Assembly: GCA_001542995.1 (NCBI GenBank)
Contig: LFLA01000019.1
Location: forward strand, 1-58,211
Reading direction: 5' to 3'
Origin: Nitrospina sp. LS_NOB
Lineage (GTDB): Bacteria; Nitrospinota; Nitrospinia; Nitrospinales; VA-1
DNA length: 58,211 nt
This document shows positions 1-58,211 of the stretch, in pieces; the stretch's first letter is position 1; each line of letters begins with the position of its first letter. Under the pieces are notes generated by a model, which worked only from the letters and a program-made list of their open reading frames with translations, was not told the origin of the DNA and searched no databases. A program made the position numbers and the translations under genes.

Positions 1-8
1 AAAAGCGA

Positions 9-222
9 GATTCTTCACGGAGCCTGTGCTGAGCGAAGTCGAAGTATTCAGAATGACAGGAAACGCCGGTTTGTCATCCTCGAGGAGCCGAAGGCGACGA
101 AGGATCTCGCCTTGCACTAACCTGGGGATTCTTCACGGAGCCTGTGCTGAGCGAAGTCGAAGTATTCAGCATGACAAGAAACGCCAGTTTGTCATCCTCG
201 AGGAGCCGAAGGACTGGCACGT
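9..222. repeat. Tandem pair of about 118-bp interspersed repeat
   Basis: Two near-identical units start at 9 and 127 (both begin GATTCTTCACGG). Each contains CTGAGCGAAGTCGAAG and TGTCATCCTCGAGG. Part of the wording resembles the inside of the MITE-like element found at 14791, 25986 and 40475, but the terminal inverted repeats of that element are absent. No convincing gene lies here; the open frame across it is repeat-derived. Confidence 0.8.
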
Positions 223-250
223 CCCTTTAGGAAAATGAAGAGGATATCAC

Positions 251-287
251 ATACCCCTGCGGGGCACGATCTTTAAGGAAGAATATC
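251..287. repeat. 38-bp hairpin repeat (TACCCC..GGGGCA..ATATCAC family)
   Basis: This copy reads TACCCCTGCGGGGCACGA followed by TTAAGGAAGAATATCAC. The same wording recurs at about 3147-3184, 50900-50938 and, inverted, at 40572-40611 and 50849-50886. The core CCCCTGCGGGG can form a short hairpin. It lies across the 3' end of queF and contains its stop codon. Confidence 0.75.
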
Positions 288-683
288 ACGGCCACTGCCC
301 CTGCGGCGAGCAGCTGATTTTTTAGCCAGGTGTTCCACCGTAACGGTGGTGTGGATTCCCCCGCGCACATTAAAATCGCCGACAATTTTCATTTTTCGTG
401 GTCGACACGCCGACACCAGATCATCCAAAATGATATTGGTCACCTTTTCGTGAAACCCGCCTTCATTGCGATACGACACCAGATAGATCTTCAGCGATTT
501 TAACTCCAGACACAATTTATCCGGGACATAACTGATATGCAGGGTGGCAAAGTCCGGCTGTCCGGTTTTGGGACACAAACAGGTGAACTCCGGACATTCC
601 ATTTCAATGACATAATCCCTTCCCGGAAACGGATTCGGGAACGTTTCAATCTGTAAAACCTCTTTTTTATTGGTATTTTTCAT
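273..683 (-). CDS. queF: NADPH-dependent 7-cyano-7-deazaguanine reductase (type I QueF)
   Basis: QueF reduces the nitrile of preQ0 to the amine preQ1 in queuosine biosynthesis, a cytoplasmic tRNA-modification pathway. The 136-residue length fits the short, unimodular type I enzymes. The segment [17 protein letters not shown] carries the catalytic Cys and the following Asp, and [10 protein letters not shown] carries the family Glu/His motif. The C-terminal tail [11 protein letters not shown] and the stop codon are encoded by an interspersed hairpin repeat rather than by conserved family sequence, so the original end may have been replaced. The gene is divergent from groES, with the CIRCE element between them. 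No other queuosine gene is in the window. Confidence 0.93.
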
Positions 684-752
684 AATATTGGCAGTTTTTT
701 CACTTTTTTTTAGGGAAGACCTTGCTTTTTAATATAGGGATTTTATATAGTG

Positions 753-779
753 TCAGCACTCATACCTAGAGAGTGCTAA
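753..779. promoter_or_regulatory. CIRCE operator upstream of groES-groEL
   Basis: TCAGCACTC, a 9-nt spacer, then GAGTGCTAA. This matches the CIRCE consensus TTAGCACTC-N9-GAGTGCTAA with one mismatch. CIRCE is bound by the HrcA repressor, so the groESL operon is likely heat-inducible through HrcA. A weak promoter-like pair lies just upstream (TTGCTT at 722-727 and TATATA at 744-749, 16-nt spacer). hrcA itself is not in this window. Confidence 0.93.
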
Positions 780-926
780 CAATTCAAATTCCGAGCCGAA
801 CTTCCCCCGCTCTAGGGCATAAGGCACTTAATTTCAATATGTTAATAATTTTTTCGGGCAGATTCAGGAAACACTGGCTTTTTTTCAACATTTAATCAGA
901 GTTTAACATTTTTTCAAGGAGTCTAT

Positions 927-1214
927 ATGAAAATCCAACCATTGCACGACCGTATTCTGGTTCAACCTATTCTGGAAAAAGAAGTCCGAAAAAGCGGGAT
1001 CGTCATTCCCGATTCGGCCAAGGAAAAGCCAATCGAAGGCCGCGTCAAAGCTGTAGGTAAAGGCAAAGTAGGTGATGATGGCAAGCCAGTCAAATTGCAA
1101 GTGAAAGTCGGCGACAAAGTCCTTTACAGCAAATACGGCGGAACAGAAATCAAATTTGACGGAGAAGATTTCCTGTTGATGCGTGAGGACGATGTTCTTG
1201 CGATCGTAGGTTAA
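927..1214 (+). CDS. groS: Co-chaperonin GroES
   Basis: The 95-residue 10-kDa chaperonin forms the heptameric lid on GroEL in the cytoplasm. The start MKIQPLHDRILVQP is typical of the family, as is the length. The mobile-loop region SGIVIPDSAKEKP and the C-terminal VLYSKYGGTEIKFDGEDFL are recognisable. An AAGGAG ribosome binding site precedes the ATG. It lies 77 bp upstream of groEL and downstream of a CIRCE element, forming a classical groESL operon. Confidence 0.98.
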   Translation: MKIQPLHDRILVQPILEKEVRKSGIVIPDSAKEKPIEGRVKAVGKGKVGDDGKPVKLQVKVGDKVLYSKYGGTEIKFDGEDFLLMREDDVLAIVG

Positions 1215-1270
1215 GTTTCCATCTCAATCATTTATCGACAAATAACGACAAAATTATTCACATCTCTTAA

Positions 1271-2953
<1,683 letters not shown>

Positions 2954-2981
2954 TTCCCCCTTTCGATTGTACGCAAAAATT

Positions 2982-3017
2982 AAACCGGCTCCCTTTCACG
3001 GGGAGCCGGTTTTTTTG
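2982..3017 (+). terminator. Rho-independent terminator of groESL
   Basis: Stem AACCGGCTCCC pairing with GGGAGCCGGTT around a short loop, followed by a run of seven T. Confidence 0.95.
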
Positions 3018-3057
3018 TGCCCGGTTGACAGTCCCAGGTTTTAGCAATATCATCGAA

Positions 3058-3201
3058 ACCAGTCGGGCCAAGCCCGGGGGAATGGGACAATGGCTTGTTG
3101 GGCCGAGAGCATCGTTGCCCACCAGCAAGAGTGATTGTTCATTGTACCCCTTTCGGGGCATGAAATTTATTGAGCAGATATCACAGCCCCACGCCTAGTG
3201 G
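3058..3201. repeat. Interspersed repeat cluster upstream of glgC
   Basis: The stretch contains the 96-bp family wording TTGTTGGGCCGAGA followed by a degenerate core, then a hairpin-repeat copy at about 3147-3184 (TACCCCTTTCGGGGCATGAA). It ends with CCCCACGCCTAGTGG at 3187-3201. That last 15-mer is found in perfect inverted orientation at 4454-4468, just at the end of glgC. Confidence 0.75.
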
Positions 3202-3212
3202 AAGGGATCCTT

Positions 3213-4460
3213 ATGGCCGGTTCGATAAAAAAAGTCCTCGGAATGATTCTTGCCGGCGGCGAGGGCAGTCGACTCTACCCGCTCACCCAGCAACGCGCTA
3301 AACCCGCTGTCCCCTTTGGTGGAAAGTATCGGCTGATTGATTTCCCCTTGAGCAATTTTATCAATTCCAGAATCTATTCTATTTACGTTCTGACTCAGTT
3401 CAAGTCCCAGTCGCTAGCTGAACATTTACAGGAAAGCTGGCGCTTCAGTTCTATCCTGCGTGACCACTTCATTCTCCCTGTCCCCGCGCAAAAACGCACA
3501 GGCGATAGTTGGTACCGCGGCACAGCGGACGCCATTTATCAGAACATCAATTTGATTGAAGATGGTGACTTCGACATCATTGCCGTCTTCGGCGCCGACC
3601 ATATCTACCGCATGGACTTGCAACAAATGATCGACTTCCATGTGCGAAAGCGGGCCGACGTCACCATCTCTGCCCTGCCCGTACCTCTTAAAGATGCGTC
3701 CTCGTTCGGAGTGATCCAGGTACAGGAAAAGCAAAGGGTCATAGGATTCAAGGAAAAACCCAAACGCCCGAAACCCATCCCCGGCAGGCAGGATGAAGCC
3801 TTCGCCTCCATGGGCAACTATCTGTTCAACAAAGATGCTTTGATTGAAATGCTCTATGACGACGCGGCGGATGTGGACTCCTCGCACGATTTTGGCAAAG
3901 ACATCCTGCCCCGGGTTTTCAAAAAATCCAGAGTATTCGCTTACGATTTTCGCAGAAACCGGATACCCGGCATCACCCGAAAAGAAATCGGTTATTGGCG
4001 GGATGTCGGAACCATAAAAGCATTCTGGGAAGCCAATATGGATTTGAGAAACATCAAACCCGAGTTCAATCTTTATAATAAAAGCTGGCCCATTAAAACA
4101 GCAAACTACGGAACGCCGCCGGCCAAGTTCGTCTTTAATGAGGATGGGCACCGAGGCCAGGCCGTCAACAGCATCGTTGCCGAAGGAAGCATTATCAGCG
4201 GAGGAATTGTGCAAGACTCGGTGATCGGCCGCGAAGTCAGCATTGACAGTGGCGCAGCGGTCATCAACTCTTTGTTGATGGACCGGGTAAAAATCGGCAA
4301 AAACTGCAAGATCAATATGGCCATCATCGACAAGGATGTTGAGGTTCCCCCCGACACCGCTATGGGGTATGATCTGGAACAGGATAAAAGCCGTTTTTTC
4401 GTCGATGAAGAATCCAACATCATCGTCATTCCCAAAGGTTTTAAATTTTCCCACCACTAG
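3213..4460 (+). CDS. glgC: Glucose-1-phosphate adenylyltransferase (ADP-glucose pyrophosphorylase)
   Basis: Makes ADP-glucose from glucose-1-phosphate and ATP, the committed step of bacterial glycogen synthesis. The nucleotide-binding signature GMILAGGEGSRLYPLT, the allosteric-type RAKPAVPFGGKYRLIDFPLS and the active-site region FGADHIYRMD are clear, and a left-handed beta-helix domain follows after about residue 290. The ATG at 3213 gives 415 residues, the usual length; a GTG at 3198 is in frame but lies inside a repeat. The TAG stop falls inside the right arm of a perfect 15-bp inverted repeat whose left arm is just upstream of the start, so the whole gene sits between repeat copies. No other glycogen gene is adjacent. 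Confidence 0.97.
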   Translation: MAGSIKKVLGMILAGGEGSRLYPLTQQRAKPAVPFGGKYRLIDFPLSNFINSRIYSIYVLTQFKSQSLAEHLQESWRFSSILRDHFILPVPAQKRTGDSWYRGTADAIYQNINLIEDGDFDIIAVFGADHIYRMDLQQMIDFHVRKRADVTISALPVPLKDASSFGVIQVQEKQRVIGFKEKPKRPKPIPGRQDEAFASMGNYLFNKDALIEMLYDDAADVDSSHDFGKDILPRVFKKSRVFAYDFRRNRIPGITRKEIGYWRDVGTIKAFWEANMDLRNIKPEFNLYNKSWPIKTANYGTPPAKFVFNEDGHRGQAVNSIVAEGSIISGGIVQDSVIGREVSIDSGAAVINSLLMDRVKIGKNCKINMAIIDKDVEVPPDTAMGYDLEQDKSRFFVDEESNIIVIPKGFKFSHH

Positions 4461-4545
4461 GCGTGGGGCCGACTGCAATGACTCTTGCTGGCCAGCAAAA
4501 ATAATCTCGGCTTAATAGGCCATTGCTCAGTTGCCCCTGCGGCGA
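4454..4545. repeat. Inverted copy of the repeat flanking glgC
   Basis: CCACTAGGCGTGGGG at 4454-4468 is the exact reverse complement of 3187-3201. The following sequence (GGCCAGCAA, AATCTCGGC, GGCCATTGCTCAG) matches, inverted, the 96-bp repeat family seen at 30139-30530. Confidence 0.75.
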
Positions 4546-4568
4546 GCATAAAATCTGGTATCCACCCA

Positions 4569-5744
4569 ATGACCCGAACCGTTTCAGGAATTGACCATTT
4601 ACTATCCCAACCCGAAAAATATTTAAAAGGTAAGACTGTCGGATTAGTCGTCAACCATACCAGTCTGGTTGGTGATGGCAGGCACTCCATCGCTCATTTT
4701 AAATCCCATTCAGGGTTCACGGCCTTGTTCGCACCAGAACATGGGCTGTATGGCACAGCACAGGACATGACCCCTATCGCTGATGAGGTGGACCCGCTTT
4801 CCGGCCTCAAGATAAAAAGCCTGTACGGGGAAAATGAAGCGTCTCTGGTTCCTGATCCAGCGCTATTAGAGGGTATTGATAATCTGGTTTTCGATATTCA
4901 GGATGTCGGCGCACGCTACTACACATTCATTTATACAATGGCTAACTGCATGACCATCTGCCAGCAGGCCGGGGTGCGGATGGTGATTTGCGACCGGCCC
5001 AATCCCATAAACGGGACATCGGTGGAAGGCAATCTGGTAGGAGAACCCTGGCGGTCCTTTGTCGGGCAATACGCTCTGCCCAACCGCCACGGAATGACGG
5101 TGGGTGAACTCGCCCAGATGTTCAATGATGATATCCATTGCGACCTGAAAGTCGTGCCCATGACCGGCTGGTGCCGGGAGATGTGGTATGACCAGACAGG
5201 CATGGTCTGGACACCGCCATCGCCCAATATGCCGACCCTGGAAACCGCCATCGTCTATCCGGGAATGTGCCTGATTGAAGGAACCCGGCTTTCAGAAGGA
5301 CGCGGCACCACCCTGCCCTTTGAGCAAATCGGCGCCCCTTTCATCGACCCAAATAAACTGGCCGCGCAACTTGAAACGAACTCACATCTCTTGCCGGGTG
5401 TTTTTTTTCGTCCGCAATATTTCAAACCCATGTTTCAGAAACACGCTGGAGAAATTTGCGCCGGACTCCAGTTTCATATCACCGACCGGGAAAAGTTCAA
5501 ACCCCTGCTCACCACCCTGGCATTGCTTCATACTATTGCTGAAATTTATCCCGACCAATTACAATGGAGAACCGAACCCTATGAGTTCGTCAGCGACCGG
5601 CTGGCTATCGACCTCTTATACGGTAACGAGAAATTACGGGAAACCCTTTTCAAACCCGGTTTTTCTCTGGAGGAATTGGAAAATTCATGGCGGGAAGAAT
5701 TGGCATCCTTTTCACAGCTCAGGCAGGAATATCTGATTTACTAG
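4569..5744 (+). CDS. DUF1343 family protein, NamZ-like exo-beta-N-acetylmuramidase
   Basis: Members of this family (NamZ in Bacillus) release N-acetylmuramic acid from peptidoglycan fragments. The N-terminal domain shows VGLVVNHTSL, LFAPEHGLYG, FDIQDVGARYYTFIYTM and DRPNPING, all strong family signatures; EGRGTTLPFE follows in the second half. I chose the ATG at 4569 (391 residues). The longer frame from 4485 begins inside an interspersed repeat and adds no conserved sequence. No signal peptide is visible at either start, so periplasmic location is unproven. The gene is isolated from other cell-wall recycling genes; the 240 bp downstream before the yqeY promoter hold nothing I recognise. Confidence 0.8.
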   Translation: MTRTVSGIDHLLSQPEKYLKGKTVGLVVNHTSLVGDGRHSIAHFKSHSGFTALFAPEHGLYGTAQDMTPIADEVDPLSGLKIKSLYGENEASLVPDPALLEGIDNLVFDIQDVGARYYTFIYTMANCMTICQQAGVRMVICDRPNPINGTSVEGNLVGEPWRSFVGQYALPNRHGMTVGELAQMFNDDIHCDLKVVPMTGWCREMWYDQTGMVWTPPSPNMPTLETAIVYPGMCLIEGTRLSEGRGTTLPFEQIGAPFIDPNKLAAQLETNSHLLPGVFFRPQYFKPMFQKHAGEICAGLQFHITDREKFKPLLTTLALLHTIAEIYPDQLQWRTEPYEFVSDRLAIDLLYGNEKLRETLFKPGFSLEELENSWREELASFSQLRQEYLIY

Positions 5745-5987
5745 TCCGCAGCATTTTTCAAAACCACATCAATTCCCAGCCATTTTTATCCGGCAGGCAA
5801 AATAAGCCAAATTTAAAAAAATGTCCCCAAAATTGAAAAAAAATGCGACAATAAGCCGATTTCGTGACTGGGAAAAATTAACATAATTAAGGAAGCAACA
5901 CCCAGCTTAGACCTAAGCACTTGTTTTTAAATTGATTAGGTAATATTTTCCGCGTTTTTCAGTGTTTTCTTAGTTTCCCCCCAGCTA

Positions 5988-6016
5988 TTGACAAACCCCG
6001 TGTGGGTCACTATATT
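5988..6016 (+). promoter_or_regulatory. Sigma-70 type promoter for yqeY-dnaG-rpoD
   Basis: TTGACA at 5988 and TATATT at 6011 with a 17-bp spacer, 28 bp before the yqeY start codon. The -35 is a perfect consensus and the -10 matches at five of six positions. Confidence 0.8.
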
Positions 6017-6043
6017 TTCTAACTTGTGTAATGGAATAAATTC

Positions 6044-6487
6044 ATGACTTTAAAGGACAAACTCCTTGCCAATATGAAGGAGGCCCTTAAATCTAAGGAC
6101 TCGCTCAGGCTCAATACCATCCGTAGCGTCATTTCCGCCATCAAAAACCAGGAAATCGACCTTCGCAGAGAACTGCAGGAAGAAGAGATTCTCTCTGTGG
6201 TGACCCGTGAAGGGAAAAAACGAAAAGAGGCGTCTGCCCTTTTTAAGCAGGGGGGGCGCACGGATTTGGTGGAAAAGGAAGATCAGGAATTGGCAATTTT
6301 GCAGGACTATTTGCCGGAGCAAGTCTCTGAAGAGGAATTGCGCAAAAGAATCCAGGAAGTGATCGCAGAAACCGGAGCCGAAGGGATGAAAGATTTCGGC
6401 AAAATCATGAAAGTTCTGGTTCCCGAGTTCAAGGGCAAAGCTGATAACAGCGTGATCAAAGACCTGGCGGGTGAGTTTTTAAATTAA
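6044..6487 (+). CDS. yqeY: GatB/YqeY domain protein
   Basis: A 147-residue protein matching the YqeY family, a stand-alone relative of the tRNA-binding tail of amidotransferase subunit GatB. Typical stretches are RLNTIRSVISAIKNQEID, KRKEASALFKQGGRTDL and ELAILQDYLPEQ. Precise function is not established in most bacteria. Its place directly ahead of dnaG and rpoD is a widely conserved neighbourhood (rpsU-yqeY-dnaG-rpoD elsewhere); here rpsU lies 47 kb away. The upstream promoter is strong, and a terminator before dnaG may attenuate read-through. Confidence 0.93.
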   Translation: MTLKDKLLANMKEALKSKDSLRLNTIRSVISAIKNQEIDLRRELQEEEILSVVTREGKKRKEASALFKQGGRTDLVEKEDQELAILQDYLPEQVSEEELRKRIQEVIAETGAEGMKDFGKIMKVLVPEFKGKADNSVIKDLAGEFLN

Positions 6488-6532
6488 CACCGGCAGATTA
6501 AAAATCTGTCATCCCTGATAAAAAAATTCAGA

Positions 6533-6557
6533 CCTGGCCTTACCAGGCCGGGTTTTT
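6533..6557 (+). terminator. Hairpin terminator/attenuator between yqeY and dnaG
   Basis: CCTGGCC and GGCCGGG pair (one G-T) around TTACCA, followed by five T. It lies 21 bp before the dnaG start, so it could attenuate dnaG-rpoD expression. Confidence 0.75.
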
Positions 6558-6577
6558 CCTAACAATCTGTTGATATT

Positions 6578-8350
6578 TTGAAAATTTCAATTCCAGACCA
6601 TATCATTGATGAGATTCGCGACCGCACCGATATCGTTGCGGTGGTTTCGGATCATGTCTTGCTTAAAAAAGCCGGCAAGAACTATAAGGGACTTTGCCCC
6701 TTTCATTCGGAAAAAACGCCATCCTTTTCAGTCAGCCCTGAAAAACGCATTTACCACTGCTTCGGTTGCGGAACCGGGGGTAATGTTTTTAAATTCCTCA
6801 TGGAAATCCAGAGCATTGCCTTTCCAGAAGTTATTAAGAATTTAGCCGAGCGTGCAGGCGTTCCCCTGCCCCGCAACACTTCGGACCATTCCGCTGACCC
6901 CAAACAAAAGGAGCGCGAAGCTTTAAGAAAACTCAATGAGGCCGCGACGCGATATTTCCAGTCCTTATTGAAAAACCCGGAAGGCGGGCTGAGCGCGAGA
7001 AATTATTTAACCTCCCGGCATTTTGATGCGGAAATTCTGGAGCGGTACCGCATAGGCTGGGCGGCGCCAACATGGAGAGGCCTGCTGACTCATGTCCAGC
7101 AAAAAAGTTCCGTCACTCAGGAACAGCTCGTTCAGTCCGGATTAATCATTCAGAAAGAAGACAGTTCTACGGTCTATGACCGTTTTCGCGGTCGAGTAAT
7201 TTTCCCGATCAAGGACTTGCACTCCAACATCATCGGGTTTGGAGGGCGTGGCATTACCGAGGAAGATCAGCCCAAATACCTTAATTCTCCCGAAACCCTT
7301 CTCTATCAAAAAAGCGAAACGCTTTTCGGTATGGATCAGGCGAAACAAGCCATTCGCAGGGAAAATCAGGTCATTCTGGTTGAAGGCTATTTCGACCAGA
7401 TGCGGGCGGTGCAACATGGCATTGAGTATGTGGTCGCCACCTGTGGAACAGCACTGACTGCCAAACAGGCGGGGATATTGCGAAACCACGCGGAAACCGC
7501 CATCTTGGTTTTTGATTCAGATCCCGCTGGCCGGTCCGCCTCTGAAAAAGGATTTGATATCCTGCTTGAACACGGATTGAATGTGAAAATCGTTGTCCTG
7601 CCCGAGGGTCAGGACCCGGACTCGTTCATCCACGAACAGGGTGCAGAAATTTTTCTGGAAAAAATCCGCAACGCCAAGCCTTTTATGGAATCTTATATTG
7701 ATGCCCTGGTTCAGGATTCACCCGGCAAGAGCCCTGAAGACAGGGTCAAAATGGCCAACCAGATTCTCCCTATGCTGGCTAAAATCAAAAATACTGTGGA
7801 ACGATCCGCCTGGCTGGAAAAATTTACCTCGAAAACAAACATTGATGACCGGACTTTTTTAAAGGAACTGAGCAAGGCCCTTTCCCGAAACCAGCCTCGG
7901 CTGACCGAAATGGAAAATGAACTGGCCCCACTTTTAAACCTGGAGAAACATTTAGTTCACCTGATTCTTTCCGATAAGGAAACGGCCGAGGCCATTCTCT
8001 TGGAAATAGATCCGGAGGAATTTTCAGACCCTGCTTTAAAAGCCATTGCCCAAACCTGCCGACAAAAAATCAATAACGGCGAGGATCTAAAAATTGACCA
8101 ACTGCTCGACCGGACCGAAGACCCGAAAATCAGAAATATCTTGTCCCGGTTAGGGCTGGAAACAGTAGAGTTTGATACCCCCGAACGAACCATTAAGGAC
8201 TGTGTCCGGAAATTTAAGGACTTCCATCTTAAGTCAAAAATCAAGGACCTTACGCTACAACGCAATCAAGCTTTCAAGTCCGGACAACTAGAGCGATCGC
8301 AGGAACTGAAAGCACAACTCAGTGAAATTTATTCAACTTTAGCTCATTAA
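6578..8350 (+). CDS. dnaG: DNA primase DnaG
   Basis: Synthesises RNA primers at the replication fork. The N-terminal CHC2 zinc finger is seen as Cys40-x2-His43 and Cys61-x2-Cys64. The DnaG core follows, with a Toprim domain: VILVEGYFDQM near residue 267 and FDSDPAGRSA near 312. A C-terminal helicase-interaction region completes 590 residues, the usual length. The start is TTG at 6578 (MKISIPDHIIDEI), fixed by conservation of the N-terminus; no good Shine-Dalgarno is visible, which may keep expression low. It is followed by rpoD 44 bp downstream, as in the macromolecular synthesis operon. Confidence 0.97.
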   Translation: MKISIPDHIIDEIRDRTDIVAVVSDHVLLKKAGKNYKGLCPFHSEKTPSFSVSPEKRIYHCFGCGTGGNVFKFLMEIQSIAFPEVIKNLAERAGVPLPRNTSDHSADPKQKEREALRKLNEAATRYFQSLLKNPEGGLSARNYLTSRHFDAEILERYRIGWAAPTWRGLLTHVQQKSSVTQEQLVQSGLIIQKEDSSTVYDRFRGRVIFPIKDLHSNIIGFGGRGITEEDQPKYLNSPETLLYQKSETLFGMDQAKQAIRRENQVILVEGYFDQMRAVQHGIEYVVATCGTALTAKQAGILRNHAETAILVFDSDPAGRSASEKGFDILLEHGLNVKIVVLPEGQDPDSFIHEQGAEIFLEKIRNAKPFMESYIDALVQDSPGKSPEDRVKMANQILPMLAKIKNTVERSAWLEKFTSKTNIDDRTFLKELSKALSRNQPRLTEMENELAPLLNLEKHLVHLILSDKETAEAILLEIDPEEFSDPALKAIAQTCRQKINNGEDLKIDQLLDRTEDPKIRNILSRLGLETVEFDTPERTIKDCVRKFKDFHLKSKIKDLTLQRNQAFKSGQLERSQELKAQLSEIYSTLAH

Positions 8351-8394
8351 CATATAGTCAAAACACAAACGTGTAATTAGGAGAAATCATCCAG

Positions 8395-10152
8395 ATGGCA
8401 ACAGTGGAAAAACTGACACATGTATCAGAAATCAATCAGCTGATATCACAGGGCAAGGAAAAAGGTTATTTGACCTATGAAGAGGTCAATGATGTCCTAC
8501 CCTCTGATGTTGTTACCCCGGAACAAATCGACGACCTCATGGCCCTTTTTAGTGAAAATGAAATAGACATCGTTGACACCACCGTTAAGGGTGAAAAAAT
8601 AGCCGCCGCCAAAGCAGGTAAGGATAAGGGTACCGCTGAGGATGCCCCGGCCTCCAAATCCGATTCCATTTCCATCGATGATCCGGTCCGGCTCTATCTG
8701 CGTGAAATGGGAACCATTTCCCTGCTCACTCGTAAGGGGGAAGTGGAAATTGCCAAGAGAATTGAAGCCGGGCAATTTGAAGTGCTCGCGGCAGTGGCCA
8801 GTTGCGCAGTCACAACCCGCGAACTCGCCGCCATGGCGGACCAGGTTAAAAAAGGGGAAATCCGAATCTTCACCATCATCCAGAGCACTGAACCAGAAGA
8901 AGACAAGGAACAGTCTGAAAAAGATGAAACTAAAAAATTTATTAAGAAAATCAGGCACCTGAAATCGGAATTCGCCAAGTTTGAAAAACTTCAGGTGAGA
9001 GTCGAGAGCGGCAAGTTGTCTGAAAAAATGCAGGCTAAAACAGCCGATCAGCTGCAAAAACAGCACAAGGAAGTAGAAAGCCTCATTGCCGGTTTGACTC
9101 TCTCCCTCGATGAAATGGACGGCCTCATCGAAAAAATTTATGCGATCGCTGTAGAATATCGGGAAGCCGGAAAACAGGAAAGGGATATCGAAAGGCAATT
9201 GGGCATCTCTTTGGCCGGGGTTAAAAAGCTGGCTAAAAACTGGACCAAGCAGAAAAGCGTCAAGGTTCCAAAGGGAAAAGTGGTCACCCGCACCCAGTAC
9301 GACAACTTCATGAAGCAGGTGCAAAGCGGGCGCCGGAAAATCAAAAAGATAGAAAAAGAAACGGTAACCAGTAAAGACAGTCTGCTGGGCACCGTGCGAT
9401 CCATTGCCCGGGGTCGGGTGAAAGACAAAACTGCCAAGCGGGAACTGGCAGAAGCCAACCTCAGGCTGGTAGTCAGTATCGCTAAAAAATACACCAGCCG
9501 GGGACTCCAGTTTCTTGACTTGATTCAGGAAGGCAATATCGGCCTCATGAAAGCGGTCGATAAATTTGAGTATCAGCGGGGCTATAAGTTTTCGACCTAC
9601 GCCACTTGGTGGATTCGGCAAGCCATCACCCGCGCCATTGCCGATCAGGCCAGAACGATCCGGATTCCTGTACACATGATCGAAACCATCAACAAACTGA
9701 TCCGGGTATCCCGGCATCTCGTGCAGGAACTCGGGCGCGAACCGACGCCGGATGAAATCGCCGTCAAAATGTTTCTGCCGGTGGACAAGGTCCGCAAAGT
9801 CTTGAAAATCGCCAAGGAACCCATCTCTCTTGAGACTCCCATCGGCGAAGAGGAAAACAGCCATTTGGGAGATTTCATCGAAGACAAGAAAGTCCTGTCG
9901 CCGATCGACTCTGTGGTTAAAAAGAACCTGAAAGAACAAACCCTGAAAGTTCTCTCAACCCTGGCATCCCGTGAAGAACGTGTATTGCGGAAACGGTTCG
10001 GCATCGGATTGGACTCCGAGCACACGCTTGAAGAAGTCGGGCAGGATTTTGCCGTTACCCGCGAGCGTATCCGACAGATCGAAGCCAAGGCTCTACGTAA
10101 ACTGCGCCACCCCAGCAGAAGCAAAAAATTACGCAGTTTTATAGAAAGCTGA
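8395..10152 (+). CDS. rpoD: RNA polymerase primary sigma factor RpoD (sigma-70)
   Basis: The housekeeping sigma factor, 585 residues. Region 1.1 is at the N-terminus ([20 protein letters not shown]) and region 1.2 begins near residue 95 ([19 protein letters not shown]), followed by a charged non-conserved insert. Regions 2.1-2.4 run from about residue 350 and include [19 protein letters not shown]. Region 3 includes the [10 protein letters not shown] segment, and region 4.2 is [20 protein letters not shown] near residue 543. The ribosome binding site is AGGAG. Long minus-strand frames are shadows. Confidence 0.98.
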
Positions 10153-10158
10153 TCGTGC

Positions 10159-10234
10159 GGGCCTATAGCTCAGTTGGTAGAGCCCCCGGCTCATAACCGG
10201 TAGGTCGGAGGTTCGAATCCTCCTGGGCCCACCA
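10159..10234 (+). tRNA. tRNA with CAU anticodon (elongator Met, or Ile2 if lysidine-modified)
   Basis: 76 nt including an encoded CCA. The acceptor GGGCCTA pairs with TGGGCCC. The anticodon loop is CTCATAA (anticodon CAU) and the T arm GGAGG-TTCGAAT-CCTCC is perfect. It is not the initiator: base pair 1-72 is G-C and the anticodon stem lacks the GGG/CCC run. It begins 6 bp after the rpoD stop and is probably co-transcribed with it. The accessory stretch begins right behind it. Confidence 0.95.
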
Positions 10235-10243
10235 ATAAATACA

Positions 10244-10276
10244 AGGGTTTACGGGTTTTCCCGTAGGCCCTTTTTG
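10244..10276 (+). terminator. Terminator after rpoD-tRNA
   Basis: GGGTTTACGGG pairs with CCCGTAGGCCC (two G-T pairs) around TTTT, then a run of T. Confidence 0.9.
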
Positions 10277-10374
10277 TTTATGGGTAGCATTTGGAGGGGA
10301 AATTCACCAACAACTGCTATAATTTGCTGGCAAGTGGCCCTTTTTTGGCCCACGAAAGTGCCTCCAAACATCCA

Positions 10375-10640
10375 TTACTTGGCCTTCATCATCAAAATTG
10401 CAACTCCCACCACAATGGCTCCAGCAATATATAGAAACAACGCCTTTTTATAGCATGTCTTTGCAGTTTCCATCCAAATAAAATGAAAAGAGGAGGAATC
10501 ATGGTTCCTGCGAAAAAATTATTGGTTTGCACCCAATAATAAATTGCAGGCGCAATCAAAATTAGAAGGAAAATAACGGAACCGTATTTTGGACATCATC
10601 CAAATCATCAGGTGGTATATCCTTGGGGTTCAGGTGTACC
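10375..10640 (-). pseudogene. Remnant of a small two-helix membrane protein, frameshifted
   Basis: Minus-strand reading gives three pieces of apparently one protein in different frames. First comes VHLNPKDIPPDDLDDV, then a hydrophobic piece beginning YGSVIFLLILIAPAIYYWV and running on to ILFGWKLQRHAIK. Last is KKALFLYIAGAIVVGVAIL ending MMKAK and a stop at 10375. The hydrophobic pieces look like two transmembrane helices. Two frame changes would be needed, one near 10595 and one near 10450. The VHLNPKDIPPDDLDD segment recurs at 12600-12655. I do not recognise the family. The last piece also forms an intact 32-codon frame at 10375-10473, but with no convincing ribosome binding site. Confidence 0.5.
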
Positions 10641-10661
10641 AAGGCTGACCAGAGTCTATGT

Positions 10662-11249
10662 TTATCTCAGCCAATTATTTATCCGAATCTCAGCGCATCG
10701 CTCTGAAACATTAAAGATTCGAGAAATTGGTTTTGCGATATAGGGGGCTAACTGAGAATCGCTCGGGAGAATATCCTTAAACTCTTCATGCTTTGCCAAC
10801 TCTTCCTTGATCGAAGCATATTCTTTTTCAAGGTCTTTTGTGGGGAGAAGTAAAAAACCCGCGAACATATTGGCCTGTATTTCAAGAGGATCCCGTCTTA
10901 AATCATTCACAATAAATTTTTTCCATTCTTCCTCGTTTTTGAATTTCTGCGATTCTACATAGGATTTGTGCAACACCAAATGCCCAATTTCGTGGGCCAG
11001 CGTAAACCGGGCTCTATTTTCGGAATTGGAAAACTGGTACTCGTCTATGTGAATTTCTGTAAACCCATGGTTGAAAAACCCATCAATCCCAAACGATCCT
11101 AATCTTGGAATCGGTATGATTCTGATTTTTAATTTAATCTCAATTATCTCATCAATGGGAACGGGGATGGAGCCATCAGGGTGGTGTTCGAGAAGGAAAG
11201 CTTTCGCGGCAGATTCAATTTCTTCGGCAGGGATAAATCCTGGGCTCAT
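10662..11249 (-). CDS. ImmA/IrrE family metallo-endopeptidase
   Basis: A 195-residue protein with the zinc-protease motif HEIGH (His86, Glu87, His90) inside RFTLAHEIGHLVLH, and a downstream Glu in PLEIQANMFAGFLLLP, both diagnostic of the ImmA/IrrE (DUF955) family. Such enzymes usually cleave a partner XRE-type repressor in response to stress. The partner is encoded directly upstream (stop 8 bp before this start). This two-gene arrangement is common in prophages, ICEs and toxin-antitoxin-like modules; no phage or ICE genes are visible here. Confidence 0.9.
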   Translation of the reverse strand: MSPGFIPAEEIESAAKAFLLEHHPDGSIPVPIDEIIEIKLKIRIIPIPRLGSFGIDGFFNHGFTEIHIDEYQFSNSENRARFTLAHEIGHLVLHKSYVESQKFKNEEEWKKFIVNDLRRDPLEIQANMFAGFLLLPTKDLEKEYASIKEELAKHEEFKDILPSDSQLAPYIAKPISRIFNVSERCAEIRINNWLR

Positions 11250-11257
11250 TAAGAATC

Positions 11258-11611
11258 CTAGATTAATTTAATCAGCTTGTCTAGGTCGTCCTCGTCCAGC
11301 CCTTTGTTGTCCAGAGTGCGGAGAAACACAGGGAGCTTTTCAAGAATTTTTTCATTCTCTACCTGGTCAATTCCATAAGATTTATTGGAAATACTCGCCA
11401 AGTGAAAAAATTTCTCATAATCTCCTGTTCCCTCCTCCATTTTCAAAGCACCGGCATAGTAATTCAACTTTGCGGTAACTTTAGGTGCAGGGACCTTTCC
11501 TCTTTCAAGCCTAGAAATGTAAGCTGGGTCCTCATCAAACGTTTCTGAAAATTTCCGTAGAGTAATCCCAAGCTCAATTCTCTTATCATGGAAAAATTCA
11601 CCAAATGTCAT
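11258..11611 (-). CDS. XRE-family HTH transcriptional regulator (partner of ImmA/IrrE)
   Basis: 117 residues. A Cro/CI-type helix-turn-helix covers about residues 3-60 (GEFFHDKRIELGITLRKFSE, then DPAYISRLERGKVPAP with the recognition helix). The remainder is acidic, with no known domain that I can name. It is translated first in the pair with the ImmA-like protease and probably autoregulates from the inverted repeat at 11659-11679. Substrate relationship to the protease is inferred from arrangement only. Confidence 0.88.
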   Translation of the reverse strand: MTFGEFFHDKRIELGITLRKFSETFDEDPAYISRLERGKVPAPKVTAKLNYYAGALKMEEGTGDYEKFFHLASISNKSYGIDQVENEKILEKLPVFLRTLDNKGLDEDDLDKLIKLI

Positions 11612-11658
11612 AATTTACCTCCAGAAGGGAAATACCCTTAATACATGCATAATACCCT

Positions 11659-11679
11659 TGTTGTACTTGCAATACAACA
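11659..11679. promoter_or_regulatory. Candidate operator of the XRE regulator
   Basis: A perfect inverted repeat TGTTGTA-N7-TACAACA lies 48 bp upstream of the regulator start, the usual place for autoregulation. Nearby AATACCCTT occurs twice as a direct repeat (about 11631 and 11651). Confidence 0.5.
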
Positions 11680-11881
11680 TGAAATATGATAAAAGGCGCA
11701 CTTTATGTTTAGGACTCTGTTTTTCAAATATTTGCATCAGAAAACAAACAATTTCCCTAACCCAATAAAAAACCGGAGCCCGAAGGCCCCGGCCCGGTTG
11801 CCATCATATTTCATAACTACACCCATCATTTCCCATGCTCCTTCAACCACTCCCTTGTTAGCTTTAATAAAACCTTCTGCA

Positions 11882-12544
11882 TTAGGGTAAGTCTGCCTGA
11901 AATCCAATTTCCCAAAAATACATGTCCACTAATTTCATGGCGGGATAACTAAAATTACATTTTTTATGAATATACTTCTGTGCCTTGATGAATTCTGCTT
12001 CGTGATCTTTATAGTATTCAACAACAGCTTCTAAGTTTTCCTGGCTAAGCTTAGAGTATCGAATTCCAGATCGTCTCATTCCCTCAATAAAGTAACGATC
12101 ATACGCAGGAATACAGCCAATTGTTCCCAGCATAATTTTTGTCACAAGGGTGTCTGTTGCATTGGCTGATTTTGATTCTCTATTGATTGTTTCTATGTTT
12201 TCTCTGTACCAATCTTTAATCCATTCTGCTAAATCTATGATTTCTTTTAAATCGGTATCAGCAATTGAGGAAAAATCAAGTCTCTGGAAATGTCTGGATT
12301 CAAGTAATTTTTCAACAACAGCTTTATGGATACGATAGTCCTTCCAAAATAGGAAGCCTGACCCTCTATACATACCCCAACTAGCTAAATAGAACGATAA
12401 ATGCAAGCAAGACACGTCATTACTAGATTCCTTGTCATCTATAAAGTGTGAATAACAATGCTCCCAAGACAAATTTCTATGATTTTTATCTTCCAATATC
12501 CGACCATAGAAATTTGTAACCTTATTGTATATGTTGCTAGTCAT
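11882..12544 (-). CDS. Conserved hypothetical protein
   Basis: About 220 residues with no signal peptide or membrane helix. I do not recognise a named domain. The segment LHLSFYLASWGMYRGSGFL followed by KDYRIH is striking and seems to belong to a widespread uncharacterised bacterial family, but I cannot name it. I prefer the ATG at 12544 (MTSNIYNKV) because GGAGAGGAAG sits just upstream; an upstream ATG at 12568 adds 8 residues. Base composition is AT-richer than the neighbours, fitting acquired DNA. The 200 bp downstream hold only a GC-rich hairpin near 11773-11800. Confidence 0.75.
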   Translation of the reverse strand: MTSNIYNKVTNFYGRILEDKNHRNLSWEHCYSHFIDDKESSNDVSCLHLSFYLASWGMYRGSGFLFWKDYRIHKAVVEKLLESRHFQRLDFSSIADTDLKEIIDLAEWIKDWYRENIETINRESKSANATDTLVTKIMLGTIGCIPAYDRYFIEGMRRSGIRYSKLSQENLEAVVEYYKDHEAEFIKAQKYIHKKCNFSYPAMKLVDMYFWEIGFQADLP

Positions 12545-12572
12545 ATGATTTCTTCCTCTCCAATTCATTTTA

Positions 12573-12655
12573 TTATCTCCCCGCCTCCCTGATCATCCTG
12601 CCCAGTATCACATCATCAAATCATCAGGTGGTATATCTTTGGGGACTCAGGTACA
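12573..12655 (-). pseudogene. Second copy of the VHLNPKDIPPDDLDD-type fragment, degraded
   Basis: The minus strand carries CCACCTGATGATTTGATGATG, nearly identical to the segment at about 10600-10640. In one frame it ends DDVILGRMIREAGR and a stop at 12573. A 1-bp loss within GATTTG(G)ATGATG breaks the frame relative to the first copy. It looks like the tail of a small gene whose front is gone. Confidence 0.4.
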
Positions 12656-12728
12656 CACCCGTTGAACCAAAGAAGCGTTTGTCGACAATCAAAGGCTCTC
12701 TCTTTGAGTCCAGCGTCACGCTGGGCCA

Positions 12729-13793
12729 TTACTCCGGAAATGAAAGGGGAACTGTTACATGCTGCCAACCCTCACCATTCAAGGTGCGGAGCATCTCAAC
12801 AAGGTCCTGCCTTTCCAACTCAGTGAGCTTTAGCGGAATGATCTGGTTATCCAGAAACGGATTTTTTACTCCGCCTCCGTTATAATGATCGACCACTTGC
12901 CTTAGAGTCGCGAACCTGCCATCGTGCATATAGGGCGCAGTTCTAGAAATCTCCCGCAAGGTTGGCGTTTTAAATGCGGCGATATCTTTTTGATCATGAC
13001 TCACCTTGTACCTTCCAATATCCACAGCTTCACCTCCCCAACCGATCCCGACATTGTGGAACTTTTCATCTGAGAAGTTTGTCCCAAAGTGGCACAAGTT
13101 GCATCGGGCCTTACCAAAAAATAGTATTTTTCCTCTTTTCGCCGCTTCAGAAATTGCCTTTTCTTCTCCGTCATAATCAAATCGGTCAAAGGGACTGTTT
13201 CCGGAAATAAGTGTCCTTTGGAAAGAAGCAATGGCTTTTCCTACATGCTGAATGGTAATCGTGTTGGCTGCAAAAGCCTTGTTGAAAAGATTTTTATAGC
13301 CTTCGATTTTATTTAGCTTGGCAACCACGTCATCGTTATCGGGAAAACCATGCTCAATCGGGTTGGTCAATGGCCCCACAGACTGCTCTTCCAATGTTGC
13401 CGCCCGGCCGTCCCAGAATTGAACTTTACTGAATCCCCGGTTAATCGCCGTTGGGGCGCTTCGACCTCCCTGCTGCCGATGAATGCCTGCGGAAACCGGC
13501 TGGCCATCTGTAAAAGCCAGCGACGGGATATGGCAGGTGGAGCAAGAAATGGTATTGTTTTGCGACAATCGTTTATCAAAGAAAAGAAAACGACCCAACT
13601 CTACCTTTTCTTTGGTCAAGGGGTTGTCTCCAGGAACAACAAATTGATCTTCATCCAGTCCCAGGGGGATCTCCAGTTCATATTCCTCTTCGGGTGCGGC
13701 CACCGCCCCAAGCGGTCCACCAATCAAGAGTAAAATTGCTCCAATCGCTCCCAGTAACCGCACCTTCCTGTTGCTAAAGTCTTTTCCTGTCAT
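12729..13793 (-). CDS. Di-heme cytochrome c peroxidase (CcpA/MauG family)
   Basis: A periplasmic peroxidase that reduces H2O2 using c-type cytochrome electrons, or a related MauG-like enzyme. The N-terminal signal sequence RLLGAIGAILLLIGG is followed by mature sequence after about residue 33. Two heme-binding motifs are present, CSTCH near residue 84 and CNLCH near residue 233. Also typical are PLTNPIEHGF and TPTLREISRTAPYMHDG. At 354 residues the length is right. The stop abuts a copy of the palindromic repeat CCAGCGTCACGCTGG (12711-12725). It stands alone, with no maturation genes nearby. Confidence 0.92.
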   Translation of the reverse strand: MTGKDFSNRKVRLLGAIGAILLLIGGPLGAVAAPEEEYELEIPLGLDEDQFVVPGDNPLTKEKVELGRFLFFDKRLSQNNTISCSTCHIPSLAFTDGQPVSAGIHRQQGGRSAPTAINRGFSKVQFWDGRAATLEEQSVGPLTNPIEHGFPDNDDVVAKLNKIEGYKNLFNKAFAANTITIQHVGKAIASFQRTLISGNSPFDRFDYDGEEKAISEAAKRGKILFFGKARCNLCHFGTNFSDEKFHNVGIGWGGEAVDIGRYKVSHDQKDIAAFKTPTLREISRTAPYMHDGRFATLRQVVDHYNGGGVKNPFLDNQIIPLKLTELERQDLVEMLRTLNGEGWQHVTVPLSFPE

Positions 13794-14024
13794 TGTGATT
13801 CCCTCCTATTATGAATGCTGTTTAAACAAAACGACTAAACTGTCCTTCTTTTTGAATTTTTTGAATTAAGAAGTCTATTGTCTTTGTATCCCCAATAAAA
13901 TTGGTTTGTCTCCTGTTAATTTTTCTTGAATTCAACTAGTAAGTGCAACTTTGATGGCCGATCAGGAGGCAAGCCGGGGTAAACTCCACAGCGTTTCTCA
14001 AATCACCAAATCAAAGGAGCGCTG

Positions 14025-15127
14025 ATGAGAGTTTACGCCCAACTTAACCAGGGACAACGATACCAGATTGAAGCACTCTTGAAAACCGGTCATAACCAGA
14101 CAATGATAGCCAAAGTACTTATCGTTCATAAATCAACCATCAGCCGGGAACTAAAACGTAATCACGGTCTCCGTGGCTACCGGCCAAAACAAGCCCGGAA
14201 AAAGGCAACGATGCGACACTATGAAAAATTTCAACCTCGTTTCCCCACAACTACCTGGGCCTTAGTGGAAGCCCTGATCAAACAGGACTGGGGCCCGGAG
14301 CAGATATCAGGCCATTTGTTTAAAGGACAAGGCATTTCGATCAGCCACGAAAGCATTTACCTCCATATTTACCAGGATAAGTACCAGGGTGGTGATCTCC
14401 ATAAACACCTGCGTTGTCAGAAAAAACGCCGCAAACGTTACGGCAGACAGGATCGCAGGGGACGTATCCCCAACCGTATCAGCGTTGATGAACGCCCGGC
14501 TATCGTTAACAATAAAGCCCGTATCGGAGACTGGGAAGGCGATACCCTCATCGGTAAAGGCCGGGGCGTTGTTGCCACTCTTGTGGAGCGCAAAACTCAA
14601 TATACGGTTCTGACCGCATCGAAAACCAAACAGGCCCCACAGATCCGCCAACGCATCGAACAGGTGCTGGCCACTCATCGAAACCGGGTTCACACCATCA
14701 CTTATGATAATGGCCTGGAGCTTGTCGAGCATCAAAAAATGGTTCAAACCCTCTCTGCCAATATCTACTTTGCCTCCCCTCCCTTCATAGAGAGCTTTGC
14801 GTAAGTCGATAAAGCAGAAAAACGAGATGCTTCGACAAGCTCAGCATGACAATAAAGGGCTGTTTTGTCATTCTGAGGAACAACGTGACGAAGAATCTCG
14901 GGGTTATGCAAAGGTCTCTTCATAGGGAGGGGGCTGAATGAAAATACCAACGGACTCATTCGACAGTATTTACCAAAGTCCCGACGACTGGACAACGTCA
15001 CACAAAAGGAACTGAAACACATCATGCATCAACTCAATCATAGACCCGGAAAAACACTTGGCTTAAAACACCCTATGAGCTATTCTTCAAAAAACAAACT
15101 TTACTAACTGTTGCACTTACTACCTGA
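14025..15127 (+). pseudogene. IS30-family transposase, split by a MITE-like insertion and a frameshift
   Basis: The N-terminal HTH is seen in QIEALLKTGHNQTMIAKVL and STISRELKRN. The DDE catalytic core gives DWEGDTLIG (first Asp) and ITYDNGLE (second Asp). The frame then stops at 14804 inside the inserted element. After it, LNENTNGLIRQYLPKS resumes in the same frame and carries the catalytic Glu. A further 1-bp loss near 15062 separates this from the family C-terminus KTPYELFFKKQTLLT. Removing the insert plus one 8-bp target duplication rejoins the frame, but the later frameshift remains, so the transposase is dead. Confidence 0.92.
14791..14917. mobile_element. MITE-like element, copy 1 (inside the IS30 transposase)
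   Basis: 127 bp with terminal inverted repeats AGAGCTTTGC and GCAAAGGTCT (one mismatch), flanked by an 8-bp direct duplication CTTCATAG at 14783-14790 and 14918-14925. Internal wording is GCTTCGACAAGCTCAGCATG and TTCTGAGGAACAACGTGACG. No coding capacity. Copies 2 and 3 are at 25986-26112 and 40475-40640. Confidence 0.88.
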
Positions 15128-15210
15128 ATCCGCCTCCTGTTTAAACACGGGCTTTCGGCTTTAAAAGCTAGAACATTGCGGGAATCGGCCCGAAGGCCTA
15201 TAATAAAGGT

Positions 15211-15312
15211 ATGAAAAAATTCTCCGACCTTTATAAGAAACCTTTTTTTACCTGCGTCTTCTGCGTGATTTATACCGCCCTCTCCCTAGGACTTTCCCTG
15301 TTCGGGAAATGA
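15211..15312 (+). CDS. Possible 33-residue single-helix membrane peptide
   Basis: ATG at 15211 with AAAGG just ahead. The peptide starts MKKFSDLYKKPFFTCV and continues as a hydrophobic helix ending GLSLFGK. Positive residues before the helix would place the N-terminus inside. A hairpin terminator 60 bp downstream supports a transcribed unit. A TATAAT at 15199 lies too close to the start codon for a leadered transcript. There is no homology I recognise, so it may be chance. Confidence 0.35.
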   Translation: MKKFSDLYKKPFFTCVFCVIYTALSLGLSLFGK

Positions 15313-15371
15313 GCGTTTGGTACTGAAGGACAAATTTACCGCGAGTAGAGAGTGAATCGAAAACAAGCACT

Positions 15372-15402
15372 CACCCTTCGATGGACCATCGAAGGGTGTT
15401 TT
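15372..15402 (+). terminator. Strong hairpin, likely terminator
   Basis: CACCCTTCGATGG and CCATCGAAGGGTG are perfect inverse complements separated by one base, followed by TTTT. It lies between the small plus-strand frame and the end of the minus-strand response-regulator gene and could serve either. Confidence 0.7.
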
Positions 15403-15441
15403 GGCTTTATGCCTGATTTCGCTACAAATTAGGAGGGTATT

Positions 15442-15825
15442 CTAGAATTTCAACAGGGTTTTTACCTTACTCTCAAAGCTATTCTTAGACAAGGGTTTGA
15501 CAATGTAATCGCGGATCCCTATCGTCAACGCTTCAACCACTTTTTCTTTTGAATCTTCCACAGTCACCATCAGGAAGGGCGTGTCTTCATATGCCTCTTC
15601 TTTCTTAACAGCCTTAAAAAATTCCAGCCCATCCATCACCGGCATATGCCAGTCTGAAATAATCAAATCTGCTTTTTGAGACTTGAGTTTTTCCAGGACA
15701 ATCTGACCATTTGTTGATGCAACTATTTTACTGATCCCCATCTTTTTCAACATTTCAATGATCATCGTCCGGGAAACCCTTTCATCTTTAACCACACAAA
15801 CCGTATAATCTATATAAACCGCCAT
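15442..15825 (-). CDS. Single-domain response regulator (CheY-like receiver)
   Basis: A 127-residue receiver domain with no output domain. The acidic pair is D14/E15, the phosphoacceptor is D58 in LIISDWHMPVMDG, the switch Thr is T88 and the conserved Lys is K110 in IVKPL. The motif ISDWxMPxMDGxEF is of the CheY type used in chemotaxis or in phosphorelay signalling. No histidine kinase or chemotaxis genes are adjacent, so the partner is unknown. Confidence 0.9.
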   Translation of the reverse strand: MAVYIDYTVCVVKDERVSRTMIIEMLKKMGISKIVASTNGQIVLEKLKSQKADLIISDWHMPVMDGLEFFKAVKKEEAYEDTPFLMVTVEDSKEKVVEALTIGIRDYIVKPLSKNSFESKVKTLLKF

Positions 15826-15968
15826 CTCCCCTTAGAGTTTAATGAATCCTGCGGGCCACCTTAGATTTATCCAACAAATTATAGCACTTTTTAGCGGAGT
15901 TTATTTTCCCTAGCCAGCTTGACAACCACCATCTCCCATTTTATTCATAGTATAGAATAAGCAATATC

Positions 15969-15982
15969 CTCTCGGCCGAGAG
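15969..15982. promoter_or_regulatory. Perfect 14-bp palindrome in the hsp20 leader
   Basis: CTCTCGGCCGAGAG lies 44 bp before the Hsp20 start codon and downstream of promoter-like elements (TTGACA at 15919). It could be an operator or a structured leader element; neither is proven. Confidence 0.3.
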
Positions 15983-16025
15983 ACATGATAACCACATCAT
16001 CAACTTTTTTTATAAGGAGAACATC

Positions 16026-16454
16026 ATGAATCTCGTAACTTTTAACCCAGAACAGGCTTTAGACCGATTATTTGATACCGACCGGTTTTTCGGGTTTCCC
16101 AGAGCTAAATGGGATCAACCCACAGTTCTGCCTAAGGTCAATGTGATTGAAAAAGACGAAGCGTTTCATCTGGAAGCGGAAACCCCAGGCATGACAGAAA
16201 AAGACGTTTCGGTTGAATTTCATGACGGCGTTTTGACCCTCAAGGGCAATCGGGAGCAAAATTCGCAAACCGATAAAGACGATTATCGCATTCGCGAATT
16301 CAGCAAACAAAGTTTTGCCAGGAGCTTCAGGCTCAGCGACCAGATTGACCCGGAAAAAGTCATCGCCCAAATGGAGCAGGGGGTCCTGAAGGTAACCCTG
16401 CCCAAAAAGGAGCAGGCAAAACCGAAAAAAATAGAGATCAAGGTCGAATCTTGA
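16026..16454 (+). CDS. Small heat shock protein Hsp20 / alpha-crystallin family
   Basis: An ATP-independent holdase chaperone of 142 residues. The alpha-crystallin domain starts at about residue 36 (LPKVNVIEKDEAFHLEAETP) and runs through GVLTLKGNREQ to the C-terminal GVLKVTLPKKE. A short N-terminal arm and the KKIEIKVES tail are typical. The ribosome binding site AAGGAGA is well spaced. Expression is probably stress-controlled through the leader, which has a palindrome but no CIRCE element. Confidence 0.95.
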   Translation: MNLVTFNPEQALDRLFDTDRFFGFPRAKWDQPTVLPKVNVIEKDEAFHLEAETPGMTEKDVSVEFHDGVLTLKGNREQNSQTDKDDYRIREFSKQSFARSFRLSDQIDPEKVIAQMEQGVLKVTLPKKEQAKPKKIEIKVES

Positions 16455-16483
16455 GTCTTTAAAAAGAAGAAAATCACTCGCCG

Positions 16484-16521
16484 GCTTGTACGGGGCACAG
16501 CCCCGCTATAAGTCGGCCCAT
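16484..16521. other. Hairpin-forming GC-rich sequence after hsp20
   Basis: GCCGGCTTGTACGGGGC, loop ACA, then GCCCCGCTATAAGTCGGC form a long imperfect stem. There is no clean T-run, so this may be a structured element or repeat rather than a terminator. Confidence 0.4.
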
Positions 16522-16680
16522 TATTTTTGGAGCAGGGGAATCGACGAACCGGCCTCGTTCTTTAATTTTTCATGCGACCCGAGGCAAACTTATGGTAAAA
16601 CATCAAGAACTCCAGATTTAGTCAAAATTCGAATAAAATATAGACCCAATCAACAACCTTAATTTTGAATACAGGAAAGC

Positions 16681-17031
16681 ATGAAATCTCTCGCATCCGT
16701 CACAGACAAAGATATTGAGACCATTAAAATGGCCTTGAATGATTCGATATCGGACATGAATACCGAACTCAAGCAGGAGTTATCTCCTGAAAAAAAGAAC
16801 GAACTCGAAAATTATAAAGCCAGATATTCGCGGGTGTTTGATAAGCTCAAGCAAAGCGGGTCAATGTATGCGCTGAACGAAAACGAACTCGACATCGTTG
16901 CTGGTGGATTGAATGATGCGATTGCATTGATTGAGGAAAACCCGACGGATGATTTGAGCGATGAGGAAAACGAGGAAATCCTGGGATATAAAAATGATTG
17001 CCAGAGACTGGTCGACCTATTGGCTCTTTAA
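16681..17031 (+). CDS. Hypothetical protein with an internal duplication
   Basis: 116 residues, highly charged and helical, with no signal peptide. The two halves align: IKMALNDSISDM...ELSPEKKNELENYKARYSRVFDKL against VAGGLNDAIALIE...DLSDEENEEILGYKNDCQRLVDLL. Each half is about 50 residues with the order LND-acidic linker-YK-hydrophobic helix. I do not recognise a named family. It probably folds as two helical hairpins. There is no operon partner on this strand. Confidence 0.7.
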   Translation: MKSLASVTDKDIETIKMALNDSISDMNTELKQELSPEKKNELENYKARYSRVFDKLKQSGSMYALNENELDIVAGGLNDAIALIEENPTDDLSDEENEEILGYKNDCQRLVDLLAL

Positions 17032-17040
17032 AAATAGCCT

Positions 17041-17271
17041 TTATCTTAAAAAATTCACGTAGTACCCATAATAGAACATCCACCCTGTTATGCCGGTTCC
17101 GGCAACCATGCTCAACACCCACCCACTGCGACTGTCTTTTCCAATATTTCCTTTGTCTTCATACATCAGGGCAGAATGAACCAGCATGCCCATAAAATAA
17201 GAGATGGCCAAAAAGGAAAAGCTCAGGAAAACGACCATGAATCCTGAGAAGTCTGAAGGTTGAGGGCTCAT
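17041..17271 (-). CDS. Small membrane protein
   Basis: 76 residues starting MSPQPSDFSGFMVVF. Two hydrophobic segments (about residues 9-33 and 53-72) flank a charged loop with YEDKGNIGKDSR. The start overlaps the stop of the next gene upstream by 4 bp (ATGA), indicating translational coupling. Function unknown. The longer in-frame frame to 17379 runs back into the upstream gene and is not preferred. Confidence 0.65.
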   Translation of the reverse strand: MSPQPSDFSGFMVVFLSFSFLAISYFMGMLVHSALMYEDKGNIGKDSRSGWVLSMVAGTGITGWMFYYGYYVNFLR

Positions 17272-17477
17272 AAAAAAAATCCGGATTGGGCCACGCCAAA
17301 AAAAACAAGGAGCTGAGCCATACCCAGAACTCCCCCAACAATTACAGCCAAAGCAGAAACAACTTTGATCATAACCCAAAAGATTTCACGCCGGGTCTGT
17401 TTTTGCTTCCACCAACTGATCGCCAGCGTGAGAACCCCAACCAGAATCGCAGTGACTATATAATATCGGGGAGACAT
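17268..17477 (-). CDS. Small membrane protein
   Basis: 69 residues with two predicted transmembrane helices (YYIVTAILVGVLTLAISWW, and VVSALAVIVGGVLGMAQLLV). The charged linker KQKQTRREIF probably faces the cytoplasm. It follows pyruvate kinase by about 50 bp and overlaps the next small membrane gene by 4 bp, so the three likely form one transcript. I do not recognise the family. Confidence 0.65.
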   Translation of the reverse strand: MSPRYYIVTAILVGVLTLAISWWKQKQTRREIFWVMIKVVSALAVIVGGVLGMAQLLVFFGVAQSGFFL

Positions 17478-17529
17478 ACCGAATCTTATCAGGAAAAAGT
17501 TAAAGATGAAAGTTGGTTGCTTACCCCAT

Positions 17530-18960
17530 TCAGGGAACCTCTTCCACCCGGATCACATTGGTCCAGTTGGGAACATTGACCGGAATTCCCGTGGTGATCA
17601 CCACCCGGTCCCCCTTTTTCACCAGCCTTTTATTTTTTAGCATGGTGATTATCTGGTCCATATGCAGTAACAGGTGCCGGTCTTCCTCAACCACAAAGGG
17701 GACGGCCCCGCGCACCAAATTCAGAAGACGCGCCCTCTGCAAACTGGAAGTGAACGCAAATATTGGAACCATAGGCTTTGGGCAGGCCACCATTTTAGCC
17801 GTTCCTCCGCTGAGGGTAAACACCACCATAGCTTTAGCGTGTAACAACTCCACCATTCGGTTGGCGGAGTAAGTGATCCCGGCATTGATGCTTGGGTCTT
17901 TCTGGAAAAATCGGTTCCAGGGTTCAATCGTCCGCGTATCTGCCAAATAAGCTTCGGTGGTCAACGCCGTTTCGACCATCACGCCCACTGCTGCGACTGC
18001 GTGTTTGCCAACTGCGGTTTCCCCCGAAAGCATGATCGCGTCAGCGCAATCCATAACCGCTCCGGCCACATCAGAAACTTCTGCCCGAGTCGGGCGCGGG
18101 TTTTCAATCATCGACTCCAGCATCTGCGTGGCAACAATCACTGGCTTGGAATACTTGGCGCCATGCCGCAAAATTTTCTGTTGAATCACCGGAACTTCAG
18201 TCAGGGGAATCTCAATCCCCAAATCACCACGGGCAACCATGATACCATCAGCGGCCTCAACAATTTCTTCCAGATTTTCCACCGCCTGCTTGCGTTCAAT
18301 TTTGGCGATGACCTCTATGCCTTTTCCGCCCTGTTTCTTGATCATGCCGCGTAGCCGTTGCACATCTTTTGCCGAGCCGGTGAAAGACAACGCCACCATA
18401 TCCACACCCTCTTGAAGGCCAAACTTGAGATCCGCCTTATCTTTTGCCGTTATCGGGTCTGCACTGAGGCGGGCATCGGGCAGGTTCAAACCTTTATGAT
18501 CCGACAACGTGCCCCCGACCAGCATTTCGACCTCCACACGCGGGCCAGAAATTCTTTTCACCATACCGCTGAGCTTTCCATCATCAAGATAAATCCGGTT
18601 ACCGACACCCACTTCTTTATGAAAACTCGCATATTGGACATGCGCCAGGGAAGGACTTCCCATCTTTTTTTCTGTGGTAAAAACCACTCTTTGACCGCGC
18701 TTTAAATGAATGGAGCCCTTCTCGAATTTTCCCACACGGATTTTTGGACCCTGAAGGTCCAGAAGAATTCCTGTAAAAGTGTGGCGTTCGTTTTCTACTT
18801 CGCGGATCCATTGAATCCATTGCCGAACGGTTTCATGATCTCCATGGGAAAGGTTGAGCCTGAATATATTGACTCCCTTTTTCACCAGATTCCGGATAAC
18901 AGTTTTACTGCCACTGGCGGGGCCCAATGTCGCAATGATTTTTGTCAATCTGATAGCCAT
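17530..18960 (-). CDS. pyk: Pyruvate kinase
   Basis: Converts phosphoenolpyruvate and ADP to pyruvate and ATP, the last step of glycolysis. At 476 residues it is of usual length. Signatures include TKIIATLGPAS at the N-terminus, NIFRLNLSHGDHE, LDLQGPKIRVG, the K/Mg site IEVIAKIERKQAVENLEEI and MVARGDLGIEIP, then ATQMLESMI. The C-terminal allosteric domain ends VITTGIPV. Its ATG overlaps the TAA of the upstream sterol-desaturase gene by one base. Confidence 0.97.
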   Translation of the reverse strand: MAIRLTKIIATLGPASGSKTVIRNLVKKGVNIFRLNLSHGDHETVRQWIQWIREVENERHTFTGILLDLQGPKIRVGKFEKGSIHLKRGQRVVFTTEKKMGSPSLAHVQYASFHKEVGVGNRIYLDDGKLSGMVKRISGPRVEVEMLVGGTLSDHKGLNLPDARLSADPITAKDKADLKFGLQEGVDMVALSFTGSAKDVQRLRGMIKKQGGKGIEVIAKIERKQAVENLEEIVEAADGIMVARGDLGIEIPLTEVPVIQQKILRHGAKYSKPVIVATQMLESMIENPRPTRAEVSDVAGAVMDCADAIMLSGETAVGKHAVAAVGVMVETALTTEAYLADTRTIEPWNRFFQKDPSINAGITYSANRMVELLHAKAMVVFTLSGGTAKMVACPKPMVPIFAFTSSLQRARLLNLVRGAVPFVVEEDRHLLLHMDQIITMLKNKRLVKKGDRVVITTGIPVNVPNWTNVIRVEEVP

Positions 18961-19787
18961 TACCTCTCCTTATTTTTTTCAGGGGAAAGCGAGTAGCTTT
19001 CGGGAACCTCCCGAAATGGCATCATCAATAAATTTTTCAAAGACACTTCCTCACCGGTGCGAAACGCGTTGACCCCGATTATAATCCGGGGTTGCGGTTT
19101 TGACGCATCATGAATATATGTTCCCAAAGCTCGGTCCCAGATAGACAGGTTAAAACCAAAATTAGAGTTGGTTTCCCTTTTCTCCACCGAATGATGAATA
19201 CGGTGCATGTCCGGCGTGACAATCACATATCTTAACAACCGGTCAAGCTTTTCCGGCAAAGTAATATTGGAATGGGAGAACTGGGACATTCCATTCAGAA
19301 TCGCCTCGAAAATCAAAACCGCTATCGGCGAGGGACCCAGAGCAAAGACCAAGCCAATTTTATAAAACATGGATATCAATATCTCTATAGGGTGGAAGCG
19401 TAATCCGGATGAAACATCCAAATCGAGGTCAGAATGATGCACGACATGAAAGCGCCAGAAAAAAGGGATCATATGCACCACCACATGCTGGATATAAATC
19501 ATCAGGTCGAGAATGACAACGACAAGCAAGGTTTCCAGTCCTTCCGGCCATTGCAAGTAGTTGAACAGGCCCCATCCCTTTTCCCCGGCAAATTGGGCGG
19601 CCCCCATCGCCGCTGCCCCCAAAAAAATACGCACCACCAGAATATCAATGCCCGTTAAAGCCAAATTGATTTTTAGCCGACGTTTTTTAGAGTCAACGGT
19701 AGGATGACGTTGAATGACCGACTCCAACCCCAGCATTAATAAAAACACCGAAATAAATATCGCAAAGCGAATCTGATTGGCATCCAT
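18960..19787 (-). CDS. Sterol desaturase / fatty acid hydroxylase superfamily protein
   Basis: An integral membrane di-iron oxygenase-type protein of 275 residues. The histidine boxes are HVVVH near residue 100, FHVVHHSD near 114 and HRIHHS near 195, the HX3H/HX2HH pattern of the superfamily. Four or more hydrophobic segments surround them. The substrate cannot be told from sequence; bacterial members hydroxylate or desaturate lipids, sterols or carotenoids. It is coupled to pyk by a one-base overlap, which may only reflect gene packing. Confidence 0.85.
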   Translation of the reverse strand: MDANQIRFAIFISVFLLMLGLESVIQRHPTVDSKKRRLKINLALTGIDILVVRIFLGAAAMGAAQFAGEKGWGLFNYLQWPEGLETLLVVVILDLMIYIQHVVVHMIPFFWRFHVVHHSDLDLDVSSGLRFHPIEILISMFYKIGLVFALGPSPIAVLIFEAILNGMSQFSHSNITLPEKLDRLLRYVIVTPDMHRIHHSVEKRETNSNFGFNLSIWDRALGTYIHDASKPQPRIIIGVNAFRTGEEVSLKNLLMMPFREVPESYSLSPEKNKER

Positions 19788-19873
19788 AATTTGGGCTCTC
19801 TAATAATTCGATATTTTGAGATTTAACGCAGCTTTTATTTGACATCTTCAAGGACACACGAATTACTAATCGT

Positions 19874-20395
19874 TTATTCGGGTTCACTTTCAGACGGGGA
19901 TAAACCTTGCTCCCTTTCTTTTTCTTTTTTGTAATTCTTCACCCGTGCTTGTGAGTTGCGCCGCATGAGCACGATACAGGCTTCAGTCATCAGGCCGATA
20001 AACCAAAAGGCGGTGAAACACAACACCCCCATGAAAAAGATGTTGAACCAGTACTGGTTGGGCGTGTAATCCCTGGATATATGAATGAGAGAGCGAATAC
20101 TTTCCTGCTCTACAGTAGAAACCTTGATATAGCGCTTGTAGAAAGGATGCTTGCTTTTAAAAGCGAATGCGATTTGCTCATTTCTGTCCATTTTAATGAA
20201 CTCCCCCACTTCTATATTTCTTTCCTTAAAAAACATTCGCATCTTAACCACTTCCGGAGAATCCGGCGGATTTCCCTGGCAATACCAGACCACCAAAGCG
20301 GTGGTCAGAAATAGAGAGGCCCACAGAGAAATCCTTTTGATCCATTTCTCTGTTTTATCATCTATTTCCTGCAATATAGGTTGTTCTTCTTCCAT
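19874..20395 (-). CDS. Hypothetical two-helix membrane protein
   Basis: 173 residues: a cytoplasmic acidic N-terminus, a transmembrane helix at about residues 23-40 (ISLWASLFLTTALVVWYC), a roughly 75-residue hydrophilic middle (GEFIKMDRNEQIAFAF and KHPFYKRYIKVST), a second helix at about 117-137, and a charged tail. The middle part would lie in the periplasm. I recognise no named domain. It sits just upstream of the sterol-desaturase gene on the same strand. Confidence 0.65.
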   Translation of the reverse strand: MEEEQPILQEIDDKTEKWIKRISLWASLFLTTALVVWYCQGNPPDSPEVVKMRMFFKERNIEVGEFIKMDRNEQIAFAFKSKHPFYKRYIKVSTVEQESIRSLIHISRDYTPNQYWFNIFFMGVLCFTAFWFIGLMTEACIVLMRRNSQARVKNYKKEKEREQGLSPSESEPE

Positions 20396-20537
20396 GGGAC
20401 ACCTTTATGCTGAAACCTGTTTTTGGTGACTTAAAGATACCAGACCGCGAAAACGAATTCCAGTTGCAGATTCATGCAGGGGTCTCTAGTATGGACTCCG
20501 TATCACTCGCCTTCAGTTTTTTTCCCGGGAATTTTTA

Positions 20538-21875
20538 ATGCAAAGCAAAAACACAGTCGGGTATTTTCGCCTGTTACGCCAGAACCCTGCGTTCCGCAAC
20601 CTGTGGTACGGTCAGGTCGTGTCTGAGCTGGGAGACTGGCTCAACAGCATCGCCATTTACGCACTGATCCTTAAACTCAGCGATTCCGGAATGGCCATGG
20701 CCGGGGCGATGATGGCAAAGCTCCTGCCCATTGTTCTGGTCAGTCCCATAGCCGGGGTGGTGGTCGACCGTGTCAGCCGAAAAACGGTGATGATTACCAG
20801 CGATCTATTGCGTTGCGGGGTAGTGCTGGGATTTCTTCTGGTGGAAGATCAGGACGCCTTATGGCTGGTTTATGCCCTGGTTATTGTTGAGATTTCATTA
20901 TCAGGGTTTTTTGAACCGGCCCGGAGTGCCATCATTCCTTCGCTCGTTCCGAAAAAAGATCTGGTCACTGCCAACGCATTGAGCGGTTCAACCTGGTCAG
21001 TCATGCTGGCCTTTGGTGCCGCTTTGGGTGGTGTGGTCGTCCATTTGTTCGGGATAAGAGCTGCCTTTATCCTGGACGCGAGCACTTTCTTGTTTTCGGC
21101 CTGGTTCATTTCGAAAATTCCCAGCCCGGAAAAATCGGAGAAAAAGGATTCACCCAAACAAACCGGCTACCAGGAGTTCATCGATTCTCTGCGCTATTTA
21201 TGGACGGAACCAATGGTGCTGGTGTTGTCATTATTAAAGGCCGGACTGGCAGTGGCAGGAGGCATCATGACCCTGATTCCCTTGATGGCCAGCCAAGTGT
21301 TGTCCGGTTCCCTTTCATTGGGAATCGGTATTCTCTATTCCGCGCGCGGATTGGGTGCCGCCTTAGGCCCCGTTCTGGTCAGGCGAATCTTCGGGGAAAG
21401 TGCTTCGGTTTTACAATGGGCCATTGCCGGCGCATTTTTTCTGAAAGCTTGTGCATGGATATTCGTCGCCTACTCCCAAAGCCTTTGGACGCTTTCCCTC
21501 GGTGTGGGCCTTGCCACCCTGTTCGGCTCCATCGTCTGGGTTTTCAGTTCGGCTTTGATCCACCTATCCGCTCCAGACCATTACCTGGGCCGGGTCTTCA
21601 GTTTTGAACTCGCCCTGTTAACTCTGGTGATGGGCTTTAGCAATTGGGGCGTGGGCTATGCCGTGGACGGATGGAGCTTGAGTATCACTCAGATTGCCTT
21701 GTGGATGGCAGGACTGGTCGCCATACCGGGGATTTTATGGTCCGGGTTCCTGATCTTTCTCCGCAACAGGTTAAAGCAGGGGGAATGCGCCGGCTCAATA
21801 TGTCCCGTTGACCCAAGCGGGTTCAACCCAACCCCTGGAGCAGGGGATGGCGAAATTCAGGCCGAGGTGAAATAA
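20538..21875 (+). CDS. Major facilitator superfamily transporter (MFS_3-like)
   Basis: 445 residues with about twelve hydrophobic segments. The N-terminus LRQNPAFRNLWYGQVVSELG and the loop GVVVDRVSRKTVMI (MFS motif A position) resemble the enterobactin-exporter-like/MFS_3 group, which export small molecules. The substrate is unknown. The last 19 bp overlap a convergent gene on the other strand. A short Gly/Pro tail follows the final helix. Confidence 0.87.
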   Translation: MQSKNTVGYFRLLRQNPAFRNLWYGQVVSELGDWLNSIAIYALILKLSDSGMAMAGAMMAKLLPIVLVSPIAGVVVDRVSRKTVMITSDLLRCGVVLGFLLVEDQDALWLVYALVIVEISLSGFFEPARSAIIPSLVPKKDLVTANALSGSTWSVMLAFGAALGGVVVHLFGIRAAFILDASTFLFSAWFISKIPSPEKSEKKDSPKQTGYQEFIDSLRYLWTEPMVLVLSLLKAGLAVAGGIMTLIPLMASQVLSGSLSLGIGILYSARGLGAALGPVLVRRIFGESASVLQWAIAGAFFLKACAWIFVAYSQSLWTLSLGVGLATLFGSIVWVFSSALIHLSAPDHYLGRVFSFELALLTLVMGFSNWGVGYAVDGWSLSITQIALWMAGLVAIPGILWSGFLIFLRNRLKQGECAGSICPVDPSGFNPTPGAGDGEIQAEVK

Positions 21876-22207
21876 TCGGCGACTGACTTTCCAATATCGA
21901 AATGACTGATGATCCCGGCCGGGTCGTCCTGGGTTTCGGCCCATCGGTAGGCTTCTTGAACATCTTCATTTTTCCCCAAAGCGTGCAGGACCCCCACCGA
22001 AACGAAACAGGTCGCCAAATCGCTGGACCGGGAAAAACGGATCAGCATTTCCAGCATCTCCCGCATGCTCTCATCTTTGAGACTGCGGTACTTGCCGACC
22101 AGGTTTTGGATATTCTCTTCACCGTAGGTATTGCTATAAGAAGCACCAATCCCAGGCTCTTGATACAGGTGCAATATCTCTTCTTCCAAGGAGTTATCCA
22201 ATACCAT
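21857..22207 (-). CDS. Hypothetical protein downstream of peptide deformylase
   Basis: 116 residues, probably all-helical, with a pattern resembling HEAT-like repeats (SLKDESMREMLEMLIRFSRS, then LATCFVSVGVLHALGKNED). No named family recognised. It begins 8 bp after the def stop, so the two are likely co-transcribed, and its end overlaps the convergent MFS gene by 19 bp. Confidence 0.65.
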   Translation of the reverse strand: MVLDNSLEEEILHLYQEPGIGASYSNTYGEENIQNLVGKYRSLKDESMREMLEMLIRFSRSSDLATCFVSVGVLHALGKNEDVQEAYRWAETQDDPAGIISHFDIGKSVADYFTSA

Positions 22208-22215
22208 CTCTCCTT

Positions 22216-22767
22216 TTACAGAACCGGATCTTTTTTAATCCAGAATTCTTCAAATTCTTCCTGATAGGCCAATTGAGTGAGGTCCTCCATACGGTCCAGG
22301 AATACCTTGCCGTTTAAGTGGTCAATTTCATGCTGTAAAACCACCGCCTCGAAATCGGTTGCCCGTTTCTCTATCTTACTGCCTTCCCGATCATAAGCGT
22401 TGAGCGTCACTGATTTGGATCTTCGAACCAGTCCCCTGAAATCAATGAGACTCAAACAACTTTCCCACCCCAAAGCATTTTCCTCGCTGTAATCCGACAA
22501 TACAGGATTGATCAGGGCGGTCAAGGGGATGGGGGATTCTCCCGGATATCTCTCATTATTCTCATACTCCAGCACTACAATTTGCAGGGAACGATTGACC
22601 TGCGGAGCAGCCAGACCGACACCCCCCTCCTCACGCATGGTGTCGATCATATCATCTATCAAGTTCTGCAATTCGCCTTGCTGATCGGCCAACTCTTTTA
22701 AATCTAATTGCTTGGCGATCTGTCTCAAAACAGGGTTGCCCAATTTAGCGACTTTCAGCACTGCCAT
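22216..22767 (-). CDS. def: Peptide deformylase
   Basis: Removes the formyl group from nascent proteins; a cytoplasmic Fe/Zn enzyme. Motif 1 is GVGLAAPQV, motif 2 is WESCLSL (the usual EGCLS has Gly replaced by Ser, with the metal-binding Cys kept), and motif 3 is QHEIDHLNG with both His ligands and the catalytic Glu. The ATG at 22767 (183 residues) has AGAGG upstream; a TTG two codons earlier is less likely. fmt is not adjacent. Confidence 0.95.
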   Translation of the reverse strand: MAVLKVAKLGNPVLRQIAKQLDLKELADQQGELQNLIDDMIDTMREEGGVGLAAPQVNRSLQIVVLEYENNERYPGESPIPLTALINPVLSDYSEENALGWESCLSLIDFRGLVRRSKSVTLNAYDREGSKIEKRATDFEAVVLQHEIDHLNGKVFLDRMEDLTQLAYQEEFEEFWIKKDPVL

Positions 22768-22937
22768 AACCAACCTCTGAGTTCATGTGTGGTTCCTCTC
22801 AATACATATTTAAAATACCAGTTTTTTTACTACTGGTCAGAATAAAATATGGGTCCATGCCTCCTGATAATACAAATCTTATTTTATCACACTCAAGGTA
22901 GGGGGTTCGAATTCGCTCCCCCCCAATATTTTTTTGT

Positions 22938-22966
22938 TTGACATTTGATGCGGGTTTCATAATAAT
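22938..22966 (+). promoter_or_regulatory. Sigma-70 type promoter for the HU gene
   Basis: TTGACA at 22938 and AATAAT at 22961 with a 17-bp spacer, 40 bp before the start codon. Confidence 0.7.
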
Positions 22967-23005
22967 GCACCAGCCTTATAACGATTTGAGAGGAGGGGAT
23001 GAATC

Positions 23006-23284
23006 TTGACTAAAAACGAATTAATCAGTGCGGTAATTAAAAGTTGTAAAGACGATGGCCTGACCAAGCGATTGGCCGGAGATGTGATCGATGCCACCTT
23101 CGAAGCTATTTCTAAAGGGATCAAAAAAGAAAAACGGTTCGCCTACCCCAGCTTTGGAACCTTTACGGTTCGAAACCGGAAAGCAAGAAAAGGCCGGAAT
23201 CCTCAAACGGGTGAGGAAATCAAAATTAAAGCCAGTAAAACGGTTGGCTTTAAACCTGCCCCTATATTGAAAAACTCCCTATAG
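23006..23284 (+). CDS. HU-family DNA-binding protein
   Basis: A 92-residue histone-like protein that bends DNA and compacts the nucleoid. The N-terminal helices (MTKNELISAVIKSCKDDGLT) and the arm region FGTFTVRNRKARKGRNPQTG are characteristic, including RxGRNPQTGE. Start is TTG at 23006, fixed by the AGGAGGGG ribosome binding site 7 bp upstream; the nearer ATG leads to a stop at once. A strong terminator follows, so the gene is monocistronic. Confidence 0.95.
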   Translation: MTKNELISAVIKSCKDDGLTKRLAGDVIDATFEAISKGIKKEKRFAYPSFGTFTVRNRKARKGRNPQTGEEIKIKASKTVGFKPAPILKNSL

Positions 23285-23302
23285 CTTTTTCGTCAAAAAT
23301 TA

Positions 23303-23335
23303 AAACCGCTCACTGAAAAGTGAGCGGTTTTTTTG
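23303..23335 (+). terminator. Terminator of the HU gene
   Basis: Perfect 12-bp stem AAACCGCTCACT/AGTGAGCGGTTT around a GAAA tetraloop, followed by a T-run. Confidence 0.95.
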
Positions 23336-23374
23336 TTTCCTCATGCAGTCTGATTAGAACCTTCCGCCACATTT

Positions 23375-25357
23375 TTAGGGGAACATCAACTCACCGTTAA
23401 AGCCAGACTGCTGCAGTTGCTGAAGCATCCATGCCGCATTATCTGCCTTTTTAAAAGCCCCTACTACCACGCGAAAATGGACCCCGACCGGCTCATTATA
23501 GGAAACCAGCAACAAACCCGACAACCCGGATTTCCGCAAAGATTCCAATAACATTCTCGCCTCTTGCAAAGACTTGGCTTCTCCGACCTGCAACGCATAG
23601 GGATAGGGAATCGCTGTCGCGTGGCCCCCGAAAGGTTTTTTTCTCAATATTCGAACCACTCTGTGAGCTTGATTCCAATCTGAGAATCGCCCCACATAAA
23701 CTCGGTAAATAAAGGTGTCCTTCGACATTCTGACTGGAGCCCAATAAGCATCGAACCCGTTTTCCCGCAACCGGTTCGTCAAAGAAAGTGCCGAGGGTTC
23801 GTTGGAATGACTGGAGACATGAATGACAAAAGAGAGGGTCTTTTCTGCATTGATGCGATCATCCAAACCCGCCTGGTTTTCAAAAGGTCCCTCCCCTGAA
23901 CGAGAAAACCATTCGTAAAAATTTTCCCCGCGTATTTTCCAACCCCATTGGGAGCGAGTCCATTCAAGTTCTTTCAGTCCCCAGCTTTTCAAGTTTTCAG
24001 ATGAAAAAGCCTGTGTAAAAAATACCATTGGAACTCCTTCTTTCAACATCATCAATTTGGAGGACGTTTCAAGACGCGGTTTAGAGTATCGGGCCAACAA
24101 CTTCTTTTTATGGGTCAGAAACGGATTTTCAGTTTCCAAAACCTGGTAATAAGCCAGATGGCCTTCTATGTCCATATTTTCCCAAGTGGCCTGCCAACCC
24201 TTGACCTGTTCAAACAGATCGGCAAGGTCTTCCAATCTTTCCGAAGGTAAAGGTATTTCAAGAATCGTTGAAACCTTCACCTCAGCCGGAGTAGCACTCT
24301 TTGTAAGTTTCCATTCTACAGCCTGGTTCTTCAAAATACTTCTTGCGGCCTGAAGATCGATCCCGAAAACATGTTCTTCCAGGTTTTTCAGATCCAATTG
24401 AACCCCTTCCCGAATGCCGTGGATATTGCCAAATATAAATTTATCAATATTCTTCATCCAGATGGCAGCTGCAATCTGTGCCGGGTGGTAATTGCTAACC
24501 TTGAGTTTTCTGGAAATCGAAAACAGCCCCTCCCCCTTTTGCAAAACATGCGCATCCTTTGAGACCGACAAACCTTGCACAATTTCCGAACGGGTCTTTT
24601 TCGTCTCTGCGGTTGTCAATTCAGGCTTGGGTCTGGGATTGGCCCAGATAACGCCTGAAAGACGTCTTCGGTGCACCACCTGGGCCTTGGCAGGCACCGG
24701 GACAATGGACTCCGTGAGCAAGCCCTCGGACTCCTCAGAGGGAACCTTATCTTCAGAAGTCTCAGGGGTTCGACTTTCTGGATTCACCTCCTGCGTATTT
24801 TTGGCGTCTGACTCATCCTTTACAAACTGTTGTGTCTCTGGAGGTCGTGGAGCCTTTTCCTGACTTACCGCAGGTTCTTGTTGGGGTTCAGGTTTGGGAA
24901 GTTTTTCGAGAGAGGTCTTTTTTTTCTTTCCCTGGACGTTCAAGGCCAGGCTTTGCTGAAAGTCTACTGTGACCAGAAAATTTTCCAGCAAGGTACCCCC
25001 GTTGTGGGTTGCCCGAATCACAAGGTTGAACGAAGGAAAAAATAAAGGATTGTTTGAACAGATGTGAACGGTATTTTTTAGTCCACTACCAGGTTGAACG
25101 GAGTCCAGAACCAGAGCATCGACAATATCCTGCCTGTCAATCCCCAGCTTGTTGTAGTCATCCACATCCCCCAGACTCACTTCCAAAGGCTCTTCGGAAT
25201 CCAAAACGATTTCTAAGGAAGCATTAAATTTTTCGCCAAACTTGCTTTTAACCTGGAACTCTCCAATGGAAAACGCAAAAACTTCAGGCACCATAACCCA
25301 AAAAATTCCGACCAGCAAAACTCCACATTTAAAAAAAAGCTTCACTAAATATCCCAT
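23375..25357 (-). CDS. FimV-like N-terminal domain protein with two C-terminal SPOR domains
   Basis: 660 residues. A signal peptide (about 1-28) is followed by a FimV-type N-terminal domain (SIGEFQVKSKFGEKFNASLE). Next is a Pro/Glu/Ser-rich linker at about 150-250 and a FimV-type LysM-like segment near 265-330 (HVLQKGEGLFSISRKLKVSN, AIWMKNIDKFIFGNIHGIR). The C-terminus has two SPOR-like repeats at about 505-660 (IYRVYVGRFSDWNQAHRVVR and FRVVVGAFKKADNAAWMLQQ). FimV proteins organise cell-pole or pilus assembly, and SPOR domains bind denuded septal glycans, so this is probably an envelope protein acting at the septum or pole. The combination is inferred to be lineage-specific. Confidence 0.72.
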   Translation of the reverse strand: MGYLVKLFFKCGVLLVGIFWVMVPEVFAFSIGEFQVKSKFGEKFNASLEIVLDSEEPLEVSLGDVDDYNKLGIDRQDIVDALVLDSVQPGSGLKNTVHICSNNPLFFPSFNLVIRATHNGGTLLENFLVTVDFQQSLALNVQGKKKKTSLEKLPKPEPQQEPAVSQEKAPRPPETQQFVKDESDAKNTQEVNPESRTPETSEDKVPSEESEGLLTESIVPVPAKAQVVHRRRLSGVIWANPRPKPELTTAETKKTRSEIVQGLSVSKDAHVLQKGEGLFSISRKLKVSNYHPAQIAAAIWMKNIDKFIFGNIHGIREGVQLDLKNLEEHVFGIDLQAARSILKNQAVEWKLTKSATPAEVKVSTILEIPLPSERLEDLADLFEQVKGWQATWENMDIEGHLAYYQVLETENPFLTHKKKLLARYSKPRLETSSKLMMLKEGVPMVFFTQAFSSENLKSWGLKELEWTRSQWGWKIRGENFYEWFSRSGEGPFENQAGLDDRINAEKTLSFVIHVSSHSNEPSALSLTNRLRENGFDAYWAPVRMSKDTFIYRVYVGRFSDWNQAHRVVRILRKKPFGGHATAIPYPYALQVGEAKSLQEARMLLESLRKSGLSGLLLVSYNEPVGVHFRVVVGAFKKADNAAWMLQQLQQSGFNGELMFP

Positions 25358-25500
25358 TCTCTCTTCCAGGCCAACCTCGACGCTGGGTAATAAACATTCG
25401 GGGCTTTATTTATGCTTTCTCGCATTGCCCACTGATTACATACTAATCGGATTGTTCTGATTTTCAAAAAAGGAGTTTTGAATTATTTTCAGGAGTGCGA

Positions 25501-25962
25501 TCAACCTCTTCGCTTTCGACTCAGTTCTTTTTTCTCAAACTTCTTGAACTTTCCCCGGTTCGCGTCTTTCGGCATTCGGGTTTTACGTTCATGCTGGTTA
25601 TGCATCCAGTTTTTTTCAATATAATGGCAGGATCGGCATTCCCGGGCTTTTTTAAAAACCGGGCGATTATAAAGGTTTCTGACTTTTGAAACATGCAGGG
25701 GAGGATCAAAATCTTTATGGATATGACAACTTTGGCAGTACTCGCCTATTATCTTATTGGCCTTTCCCGGACGAAGATCCCCCTTAAACGCTTTTTCAAC
25801 ATCCTTGTTGGTACATCCAGAGAATGATACAAGAAACAAGGCAACCAGAAGGCCCTGCATTGCAAAACCCACCGTTCTCTTCGAAAAAACTTCCGGATAT
25901 GTAAATTGCCTAAATGAATCCATATAAGTCAAACTAAATTGAGAGCGACCCTGCCAAAACAT
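25501..25962 (-). CDS. Small lipoprotein with two CxxCH heme-binding motifs
   Basis: Up to 153 residues. A lipobox (LFLVSFSGC) follows a hydrophobic stretch, so the mature protein is probably a lipid-anchored periplasmic cytochrome. Two heme motifs, CQSCH and CRSCH, are about 35 residues apart; the rest is Lys/Arg-rich. The translation start is uncertain: the ATG at 25962, one at 25923, and one at 25860 (MQGLLVALFL) are all in frame, the last giving the most normal signal peptide. Probably an electron-transfer protein; partner unknown. Confidence 0.65.
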   Translation of the reverse strand: MFWQGRSQFSLTYMDSFRQFTYPEVFSKRTVGFAMQGLLVALFLVSFSGCTNKDVEKAFKGDLRPGKANKIIGEYCQSCHIHKDFDPPLHVSKVRNLYNRPVFKKARECRSCHYIEKNWMHNQHERKTRMPKDANRGKFKKFEKKELSRKRRG

Positions 25963-25985
25963 TCAATTCGTGGCCGCCCTAGATG

Positions 25986-26112
25986 AGACCTTTGCATAAC
26001 CCCGAGATTCTTCGTCACGTTGTTCCTCAGAATGACAAAACAGCCCTTTATTGTCATGCTGAGCTTGTCGAAGCATCTCGCTTTTCTGCTTTATCGACTT
26101 ATGCAAAGGTCT
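25986..26112. mobile_element. MITE-like element, copy 2
   Basis: 127 bp, the same length as copy 1 but in opposite orientation. Termini are AGACCTTTGCATAA and TTATGCAAAGGTCT, perfect inverse complements in the outer 10 bp. It is flanked by CTAGATG (25979-25985) and CTAAATG (26113-26119), a 7-bp duplication with one mismatch. The right duplication contains the stop codon of the lytic transglycosylase gene. Confidence 0.88.
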
Positions 26113-26784
26113 CTAAATGGGCTGGAAACGGATTTTTCTGTAGTTTTTCAGAACTTTCCTGGAATAACGATGAGGAAGATAGCCTTTCCGGAGAAATCGG
26201 CTCAACCGCGACGGGCCCTGATTATAAGCCTCCAAAGCAAGGGTTAGATCGCCAAACCTGACTACCATCTTGTTCAGGTAATAAGCCCCTAAAGCTATAT
26301 TCTTTCTGGGGTCATACAGGGTGGGGGTTCCCTTCCATTTCAAATGGGTCTCGGACGCCAACGCGACCGCCGTAGCCGTTTTCAACTGCATCAAGCCATG
26401 CGCACCCCGGTTTGACTTCGCCCAATTGTAGAAAGAACTCTCGGTAATGATCAAGGCAGTGAGAAATAGTGGATCGTATCCGTATTTCCTGCTTTCCGCC
26501 AAAATCCATTCTGGAATCAGCACAGAACTGGTTTCATCCAGCCCTGTGTTATAATCAGAAATGATCAGGCGTATCTTTTCCCGAATACGGTTATCGTAGG
26601 CCAGCTCACTTTGAAAACGTGTTTCTTTTGCCTTATGGAACACACCCTCCTCCACCCGGCTTACCGCGGAAAAGAATGGTGATAATCCACTAACGTATTG
26701 AGGGGTTTTGCCCGTAAAGAACCCTGTAAACGCCAGAACCAGAAAAAGCGGAATTATAATCTGTTTTGCTTTGTAAAAGGTCAT
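26113..26784 (-). CDS. Lytic transglycosylase, SLT domain
   Basis: Cleaves peptidoglycan between MurNAc and GlcNAc. 223 residues with an N-terminal membrane-anchor/signal segment (IIIPLFLVLAFTGFF). The catalytic Glu is in ALIITESSFYNW, followed by SNRGAHGLMQLKTATA and NIALGAYYLNKM, then ALEAYNQGP, the standard family-1 lysozyme-like motifs. The stop codon lies in the target duplication of a MITE-like element, so the C-terminal end borders an insertion. The 200 bp upstream hold no gene. Confidence 0.92.
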   Translation of the reverse strand: MTFYKAKQIIIPLFLVLAFTGFFTGKTPQYVSGLSPFFSAVSRVEEGVFHKAKETRFQSELAYDNRIREKIRLIISDYNTGLDETSSVLIPEWILAESRKYGYDPLFLTALIITESSFYNWAKSNRGAHGLMQLKTATAVALASETHLKWKGTPTLYDPRKNIALGAYYLNKMVVRFGDLTLALEAYNQGPSRLSRFLRKGYLPHRYSRKVLKNYRKIRFQPI

Positions 26785-26991
26785 ATTTTTCTTAACGGCT
26801 TAGAGCTTTTTAAAGTAAATAAATTTAACCTGGGGACGTAAGCGGCACGAATGAAAAAGGCGAGGAGACCTTATGCCTATGGATTTTAACATCCGAGTTT
26901 CTCCAATCCTCAAGTAATTATAATGAAGTTGCGGTACCTTGTCAATTTAGAGACTCTTCCACCTGTCTGCCACAGGCAGGGGGGGGAGGGC

Positions 26992-27147
26992 GTTATAACG
27001 ATCAGGGCACCCGACACACCCCAACGGCTTGACCATTGAAGAAGCTGTGTGAACGAGCCTATACGGTGTTTGACCAAGCGCAATATCGCCGCAATACGGG
27101 GCAACCGGAGCGAAGCGTAAGCCGTCCGCTGGAATGGTTTGTTATGC
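26992..27147 (-). other. Probable integron attC site (long), 3' of hicB
   Basis: Read on the minus strand it begins GCATAAC and ends GTTATAAC. These fit the core sites that bound attC. The hicB stop TAA lies inside the first core, the typical position in a cassette. The internal segment CCAGCGGACGG resembles known attC wording. At 156 bp it is long, and inner symmetry was not fully traced. Confidence 0.55.
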
Positions 27148-27360
27148 TGTTGTTTCCACTTCTATATAATTTGAATAAGTATGTGGATGTGGGATTGTTT
27201 GCCTTTCCATCAATAACCCTTCTAAATGAAATTCCATTGCTTCCTGCATATTTTGTTCAATACCCTGCCTGGTTTTGCCTGTGGCAACACAACCCTCTAC
27301 ATCTGGAGAATAAGCAGAAAACCCCGTTTTAGTTTCTTCAATTACGATTAAATATTTCAT
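27142..27360 (-). CDS. hicB: HicB-family antitoxin
   Basis: 72 residues with the partial RNase-H fold of HicB antitoxins: MKYLIVIEETKTGFSAYSPD, VEGCVATGKTRQGIEQNMQE and MEFHLEGL. HicB binds and neutralises the HicA mRNA interferase. It has no obvious C-terminal DNA-binding domain, so it may autoregulate poorly or rely on another factor. Its start overlaps the hicA stop by 4 bp (ATGA). The stop codon falls in an attC-like core, marking the end of a gene cassette. Confidence 0.9.
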   Translation of the reverse strand: MKYLIVIEETKTGFSAYSPDVEGCVATGKTRQGIEQNMQEAMEFHLEGLLMERQTIPHPHTYSNYIEVETTA

Positions 27361-27545
27361 TTTTTGAACCCCGCTTGTTTAAAAATACTGATTTGTGTTC
27401 CAACTGCTATCTCATCACTTAATTTTCCTGACACAGTAACCAGACCTGATTTGGCCGAATGTTTGAATTGACGATGACTGCCTTTTGTTCGCGATAAATA
27501 CCATCCATCATCTTCAGGCATTTTGATAATTGCTTTTATTTTCAT
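27357..27545 (-). CDS. hicA: HicA-family mRNA interferase toxin
   Basis: 62 residues with the double-stranded-RNA-binding-like fold of HicA. The segment TKGSHRQFKH contains the catalytic His, and SGLVTVSGKLSD followed by ISIFKQAGF is characteristic. HicA cleaves mRNA and blocks translation until bound by HicB. Toxin-antitoxin pairs are common stabilising passengers of sedentary integrons, consistent with the flanking attC-like sites. Confidence 0.9.
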   Translation of the reverse strand: MKIKAIIKMPEDDGWYLSRTKGSHRQFKHSAKSGLVTVSGKLSDEIAVGTQISIFKQAGFKK

Positions 27546-27580
27546 GCTTCCATTGTACTTCTAAACAACTTTTAAACGAA

Positions 27581-27666
27581 GCATAACGCCGCAAATAACT
27601 GGCACATTTATAGGAAGCGCAGCGGTTGAAAGCGGAATTGTCGTCCGGTGCAACGCCTTGTTAGCG
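27581..27666 (-). other. Integron attC site
   Basis: 86 bp. On the minus strand it starts GCTAACAAGGCGTTGCACCGG and ends GGCGTTATGC, the wording of a classical attC (core RYYYAAC-like and GTTRRRY). TTGCAC near the start and GTGCCA near the end can pair as inner L boxes. The stop codon of the 48-residue gene lies 4 bp before the first core. Confidence 0.8.
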
Positions 27667-27669
27667 ATT

Positions 27670-27816
27670 TCATTGAGTTTCATCCTTTATTGCTGCGCTG
27701 GCAATTACCAACGCCGCCCCAACGATGAGTAATGCCCACCCCCATTGAAGTTGGACTGATTGCATTGCCATATCTACCAATCCGCGAAAAGGATTACCCG
27801 CAAGCTTTGACTCCAT
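27670..27816 (-). CDS. 48-residue single-helix membrane protein (integron cassette)
   Basis: ATG at 27816 immediately follows the TAA of the upstream lipoprotein gene. The peptide begins MESKLAGNPFRGLVDMAM and has one hydrophobic helix, WGWALLIVGAALVIASAAI, ending KDETQ. The amphipathic front and clear helix, the tight coupling to the gene before it, and a stop directly against attC all argue that it is real. Function unknown. Confidence 0.6.
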   Translation of the reverse strand: MESKLAGNPFRGLVDMAMQSVQLQWGWALLIVGAALVIASAAIKDETQ

Positions 27817-28041
27817 TTAATAATTCTGACTTTTTTCAGCGGATTTCTGTCTGCGCAATATGTGCAGCATGCATTCACCAAATTGCCGTGTTCCTCGCAC
27901 ATAGCCAACATCTTCGCAGGCTCTTTTATCAGCCTCCAGTCTGACTTCATATTTCTTGTTTGCGTGCGGGATCTTTTTTACAACACAGCCCATCAGGGTG
28001 GGAATAAGTGCTATTAAGATTATATTTATTTTCAATTTCAT
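27817..28041 (-). CDS. Small lipoprotein (integron cassette)
   Basis: 74 residues. The signal sequence MKLKINIILIALIPTLMGC carries a lipobox (LMGC). The mature part has two more Cys (RACEDVGYVRG and FGECMLHIL) that could form a disulfide. No named family. It is followed without spacing by the 48-residue membrane protein. Confidence 0.7.
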   Translation of the reverse strand: MKLKINIILIALIPTLMGCVVKKIPHANKKYEVRLEADKRACEDVGYVRGTRQFGECMLHILRRQKSAEKSQNY

Positions 28042-28097
28042 TTTTATCCTGAAAACGGGCCTCTGAACCGCTGTCTGAGACCTTTTGATAGCCAGGC

Positions 28098-28382
28098 CTA
28101 TACCTTATCTGCTTTTACTTGAGACATCTTTGATCGAAAGTTGATGAATGTGAAAAGCATAATCCCGAGACTGCCAATACCTGTAAACCAGAGCCCCTCG
28201 TATTTCTTTGTCAAGACTAAGACCAAAGAAATCACCGCTAGAATTAAGACGATTATTCCATCACCTTCCCCATTTTGGAAAAAGTTGACATCCCCTATAA
28301 TTGGAACTCTCACAGTAGGCATAAACACTCCGATGAAAAGAACGGTTGAGCCGATGAGGCCGAGCAGTTGTTTTGTGTTCAT
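28098..28382 (-). CDS. Small integral membrane protein (integron cassette)
   Basis: 94 residues with three hydrophobic helices: LLGLIGSTVLFIGVFMP, GIIVLILAVISLVLVLT, and LWFTGIGSLGIMLFTFI. The short loop PTVRVPIIGDVNFFQNGEGD separates the first two. Similar tiny membrane proteins of unknown role are frequent in integron arrays. Confidence 0.7.
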   Translation of the reverse strand: MNTKQLLGLIGSTVLFIGVFMPTVRVPIIGDVNFFQNGEGDGIIVLILAVISLVLVLTKKYEGLWFTGIGSLGIMLFTFINFRSKMSQVKADKV

Positions 28383-28404
28383 GTTTTCTCCTGTCTTGTA
28401 TCGC

Positions 28405-28497
28405 TAGCGTCACAAATCACCATCGGTTAAAAATGGTGTGGCCGTAGCGAAAGTCACACCGCTTTTAGCCGTCCGAGCACATTTCCCTTGTGATGTG
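28405..28497 (-). other. Degenerate attC-like site
   Basis: On the minus strand, directly after the stop at 28498, comes CACATCACAAGG...TGCTCGGACGG and, at the far end, GGTGATTTGTGACGC. The ends are partial inverse complements and the wording parallels the attC at 27581, but the AAC/GTT of both cores is changed to CAC/GTG. Possibly a decayed site. Confidence 0.35.
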
Positions 28498-28947
28498 CTA
28501 CTCAGCCCCCAAATGAAAAAGAAAATTTTGTATGTCATTTCTTTGGTTGTTGCTTTTAAGTTCTTGTTTATTAACCTGCCCGAATGCCATTTGCGATTGA
28601 AACCATTCTTGTGCTGTTACTTTTACATTTTGATTTAGTTTGTAAATTATAAAGCGCAGTTTTCTGACTGGTGTTGTTAAGTAGGAATTGCCCACAAGCA
28701 TTTGAGCTAAAACGGCATCACCACCGGTCATCGTTTTTTCACAAACAACTTGGTTTGAGCTTGCTTCTGAAACCATCATTCCGTGACTAACGCAACCATC
28801 AAGTATTTTTCCTTTTACTTCCTCGGTGGTTGAGTTTCTAAAGATGCCTTCCGGTTATCCCGATGTGGTTTGCTTTATCAATGCTTGCTGTGCTACACAG
28901 CCACCTAGAACGCTAATGGTGATTAGTAATACTGTAAATTTCATCAT
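28498..28947 (-). pseudogene. Lipoprotein gene interrupted by an in-frame TAA
   Basis: ATGATG at 28947 with AAAAGGAGAA ahead. The first 30 codons give a lipoprotein signal (MKFTVLLITISVLGGC) and AQQALIKQTTSG, then TAA at 28855-28857. The same frame continues for 119 codons (KGKILDGCVSHGMMVSEASS, LRFIIYKLNQNVKVTAQEWF) to the stop at 28498. One substitution (for example TAT to TAA) explains the break. Family not recognised. Confidence 0.7.
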
Positions 28948-29015
28948 CGCTATTCTCCTTTTTGTTATGCATGACGCTCAGTGTAGAGCAAAATAGCCCT
29001 TATACCGTTCATTTT

Positions 29016-30095
<1,080 letters not shown>

Positions 30096-30138
30096 TTAAT
30101 TGTTCGGGTTTGAAATAAATGAGAAAGGGCTCATCAAG

Positions 30139-30530
30139 CCGCCCACTTCCGTGGGAGGGAACTGAGCAAGGACTCATCTCGCCAAGACAAATTGCTACTA
30201 GCAGAAAGAGTCATCGCTCACCGGGTCCAGCATCACGCCCTCTAGCGAGGGAGGCAATTGGGCAAGAACTTGTTGGGCCGAGATAACTCTTTGCTCGCCA
30301 GAAAAGCTATTGCGCACCGGGTCCAGCGTCACGCCCTCTAGCGAGGGAGGCAATTGGACAAGAACTTGTTGGGCCGAGATAACTCTTTGCTCGCCAGAAA
30401 AGCTATTGCGCACCGGGTCCAGCGTCACGCCCTCTAGCGAGGGAGGCAATTGGGCAAGAACTTGTTGGGCCGAGATAACTCTTTGCTCGCCAGAAAAGCT
30501 ATTGCGCACTGGGTCCAGCGTCACGCTGGC
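30139..30530. repeat. Tandem array of a 96-bp repeat between rpmA and obg
   Basis: The marker (A/C)C(C/T)GGGTCCAGC occurs at 30221, 30317, 30413 and 30509, exactly 96 bp apart. Three full units are nearly identical; the unit before 30221 is degenerate. Each unit contains GCCCTCTAGCGAGGG (a short palindrome), TTGTTGGGCCGAGATAAC and TTGCTCGCCAGAAAAGC. Because 96 is a multiple of 3, both strands stay open and give long false reading frames. Single related units occur elsewhere (3058, 4465, 12711, 32770, 32930, 50775). Confidence 0.92.
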
Positions 30531-30552
30531 CACGCCAAGTGGTGAGATGCAT

Positions 30553-30816
30553 TCAGTTTTGTGTTTGTGGATAGACGCTGATCTTTTGCGTTTTGCGGTC
30601 CCGATGTTCAAATTTGACCACACCCTCAATTTTCGCAAAAATCGTATAATCACTTCCCAAACCCACATTGCTTCCCGGGTGGAAGTGGGTACCGCGCTGG
30701 CGAACCAGTATTTCCCCTGCTTTGACGGCCTGACCTCCAAACCGCTTCACACCCAACCTTTGACCCCGGCTGTCACGACCGTTTGAGGTACTGCCTTGTC
30801 CTTTTTTATGTGCCAT
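30553..30816 (-). CDS. rpmA: Ribosomal protein bL27
   Basis: 87 residues. The N-terminus [20 protein letters not shown] and the segments GVKRFGGQ and [13 protein letters not shown] are diagnostic. bL27 reaches the peptidyl-transferase centre of the 50S subunit. It lies 12 bp downstream of rplU. There is no N-terminal extension needing cleavage, so it starts with the mature alanine. Confidence 0.98.
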
Positions 30817-30828
30817 GATTTCCTCTGG

Positions 30829-31143
30829 TTATGGAGCGGTAATTCCGGTAATTTTCAAGCGTGTCAAGGACTGGCGATGGCCATTCTTGCGCCGGTAATT
30901 TTTTCTCCGATGTTTCTTAAAAACAATAATTTTCTTGCCTCTCAATTGCTCGGTAACCTCGCACGCTACAGTGCAACCCTTTACGTATGGAGTGCCAACT
31001 TTGATCGAACCACCTTCCCCGCAGATAAGAACCTTATCCAGGTTAATGGTCTCTCCAACATTGCCTTCCAACTTTTCAACTTGGATGACATCGCCTTCTG
31101 ATATCTTGTATTGTTTGCCACCCGTTTTAACCACTGCTATCAT
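30829..31143 (-). CDS. rplU: Ribosomal protein bL21
   Basis: 104 residues beginning [20 protein letters not shown], with [20 protein letters not shown] at the end; both are family signatures. It is the first gene of the rplU-rpmA-obg unit, with a good promoter about 90 bp upstream. Confidence 0.98.
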
Positions 31144-31229
31144 TTCCAGTCACTCCTTAAAATCAAACAATAAGGGCGGTTCCACTCAGGAACCCCCCCC
31201 CATCCGTCCCAACATTGGATAAAACGATT

Positions 31230-31258
31230 ATAATAGGCAAAAAAGCCCCTCTTGTCAA
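31230..31258 (-). promoter_or_regulatory. Sigma-70 type promoter for rplU-rpmA-obg
   Basis: On the minus strand, TTGACA (31258-31253) and TATTAT (31235-31230) are separated by 17 bp. Confidence 0.75.
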
Positions 31259-31364
31259 GAAAACGCCCATCGACACAAAGGAATATATCCTGTAAGCTTG
31301 CTTTCAATATTTGACCGCATTATATAATGATTCCAAGGACAAATCCAGCCCCAGGAAAACTCGC

Positions 31365-31925
31365 ATGTCTTTGAAAGATAAAGAAAAGTGGGACAGCAAA
31401 TACGACGCCGACGAGTACATAACCGGCAAAGAACCCAGTGGCTGGCTTGAAGAAAACGCCGGGCTTCTGGACGGAAACGGAAAAGCCCTGGACATCGCCG
31501 GAGGCGAAGGAAGAAATTCCGTTTTTGCCGCCAGCAAAGGTTATGAAGTTACTTGCCTCGACATATCAGAAAATGGGTTGCGGAAAGCCCAGACCTTGGC
31601 ACAGGAAAAAAACGCTAAGATTACAACAGTTCTCGCCGATCTGGATAATAACTCTCTTAAGGAAAATGAATACGATCTGGTTCTCTGTTTCAACTTTCTG
31701 GATCGCAATCTGTTTTCGGGAATCCGCCAAACACTAAAGTCAGGCGGTTTGCTTTTTTACGAAACCTTTACCCTCGACTACCTGAAATACAGCAGTTTCA
31801 AAAAGGAATGGGTTTTGGAAGCTAACGAATTGCTTCAGGCATTTAGCGATTTTCATATTTTAAGATACCGGGAAGTGGATGAGAATCCCAAAGCATTCGC
31901 CTCGCTGGTCGCGCAAAAACCATGA
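31365..31925 (+). CDS. Class I SAM-dependent methyltransferase (TehB-like)
   Basis: 186 residues. The SAM-binding motif I is ALDIAGGEGRNSVFAASKGY, followed by the acidic motif II end VTCLDIS and the motif LVLCFNFLDR. The N-terminus KEKWDSKYDADEYITGKEPS is typical of tellurite-resistance TehB-like and related small-molecule methyltransferases. I chose the ATG at 31365; the longer frame runs back through a TATAAT-like promoter element (31323-31328). Substrate unknown. Confidence 0.85.
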   Translation: MSLKDKEKWDSKYDADEYITGKEPSGWLEENAGLLDGNGKALDIAGGEGRNSVFAASKGYEVTCLDISENGLRKAQTLAQEKNAKITTVLADLDNNSLKENEYDLVLCFNFLDRNLFSGIRQTLKSGGLLFYETFTLDYLKYSSFKKEWVLEANELLQAFSDFHILRYREVDENPKAFASLVAQKP

Positions 31926-31953
31926 GCAAACACTTGCTTATTGACTGGCAATC

Positions 31954-32769
31954 ATGAAACATCACCGACATCTAATTTTAATTCTCACCCTGGCTTTGTG
32001 CTCAGGACTTATTTTGGGTTGCGCATCGACCCCGGAGAAAAAGCTCAAAACCAAAGGGTTCACGCTCTCCTACAGGGACAAGACTTCAGCAGGTTCCCCC
32101 GTCAATAAAATACAACTCAGCCATCCCGTTAAATTATCGGAGGCTGACGTTCGGAGATATTTAAAATCTCTGGTCTTTGAAGAACTCTCTCTATTTGGCA
32201 AGAAAAACCCCGTGTTTCTCCCGCAAGACCTGGATCGCATCGGACGCCTGCTCACAAAAGCCATTCAGCGCGTTCCGAATCATAAAATCATTCACTATGA
32301 ACTTGAAACCTCGCGAGGGACTACAGCGGGAGACCTTTTCGCCAGCAAGGAATACATCCATTGGCGGTTCGACTCCATAAAAGGAATGAACTTTTTCGGA
32401 CGATCTTACACCAGTTTCGGAAATATCAATTGGCGAATGGTTCCGCAGTCGGGGCAGGAGTATCATGCGGTCCACAAACTTCTGGGAACCCAGGCTCAGG
32501 AAAACTGGATCATCGCCAAGTTGGTTTCTTCGAAAATCAAAAGAAGCCCCCGGCAGAAAAACACCAGACAGAAAAGCCTTCATTCTTCCAAAAATAAAAC
32601 GAAAGCTCTATCAAGGGCGCCTGTAAATGAAGGCGACTCACCCGCAAAAAGTCCTGACCCCGCCCTGGAAGAGAAACTTCAGTTCCTCAAAGACCTGCAT
32701 GAGAAAAACCTGATCGATGAAAAAGAGTATGACCAGAAAAGGAAAGAGTTGCTCGACACCTACCTTTAG
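31954..32769 (+). CDS. Lipoprotein with a C-terminal SHOCT-like domain
   Basis: 271 residues. The signal sequence LTLALCSGLILGC carries a lipobox at about residue 23. The middle (about 40-195) is a conserved-looking globular region (LSEADVRRYLKSLVFEELS, and HKIIHYELETSRGTTAGDLF) that I cannot name. A basic, Ser/Lys-rich linker follows. The last 35 residues, LQFLKDLHEKNLIDEKEYDQ onward, match the SHOCT oligomerisation module. It sits 28 bp after the methyltransferase and may share its transcript. Confidence 0.7.
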   Translation: MKHHRHLILILTLALCSGLILGCASTPEKKLKTKGFTLSYRDKTSAGSPVNKIQLSHPVKLSEADVRRYLKSLVFEELSLFGKKNPVFLPQDLDRIGRLLTKAIQRVPNHKIIHYELETSRGTTAGDLFASKEYIHWRFDSIKGMNFFGRSYTSFGNINWRMVPQSGQEYHAVHKLLGTQAQENWIIAKLVSSKIKRSPRQKNTRQKSLHSSKNKTKALSRAPVNEGDSPAKSPDPALEEKLQFLKDLHEKNLIDEKEYDQKRKELLDTYL

Positions 32770-32960
32770 CCCGGCGAGCCGCCGGAGGCAATGGGAGGCC
32801 AACGCTCGCTTTACTCACGGGCCTTTGAAAAATTTGTATCCTCCCTCCCTTCATAGGGAGGGACTGAGGGAGGGTTGGATTTTTTATGGCAGGGGAAGCA
32901 GATAGCAAAAACTTACGAAGCCGAGAACATTATTGCTCATTGGGTCCAGCGTCACGCTGG
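32770..32960. repeat. Mixed interspersed repeats after the SHOCT lipoprotein
   Basis: Contains a GGCGAGCCGCCGGAGGCAATGG start of a 96-bp-family unit and the hairpin CCCTCCC-TTCATA-GGGAGGG (about 32842-32861). The same hairpin is found where copy 1 of the MITE-like element entered the IS30 gene. A second 96-bp-family piece ends with CCAGCGTCACGCTGG (32945-32959). The last piece is read as the C-terminus of the next gene on the minus strand. Confidence 0.7.
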
Positions 32961-33415
32961 TGCCGAGCGGTGGAAAGAATCTCATCGACCTTATCCATAA
33001 GATCATTGCGTTCCTGATTGGTCGCGTCGATCTTCCTTTTGGTTTGAACAATTGTGGCATCCGGCAAATCTGTTCTGCGGACCTCGTCTTCCAAATGCCA
33101 GAGCTTGATATTTCGGCAAGCCAACTCGCTCACCGCATTGCCCAACTCTTTGATTGCGTCGGAGGACGAGACATTGGTGTTGGTATACATCTTGATTTTT
33201 TTATCCCGAATGCGCACTTCCCCCCTGAGCGCTGCGCCGAGAAAGCCATCCACCTCTTTCATCAGATCCTGTCTCTGACTGTCCGCCAGATCCCGTTTTG
33301 CCTGGAGTTCCTGCCGTTTCGAAGCTTCTGCATTTTCCAACGCCTCATCCAGATGCCAGATGCGCAGGTTTTTAATTGAAAGTTTATCAACCAGACTGCC
33401 TAAAGTTTCTGCCAT
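32930..33415 (-). CDS. DUF4254-like protein with two copies of the motif
   Basis: 161 residues. The block ELACRNIKLWHLEDEVRR, then KRKIDATNQERNDLMDKVDE, resembles the DUF4254 signature. An earlier block, KLSIKNLRIWHLDEALEN through QRQDLMKEVDGFL, is a clear internal duplicate. Long helices predominate. Relatives are sometimes found near glycosyltransferase and envelope genes, but no function is established. The last ten residues (HQRDAGPNEQ) and the stop are encoded by an interspersed repeat, so the natural C-terminus has probably been altered. Confidence 0.72.
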   Translation of the reverse strand: MAETLGSLVDKLSIKNLRIWHLDEALENAEASKRQELQAKRDLADSQRQDLMKEVDGFLGAALRGEVRIRDKKIKMYTNTNVSSSDAIKELGNAVSELACRNIKLWHLEDEVRRTDLPDATIVQTKRKIDATNQERNDLMDKVDEILSTARHQRDAGPNEQ

Positions 33416-33546
33416 AAAAAGTATTTTGAATTCGAGTTAATTTAGATTTATGAAAGTGCTCTTATTTTTTTCAAACTAACACACCCCATGCAGGGGTTCA
33501 ACCTTGACAGAGAACCTTACGTGGTTGAATGTGAATAATTTATGAG

Positions 33547-34155
33547 TTAACGACGAGGTTCATTTTCAAGACCGCCCCACATACGTAACACTTCACCATT
33601 CATTGTTCCCTCAATACTTTGAACATATCCGGCTGCTGCCTGGGCAGCTGTTACTACTCCACGACCTGATTCTTCAGGCGATACAACTGGCGCCGGACTG
33701 ACAACGTTGAGGCGTATCCCTCAAGGCAACATTGGCCCTACTGTTCGAACAAAAGAATCGACTGCCGCATTAAAGGGGCCAGTGGCCGCACTGGCGGGAT
33801 TCGGGTAGTCACTGAGGTATCCACTAGATAAGGTAAATGAACCGGAATCATTGGCATACGGTGTTCCAATTCGCACCAGATTGATTTGCGCCATAAATTT
33901 CCTTTGAAACCCATAGTCAAAGTCCTCATCCATCAGGTCTTCATAAGGTTTAAACGCACTATCACGACCAACGACAGCTATAAGAGCATCGAATTTTCCA
34001 ACCTGTTCAAACATTGCTTTCACAGACCGAGTGTCCGTGTAATCTACCTTCACATCTCCATTTCGTCCTGCACGTACAATTTCATGGTTTGGAGATAAAG
34101 CTTGAGCAATTTCACTTCCAATAATTCCACTGGCTCCTAACAAAATTATCTTCAT
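33547..34155 (-). pseudogene. Short-chain dehydrogenase/reductase with an in-frame TGA
   Basis: 203 codons in one frame. The N-terminal Rossmann motif is KIILLGASGIIGSEIAQAL (a TGxxGxG variant), and FTLSSGYLSDYPNPASAATG is the active-site region. At 33721-33723 a TGA follows VGPMLP, and the frame continues as GIRLNVVSPAPV, a typical SDR strand, to a stop at 33547. A CGA-to-TGA transition (Arg codon) explains it. The truncated product (144 residues) lacks the C-terminal part of the fold. Confidence 0.8.
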
Positions 34156-34182
34156 ATTTCCAGCCTTTTTAAAATGGGTGGT

Positions 34183-34815
34183 TCAGTTTTTTATGATGCA
34201 GTTTAAGCCGTCCCGCACTGTCAGCAGAACCGATTCCACCCGCTGGTCCTTAATGACCCGCTCATTGAACTGGTGGATGGCCCTGTCTGAATCGTCTTTT
34301 GGATCAAGCACCCGGCCACTCCACAGAACGTTATCCACGGCGATCAATCCGCCCTGACGAATCAATGGGAAGATGGCTTCATAATAATTGCTGTAGTTCT
34401 GTTTGTCCGCATCGATGAAGGCCATGTCAAACGGGCCAGTCAGCGTTTTGATCGATTCCAGCGCCGGGCCTTCCAGCAGGGTTATTTTTTTTCCATGCGG
34501 ACTTTCAGCAAAATATTTCCGCGCAAAGGCAATCGCCACAGGGTCCATTTCACAGGTCACCAGAGTTCCATCCTCCGGCAAAGCTTCGGCCATCGACAAA
34601 GCGCCGTACCCACCAAAGGTGCCAATTTCCAGAATGCGCCGAGCTCCGACCAGTCGCGCCAGCAGTTTTAAAAGCCGGGCCTCTAGCCTGCCTGTCGTCA
34701 TCTGAGGAATTTCCAGTTTTTGGTAAGTTTCCTCTTCAAGCCTTCTTAACAGCTCGCCTTCATCACTGGTGTGGTCAAAGGCATATTGTTCTATCTTTTC
34801 ATCAATAAAGTCCAT
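34183..34815 (-). CDS. SAM-dependent O-methyltransferase (caffeoyl-CoA OMT-like)
   Basis: 210 residues of the methyltransferase-3 family. Motif I is ILEIGTFGGYGALSMAEALP; the metal/substrate Asp motif is FDMAFIDADKQNYSNYY; then GGLIAVDNVLWSGRV. Members methylate catechol-type hydroxyls with a divalent cation; the substrate here is unknown. The ribosome binding site is GGGAGGG. It is upstream of a dead SDR and downstream of alkA. Confidence 0.9.
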   Translation of the reverse strand: MDFIDEKIEQYAFDHTSDEGELLRRLEEETYQKLEIPQMTTGRLEARLLKLLARLVGARRILEIGTFGGYGALSMAEALPEDGTLVTCEMDPVAIAFARKYFAESPHGKKITLLEGPALESIKTLTGPFDMAFIDADKQNYSNYYEAIFPLIRQGGLIAVDNVLWSGRVLDPKDDSDRAIHQFNERVIKDQRVESVLLTVRDGLNCIIKN

Positions 34816-34848
34816 GAACCCTCCCGCAAATTTCTTAAAGAGACACTC

Positions 34849-35481
34849 TTAATACGCCACAATTCCCTCATCCAGCATACGCCAGGTATACCAGGTCCCC
34901 ACCGTTTCGAACGGTTGCCATTTTTTCCCCAAAGCACGCACTCTATCAGGAGTGGGTAAGGCCCTCATATTGTAGAGTTGTTTCACTCCGGCCCGGAGCC
35001 CTAAATCCCCAACCGGCAAAACATCCAGCCGATTCAGAGAAAAGATCAGGAACATCTCCGCCGTCCACCGTCCAACGCCATAAATATCGGTCAACTGCCG
35101 GATAATTTCTTCATTGTTCTGATAAGCCATACGGTGAGGGCGAACACTGCCATCGAGAAATTTCGCGCTGAGGTCTTTCATATACTTCACCTTTTGGCTC
35201 GACAGTCCCACTTCCCGCAATTGTTTTTCTGACAAGCCCTGTACTTTTTCTGGAGTGGGCCGGCTACCGGTAAAAAGATTTTGAAAACGATGGGTGATGG
35301 ATTCCGCGGCTTTCGTCGAAATCTGTTGCGCAACAATGGCTTTACATAATACCTGAAAATAATTTCGGTTCCGTTTCAACTTGAAGGGACCCATCCGGCG
35401 TATCACACGGGCCATCACGGCGTCTCTCTCATCAAAATGTTTTAGGATTATTTTTTTACTGGGGAGCGGCATTTCAGTCAC
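34849..35481 (-). CDS. DNA-3-methyladenine glycosylase II-like (HhH-GPD superfamily)
   Basis: Removes alkylated purines in base excision repair. 210 residues. An N-terminal helical part carries VLCKAIVAQQISTKAAESIT. The helix-hairpin-helix motif is LTDIYGVGRWTAEMFLIF, and the catalytic Asp is in VLPVGDLGLRAG. It has the size of the AlkA core without the N-terminal AlkA_N domain. It overlaps the upstream LRR gene by 4 bp. Confidence 0.92.
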   Translation of the reverse strand: MTEMPLPSKKIILKHFDERDAVMARVIRRMGPFKLKRNRNYFQVLCKAIVAQQISTKAAESITHRFQNLFTGSRPTPEKVQGLSEKQLREVGLSSQKVKYMKDLSAKFLDGSVRPHRMAYQNNEEIIRQLTDIYGVGRWTAEMFLIFSLNRLDVLPVGDLGLRAGVKQLYNMRALPTPDRVRALGKKWQPFETVGTWYTWRMLDEGIVAY

Positions 35482-36299
35482 CCTCGCCAGTCTACCTGAA
35501 ACGCCCGGACGCTTTTAAGGTTGGGAGAGGCCTTAAGTTGATCCACAGCTCGATCACTGATCCGGTTTTGGTAGAGGTCAAGAGTGATTAAACGGGGGAA
35601 CGCCTCTGAACAGCAAAGCAAATCCACAGCGCTATCTTCCAATCCGTTTGCCGCAAGGGACAACAGAGTCAGTTCCTGAAAGTTTTTGGACTCGCATAAC
35701 ACCTTAACACCCCCCAACCCCAAACCCGTTTTCTGCAAATAAAGTTCGCGCAGGTTTTGCAATCTAGATTCTCCCGCAAGAATCTCTGCACCGGCAGGTC
35801 CTACCGGATTGAGGTTGAGGTAAAGCAATTGCAGATTGGAAAGAACTTCTGACTCCGTCAACGCTTTCAAGCCTTCCAGACCGATCCGGTTACTCTGGAG
35901 AAAAAGTTTCTGTAGTTGGCCCAGATAAGGTGACGCGGCTATGGATTGCGCCGAGTAGTTCGTGAGTTTGTTATGAGCCAGAGAAAGAACCATCAGTTTT
36001 TTAAGCTGGGGCGAATTTGCCAGTGCCTCTACCCCCTCATTGCCAAATTCATTTTTATCCAGCCACAACTCCTTAACTTTGCGGATTGTGTCGTAGGCCA
36101 AAAGGTCCTCGACTTCTTCTATGAGCACTTCCTTGTCAACGAGGTCGAGCTTATAGATAGCATTTTCGCTGTTTTCAATCTCGGCATTGGCCTCGGCCTC
36201 GCTCCAGACCATGGCGGTGGAGTCGTCTGGTTCCTCAGCCAGAACTGTCAAGCTGTTTCTGATCAGGCTTTCGAAAAGAGGACTGATCATTTCAGCCAT
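35478..36299 (-). CDS. Leucine-rich repeat protein, ribonuclease-inhibitor type (1 of 3)
   Basis: 273 residues. After an 85-residue N-terminal region come about six 24-28-residue repeats of the form LxxLxLxxNxIGxEGxxAL (for example LKELWLDKNEFGNEGVEALA and LQKLFLQSNRIGLEGLKALT). Such repeats build a curved protein-binding surface and are more familiar in eukaryotes. There is no signal peptide, so it is cytoplasmic. It overlaps aroK by 13 bp and alkA by 4 bp, placing it inside a tight operon. The partner is unknown. Confidence 0.85.
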   Translation of the reverse strand: MAEMISPLFESLIRNSLTVLAEEPDDSTAMVWSEAEANAEIENSENAIYKLDLVDKEVLIEEVEDLLAYDTIRKVKELWLDKNEFGNEGVEALANSPQLKKLMVLSLAHNKLTNYSAQSIAASPYLGQLQKLFLQSNRIGLEGLKALTESEVLSNLQLLYLNLNPVGPAGAEILAGESRLQNLRELYLQKTGLGLGGVKVLCESKNFQELTLLSLAANGLEDSAVDLLCCSEAFPRLITLDLYQNRISDRAVDQLKASPNLKSVRAFQVDWRG

Positions 36300-36811
36300 C
36301 CTTGCTCTTTAAAAAAGGCGATGATGTCATGAGTTGTTTCTCCCGGTCTTCGGCTGGTGGTGTCGCAAATATAATCCGCAGCAGACTGATATTTTTCATG
36401 CCGGTCAGCAAGAATTTTTTTCTGTTCTTCCTCAAAACTGAGACCTTCTTTAAGAGCAGGTCGATTGCGGTCTTTTTTGGTCCTCCTGATGATCGTAGAC
36501 AGGCTCGCCGTGAGCAGAACGCATTTCCCCTCTCTTTTCAGGAGAACTATATTATTGTCGTCAAGCACCACTCCCCCACCACAATCAATAATACAGTCCC
36601 GAGCCTCTCCGACCACCCGGCTCACAATTTCTGATTCCAATTTTCTAAAACCCGGCCAGCCTTCCTGTTTCACAACTTCGGGGATGGGTTTCCCGGCAGT
36701 TTGGACAATCAAATCATCCACTCGGTACAGTTTTCTCCCCAGTTCTTCAGAAAGAATTCTTGCAATCACCGATTTTCCGGTTCCCCTGTAACCCAGCATG
36801 ACAATATTCAA
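36287..36811 (-). CDS. aroK: Shikimate kinase
   Basis: Phosphorylates shikimate on the route to chorismate. 174 residues. The P-loop is MLGYRGTGKSVIARIL, the shikimate-binding Asp is in YRVDDLIVQTAG, FRKLESEIV follows, and DCGGGVVLDDNN is the family GGG motif. The lid/Arg region is KKDRNRPAL. Length and motif order are normal. It heads the aroK-LRR-alkA overlapping set. Confidence 0.94.
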   Translation of the reverse strand: MNIVMLGYRGTGKSVIARILSEELGRKLYRVDDLIVQTAGKPIPEVVKQEGWPGFRKLESEIVSRVVGEARDCIIDCGGGVVLDDNNIVLLKREGKCVLLTASLSTIIRRTKKDRNRPALKEGLSFEEEQKKILADRHEKYQSAADYICDTTSRRPGETTHDIIAFFKEQGWLK

Positions 36812-37010
36812 CGACCTGTATCCTGTATGGGTGCAGACTTCTCAGGGTTCCTTAATCAGTAGTCCTGACAGATTAGTGACCCTGACAGAGCCCGGCTATC
36901 TAAAAAGCTTTGATTTCAATAACGCAAAAAGAGTAAAGCAATATTTCTGCCGATGCAAACGAAACCTTAGTTTAGGCAAAAACTGTCTTTTTCTTCTTAC
37001 ATAAACCCCC

Positions 37011-37021
37011 TATGGTATAAT
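37011..37021 (+). promoter_or_regulatory. Extended -10 promoter upstream of the Sel1/Hcp gene
   Basis: TATGGTATAAT contains TGN directly before a perfect TATAAT, 69 bp ahead of the start codon. The -35 is weak. A small inverted repeat GGGTTTCTC/GGAGAACCC follows immediately in the leader. Confidence 0.6.
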
Positions 37022-37089
37022 CGGGTTTCTCGGAGAACCCATTTTTCACATTCTCTTGGGCCAACCATTCAGCGGGGAAAGGGCAAATT

Positions 37090-37548
37090 GTGAAAAAAAT
37101 TATATTTTTAACGGTATTGGCTATTTTTATCCAGACGTCTGGAGTCTGGGCTGGCGATGATAAAGAGACCGCAATAAAAAGAGCACTGTGTGAAAAAGGC
37201 AATTCAACAGCATGTTTTAAAATGGGCGAACGTTATCGCATTATTGAGCGAGACCTGAAGACAGCCCTTGAGTTTTACGCCAAGTCCTGTGATGCCGGCT
37301 ATATGACCGGATGCACCAACGGCGGCAATCTCCTGGCCATGAAAGGGAATCCCTACAGCAAAGAGTTCAAAGCAGCGCGAAAAATGTATACCAAGGCCTG
37401 TGACGCGGGTGAAGACCCGGCATGCTTCAACCTGGGCAGCCTGAACTATAAGGAAGGACGCCAGAAAAAAGCGCTACAGTTTTATTTAAAGGCTTGTGAT
37501 ATGGGCAATGGTTCGGGTTGCGCGAGACACAAGAGGTTATCCCGCTAA
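37090..37548 (+). CDS. Sel1-like/Hcp-type repeat protein, secreted
   Basis: 152 residues with an N-terminal signal peptide (IIFLTVLAIFIQTSGVWA). The start is GTG at 37090 behind GGGGAAAGG. At least three TPR-like repeats of about 36 residues carry paired Cys (AKSCDAGYMTGCTNGGNL, TKACDAGEDPACFNLGSL, LKACDMGNGSGCARH), as in Helicobacter cysteine-rich proteins, where each repeat has a disulfide. It is probably a periplasmic scaffold. It is followed 5 bp later by an LRR gene. Confidence 0.85.
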   Translation: MKKIIFLTVLAIFIQTSGVWAGDDKETAIKRALCEKGNSTACFKMGERYRIIERDLKTALEFYAKSCDAGYMTGCTNGGNLLAMKGNPYSKEFKAARKMYTKACDAGEDPACFNLGSLNYKEGRQKKALQFYLKACDMGNGSGCARHKRLSR

Positions 37549-37553
37549 GCACT

Positions 37554-38213
37554 ATGCAAGACAAGGTCAAGAACTGGGAAGAGCTCTGTAACGACGGCGA
37601 AAACTATGGCGGTGAAGGAAAAGACCTTTCGCCAAAAGAAAAAATCCTGTTTGAAAGTATTAAGGACAAAAAAGTTCTTAAAATCCAGGATGCCTACCTG
37701 TTTTCCAAAACCGGAAAAATCGAAGAAAATCACGGCCCCGATCTGGCTACAATGATCGCCAACTTCCATTTCATCAAAACCATCTCCAGCGTGATCCTTA
37801 CGCATAATCATATTGGACCGGAGGGGATAAAAATTCTCGTCGCGTCCCCATTCCTACCTAAAGTCAAAGACCTTCATTTGGGTTCCAATAACCTGGGAGA
37901 TGAAGGCGCTAAAATCATCGCCCAAGCAGAAGTTTTTTCAGAATTGGTGACCCTGAACCTGGAATGCAATGGCATCACCGCTGAGGGAGCCAAAGCCCTG
38001 GCCCAATCTTCGGTGCTGACAAAAGTGGAATACCTGAATCTGGTTGATAACCGGGTCGGCGATGAAGGTGCTTTGGCCATTGCCAATTCAGACAATCTCT
38101 GCAATCTGACCTATCTGCATCTGGGGGGCAACCGGGTTAAATCTGAAGAAGCCAAAGCAGCTTTAAAAAATTCCCCGAAACTCACCAAGCTGGAAAAGCT
38201 TAAAGTTTTCTAG
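37554..38213 (+). CDS. Leucine-rich repeat protein, ribonuclease-inhibitor type (2 of 3)
   Basis: 219 residues from the ATG at 37554. An acidic N-terminal region is followed by five repeats such as VKDLHLGSNNLGDEGAKIIA, LVTLNLECNGITAEGAKALA and VEYLNLVDNRVGDEGALAIA. There is no signal peptide. The longer frame from 37518 starts inside the preceding gene. Repeat wording is close to the LRR proteins at 35478 and 40700, suggesting duplication within the genome. Confidence 0.83.
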   Translation: MQDKVKNWEELCNDGENYGGEGKDLSPKEKILFESIKDKKVLKIQDAYLFSKTGKIEENHGPDLATMIANFHFIKTISSVILTHNHIGPEGIKILVASPFLPKVKDLHLGSNNLGDEGAKIIAQAEVFSELVTLNLECNGITAEGAKALAQSSVLTKVEYLNLVDNRVGDEGALAIANSDNLCNLTYLHLGGNRVKSEEAKAALKNSPKLTKLEKLKVF

Positions 38214-38425
38214 CGGAGTACCTCCGCTGGTAACTTGGTCCTGCGGAGTCGGCTATCCACCGTTACGGAAAAATTTATGTCAAGGTATAGCGAACCAAAG
38301 CTACATGGAAACTCTATAGGAATTTCAGGATAGAACCCACCACTACGATTCACTATTGTGATAACAACAAACATCTCATCCCGCCCACACCACATGAAAC
38401 GAGAACCCATAATAAGGAATTTTTA

Positions 38426-39190
38426 ATGCCAAAATCAGCTGATTTAAACCCAACCCAAATGAAAACTGCTATTCCTAAATTAGAGCGCAGGATAATTGAA
38501 TTAAAAGAACTAGATATCAATACCATTCAAAAACCGTATGAATCCCGCGTTGAAGCATTAACGAACAAAGTGAACGATACACTAAGGGGTATCTTTGGGG
38601 CCAACACCATAGAATATGGCCAATATAGGGTTAATTTAGGTATGTATATTCCATGCACAAACCGACAGAAGCCGTTACGTGAAGTGAAAGAGGCAGTGAG
38701 GGATCATGTAGAAAGTGCTATATCTAACTTAACAACGATTATTGATTTGTTTAAAGAAAACCTGGATGACTTGGGGGAAACACAAAGTGGAAAAGCTTTA
38801 AATGCATTTGGTGATTTGGCACTTCATCCTGAAATTGAAAGAGCGTCTGCCGACTTATTCAAGAACGAACATTATTCAAATGCTATTGAAAATGCGTGCA
38901 AAGCATTAAACCTTTTGGTGAAATTACGTAGTGGAAGGGATGATCTTGATGGAACAGATTTAATGCTAAAAGTCTTCAGCCCAGACAAACCGATTCTAAA
39001 GTTTAACGAAATGAAGACGGATTCGGATAAAAGTGAGCAACGAGGAATGATGTTTTTATTTGCAGGTGTAATGTCAGCCTTAAGAAACCCGCGAGCTCAT
39101 GGTTTAATTGATGATAATCCAGAAAATGCATTAGAGCAAATTTCATTCATCAGTTTTTTGGCAAAATCCTTAAATAAGACCGAAAAATAA
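38426..39190 (+). CDS. TIGR02391 (Ymh) family protein
   Basis: 254 residues. The C-terminal half has the signature LHPEIERASADLFKNEHYSN, then AIENACKALNLLVKLRSG, DGTDLMLKVFSP and MSALRNPRAHGLIDDNPENAL. The RNPRAHG segment is reminiscent of HEPN-type RNxxxH motifs. Members often lie in mobile or defence regions and function is not established. The 210 bp upstream show a small hairpin and no gene. It is convergent with a restriction-enzyme-like gene. Confidence 0.8.
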   Translation: MPKSADLNPTQMKTAIPKLERRIIELKELDINTIQKPYESRVEALTNKVNDTLRGIFGANTIEYGQYRVNLGMYIPCTNRQKPLREVKEAVRDHVESAISNLTTIIDLFKENLDDLGETQSGKALNAFGDLALHPEIERASADLFKNEHYSNAIENACKALNLLVKLRSGRDDLDGTDLMLKVFSPDKPILKFNEMKTDSDKSEQRGMMFLFAGVMSALRNPRAHGLIDDNPENALEQISFISFLAKSLNKTEK

Positions 39191-39234
39191 AATTGACTAT
39201 CCGGGGAAAAATCCCATTTCCCCTCACAGAATAA

Positions 39235-40248
39235 TCACAATTTTATCTTAGCTTCCGTGTCGCCGGCTTTCAGGGCTTTCATATAAGCCAGAATGAGGTC
39301 TTTAGTGTAATACCTGCCGTCAAAGGCTTCTTCGTCGTGCCGTTGGACGATGGGGAAAGTGTCCATAATATAGGCGGCATCTTCTTCGCTGATTTCGTAA
39401 AGGTTGAAAAACAGGGCATCCAGCTTCGCCTTGCGGTGGCGGCGGTCTTCTTCATCCCAGATAAAAGGATCGCCCCCATATCCCATGTCTTGAGCGACCT
39501 GGGACTCCCAGAACCTTCCCTTTTCAAGAGCCCGCTCATGGAAAGATGAGTTTTGCGGCGGAGTTTTTAAAAACGCTTTGCGGCCAAAAAGAATATAAAA
39601 CACTTTCAGCCAGTCTTGTTCTTTGGAATCCTCAAATGCAAACAGGTCTATCTGTATATCCTTGAGCCCAAGAGTGGCGGGTAAATCGATTTCCAGAAAA
39701 TCTTCCGAGCGGGACTGGGCATCTTGAAAATACAGACGCCATTTCCTTCCATTGGTAAGAATGCCCCACTTGATATTTCTGTCTGATTGTATATCGGCAA
39801 GGCTGAGGTACCGCAAAATCTGGTTGGATGGAATTCTGTCGTCAAACTCCTTTCCCTTTTTATCTAAAGGAATCTCCCAGGCTTTTGCTTCTAATATGGA
39901 GAGCCCATATCTATATCGTTTCGCCTGTTGTTTTTCGCTATTGGCATTTTGCTTGGATTCCGCGTTGGGGAATAACAGATAGTCTGGTACATCTTTGCGC
40001 CCTTTTTTAGAAGTGGTCTGTTGCGTCAGGTAGGAGTCCCACCCCAAAGCCTCGATTACGGGTTCAATTAAATCCTTCTCTGTTGTCGATTCAATGGGGT
40101 TTCCATTTATGGGGAAGTCTGTAAATATTGCGTGGAGTTTGGCTCGAAAATCATTGATTTCACTTTCTTGAAGATTTTTCCATTCTTCATGTTCCAGGAT
40201 TCCATCAATCAAAAATTCCCTTGTGAATAAAGAACCTTTTATGAGCAC
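39235..40248 (-). CDS. Type IIG-like restriction enzyme lacking the methylase domain (internal deletion)
   Basis: 337 residues. The N-terminal part holds a PD-(D/E)xK-type nuclease: TEKDLIEPVIEALGWD, then KDVPDYLLF (Asp near residue 88), then LSILEAKAW (EAK near 119). The last 90 residues, ending IMDTFPIVQRHDEEAFDGRY and TKDLILAYMKALKAGD, match the extreme C-terminus of large (about 1000-1300-residue) restriction-methylation fusion enzymes. The Gly-rich SAM motif and NPPY motif expected between them are absent. Apparently several hundred residues were lost in frame near residue 250. Whether the nuclease still works is unknown; without a methylase it would need other protection. Confidence 0.68.
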   Translation of the reverse strand: MLIKGSLFTREFLIDGILEHEEWKNLQESEINDFRAKLHAIFTDFPINGNPIESTTEKDLIEPVIEALGWDSYLTQQTTSKKGRKDVPDYLLFPNAESKQNANSEKQQAKRYRYGLSILEAKAWEIPLDKKGKEFDDRIPSNQILRYLSLADIQSDRNIKWGILTNGRKWRLYFQDAQSRSEDFLEIDLPATLGLKDIQIDLFAFEDSKEQDWLKVFYILFGRKAFLKTPPQNSSFHERALEKGRFWESQVAQDMGYGGDPFIWDEEDRRHRKAKLDALFFNLYEISEEDAAYIMDTFPIVQRHDEEAFDGRYYTKDLILAYMKALKAGDTEAKIKL

Positions 40249-40384
40249 TAACTTCCCCTTATTGATTGGAAAAATTGAAACCGAAAGGTAAAAATTAGAC
40301 TTTCCGAATTAATAGTAATCTGTAACACCTTGAAAATAAAGATAATTTATTTTTTTAGAGGATGGCTGTGGTAACCGTGCAAGC

Positions 40385-40474
40385 CAGCGTGATACCCCAT
40401 TCGGGGCATGAAGGCAAATGATGGGTATAACTCGCTGGACTTAATGTGCATGTGACTTACCCTTGCAGGGCATG
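40385..40474. repeat. Repeat patch left of MITE-like copy 3
   Basis: Contains CCAGCGTGATACCCC...GGGTATAACTCGCTGG, an imperfect inverted repeat enclosing a TACCCCATTCGGGGCATGAA hairpin-repeat copy, and a further CCCTTGCAGGGCATG. Confidence 0.6.
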
Positions 40475-40640
40475 AGACCTTTGCGTAAGTCGATAAAATA
40501 GAAAAGCAAGATGCTTCGACAAACTCAGCATGACAGTAAAGAGCTATTTTGTCATTCTGAGGAACAACGTGACGAAGACGTGATATTTTTCCTTAAACTT
40601 CGTGCCCCGCAGGGGTAATCTCGGGGTTATGCAAAGGTCT
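40475..40640. mobile_element. MITE-like element, copy 3, with a nested 38-bp hairpin repeat
   Basis: 166 bp. The ends AGACCTTTGCGTAA and TTATGCAAAGGTCT and the internal wording match copies 1 and 2, but about 39 bp are inserted at 40572-40611. The insert reads GTGATATTTTTCCTTAAACT then TCGTGCCCCGCAGGGGTA, a copy of the separate hairpin-repeat family. It is flanked by GCAGGGCATG and GCGGGGCATG, which may be a diverged duplication. Confidence 0.85.
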
Positions 40641-40699
40641 CGCGGGGCATGGGGTACATCGAAGCATCTTGCGAGGGAGGCTGAGGTGAGGTTGTGCGT

Positions 40700-41644
40700 T
40701 TAAATTGAGTTGGGGTCATCGGGGCGAAGCAGTTCCGGACGCGAGTAATTAACCAATCCAGCATCTTCCTCCACACCTTCTTTTAGCACCAGCGTTTTGA
40801 GGTTGGTCAGGGTCTTACTTTCATGAATCATCTGCGCCCCTTCATTGCCAAAATAGTTTCTCCCGGCATAAAGATGCGTCAACCCGGCCAGCGAGGCCGA
40901 TTCCCCCAAGACCTTGGCACCTTTATCACCAAACATATTCTGCGAAAGCCGCAAAACCTTGAGAGCCTTCCATTTCGGAGCCAAGGCAAGAACCTCAACC
41001 CCTTCGTCCTTCAGCTTATTCGCTGAAAGATTCAGTTCCTGCAATTGCTCCATAAGGTCTCCCTGAACCATTTCTTTCAGGCCTTCGATCTCAATATAAC
41101 TGCGCTCAAGTATCAGCTTCTTCAATCCGGAAAAGGACGTTGTCTCCCCAAGCACTTTGGCCGTTTCGTTGCCAACCTCATTCCACCCCACATCCAAAGA
41201 TTCCAGGCTGGGAAAATTGTCAGACCGGAAAAAATCCGCCACGGAAGAATCGGTAAGGCGGTTATCGGAAATAACCAGTGTTTTCAGATTTTTCAGTTTG
41301 ATCTTATTGGATTGGGCGACATCCGTAAGCCCCTGACCGGTCAGGAAATTGATGCCCAAATAGAGTTCCTCAAGTTGAGCCAAATTTTCCGACTCAAAAA
41401 GAAAAAGCAACGCCTCGTCACTGATCTGATTGTCGGCAAGATCGAGAACCCGCACCTTTTTGAGTCCCTCATAATCACAAATGATTTTCACATCATCGTT
41501 GGAAATATATTTTCCCGAAAGTTTGAGTGAGTCCGGCTCTTCTTCCAACATTGACTGAAGAGTCTTCTGCCATTTTTCCGCTTTCTCCTCAAAAGAAGGC
41601 TTGTACTCTTCATACTCCGAATCTCCACCTCGTTCGATACCCAT
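40700..41644 (-). CDS. Leucine-rich repeat protein, ribonuclease-inhibitor type (3 of 3)
   Basis: 314 residues, no signal peptide. About eight repeats, for example VRVLDLADNQISDEALLFLF, LEELYLGINFLTGQGLTDVA and LKVLRLSQNMFGDKGAKVLG. The N-terminal 50 residues are charged. Same style as the LRR genes at 35478 and 37554. It stands alone between a repeat patch and a 340-bp gap (41645-41986) in which I see no gene. Confidence 0.85.
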   Translation of the reverse strand: MGIERGGDSEYEEYKPSFEEKAEKWQKTLQSMLEEEPDSLKLSGKYISNDDVKIICDYEGLKKVRVLDLADNQISDEALLFLFESENLAQLEELYLGINFLTGQGLTDVAQSNKIKLKNLKTLVISDNRLTDSSVADFFRSDNFPSLESLDVGWNEVGNETAKVLGETTSFSGLKKLILERSYIEIEGLKEMVQGDLMEQLQELNLSANKLKDEGVEVLALAPKWKALKVLRLSQNMFGDKGAKVLGESASLAGLTHLYAGRNYFGNEGAQMIHESKTLTNLKTLVLKEGVEEDAGLVNYSRPELLRPDDPNSI

Positions 41645-41986
41645 TAATTTCTCCTGAATGCTTTAAAAAAAACAGCCCCCTCTAAATAGCGTGAAACGCT
41701 ATTCATACTAACAGCTTGTCTTTCAGAAGCTCAACGGAAAACGGGTCGGAAAAGCTCCCACTTTCGCGAGTCCATTTGTTACTTTTCTCCACCAGCCTCT
41801 AAAATCCAATAACTCTTTATATTTCAAAAACTACTCCCACTTCCAAGGGGATTTTGCCCAAAAAATTAAAAAAAATTAATTCCAGATTAACAGTTCCTTA
41901 ATCTTGGTTTTCTAAAATACCTTTAGTTAATGATTAAAGACTGTCCAGGCAGATCAAGGCTTGGGATGAAAATGGGAGAACAATAG

Positions 41987-42235
41987 ATGGAAACATTCAA
42001 AACAATCGATATACGCGGACTTTCATTTTTCAGCGCATTGCAATTAGCATCGAAAGAGTTCAGCCGTGTCAAAAAAAACGGAATCCTGGAACTTATTATC
42101 GATAAAAAAAGAAATTTAACTGAGGCCTTTTCCAAATGGGCTGAAGGCCAGGGCTATAAAATTTCGGATATCGAAGACGATCCCCGGATGGTGCGCTTGT
42201 TCATCCGCAAGGGCTCTCGGTCTATAAAAGCTTAA
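41987..42235 (+). CDS. TusA/SirA-like protein lacking the catalytic cysteine
   Basis: 82 residues. The start KTIDIRGLSFFSALQLASKE matches the TusA signature LDLRGLxCPxPxxxxxxAL, but the CPxP is replaced by FFSA. The second half, GILELIIDKKRNLTEAFSKW and AEGQGYKISDIEDD, fits the rest of the fold. TusA proteins carry sulfur as a persulfide on that Cys, so this protein cannot do so and may have a binding or regulatory role instead. Confidence 0.7.
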   Translation: METFKTIDIRGLSFFSALQLASKEFSRVKKNGILELIIDKKRNLTEAFSKWAEGQGYKISDIEDDPRMVRLFIRKGSRSIKA

Positions 42236-42332
42236 CGAAAATCCTTAAACACAGGTTATCTCAGACTTTTCAGATTTCAGTCTCCTCCTCTAACTGCAAA
42301 TCTTAAGTCTGCCATAGCCTGTGTTTGCCCAC

Positions 42333-43112
42333 CTAGTTCAGCTTCTCCGGATGATTTTTTTCGTAAATGATGCGCAAACCCTCCAAAGTTAAAAACGGAT
42401 CCAGCGTATCAATAACCGTTGTTTTTGAGACAATCCAGTCAACGATTCCCCCTGTAGCCACCACATGCGCGTTCTGCCCCAATTCACTTTTGATTTGCCG
42501 AACCAGAGCTTCAATCATTCCCGTAAAACCATAGACCGCACCGGAACGGATACTTTCTACGGTTGATTTTCCAATGACATTTTCCGGAATCACCATATCG
42601 ATTCGGGGCAATTTGGCGGTGTGTTTGAACAGGGCCTCCAGAGAAATCTGAATCCCCGGGCAAATAGCGCCTCCCAGGTATTCTCCTTTTTTGGACACCA
42701 CATCAAAGGTTGTGGCGGTGCCAAAATCCACAATGATCAATGGCCCACCAAACTTCTCGAATGCCGCCACCGAGTTGACAATCCGGTCAGCACCCACTTC
42801 GGCAGGGTTGCGGTAAAGAATGGAAATTCCCGTTTTAATACCTGGCCCCACCACCAGAGGCTCGCAGGAAAAATATTTTCTTGCCATGTCCTGCAAAATG
42901 GGAACCAGAGGAGGAACCACACAGGCGATAACAATATCATCGATTGTTTCTGCCTCAACATTGTTCAACAGGATAAATTCCTTGATCAAAACCCAGTACT
43001 CATCGGCTGTCCGGTTCCATTCCGTACGAATTCGCCAATGGGTCAGGAGCTTTTTACCGGAAAACAAGCCGATCACATTATTGGAGTTGCCGACATCAAT
43101 GACTAATAGCAT
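42333..43112 (-). CDS. coaX: Type III pantothenate kinase
   Basis: First step of coenzyme A synthesis (ATP + pantothenate). 259 residues of the ASKHA fold: phosphate-1 motif LLVIDVGNSNNVIGLF, pantothenate site NPAEVGADRIVN, adenosine region IIVDFGTATTFDVV and GGAICPGIQIS, then VVATGGIVDWI. Normal length. birA, often adjacent in other genomes, is not here. Confidence 0.96.
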   Translation of the reverse strand: MLLVIDVGNSNNVIGLFSGKKLLTHWRIRTEWNRTADEYWVLIKEFILLNNVEAETIDDIVIACVVPPLVPILQDMARKYFSCEPLVVGPGIKTGISILYRNPAEVGADRIVNSVAAFEKFGGPLIIVDFGTATTFDVVSKKGEYLGGAICPGIQISLEALFKHTAKLPRIDMVIPENVIGKSTVESIRSGAVYGFTGMIEALVRQIKSELGQNAHVVATGGIVDWIVSKTTVIDTLDPFLTLEGLRIIYEKNHPEKLN

Positions 43113-43261
43113 AATAAAACCTGGACAATGTTTTCAGTGATCCTGCGAAAATAGCAGAGGTCACAAGGGATAACAACCACGAAAAATCGTTTGCGTGGAA
43201 TAGCTAACTTCAAATATGATAAGCTGGTTCAAACTGGCCACAAAGTAGAAGCCTGAAAATT

Positions 43262-43480
43262 ATGAAAGACAAGTATAATATTGAAATGGAAGATATCTCC
43301 GGATTTTCCCTGGAACGGTCGTCAGATTTTTTTTCCTGGCAAGACATTTCCTATCAGGAGTTACTGGAGCAGGTGTTGAAAAACCTGGATGATGATCAGG
43401 TTCACAGGTTTTGCGGCGTCATCAGAAGCGGGAGCCCTTTCCAACTGGGCGACACCTTTTATCGAATCAAATCCAATTAA
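43262..43480 (+). CDS. Hypothetical small protein
   Basis: 72 residues, acidic, no signal peptide or membrane helix. FFSWQDISYQELLEQVLKNL looks helical; FCGVIRSGSPFQLGDTFYRI looks like beta strands. No family recognised. ATG at 43262; the ribosome binding site is weak. Confidence 0.5.
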   Translation: MKDKYNIEMEDISGFSLERSSDFFSWQDISYQELLEQVLKNLDDDQVHRFCGVIRSGSPFQLGDTFYRIKSN

Positions 43481-43551
43481 ATACAGTCCTGAAATACGAG
43501 GACACCTCATCGCCATAATTCAAAGAGCATGGGGGAACACCGTCCCATAGA

Positions 43552-43806
43552 TCAAGAGGTTGTTTTCTGGTCCCAGCCCTTTAGTTTCATGCAACCCAGG
43601 TATCCCGTATGCTCACCTTCAAATCCGAATTCACGGCCCTGGATTTTGTGGCTGTGCTTATCTTTTTCCGCCGTACATTCTCTAGAGTCTTCCAGGAATT
43701 CCTGCTCTGCCTTACCACTGTCTTCATGGGTAAAGTCTTCGAACTTGCGGTCCTCGGCACATCCAACCAATAAAATAAATACAAAAATAATTCCGACACG
43801 CATCAT
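43552..43806 (-). CDS. Small lipoprotein
   Basis: 84 residues. The signal MMRVGIIFVFILLVGC carries a lipobox at Cys16. The mature part is short and charged, with two further Cys (SRECTAEKD, YLGCMKLKGW) that may form a disulfide. YLGCMKLKGW resembles the tail of small lipoproteins of unknown function. It lies just downstream of the MMPL exporter gene. Confidence 0.7.
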   Translation of the reverse strand: MMRVGIIFVFILLVGCAEDRKFEDFTHEDSGKAEQEFLEDSRECTAEKDKHSHKIQGREFGFEGEHTGYLGCMKLKGWDQKTTS

Positions 43807-43865
43807 TCAACCTTTTTTTAATAAATCCCTGAAATTTCAATAGCGTTTCATTTAATCCCTGATTC

Positions 43866-46261
43866 CTAATCCTTTGTAAAACGGGTAAAGGACGACCTGC
43901 TTTTACGAAGCTCAAACAGGGCCGGAAGCATGAACAGGGCGCAAATCGTGCAGGTTATTATCCCCAACTCCACCACCGTGGCAATGGACCTGATCCCTTG
44001 ATGATGGGCAATATTCAAACTGGCATAACCCGCAAGGCTGGTCAAGGCCGATAATATGATGGCGCTTCCTGTTTCCTGCAACGACTTGAGCGAAGCACCT
44101 TTGGAATAATCCAGGATATGGTGACTGAGATATATGCAATGGTCAATCATGATTCCCACGATAGAAGGGAGCATGACAATGTTGATGAAATTCAACTTCA
44201 CACCAAAAACGGACATGAGCGCACCGGTCAAAACCAGACCGGTAAAAAGAGGCAGGAAAGTGATGACGGCTAAACGAATACTCTGAAGGTCCACTAAAAG
44301 AATGAGGAAAACCAACGCGAAAGCGGCAGCCATCGCCACCGGGCCCTTGTCCTTGACCCAATCCAGTATTTCAGCGGCGATCAGGTTTTCATTCAACACA
44401 GAAATCTTGATATTTTTTTCAGCCATCCTGCGCTTCAATTCTGCCACTTCCTTTTCCAACTGATAAATATTTTCAACACGAAAAAAATTTTTATCTGCGG
44501 GAGAAAGCAACAAAACCAGATAATCATCTCCAGCGCGGAGTTTTTTCTGTAAATTAGAGGGTACCCGGTTTTCGTCAAACGGCTCGGCATTGACCAGCTT
44601 TCTAAAATTTTCATAGCGATCATTCCCCAACGAAAATTTGATGATATCTTCGTTTTCCAAAAACATTTTTCGAATCCGGGCGATCGCATCCTTCTTCGAT
44701 TCATACTCCTCACGACTGAATATATTTAAAGAATACTGAAGACCTATGATGGTCTTATCCCCACCTTTGTGTTTGATTTCCTCCAGAGCTGTATGGATTT
44801 CAAACAGGTTTCCCTTTTCCTCTGTCAGGATCAAGGTGGGTGAAAAAGCATAGCCGAAATCGTCTGTGGTGACCGTCTCATACTCGCTGGCGGGTGACTC
44901 TCCCCTCAGTTTCTGAAAGTCATACTCGAACCTGAGTCCGGGAAGAAGAAACAAGCTCGCAACCATTAAGAAGAGGAACATGGCAGAAAGGAAATAGGGC
45001 GTGGTGAAATACAGTTTGGAAATTTTAAAGGTGAACAACCTGGGCCGGGGCTTTCTCAACCAATGAATTTTGTCATAAAACAAAGCCTGCGCCGGAAAAA
45101 TGAAAAAGTAGCTCAAAAATGCACAGACGATACCCAGCGTGGCAATTTTCCCGAACTCCGCAAATCCCTGAAAATCCGAGAAACTTAAGATTGAAAAAAC
45201 ACTCATCGTGGTCAGCATCGCTATCAGCCCTGACCTCCCCACCTGAGTCGCAACCAGCTCAGTCGCTACGGCAATGGTTTTACCTTTGAGCAGTTCCTGC
45301 TTGAAACGAATATAAAGGTGAATGCCATAATCGATCCCCAACCCCATCAATATAGCTACCAGAAAACCGGAAATTATATTCAGGTGGCCGATGAACAAAC
45401 ACGTCAGGGCAAAGGTATAAGACAGCGACAGCAATAGGGGGAAAATTATGAGTGGTATGGAAAACCAGGATCGGGTATAGATAAGGATGATACAACTCGC
45501 CAACAAGGCCGCAAGCACCGCAGATTTCTTAAGATCACTCTTGATGAACTGGTTTTCTTCCAGCCGCACAATCAGCGAACCGGTAAGATTGATAGTCAGC
45601 TCAGGAATATCCTTTTCAAGTCCGGTCTGGTCAATCGTCTCTTGAACGGATCGGACATATTGCTCGGTAAAATCTGTATCGGTGACCGTCCCATTGGTTT
45701 GACAAAGATATAATAATTTTTTTTCCTTTTTCCCTTATGATATGGATCGATGTTTTCAAAAATATCGTATCGGTCAGCAAGTGTTTGCAGCTTAGCCGGA
45801 TTGAAAAGTTCATCCTCCCCCAAAAACCCTCCAAATTGGCCCCGGGCATAGTCAATCGCTTCCGCGACCAGTGATTCAAGCTGAAGCAACTCTGTCTTCG
45901 GAATTAACAGGAGCTGACGGTTTTTTAAAAACTCTTCGGGTACTTGTGAATCGACAAAATGCGTTCCGGGAACTTTTTGCAGAGCCCGTGCCAGTTTACT
46001 AATCACTTCAGGAGCCTGAATGGGATTCAACTGCTCCAGGACAACCACAAGCGGGCCGGACCCGCCTGTTTTCGCAACCACTTCATTAAATTCTTTGATT
46101 AACGGTAAATCCTGAGGAAGAAGATTATCCATCCTGGGGTTGAAGCTTAAACCACTAGCCCAATAAATGGATATTCCACTTAAAAGAATTGCCAGAATTA
46201 GCAGAGTGCCGGGATAACGGCGGGTAATTTTTGTGAAACACCAGCTAAGAACTGTTTTCAT
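43866..46261 (-). pseudogene. MMPL/RND-superfamily exporter, frameshifted
   Basis: Two adjacent frames are the halves of one transporter of about 798 residues. The N-terminal half (45596-46261) starts MKTVLSWCFTKITRRYP, with TM1 and a large periplasmic loop. The C-terminal half (43866-45569) holds TM2-TM12, including GIDYGIHLYIRFKQEL and IMIDHCIYLSHHILDYSKG, which match the two MMPL motifs. A single missing base near 45688-45692 (in ATGGG/ACGGTC) breaks VKPMG from TVTDTDFTEQYVRS; restoring it joins all 798 codons. The family exports lipids or hopanoids, or drugs. This is either recent decay or a sequence error. Confidence 0.87.
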
Positions 46262-46302
46262 ACCCGAAGCATTGAAGGCGAGCGAGGCAAAATCACAAAA
46301 CC

Positions 46303-46690
46303 TTAATAGAGGACATCAAAAGAGACCAACGCAAGTATACACAGACTGATCCCTGTTGGGAAATGAAGTTGGTCGCCAATGCTTTTTACATTTACCAAAT
46401 TATTTATTATTGGACTGGTATCCAAAACCACAACCTTGATGTTTTCAGGTTTTTTGTTCAAAAGTTTCAAGGCATTGATCAATGCAGAGGAAACCACAAC
46501 CGCCGTTCCATGCTGGTCATTATGGAAAACCGGGATATCCAGTTCCTCCTGCAATCTCCTTTCAATCTCAAAATAATGAGGTGCAGCGATATCCTCCAAG
46601 TTGATTCCGCCAAAACCAGGAGCAATGGCCTTAACGACGTTCACCACTTCATCCACGCTTGAGGTATTCAGGCATATGGGGAAGGTTCAA
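46303..46690 (-). pseudogene. Malic enzyme fragment
   Basis: The minus strand gives ICLNTSSVDEVVNVVKAIAP, then FGGINLEDIAAPHYFEIERR, DIPVFHNDQHGTAVVVSSAL and NALKLLNKKPENIKVVVLD. This is the middle of an NAD(P)-dependent malic enzyme (conserved FGGINLEDI and FHDDQHGTA). It loses similarity right where the NAD-binding GxGxxG should begin, and the N-terminal third is missing. No flanking mobile element was seen. Confidence 0.85.
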
Positions 46691-46943
46691 TTCCGGCGAA
46701 CTCCTTAGTTGGCAAATAAGATGCTCTATTCAATTTGGATTTCTCGGTCTTTTCCCATCTGGCTCAGTGGATGACTCGAAAGTAAAGAATGGAACTGTTA
46801 AGCAAAAAAATTCGGCGCGTGTCAATTTTAAGGAAAGTGAAAGTATCCCTTAGCGTTTTAAATCAAAGGACCCACTTTTTGGTGGCGGGGACAATATTTT
46901 CCTGGCAGCAGACCATTCCCTGACAAATGGAATGGAAATGGAC

Positions 46944-46980
46944 AAAAAAAGCCAGCGGAACAATGCTCCGCTGGCTTTAA
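46944..46980 (-). terminator. Terminator of the minus-strand cold-shock gene
   Basis: On the minus strand AAAGCCAGCGGA pairs with TCCGCTGGCTTT, followed by seven T. Confidence 0.9.
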
Positions 46981-46994
46981 TTCTCAAACAAAAT

Positions 46995-47195
46995 CTATTT
47001 GGGTATTACTTTGGATGCCTGAGGCCCCTTTTGTCCCATGCTCTTTTCGAATTCTACTGCCTGGCCTTCAGAAAGGGTTTTGAATCCTTCTGTCTGAATT
47101 TCAGAAAAATGAACAAAACAATCTTCCCCATCACTAGACTCAATAAACCCATAACCCTTACTATCGTTAAACCATTTTACTTTTCCCTCTGCCAT
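46995..47195 (-). CDS. Cold-shock protein (CspA family)
   Basis: 66 residues. RNP1 KGYGFIES and RNP2 CFVHFSEI are intact, with the start [11 protein letters not shown] and end [13 protein letters not shown]. It binds single-stranded RNA/DNA and melts structure. RNP2 has CFVHF where most have VFVHF. It is a paralogue of the gene at 54708. The 680 bp upstream (47196-47873) contain no gene; a long 5' leader would be expected for a cold-shock mRNA. Confidence 0.96.
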
Positions 47196-47873
47196 AACAG
47201 TTAACCTCCAACATTTTTAGCGGCAAGGCCAATCAAGTTATCCAACGAACCTTCCCAATTTTTACCTGGGTCTCATTCTCTGCCAAGGTTTTTACCGAGC
47301 TAAAAAAATAAGCCCTTAGCCCGCTACGAATCTTGAAAATTGATTTATCCAGTTAACAAGCTCACAAACCGATTTATTTTGACACCGGAAACCCCGTTAT
47401 TGGGCAAAAGTATAGCACCAAAACTATTCTCGGTCTAACTTTAAGCAACGTAAAATCCAATATGCAGATTGACCTGGAAAGTAAAACTGTTTGAAAAATC
47501 TTCCTTCACTAGCCCAGCCAAAAACAACATTTATACCCCGTCCATAGGGGGGTATGGTTCTACATTAAATGTTGATTTTCTTATAGATTCTATACCTACC
47601 ATAAAATAAATAACCATCAAATTTTCAACTTCTTTAGGAACTATATAAATCCTTCTAGAGTCCAAAATTTCCTTTAGAAACTGCTCCTGAGTTTAAAATT
47701 TGCGCAGCAAAAATTAAGTTCCGATTATCATTATAAATACCATCCGCCCCTATAAGGTTCTTAGACCTAAGGGTCAATATTTCAAGGTTCTGTAGGGAAA
47801 TCAAAAATCTTTTTTTCTAGCGAAAAACAGGCTGGAAGTGGAGCGAGGGTTTTCGTTGCTCCAAAAAGCTCGG

Positions 47874-48854
47874 CTAAGTTTCGTCAGGGATCCACTCTTC
47901 TTTTAAAAGGCTCTGCTTTTGAGCAGAGGTCAGGAACAAAAGCACCAGATAGCCTGTCCCTACCATGGGAACCAGAAAACAAAGGTGTTGCAGGAGGGCC
48001 AAACTTAAAGCAGACTCCGGAGGGAGTCCGCAAAATTTATAAACCAGAAAAGCGGTTCCTTCATAAATGCCAAAGTTTCCAGGAGTGATCGGTAAAACCG
48101 TCGCCATATTCAGGGCACCCATGACTAAAATGGGAGCCCAGAAAGGAAGATCCAAGCCCAGGCTTTTTTGTACCGCCCAGATTCCCAAAGTCTGTGCAAG
48201 CATCATTAAAAGAGCCAGTGAAAGACCTGAACTGAAGGTTCGCACATCCCTTAAAACTTCCAGGTGAGCGGACCAACGTGACACAAAAGCCCTTATCTTG
48301 CCTGTCAAAGATATAGTTTCTTGTCCCTCCCGAAGAACGCGCGGTTTTTTATGAGCCAGGTAAAACATGATTGAAGCAAAAATACTTATAACAACTACAA
48401 AAATCAGTATTCCCTGCCCCATGTGCTCTGGAAGAGGAACAAAAATTGCCACCAAAGTCAGAACAAAAATTTTGGCGAAGCCTTCCATGAGTTGATCGAG
48501 CGCCAATACCGATAAAGCCACAGTATGCCCCACCTCTGCCCTTCGGACCAAAGCCATGACCCCGACCGCATGCCCCCCGGGGAAAGGAATGGTGTTGCAG
48601 GATGTGGACATAAAAGAGTTGGCTTGAAAAATCCTGGCAAAAGGCACTGAAATTTTTTTCGGCAGGAGCAGGTACCAGAGCGAAGCCCAAATCCCCAAAA
48701 TGCAGGCATTGAAAAAAACAGCAATAAACAACCACAAAGGATCCGCCCGGACAATTTCGTTCCACGCCCGGCCCAAGTCAATCGATTGCAGGCAAAGGTA
48801 AAACAACCCGGCCGCAAAAGCCCATAGCAAAATTATTAAAGGTCTTATTTTCAA
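47874..48854 (-). CDS. Flippase-like membrane protein (LPG_synthase_TM / UPF0104)
   Basis: 326 residues with about eight transmembrane helices. The family features are PFPGGHAVGVMALVRR near residue 92 and the C-terminal VLPITPGNFGIYEGTAFLVY. It is related to the membrane part of lysylphosphatidylglycerol synthase, thought to flip lipids, but without the catalytic domain. The substrate is unknown. Confidence 0.82.
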   Translation of the reverse strand: MKIRPLIILLWAFAAGLFYLCLQSIDLGRAWNEIVRADPLWLFIAVFFNACILGIWASLWYLLLPKKISVPFARIFQANSFMSTSCNTIPFPGGHAVGVMALVRRAEVGHTVALSVLALDQLMEGFAKIFVLTLVAIFVPLPEHMGQGILIFVVVISIFASIMFYLAHKKPRVLREGQETISLTGKIRAFVSRWSAHLEVLRDVRTFSSGLSLALLMMLAQTLGIWAVQKSLGLDLPFWAPILVMGALNMATVLPITPGNFGIYEGTAFLVYKFCGLPPESALSLALLQHLCFLVPMVGTGYLVLLFLTSAQKQSLLKEEWIPDET

Positions 48855-49019
48855 AATTTCTTTTCACTAAATAATTAAATAACCATCCCTATTTTAGCCT
48901 GCCCACTCCCGAAAGGATATCCCCATAATTACTTTAGAAGTACTTTTAAAATTCTTTATTAATGGTAATCTATAGACCACACGCGTTGGCCCTTGAAAAA
49001 AAGATCAAGAGTCCAGAAG

Positions 49020-49382
49020 ATGCCCGACAAACATATTTCATCTATCATGCAGACCGTGCATTCTATCCACCCTTCTGCCAGTGTGGAAGAAACGGTCAAT
49101 GAAATGTCCTCACAAGGCACGGACGCAATACTCATAAAACAGGGAGAAGAATACATAGGTATCTTTACCAGAGCCGACCTCATAAAATTGCTGGAGAAAA
49201 ACGCCGACCCCGCAGGAGTTAGTGTTTCCAAGGTCATGTCAAAACCCATTTTTTCTCTTGACGCAGCAACCACATTTGAAGAAGCACGGAAAAAGATGGT
49301 GGAAAAAAATATCCGCCATTACTCCGTAACTCAAAATGGAAAAATTGTCGGCATCATTTCAATCATGGATCTGGAGTTATAA
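49020..49382 (+). CDS. CBS-domain pair protein
   Basis: About 120 residues forming one Bateman module. CBS1 is IHPSASVEETVNEMSSQGTD, then EYIGIFTRADLIKLL; CBS2 is SLDAATTFEEARKKMVEKNI, then GKIVGIISIMDLEL. Such modules bind adenosine nucleotides and regulate partners. The ATG at 49020 is preferred; an in-frame TTG at 48993 would add nine residues. It lies 112 bp before the nucleoside transporter gene on the same strand. Confidence 0.9.
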   Translation: MPDKHISSIMQTVHSIHPSASVEETVNEMSSQGTDAILIKQGEEYIGIFTRADLIKLLEKNADPAGVSVSKVMSKPIFSLDAATTFEEARKKMVEKNIRHYSVTQNGKIVGIISIMDLEL

Positions 49383-49494
49383 ACCTGACTCCTGATTTCC
49401 AAATTTACTACCCATTTTTTCACTAAAGATAAAGTGACGTTCTTACAGAAGTTTTGCCACTCTTCATTGAATCTCCTTCTTAAATTCTCACATC

Positions 49495-50769
49495 ATGGAT
49501 GAAAGCATTTACCGTTTAATTTCACTGGCCGGTTTTTTTCTCGTGGCTTTCATGGCCTGGGTTACCGGCAGTCGGCAAAAGATCAATACAAAAACCATCA
49601 TGGGAAGCATGGCGCTGGCTTGGATTTTGGGAACGCTAACGTTTTGGATTTCCTGGTCTCGATCCGTTTTACAGTGGGTCAATGATTTTCTAGTAGTCCT
49701 CCTCTCAGCTTCCCAGAAAGGGGCATTATTCCTATTTGGTCCCCTTGCCTTGGGCCCGGGACAGACCTTGCCAGATGGTACACCCTCAATAGGGTTTGTC
49801 CTTGCCTTTCAAGTGCTTCCTTCCGTAATTTTCTTTTCAGCAGCCATTTCAGGACTGTACTATCTGGGAATCATGCAGGCTGTAGTCCGCTTTTTCGCTC
49901 ACATCTTCTATCGCCTGCTTGCCTTATCCGGAGCAGAATCTTTATCCGCCGCCGCAAACATTTTTGTCGGCATTGAATCTGGCCTGACCATTCAACCTTA
50001 CCTTATGAAGATGACCCGTTCTGAACTACTCACCTTGATGACCTGCATGATGGCAACCGTGGCCAGCACAGTTATGGGAATTTATGTCATCGCCTTGCAC
50101 GATATTTTCCCCGAAATTGCAGGGCACCTCGTTTCTGCGTCATTAATTTCCATTCCTTGTGCCGTTATTACCAGCAAACTTTCATACCCAGAGCAGATGA
50201 TACCCGAAACGCTTGGGGAATTGCCCCCTGCCGATACCGATACCCCAAAACCCTCTAATTTCATGATCGCGCTGGTGGAGGGGGGCTCTCAAGGAGTTAA
50301 AATGGCCGTGGGAATCGCCACCGTTTTGATAGTGGTACTCGGCCTGGAAGCTTTGTTAGATCTGGCACTCGCTAAATCATTCGGGCAAAACTTTTCCGTG
50401 CAAAGCCTACTGGGCTGGCTGACCGTACCTTTTTCTGCCCTCCTGGGACTACACCCCGAAGAATGGCAGCTGGCAAGCCAGATTTTAGGCTCAAGATTTA
50501 TAGAAACCGAAGTATCCGCTTATTTTGCCCTGGCAGAAGCCCAGATTGCCGACCCTTCACCGTTTACCCAGCGGTCAGTGACTATTTTAACTTATGCATT
50601 GTGCGGCTTTGTGCATCTCGCCAGTATGGGTATTTTTATTGGGGGTTTGACCGCTCTGGTTCCATCTCGAGCCCATGACATTATCGTGATGGGGGGACGC
50701 GCCTTGTGGACCGCTTTTCTTGCAACGGTCCTCACCGGTTGTATCGCCGGAGCACTGGTCATGACCTGA
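49495..50769 (+). CDS. Concentrative nucleoside transporter (CNT/NupC family)
   Basis: 424 residues, about ten to twelve hydrophobic segments. The family motif GAESLSAAANIFVG is present, but the usual following QTEAP is replaced by IESGLTIQPYL; that region contributes to substrate binding, so specificity may differ. The C-terminal SVTILTYALCGFVHLASMGI also matches. It is probably a sodium- or proton-coupled nucleoside importer. Repeats follow right after the stop. Confidence 0.87.
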   Translation: MDESIYRLISLAGFFLVAFMAWVTGSRQKINTKTIMGSMALAWILGTLTFWISWSRSVLQWVNDFLVVLLSASQKGALFLFGPLALGPGQTLPDGTPSIGFVLAFQVLPSVIFFSAAISGLYYLGIMQAVVRFFAHIFYRLLALSGAESLSAAANIFVGIESGLTIQPYLMKMTRSELLTLMTCMMATVASTVMGIYVIALHDIFPEIAGHLVSASLISIPCAVITSKLSYPEQMIPETLGELPPADTDTPKPSNFMIALVEGGSQGVKMAVGIATVLIVVLGLEALLDLALAKSFGQNFSVQSLLGWLTVPFSALLGLHPEEWQLASQILGSRFIETEVSAYFALAEAQIADPSPFTQRSVTILTYALCGFVHLASMGIFIGGLTALVPSRAHDIIVMGGRALWTAFLATVLTGCIAGALVMT

Positions 50770-50774
50770 TTCTT

Positions 50775-50954
50775 CCGGGCCACGCCCGGTAGGAACTGAG
50801 CAATGACTATTTGAGCCGAGATAACTATTTGTCCGCCAGACGTTATATTCTGCCCTAAAGTTCGTGCCCCGGAGGGGTATAAAACTATTGCGCATTGTAC
50901 CCCTTCGGGGCATGAAGGCTAAGGAAGAATATCACAGCCCCAGCGTCACGCTGG
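50775..50954. repeat. Composite repeat patch with an inverted pair of hairpin repeats
   Basis: A 96-bp-family piece (TTGAGCCGAGATAACTATT) is followed by two hairpin-repeat copies facing each other: 50849-50886 (GTTATATTCTGCCCTAAAG, GCCCCGGAGGGGTA) and 50900-50938 (TACCCCTTCGGGGCATGAA, GGAAGAATATCAC). It ends with the palindrome CCAGCGTCACGCTGG at 50940-50954, which contains the stop codon of the next minus-strand gene. Confidence 0.8.
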
Positions 50955-51737
50955 TGGTACTACGGCAAAATCCCCCAGGCTCCATTTGTCGTGCAGTTTT
51001 TGAACCGTTCCATTTTTAAGAAGGTCCTTCAAGCTGGCATCAATTTTTTGTTTCAGTTCAAGGTTTTCTTTGCGCAGGACAATACCATAAAACTCCGAGG
51101 TCATTCTGGAACCCAGAAACCTGGCGTTCTGGGTCAGAACCTTATTCTTATTGAAATAGTAATTCACCTGGACAGAGTCTCCGACCACTCCATCGTTACC
51201 CTTATTGGCCATATCAATAACCGCATGACCAAATTTCTCATAGGTCTTGATATTTATACCTAGATGCTTTTGCAAAAAATAATACGAGGTCGTATTGATC
51301 TGAGCTCCGACTGTAGCTTTTATTTCAGCCAACTGCTCCAGACTATCAACATTCGCGAGATCCTTTCGGACCAGCACAGCAACCCCGCTCTGCAGATAGG
51401 GAATGCTGAAAGCCATGCGGTTTTTTCTTTCTTCAAGAATGGTTATCGAACTGATAACCAAGTCGAATTTTTCAGTGATCAAGCCTCCAAATAATCCGCC
51501 CCATTCCACGTTAACCAGTTCATAATCGAACCCCGAATTTTTCACGACCTCCTTAATCAGGTCCACCTCAAACCCATCCAGTTCCCCTTGGTCATTTAAA
51601 AATGACATCGGGATGAACGTCGCGTCAATAGCAATAACGAGCCTGGAGTTTTGAGTTTCATGAGAACCCTGCCCACAGCCGAGGCACCCAACACAAAACA
51701 CAGACAGGACGATTTTAAAAAAATATCTTTTCAACAC
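50946..51737 (-). CDS. Extracellular solute-binding protein family 3, lipid-anchored
   Basis: 263 residues. The signal sequence IVLSVFCVGCLGC carries a lipobox. The type-2 periplasmic fold follows: LVIAIDATFIPMSFLNDQGE, then LDGFEVDLIKEVVKNSGF, LITEKFDLVISSITILEERK and IPYLQSGVAVLVRKD. Such proteins bind polar amino acids for ABC import or act as sensors. No permease or ATPase is adjacent. The last residues VPPA and the TGA stop lie within an interspersed palindromic repeat, so the end may be altered. Confidence 0.9.
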   Translation of the reverse strand: MLKRYFFKIVLSVFCVGCLGCGQGSHETQNSRLVIAIDATFIPMSFLNDQGELDGFEVDLIKEVVKNSGFDYELVNVEWGGLFGGLITEKFDLVISSITILEERKNRMAFSIPYLQSGVAVLVRKDLANVDSLEQLAEIKATVGAQINTTSYYFLQKHLGINIKTYEKFGHAVIDMANKGNDGVVGDSVQVNYYFNKNKVLTQNARFLGSRMTSEFYGIVLRKENLELKQKIDASLKDLLKNGTVQKLHDKWSLGDFAVVPPA

Positions 51738-51770
51738 TTAAAATTCCCGCAGTCCATTCTGGGGCCTTTC

Positions 51771-52358
51771 TTAATCCTTTTTTTCCTGTTTTCGAATCTT
51801 CAACCATTCCTGCGCCATGCTTTCAGCTTGTGCGATTTCGTCTGATGTCATTCTTTTCAAGAGAAAGTTCTTATTGCTGGCCGCGTCAGGGTCGCCCTTT
51901 CCCGCTATGCTGAACCACATACGGGCTTTCACGAAATCCCGCCGCACGCCGCTTCCAGCCATATACATGACCCCTATGTTGTTGGGAGCATCCTTGTTTC
52001 CCAGTTCTGCCGCTTTTCGGTACCACTTCATGGCTGTATCATAATTCCTCGGGACACCTTCCCCATTTTCATACATCACTCCCAGGTTGTTCTGGGCGTC
52101 TGCGTAGTCCTGCTCGGCGGAAAGTCGGTACCACTTCGCCGCTTGTTCTGAACTTTGCGGAACTCCCTCTCCCAGGTCATGCATGATCCCCAAGCCATAT
52201 TGGCCCCTGGCATCGTTACTATCCGCAAGAGCTTGAAACTCTTTCAACGCTGTCAGGGCATCGCCCCGATCAAACGCGTCTGCGGCCTCTTGATAACCGG
52301 CCCATGCTAACGAGGGCATTGCCCAAACCAGCACCATGATCAATAGCAATTTTTTCAT
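51771..52358 (-). CDS. Sel1-repeat protein, secreted
   Basis: 195 residues. Signal peptide MKKLLLIMVLVWAMPSLAWA. Four Sel1-like repeats follow, for example ARGQYGLGIMHDLGEGVPQS, AQNNLGVMYENGEGVPRNYD and APNNIGVMYMAGSGVRRDFV. It is a periplasmic TPR-like scaffold. The tail QEWLKIRKQEKKD is basic. No specific partner can be named. Confidence 0.92.
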   Translation of the reverse strand: MKKLLLIMVLVWAMPSLAWAGYQEAADAFDRGDALTALKEFQALADSNDARGQYGLGIMHDLGEGVPQSSEQAAKWYRLSAEQDYADAQNNLGVMYENGEGVPRNYDTAMKWYRKAAELGNKDAPNNIGVMYMAGSGVRRDFVKARMWFSIAGKGDPDAASNKNFLLKRMTSDEIAQAESMAQEWLKIRKQEKKD

Positions 52359-52385
52359 ATCGTTAATGATCTTCCGTATAAATTT

Positions 52386-53583
52386 TTAATTTCCAGCGAG
52401 CTGGCTCTTCATCTGTTTCGCGGCCAAAGCGTATCCGCCGGAGGCCCCATCCACAAAATGCAGATGGCGGTCTTTGCGGTCAAAAACCATACACGTCATT
52501 AGTGCTGAATCGGAAATTTGAATTCCATAAAATAATGCTCCCGCCTTCCTTTTGAGCTTCAAGATACTCAACAAGTTTTTTTCGTTGCTCCGGGTTGCTA
52601 TCAATGGTCATTCGCAGAGTGTCATCAAATTTTTGGAAATCAGAGTTTTTCGTCAACGTATTGAGGTACTCTCCCCCATCCATCTCCCCAACCTTAAGCC
52701 TAAATTTAAAAATGATTCTTCCCGGAATACAAGACAATCTCAATAAGACAGGATACGCCAGACATGTTAACAAATTTTTATTGAAGATTCGGACTTTGGT
52801 TTCCGAGGCCAATAGCTTGGAGTCCAATGTCACCTTCATTTGACTTGGGCTGACAGGGCTATAATCCCTTTGCGGTCCATATATTTTCCGTATCTCTTCA
52901 ATGAAATTGGCATAGGATTCGGCGCTTTTAAGTTCGTTGCCCCCTCTAGCCAAAACCATAAGGCATAAAGTTTCACCTTTTTTACTGACGATCGGTTCCC
53001 ATCTGCATTCCAGTCCTTCAAAAAGATCGTGATCCTCTTTATCATCCAAGTCAGGTTGAATTTCATAGGTCGCGGATGTTTCGGGATCTTTTATAAGTTT
53101 CTCTGCATAAGCCAAACCACCGCCAGAAAACATCGCCAAAGTTCCCCATGGAGAGACCTGCATCTTGGCGATCTGCGTCCGAAATCCCCCTTCAAGGATA
53201 ACTTTCACCGGCACCATTCCCACCCTTAGCTCCATATTAAAACTACAGTGAGCGAGTCTTCGGGCACCGTTCAAAGCTTTTTCTACCGGCTTCCTGCAGG
53301 ACTCCGGAACAACGAATGAAGCGCCGTCGCCCCCAAAAACGAAGGGGATTTCGATGTTCTGGACGCAATTGAGAACAGCGATAATTGAAGAAGCCCCCAG
53401 AATATTTACATCTTTGTAGCGTCCACTTTCAATCGCTTTAGTCGACCCTTTAATATCAGAAACAACAACCAGCCAATCTTCAGGAACATCATGAAAGTTT
53501 TTCTCATCCGACACTCCCAGAAAATCCCTGAATATTGGTAAATCTGAATAAAATTTATCCGACGAATTAGAGGGGCTCTGCAT
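52386..53583 (-). pseudogene. DUF3095 protein (adenylate-cyclase-like), frameshifted near the C-terminus
   Basis: The main frame (52480-53583) starts MQSPSNSSDKFYSDLPIF and carries DWLVVVSDIKGSTKAIESGR and FVFGGDGASFVVPES, features of DUF3095. It then runs off family sequence after EAQKEGG. The family C-terminus (ISDSALMTCMVFDRKDRHLH, then FVDGASGGYALAAKQMKSQL) is in another frame (to 52386). One extra G in GGCGGGA (plus-strand CCC at 52540-52542) accounts for the shift; removing it joins 398 codons. Function of the family is uncertain. Confidence 0.83.
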
Positions 53584-53659
53584 ATTACATCATGGTTGAT
53601 TGAATAATATAGATTGGTATTTTTGCACAACGAGACCAGAACAACGCCCGATAATTTCA

Positions 53660-53700
53660 AAACAAAAGGGCTCAGCAAAAATCGCTGAGCCCTTTTGTTT
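53660..53700 (-). terminator. Terminator of rpsU (bidirectional)
   Basis: AAACAAAAGGGCTCAGC pairs with GCTGAGCCCTTTTGTTT around 7 nt. It is T-rich on both sides and lies after rpsU and ahead of the DUF3095 start. Confidence 0.88.
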
Positions 53701-53753
53701 TATTCGGTAGAACGAGAGATTGGAGACCAGGAACAAAGGTTATCCGGCGGCCT

Positions 53754-53960
53754 CTACATCTGGTGCCAAGCAGAACGCATCCGCCGCATCGCCACCTTGC
53801 GCTTTTTTTTGGCTTCTTTTATCTTGCGTTTTTTCTTGACCGACGGCTTTTCATAAAATCGCCTGCGCTTGAGCTCTTTGAACAAACCCTCTTTATTGAG
53901 TTGGCGCTTCAAACCTTTTAACGCCCGTTCGACCTGATTCTGATAAACGGTGACTTGCAA
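53754..53960 (-). CDS. rpsU: Ribosomal protein bS21
   Basis: 68 residues, strongly basic: MQVTVYQNQVERALKGLKRQ, then the KRRRFYEKPSVKKKRK signature. It is part of the 30S platform that aids mRNA binding. In many bacteria it precedes yqeY-dnaG-rpoD; here it has been separated from them. Confidence 0.97.
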   Translation of the reverse strand: MQVTVYQNQVERALKGLKRQLNKEGLFKELKRRRFYEKPSVKKKRKIKEAKKKRKVAMRRMRSAWHQM

Positions 53961-53978
53961 AATAGGGGACTCCTGTTT

Positions 53979-54164
53979 TCAAAGTTGTGAGGCTTTAACT
54001 TTCGCCGACATCTTAGCAGGTTTTTTCAGTGGTTTTCCGGTCCTTTTATTTTTCTTGAAAAGAGAAGGAAATTCCAATTGCTTCTTTGACCGGATATTCA
54101 ATTTTTTCACCGAGATCACTTTTTTCAAATTCCCTGAACTGTCGTACACCTTAACTTCATGCAT
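53979..54164 (-). CDS. Small basic protein upstream of rpsU
   Basis: 61 residues, MHEVKVYDSSGNLKKVISVK, then RSKKQLEFPSLFKKNKRTGK. Very Lys-rich. I chose the ATG at 54164 behind GAGGTAA; the longer frame to 54287 has no supporting start. It ends 18 bp before rpsU and is probably co-transcribed with it. Family not recognised; RNA binding is possible from charge alone. Confidence 0.55.
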   Translation of the reverse strand: MHEVKVYDSSGNLKKVISVKKLNIRSKKQLEFPSLFKKNKRTGKPLKKPAKMSAKVKASQL

Positions 54165-54707
54165 AAAATTACCTCGGCTTGACCTATTTACCCTCTGGCA
54201 TAATAGGCAAAAAAAACCACCCCAAAAGGAGCGGAAAAATATAAAATCCTTTACGATTTTTTGATGTCTGGCCTCAAGGGAAATCACCCGGAGGAGATAT
54301 AATCAGGCTATCATGCGTGGAGAAGATTACAAGGAGATTAAAATTATAATTTTTTAATATTCCCGCCAAGGCAGTCACAGAGCGGGAAAGATGCCTGCCA
54401 TATTGATTTACCTTTAATTTCAATCTTTAGGTTAAGACAATAATTAGGACATCCCCACACATTCATGCTATCCTTCTTGTCTAAACAAGGGTTGTTTAGT
54501 TGTAGTGTAATTTGATTCCTTCTAGTTTCTCGCCTAGAGCAGACCTGTAAAAGCACTTTGATCTAACAGACTGAAGTGAGTTGGGGTTTTCGTCGAAGTG
54601 GTTCTCTAAAAGTTCTTGCATCAATCCAACCCAATTAAAAAATAGGGACGACCTTATCCAGATTTTCTGGGAGTGTTTTCCCGTACAATTGCAGGAGAGT
54701 ATTTATT
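54165..54707. other. Gene-free stretch upstream of a cold-shock gene
   Basis: About 540 bp without a convincing gene. The short minus-strand frame at 54344-54556 has no family character or ribosome binding site. The last 150 bp probably hold the promoter and leader of the downstream cold-shock gene. Confidence 0.5.
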
Positions 54708-54908
54708 ATGGCAGTAGGAACAGTAAAATGGTTTAACGAAAGCAAGGGTTATGGATTCATTGAGTCCGAGAGCGGGAAAGATCTTTTTGTTCATTTCTCA
54801 GAAATTCAAGGGGATGGCTTTAAGACTCTTGCAGAAGGCCAAGCGGTTGAATTCGAAGAAGGTATGGGTCAGAAAGGTCCACAAGCTACTAAAGTGGTAC
54901 CCAAATAA
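54708..54908 (+). CDS. Cold-shock protein (CspA family)
   Basis: 66 residues, [20 protein letters not shown] with RNP1 KGYGFIES and RNP2 LFVHFSEI, ending [13 protein letters not shown]. It is the paralogue of the gene at 46995 with the same length and ending. The ribosome binding site is CAGGAGAG. A strong terminator follows. Confidence 0.97.
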
Positions 54909-54963
54909 GAACCTATCTTCCGGCGGAACTTTGACTCTGCCGGAGTCCGTTCCATATTTACGT

Positions 54964-54997
54964 AAAAAGGCTTGGCCAAATGGCCAAGCCTTTTTTT
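54964..54997 (+). terminator. Terminator of the cold-shock gene at 54708
   Basis: AAAAGGCTTGGCCA and TGGCCAAGCCTTTT form a perfect stem around AA, followed by a T-run. Confidence 0.95.
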
Positions 54998-55054
54998 ATG
55001 AAAAACCCCCGGCTCTGCTGCCATAAAAAAATTCCTCGAAAGCCATTTTGATAG

Positions 55055-56470
55055 TCACTGATAAAAAGGGCCACAAACTAGTGCTCGCTGAACACCGGGT
55101 TTTAGCAAATGAAGTCCGTCAATGAGCTTTTCATGACCGATTAAGACATCGACGATTTGCCCAGAATAACGAATGGCGGTCTCTCGCATCATGCCCATCA
55201 TTGGCCATCCCCATAAAGCCGATACGGTGACGCCATCCTGCACAAAATAAGGCTCTGTCAGAAAACTACAGCTAACAACCGCTTCCACAGGGCTTCGGTT
55301 GCTTGCACTGCCACCCACCAAGTCAATAACCACGGACTGATCTGGAATAAGTTCTTTCAAGTGTTGGTTGCTAATTAAAAAGTTAACACCCCGTAACTCC
55401 GGGGGTTGTTCCGCACCGTTTACCACTAAGTCCACATTCTTCAGCCAAAAATCAATGTGGCCCTTGGAGGTATGTGAGCGACCTAGCACATGGATAAATT
55501 TAATCCCTTGGTTATATAATTCATGCAACGCCCCTTGAGCCACATTGCCATAACCCAGAACAACCGCCTTTGCGTTCACAATGTCCAATGCAGGTTTGTT
55601 TTCTTTTAATAATTCAACACCATACCGTGCACCTGCCTGGCCGGTTTCATGCAGACACTGGATACGGCGCAACCCAAATTCTGAAGGTGGATGGTTAGCA
55701 CGATAAGCAGCAATGGCTTTTTCGCCATGCTGCCGTTCAAATTCAAAAAGATCAAAAATGTGCGTACCGTCACTTTTCAGTTTAGCCAGAATACCTCGTC
55801 GATCTTCAAAGTTTAGGCTGTCATAAAAATATAAGGCATCCGGTCCAACCACATTTAGCTCTTCAATCGAAAGCGTTGGTTGAATGATCTGCAACGAGCG
55901 AGGGTTGCGATTGCCGCAACGGCGAATTGCACTGCGCAGTCGCTCACTCCATCCTATGATCCTGATCTGCAAGCCACCAATGGTATTCTCTTCAAAAAAT
56001 GGCTTTAAGGCCTCAGCCATAGCAAGACGACCCAGAATTTCCTGATCTGGGTTAACTTTTGGTGATTCACATATTTCTTCCATTGCAATTACATTGATAC
56101 ACCGATCCTGAAGCAATTTCGCCCGGTCTTGAAAAGAATGAAAATGCGCCATACAGAATAAGGTGCATCCCTCACGCATCTCTTCAATTGAAAAGAGTGA
56201 TGGGCCTTTAAACTTAATAATGATCTCCTTATCTCGATAAATTTCCTCTGGTGTTTGCATAATAGCGTTGTTTTGCTCGTACTCACGATCACTGAATCCA
56301 ACACCCTCTCCAGCCCCATATTCAACGTAAACTTTAATGCCAGCTTGGGTAAGTCTGCCAATATCTGTCGGCACCAGTGCAACACGTTTTTCCAGTGCTC
56401 CAGGATTTTCCGGAGACTCTATTTCTTTTGCAAGTGCTATGGATGAAAATTTTCGGGCAGATAAAACCAT
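55055..56470 (-). CDS. Alanine dehydrogenase / transhydrogenase-like NAD-dependent protein
   Basis: 471 residues. The N-terminal AlaDh_PNT domain is clear: ALEKRVALVPTDIGRLTQAG, then VYVEYGAGEGVGFSDREYEQ and the substrate region IIIKFKGPSLFSIEEM. The Rossmann domain starts near residue 300 (AVVLGYGNVAQGALHELYNQ), with VDLVVNGAEQPPE. The linking stretch (about 165-290) is unlike typical Ald. It may be an amino-acid or saccharopine-type dehydrogenase; the substrate cannot be told. It is longer than Ald (about 370). Confidence 0.72.
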   Translation of the reverse strand: MVLSARKFSSIALAKEIESPENPGALEKRVALVPTDIGRLTQAGIKVYVEYGAGEGVGFSDREYEQNNAIMQTPEEIYRDKEIIIKFKGPSLFSIEEMREGCTLFCMAHFHSFQDRAKLLQDRCINVIAMEEICESPKVNPDQEILGRLAMAEALKPFFEENTIGGLQIRIIGWSERLRSAIRRCGNRNPRSLQIIQPTLSIEELNVVGPDALYFYDSLNFEDRRGILAKLKSDGTHIFDLFEFERQHGEKAIAAYRANHPPSEFGLRRIQCLHETGQAGARYGVELLKENKPALDIVNAKAVVLGYGNVAQGALHELYNQGIKFIHVLGRSHTSKGHIDFWLKNVDLVVNGAEQPPELRGVNFLISNQHLKELIPDQSVVIDLVGGSASNRSPVEAVVSCSFLTEPYFVQDGVTVSALWGWPMMGMMRETAIRYSGQIVDVLIGHEKLIDGLHLLKPGVQRALVCGPFYQ

Positions 56471-56522
56471 ATAAATACTCTAATGAAAAAAAGAAAATAC
56501 CGGGTTCAACATAACAGAACTC

Positions 56523-56603
56523 TCATTTGGGTTTGGCCTTTTTCAAACGAACCAACCATTGACTGTAATGATCCGCATCCATTTTTTCCACGATACACAC
56601 CAT
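56523..56603 (-). CDS. Possible 26-residue ORF between tRNA-Ala and the dehydrogenase gene
   Basis: The minus-strand frame starts MVCIVEKMDADHYSQWLVRL and ends KKAKPK. It looks like a fragment of a larger protein or a leader peptide. There is no ribosome binding site of note. It overlaps nothing else. Confidence 0.25.
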   Translation of the reverse strand: MVCIVEKMDADHYSQWLVRLKKAKPK

Positions 56604-56615
56604 ACGATCCCAAAA

Positions 56616-56648
56616 CAAAAGGGCCTAGTCAAAACGACTAAGCCCTTC
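56616..56648 (-). terminator. Terminator of tRNA-Ala
   Basis: On the minus strand GGGCTTAGTC pairs with GACTAGGCCC around GTTTT, then TTTTGTTTT. Confidence 0.8.
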
Positions 56649-56658
56649 TAAACAAAAG

Positions 56659-56731
<73 letters not shown>

Positions 56732-56769
56732 ATTTATTTATTTGACCCCACCTGCAAAGCAACCGTATG

Positions 56770-56797
56770 ATATTAGCGATTATCCCACAACTGTCAA
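56770..56797 (-). promoter_or_regulatory. Promoter for tRNA-Ala
   Basis: On the minus strand, TTGACA (56797-56792), a 16-bp spacer and TAATAT (56775-56770), 38 bp before the tRNA 5' end. Confidence 0.6.
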
Positions 56798-56826
56798 GGG
56801 CAAAACCACCCCGCTCTGACCCTCTA

Positions 56827-56854
56827 TTGCCTTCCTCTGCTTTCCCTATATAAT
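56827..56854 (+). promoter_or_regulatory. Promoter for the DUF502 gene
   Basis: TTGCCT at 56827, a 16-bp spacer, and a perfect TATAAT at 56849. Confidence 0.6.
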
Positions 56855-56906
56855 ATATTGAAAGTTTTCAGACCCACACACCATTCTTTAACTCATCCTT
56901 ACCACC

Positions 56907-57575
56907 GTGCTTAAAAATTTCCAACGCAGACTTCGAAATGTTTTTATCACCGGGCTGTTGATCACCCTGCCGATCGCACTGACATGGTTCATTTTGCAGT
57001 TCCTGTTCAAGAACCTCGATGCCCTGTCGCCGGTATTCACCAATATGCTGATCCAACTTGGTGCGCCCTTTCCCGAAGGCTACCGCATCCCCTTTCTGGG
57101 AGTGCTGATCACCCTGCTGATCGTGCTCGCAGTGGGCTGGCTGACCACTAACTTTTTCGGGAAAAAGATTTTTGAACTCGGCGAGACAATAGTTGAAAAA
57201 ATCCCATTCGTCCGTCGGATTTATAAAGGCTCCAAACAGGTAGTGGTTTCCATCGCCCAGGCCGACACGTCGGCCTTTCGCAAAGTCGTCCTGCTTGAGT
57301 TCCCGCGCCGGGGACTTCTGGCGATCGGGTTTGTGACCGGCGAGTCCCGCGGAGAAGTGCAACAGATTACCCAGGAGAATATGCTCAACGTGTTCGTGCC
57401 GACCATGCCCAATCCAACTTCCGGATTCCTGATCTTCTCTCCGCCCGATGAACTCACGGAAGTTTCGATGACCATTGAGGAAGGCATCAAGTATGTGGTT
57501 TCTGGCGGCATCGTTATCCCTCCAGTACTCAAGGTCATCGAAGCTAAAGGACTGAAGCTTGAGCAACCTTCCTGA
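56907..57575 (+). CDS. DUF502 family membrane protein
   Basis: 222 residues. Two transmembrane helices (VFITGLLITLPIALTWFIL and FLGVLITLLIVLAVGWL) are followed by the family segment VEKIPFVRRIYKGSKQVV and a C-terminal soluble domain (NMLNVFVPTMPNPTSGFLIF, EGIKYVVSGGIVIPP). Function unknown. The start is GTG at 56907, fixed by the family N-terminus. The stop lies 15 bp inside the next gene. Confidence 0.9.
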   Translation: MLKNFQRRLRNVFITGLLITLPIALTWFILQFLFKNLDALSPVFTNMLIQLGAPFPEGYRIPFLGVLITLLIVLAVGWLTTNFFGKKIFELGETIVEKIPFVRRIYKGSKQVVVSIAQADTSAFRKVVLLEFPRRGLLAIGFVTGESRGEVQQITQENMLNVFVPTMPNPTSGFLIFSPPDELTEVSMTIEEGIKYVVSGGIVIPPVLKVIEAKGLKLEQPS

Positions 57576-58211
57576 CTCTTCTCTCGACATTCTTTATCTC
57601 GACAACCATTTGATCGCGGTGTGCAAACCTGCGGGAATGCTCACTCAGTCTGACGATTCCGGCGAAACTTCTCTGATGGACCAGGTCAAGGACTGGATCA
57701 AAACAGAATACAAAAAACCCGGAAAAGTGTTTTTAGGATTGGTGCATCGGCTCGACCGGCCGGTGTCGGGAGTGGTGGTGTTTGGCCGCACATCCAAAGG
57801 TGCCTCGCGGCTCTCGGAACAGTTTCGTCAAAAAACCACAAAAAAAATTTATCGGGCTCTCGTTGAAGGAACTCCAGAACCTCCGCAAGCCAGCCTGATG
57901 AATTACTTGAGAAAAGAAAAATCCCTCAAGGCCACCGTGTTCCCCCGCCCGACACCTGACGCTAAAGAAGCTCTATTGGATTATGAAGTCATCGAAACTT
58001 CTGGCACCACCAGCCAGCTTGATATTCATCTGCATACCGGAAGGTTCCACCAGATCCGTGCACAACTCGCCTTCATCGGGCACCCCATCGTTGGCGACAA
58101 AAAGTATGGCGCGAGCTCAACGTTGCCGCAAGGGCGGATCGCTCTGCACGCCCAGCGCATGGTCTTCAACCATCCGACGAGCAAAGAAGAAGTTGCCATC
58201 GACTGCCCCCC
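57559..58211 (+). CDS. RluA-family RNA pseudouridine synthase (partial, cut by window end)
   Basis: 217 codons visible. Start TTG at 57559 with AAAGGA upstream, overlapping the DUF502 stop. The N-terminus has ILYLDNHLIAVCKPAGMLTQ. The catalytic motif is GLVHRLDRPVSGVVVFGRTS (Asp in HRLD). Later come IYRALVEG, LHTGRFHQIRAQLAFIGHPI and GDKKYG, all RluA-type. There is no S4 domain, so it belongs with the shorter RluA/RluC-like group. The C-terminus lies beyond the window. Confidence 0.92.
   Translation, partial: MSNLPDSSLDILYLDNHLIAVCKPAGMLTQSDDSGETSLMDQVKDWIKTEYKKPGKVFLGLVHRLDRPVSGVVVFGRTSKGASRLSEQFRQKTTKKIYRALVEGTPEPPQASLMNYLRKEKSLKATVFPRPTPDAKEALLDYEVIETSGTTSQLDIHLHTGRFHQIRAQLAFIGHPIVGDKKYGASSTLPQGRIALHAQRMVFNHPTSKEEVAIDCP

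Follow-up and report, generated by a model that had tools for sequence, protein, structure and literature searches.

A 129-bp MITE with IS5-family ends in an IS30 transposase gene of Nitrospina sp. LS_NOB, and the palindromic targets of its family

MITEAba12 is a gene-less element of 113 bp which is mobilised by ISAba12, shares ends of about 16 bp with it and makes 9-bp duplications (PMC6382973). ISAba23 is reported with 5-bp duplications (PMC4110982). Several insertion sequences insert at the axis of repeated palindromes, among them ISRm22, for which 6-bp duplications are reported (PMC1525189). Short non-autonomous multi-copy hairpins were described as the Chunjie MITE of Geobacter uraniireducens and the QMITEs of Coxiella; QMITE2 had direct repeats of 7-9 bp, and its truncated copies resembled REPs (PMC10969869). 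No described MITE was found for the Nitrospinota in the literature search, and a search for GTCATTCTGAG gave, among the matches listed, papers whose titles pointed to unrelated subjects.

The window, which is the whole stretch of 58,211 bp of Nitrospina sp. LS_NOB that was analysed, carried an element that, by its sequence, appears to be of a known kind, namely an IS5-family-dependent MITE like MITEAba12. Both were short and gene-less, their identity to the full-length insertion sequence was limited to the ends, and 9-bp duplications occurred in both families. The ends read GGCTTTGTTGCA in MITEAba12 and GAGACCTTTGCA in the Nitrospinota MITE. MITEAba12 resides in Moraxellaceae, unlike the window MITE, and its duplication sequences showed no trend (PMC6382973), whereas the targets of the Nitrospinota MITE were palindromic. 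ISRm22 and the other REP-targeting insertion sequences resembled the window MITE in being inserted at the axis of palindromy of repeated palindromes, but they are autonomous and live in other hosts, and one fixed duplication length is reported for every one of them. The Chunjie MITE and the QMITEs were similar by description, as short multi-copy hairpins, and differed in their hosts. The Nitrospinota gain a defined MITE family together with a matching helper type.

An earlier note had placed a MITE-like mobile element within the IS30 transposase gene, which was confirmed by the copies and their duplicated targets. The features at the insertion were as follows.

14025..15107, + strand: host pseudogene of an IS30-family transposase, split by the MITE; a palindrome replaces HPYASWERG, and a frameshift lies near the 3' end
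14777..14783: left arm of the target palindrome, CCCTCCC
14784..14789: left copy of the target duplication, TTCATA
14790..14918, + strand: MITE of 129 bp, left end GAGAGCTTTGCGTAAG, right end (reverse complement) GAGACCTTTGCATAAC, delimited by copy alignment
14790..14808, + strand: left terminal and subterminal repeat GAGAGCTTTGCGTAAGTCG, matching the left end GAGAGCTTTGCATAAGTCT of the IS5-family element
14824..14899, + strand: MITE interior, two facing REP-like modules forming a hairpin stem, no transposase code
14904..14918, - strand: right terminal repeat GAGACCTTTGCATAA
14919..14924: right copy of the target duplication, TTCATA
14925..14931: right arm of the target palindrome, GGGAGGG

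The element read GAGAGCTTTGC…GCAAAGGTCTC, and its edges were set at 14790 and 14918 from the GAG...CTC termini shared by the copies placed side by side. The sequence CTTCATAG, which the earlier note had reported on both flanks, was indeed seen at 14783-14790 and 14918-14925. The duplication, said to be 8 bp, was reduced to 6 bp (TTCATA) because the other copies terminate in GAG...CTC: the C and the G at the two edges of the 8-mer belong to the element, as its final and its initial base. The size of 127 bp had to be corrected to 129 bp, since these two bases had been counted as target. The ends were inverted repeats, as claimed, pairing across 15 bp, and the MITE strand folded as one long hairpin (z = -6.0) with none of 200 shuffles as stable. 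The interior modules were GAGATGCTTCGAC...CTCAGCATGACA and TGTCATTCTGAG...CGAAGAATCTC. An Rfam scan of the window returned two tRNAs only and no other known RNA family. The MITE explains a repeat of the window which otherwise resembles part of a gene, and two further copies were revealed there.

25985..26113: second MITE copy
40474..40641: third MITE copy, a variant of 168 bp whose interior carries a 39-bp insertion

The second copy lay directly against the 3' end of a minus-strand ORF (26113-26784), and its flanks, TAGAT and TAAAT, resembled a decayed duplication. The 39-bp insertion of the third (CGTGATATTTTTCCTTAAACTTCGTGCCCCGCAGGGGTA) recurred in several copies elsewhere.

When the genome of the window (G000; 26 contigs totalling 2.65 Mb) was searched with the MITE, 97 matching pieces were found at more than 40 places. 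With one mismatch allowed, the end sequence GAGASCTTTGCRTAA was counted 142 times, while its reversed control did not occur at all. For the analysis of duplications, 75 paired elements, each with two recognisable ends, were taken from this genome and its relatives. Of these, 30 were flanked by a 9-bp duplication (one mismatch allowed), eight by a 6-bp duplication, three by a 5-bp duplication and two by an 8-bp duplication with one mismatch; altogether 43/75 had a direct duplication of 5-9 bp. The null, in which the left flank of one element was compared with the right flank of another, gave such a duplication in about 1% of the mismatched pairs (9-bp match about 0.2%, 6-bp match 0.2%). Three genomes of the same genus supplied another set, in which 9-bp duplications likewise predominated, many of them slightly decayed. 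Boundaries and duplicated targets were therefore shared by copies elsewhere in the genomes, so that the result which the earlier note had named as its refutation did not arise. The features by which a MITE is recognised were all found: the element is short, encodes no transposase, ends in inverted repeats, occurs in numerous copies delimited alike, and duplicates its target. Across the phylum, the ends were detected in 37 of 64 genomes belonging to the window's order but not in any of the 13 outside it; named matches assigned these genomes to the Nitrospinota. A scan of viral contigs for the end sequence gave 17 single matches. At L023 1501-1629, the 9-bp flanks ATTGTCAAT and ATTGACAAT were reverse complements of each other, which reflects either one mutation or an inverted copy.

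The element could be read instead as a REP/BIME-like hairpin, dispersed through recombination or by a Y1 tyrosine transposase of the RAYT type, with an incidental flanking repeat; its interior consists of two palindromic REP-like modules that face each other, and short palindromes were abundant in the window's genome. Against this stood the 9-bp duplications and the ends held in common with IS5-family elements. REPs mobilised by a RAYT are not known to combine conserved GAG...CTC ends with 9-bp duplications. The duplications largely refute this alternative, which is very improbable.

The ends pointed to the helper. Full-length IS5-family elements with the same terminal repeats were found in related genomes.

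L047 550-1761: full-length IS5-family element, 1212 bp, ends GAGAGCTTTGCATAAG / GAGAGCTTTGCGTAAG, perfect 9-bp duplication GTTCTAAAA
L160 1348-2501: full-length IS5-family element, 1154 bp, perfect 9-bp duplication CTTCGTAAG inside CCTCCCCTTCGTAAGGGGAGG
L055 1418-2582: full-length IS5-family element, 1165 bp, from the window's genus, intact reading frame of 306 residues

The L047 element was located inside an IS30 gene, and no clear duplication was seen at the flanks of the L055 element. The L047 transposase matched NF033581 (IS5) with 253 bits against a cut-off of 140, and also DDE_Tnp_1 (PF01609) and DUF772; 72% of its residues were identical to the L055 transposase, compared with 73% for that of L160. 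No match was obtained when the transposase was compared by sequence with solved structures. The sequence common to MITE and insertion sequence comprised about 19 terminal bases, GAGASCTTTGCRTAAGTC, and nothing beyond. The IS5 family is named as the helper type because full-length IS5-family elements carry the same ends. Very probably, then, a DDE transposase of the IS5 family moved the MITE in trans; it would recognise ends of 15-19 bp, GAGASCTTTGCRTAAGTC. This bears out the earlier note, which had made the element dependent on another transposase with the argument that its repeats were unlike the IS30 ends; the IS30 copy's own ends, TTCAACTAGTAAGTGCAAC, did not match them.

Among named relatives, the ISAba23 transposase was about 38% identical to the L055 helper, and the plasmid relatives of the helper, ISAba23 included, reached at most 45% identity among the matches listed. 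ISAba23 resembles the helper as a member of the IS5 family with 1249 bp, and the examined copy had the ends GAGACCTTTGCACGAA; it differs from the window MITE in being autonomous and in its reported 5-bp duplication.

Intact copies of the insertion sequence were detected in only three of 77 genomes of the phylum, most of which are fragmented assemblies where repeats drop out. An intact helper was not found in the window's own 26-contig genome, whose sole trace of it was a stretch of about 86 residues with 63% identity (C23:20780-21043), itself interrupted by a MITE. The helper may have been lost from the window's lineage, or not assembled, leaving this transposase fragment as a relic. In genome G010, several contigs terminated 40-55 bp from a terminal repeat, as would be expected if a multi-copy identical element, perhaps an active insertion sequence, went unassembled. 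One candidate for a full-length insertion sequence, G016:C2 34488-35872, was rejected, as two MITE ends flanked an unrelated gene there by chance.

The host gene matched NF033563 (IS30) with 199 bits. At the insertion place the related IS30 genes read FAHPYASWERGLNENTNG, and the window gene with the MITE left out read FASPPFIGRGLNENTNG, corresponding to native HPYASWERG versus SPPFIGRG. The window gene was also frameshifted near its 3' end relative to the relative in L110. The claim that removal of the element restores the transposase frame across the insertion held true, but the residues restored were not the native ones and the 3' end stayed frameshifted. An intact frame as proof of a functional ancestor was rejected on the same comparison with the native relatives. 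Since the palindrome replaces conserved residues and the 3' frameshift is present, the MITE cannot be said to have inactivated a functional transposase; the IS30 gene is altered at the insertion spot independently of the MITE.

Two more IS30 remnants in the window's genome, L044 and L043, were disrupted at the same codons. At L044 1301-1550, a MITE had inserted independently at almost the same codons, flanked by a duplication that has decayed, and the quasi-palindromic IS30 stretch may be an insertion hot spot. At L043 1480-1540, an IS30 fragment stopped at a CTCCC-GGGAG palindrome at the same codon as in the window, which suggests rearrangement at palindromes.

Such sites could mean that the MITE travels together with the palindrome around it, and that this composite, rather than the MITE by itself, landed in the IS30 gene. 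The window palindrome does stand in place of native IS30 codons, the codon at which the L043 fragment terminates in a palindrome of similar kind is the same, and the junctions CCCTTCATA were common to four copies of palindrome plus MITE. MITEs occurred, however, in several different palindromes, empty copies of the same palindrome were common, and no transposase is known here for the palindrome, which makes a composite unit unlikely.

The 9-bp sites showed a preference in target choice. Their consensus (n=38) was symmetric, CCC-CTTNNNAAG-GGG, and palindromy (n=48) averaged 5.6 of 8 pairs versus 4.5 in nearby flanks (p = 5e-9). The 6- and 5-bp sites went further than this, most of them being loops of CCC-loop-GGG palindromes in which the loop itself was duplicated: perfect CCC and GGG stood at the very edges of the duplication in 8/11 (null 0.1%), and the symmetry axis lay within half a base of the duplication centre in ten of the 11. 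The empty site of the window, CCCTCCC-TTCATA-GGGAGGG, belonged to this loop class.

The transposase would accordingly be one that prefers symmetric CCC-spacer-GGG targets, where the usual 9-bp spacer (CTTNNNAAG) would give a 9-bp duplication and a palindrome with a 6- or 5-bp loop would have its loop duplicated; the latter pattern was observed directly, and its mechanism is our proposal. We tentatively suggest that the target, and not the transposase, might set the duplication length, with spacers of 9, 6 and 5 bp giving duplications of 9, 6 and 5 bp. Cutting would then take place where CCC and GGG border the spacer, with the palindrome perhaps extruded as a hairpin.

With a single 9-bp stagger, in contrast, the 6- and 5-bp duplications would be 9-bp ones that lost 3-4 bp near one end, or would come from gene conversion or template switching between palindromes. 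The ends of L005 and L020, GGTCCC and GCTCCC, can be taken for 9-bp duplications from which the terminal CTC has gone, every 6- and 5-bp case came from one genome, and nearly all duplications in the other genomes were of 9 bp, apart from single cases of 7 and 8 bp; moreover, the four TTCATA cases may be interrelated, and L030 and L031 share one palindrome. On the other side, at least three unrelated loops (TTCATA, TCGGAG, ATGTAT) gave exactly 6 bp with a centred axis and CCC/GGG at the edges, and ISAba23, the closest named relative checked, was reported with 5-bp duplications (PMC4110982). A single stagger is a serious possibility, somewhat short of an even chance. The independent palindromes favour a duplication length set by the spacer over loss or conversion.

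This tie of palindrome spacer to duplication length is the only unusual point of the MITE, and the copies provide a natural insertion set for asking whether a DDE transposase reads palindromic targets whose geometry sets the duplication length. Palindromes of the form CTCCC-N2-10-GGGAG were found at 82 sites in the window's genome, whereas the reversed control gave 15. At 32845-32860 of the window, the palindrome of the insertion site recurred exactly, with no element in it. The CTCCC-spacer-GGGAG palindromes made up a repeat family of their own, sometimes in BIME-like pairs (L030, L031, L052), and at L052 231-796 a 262-bp composite element was duplicated in tandem along with its palindromic neighbour.
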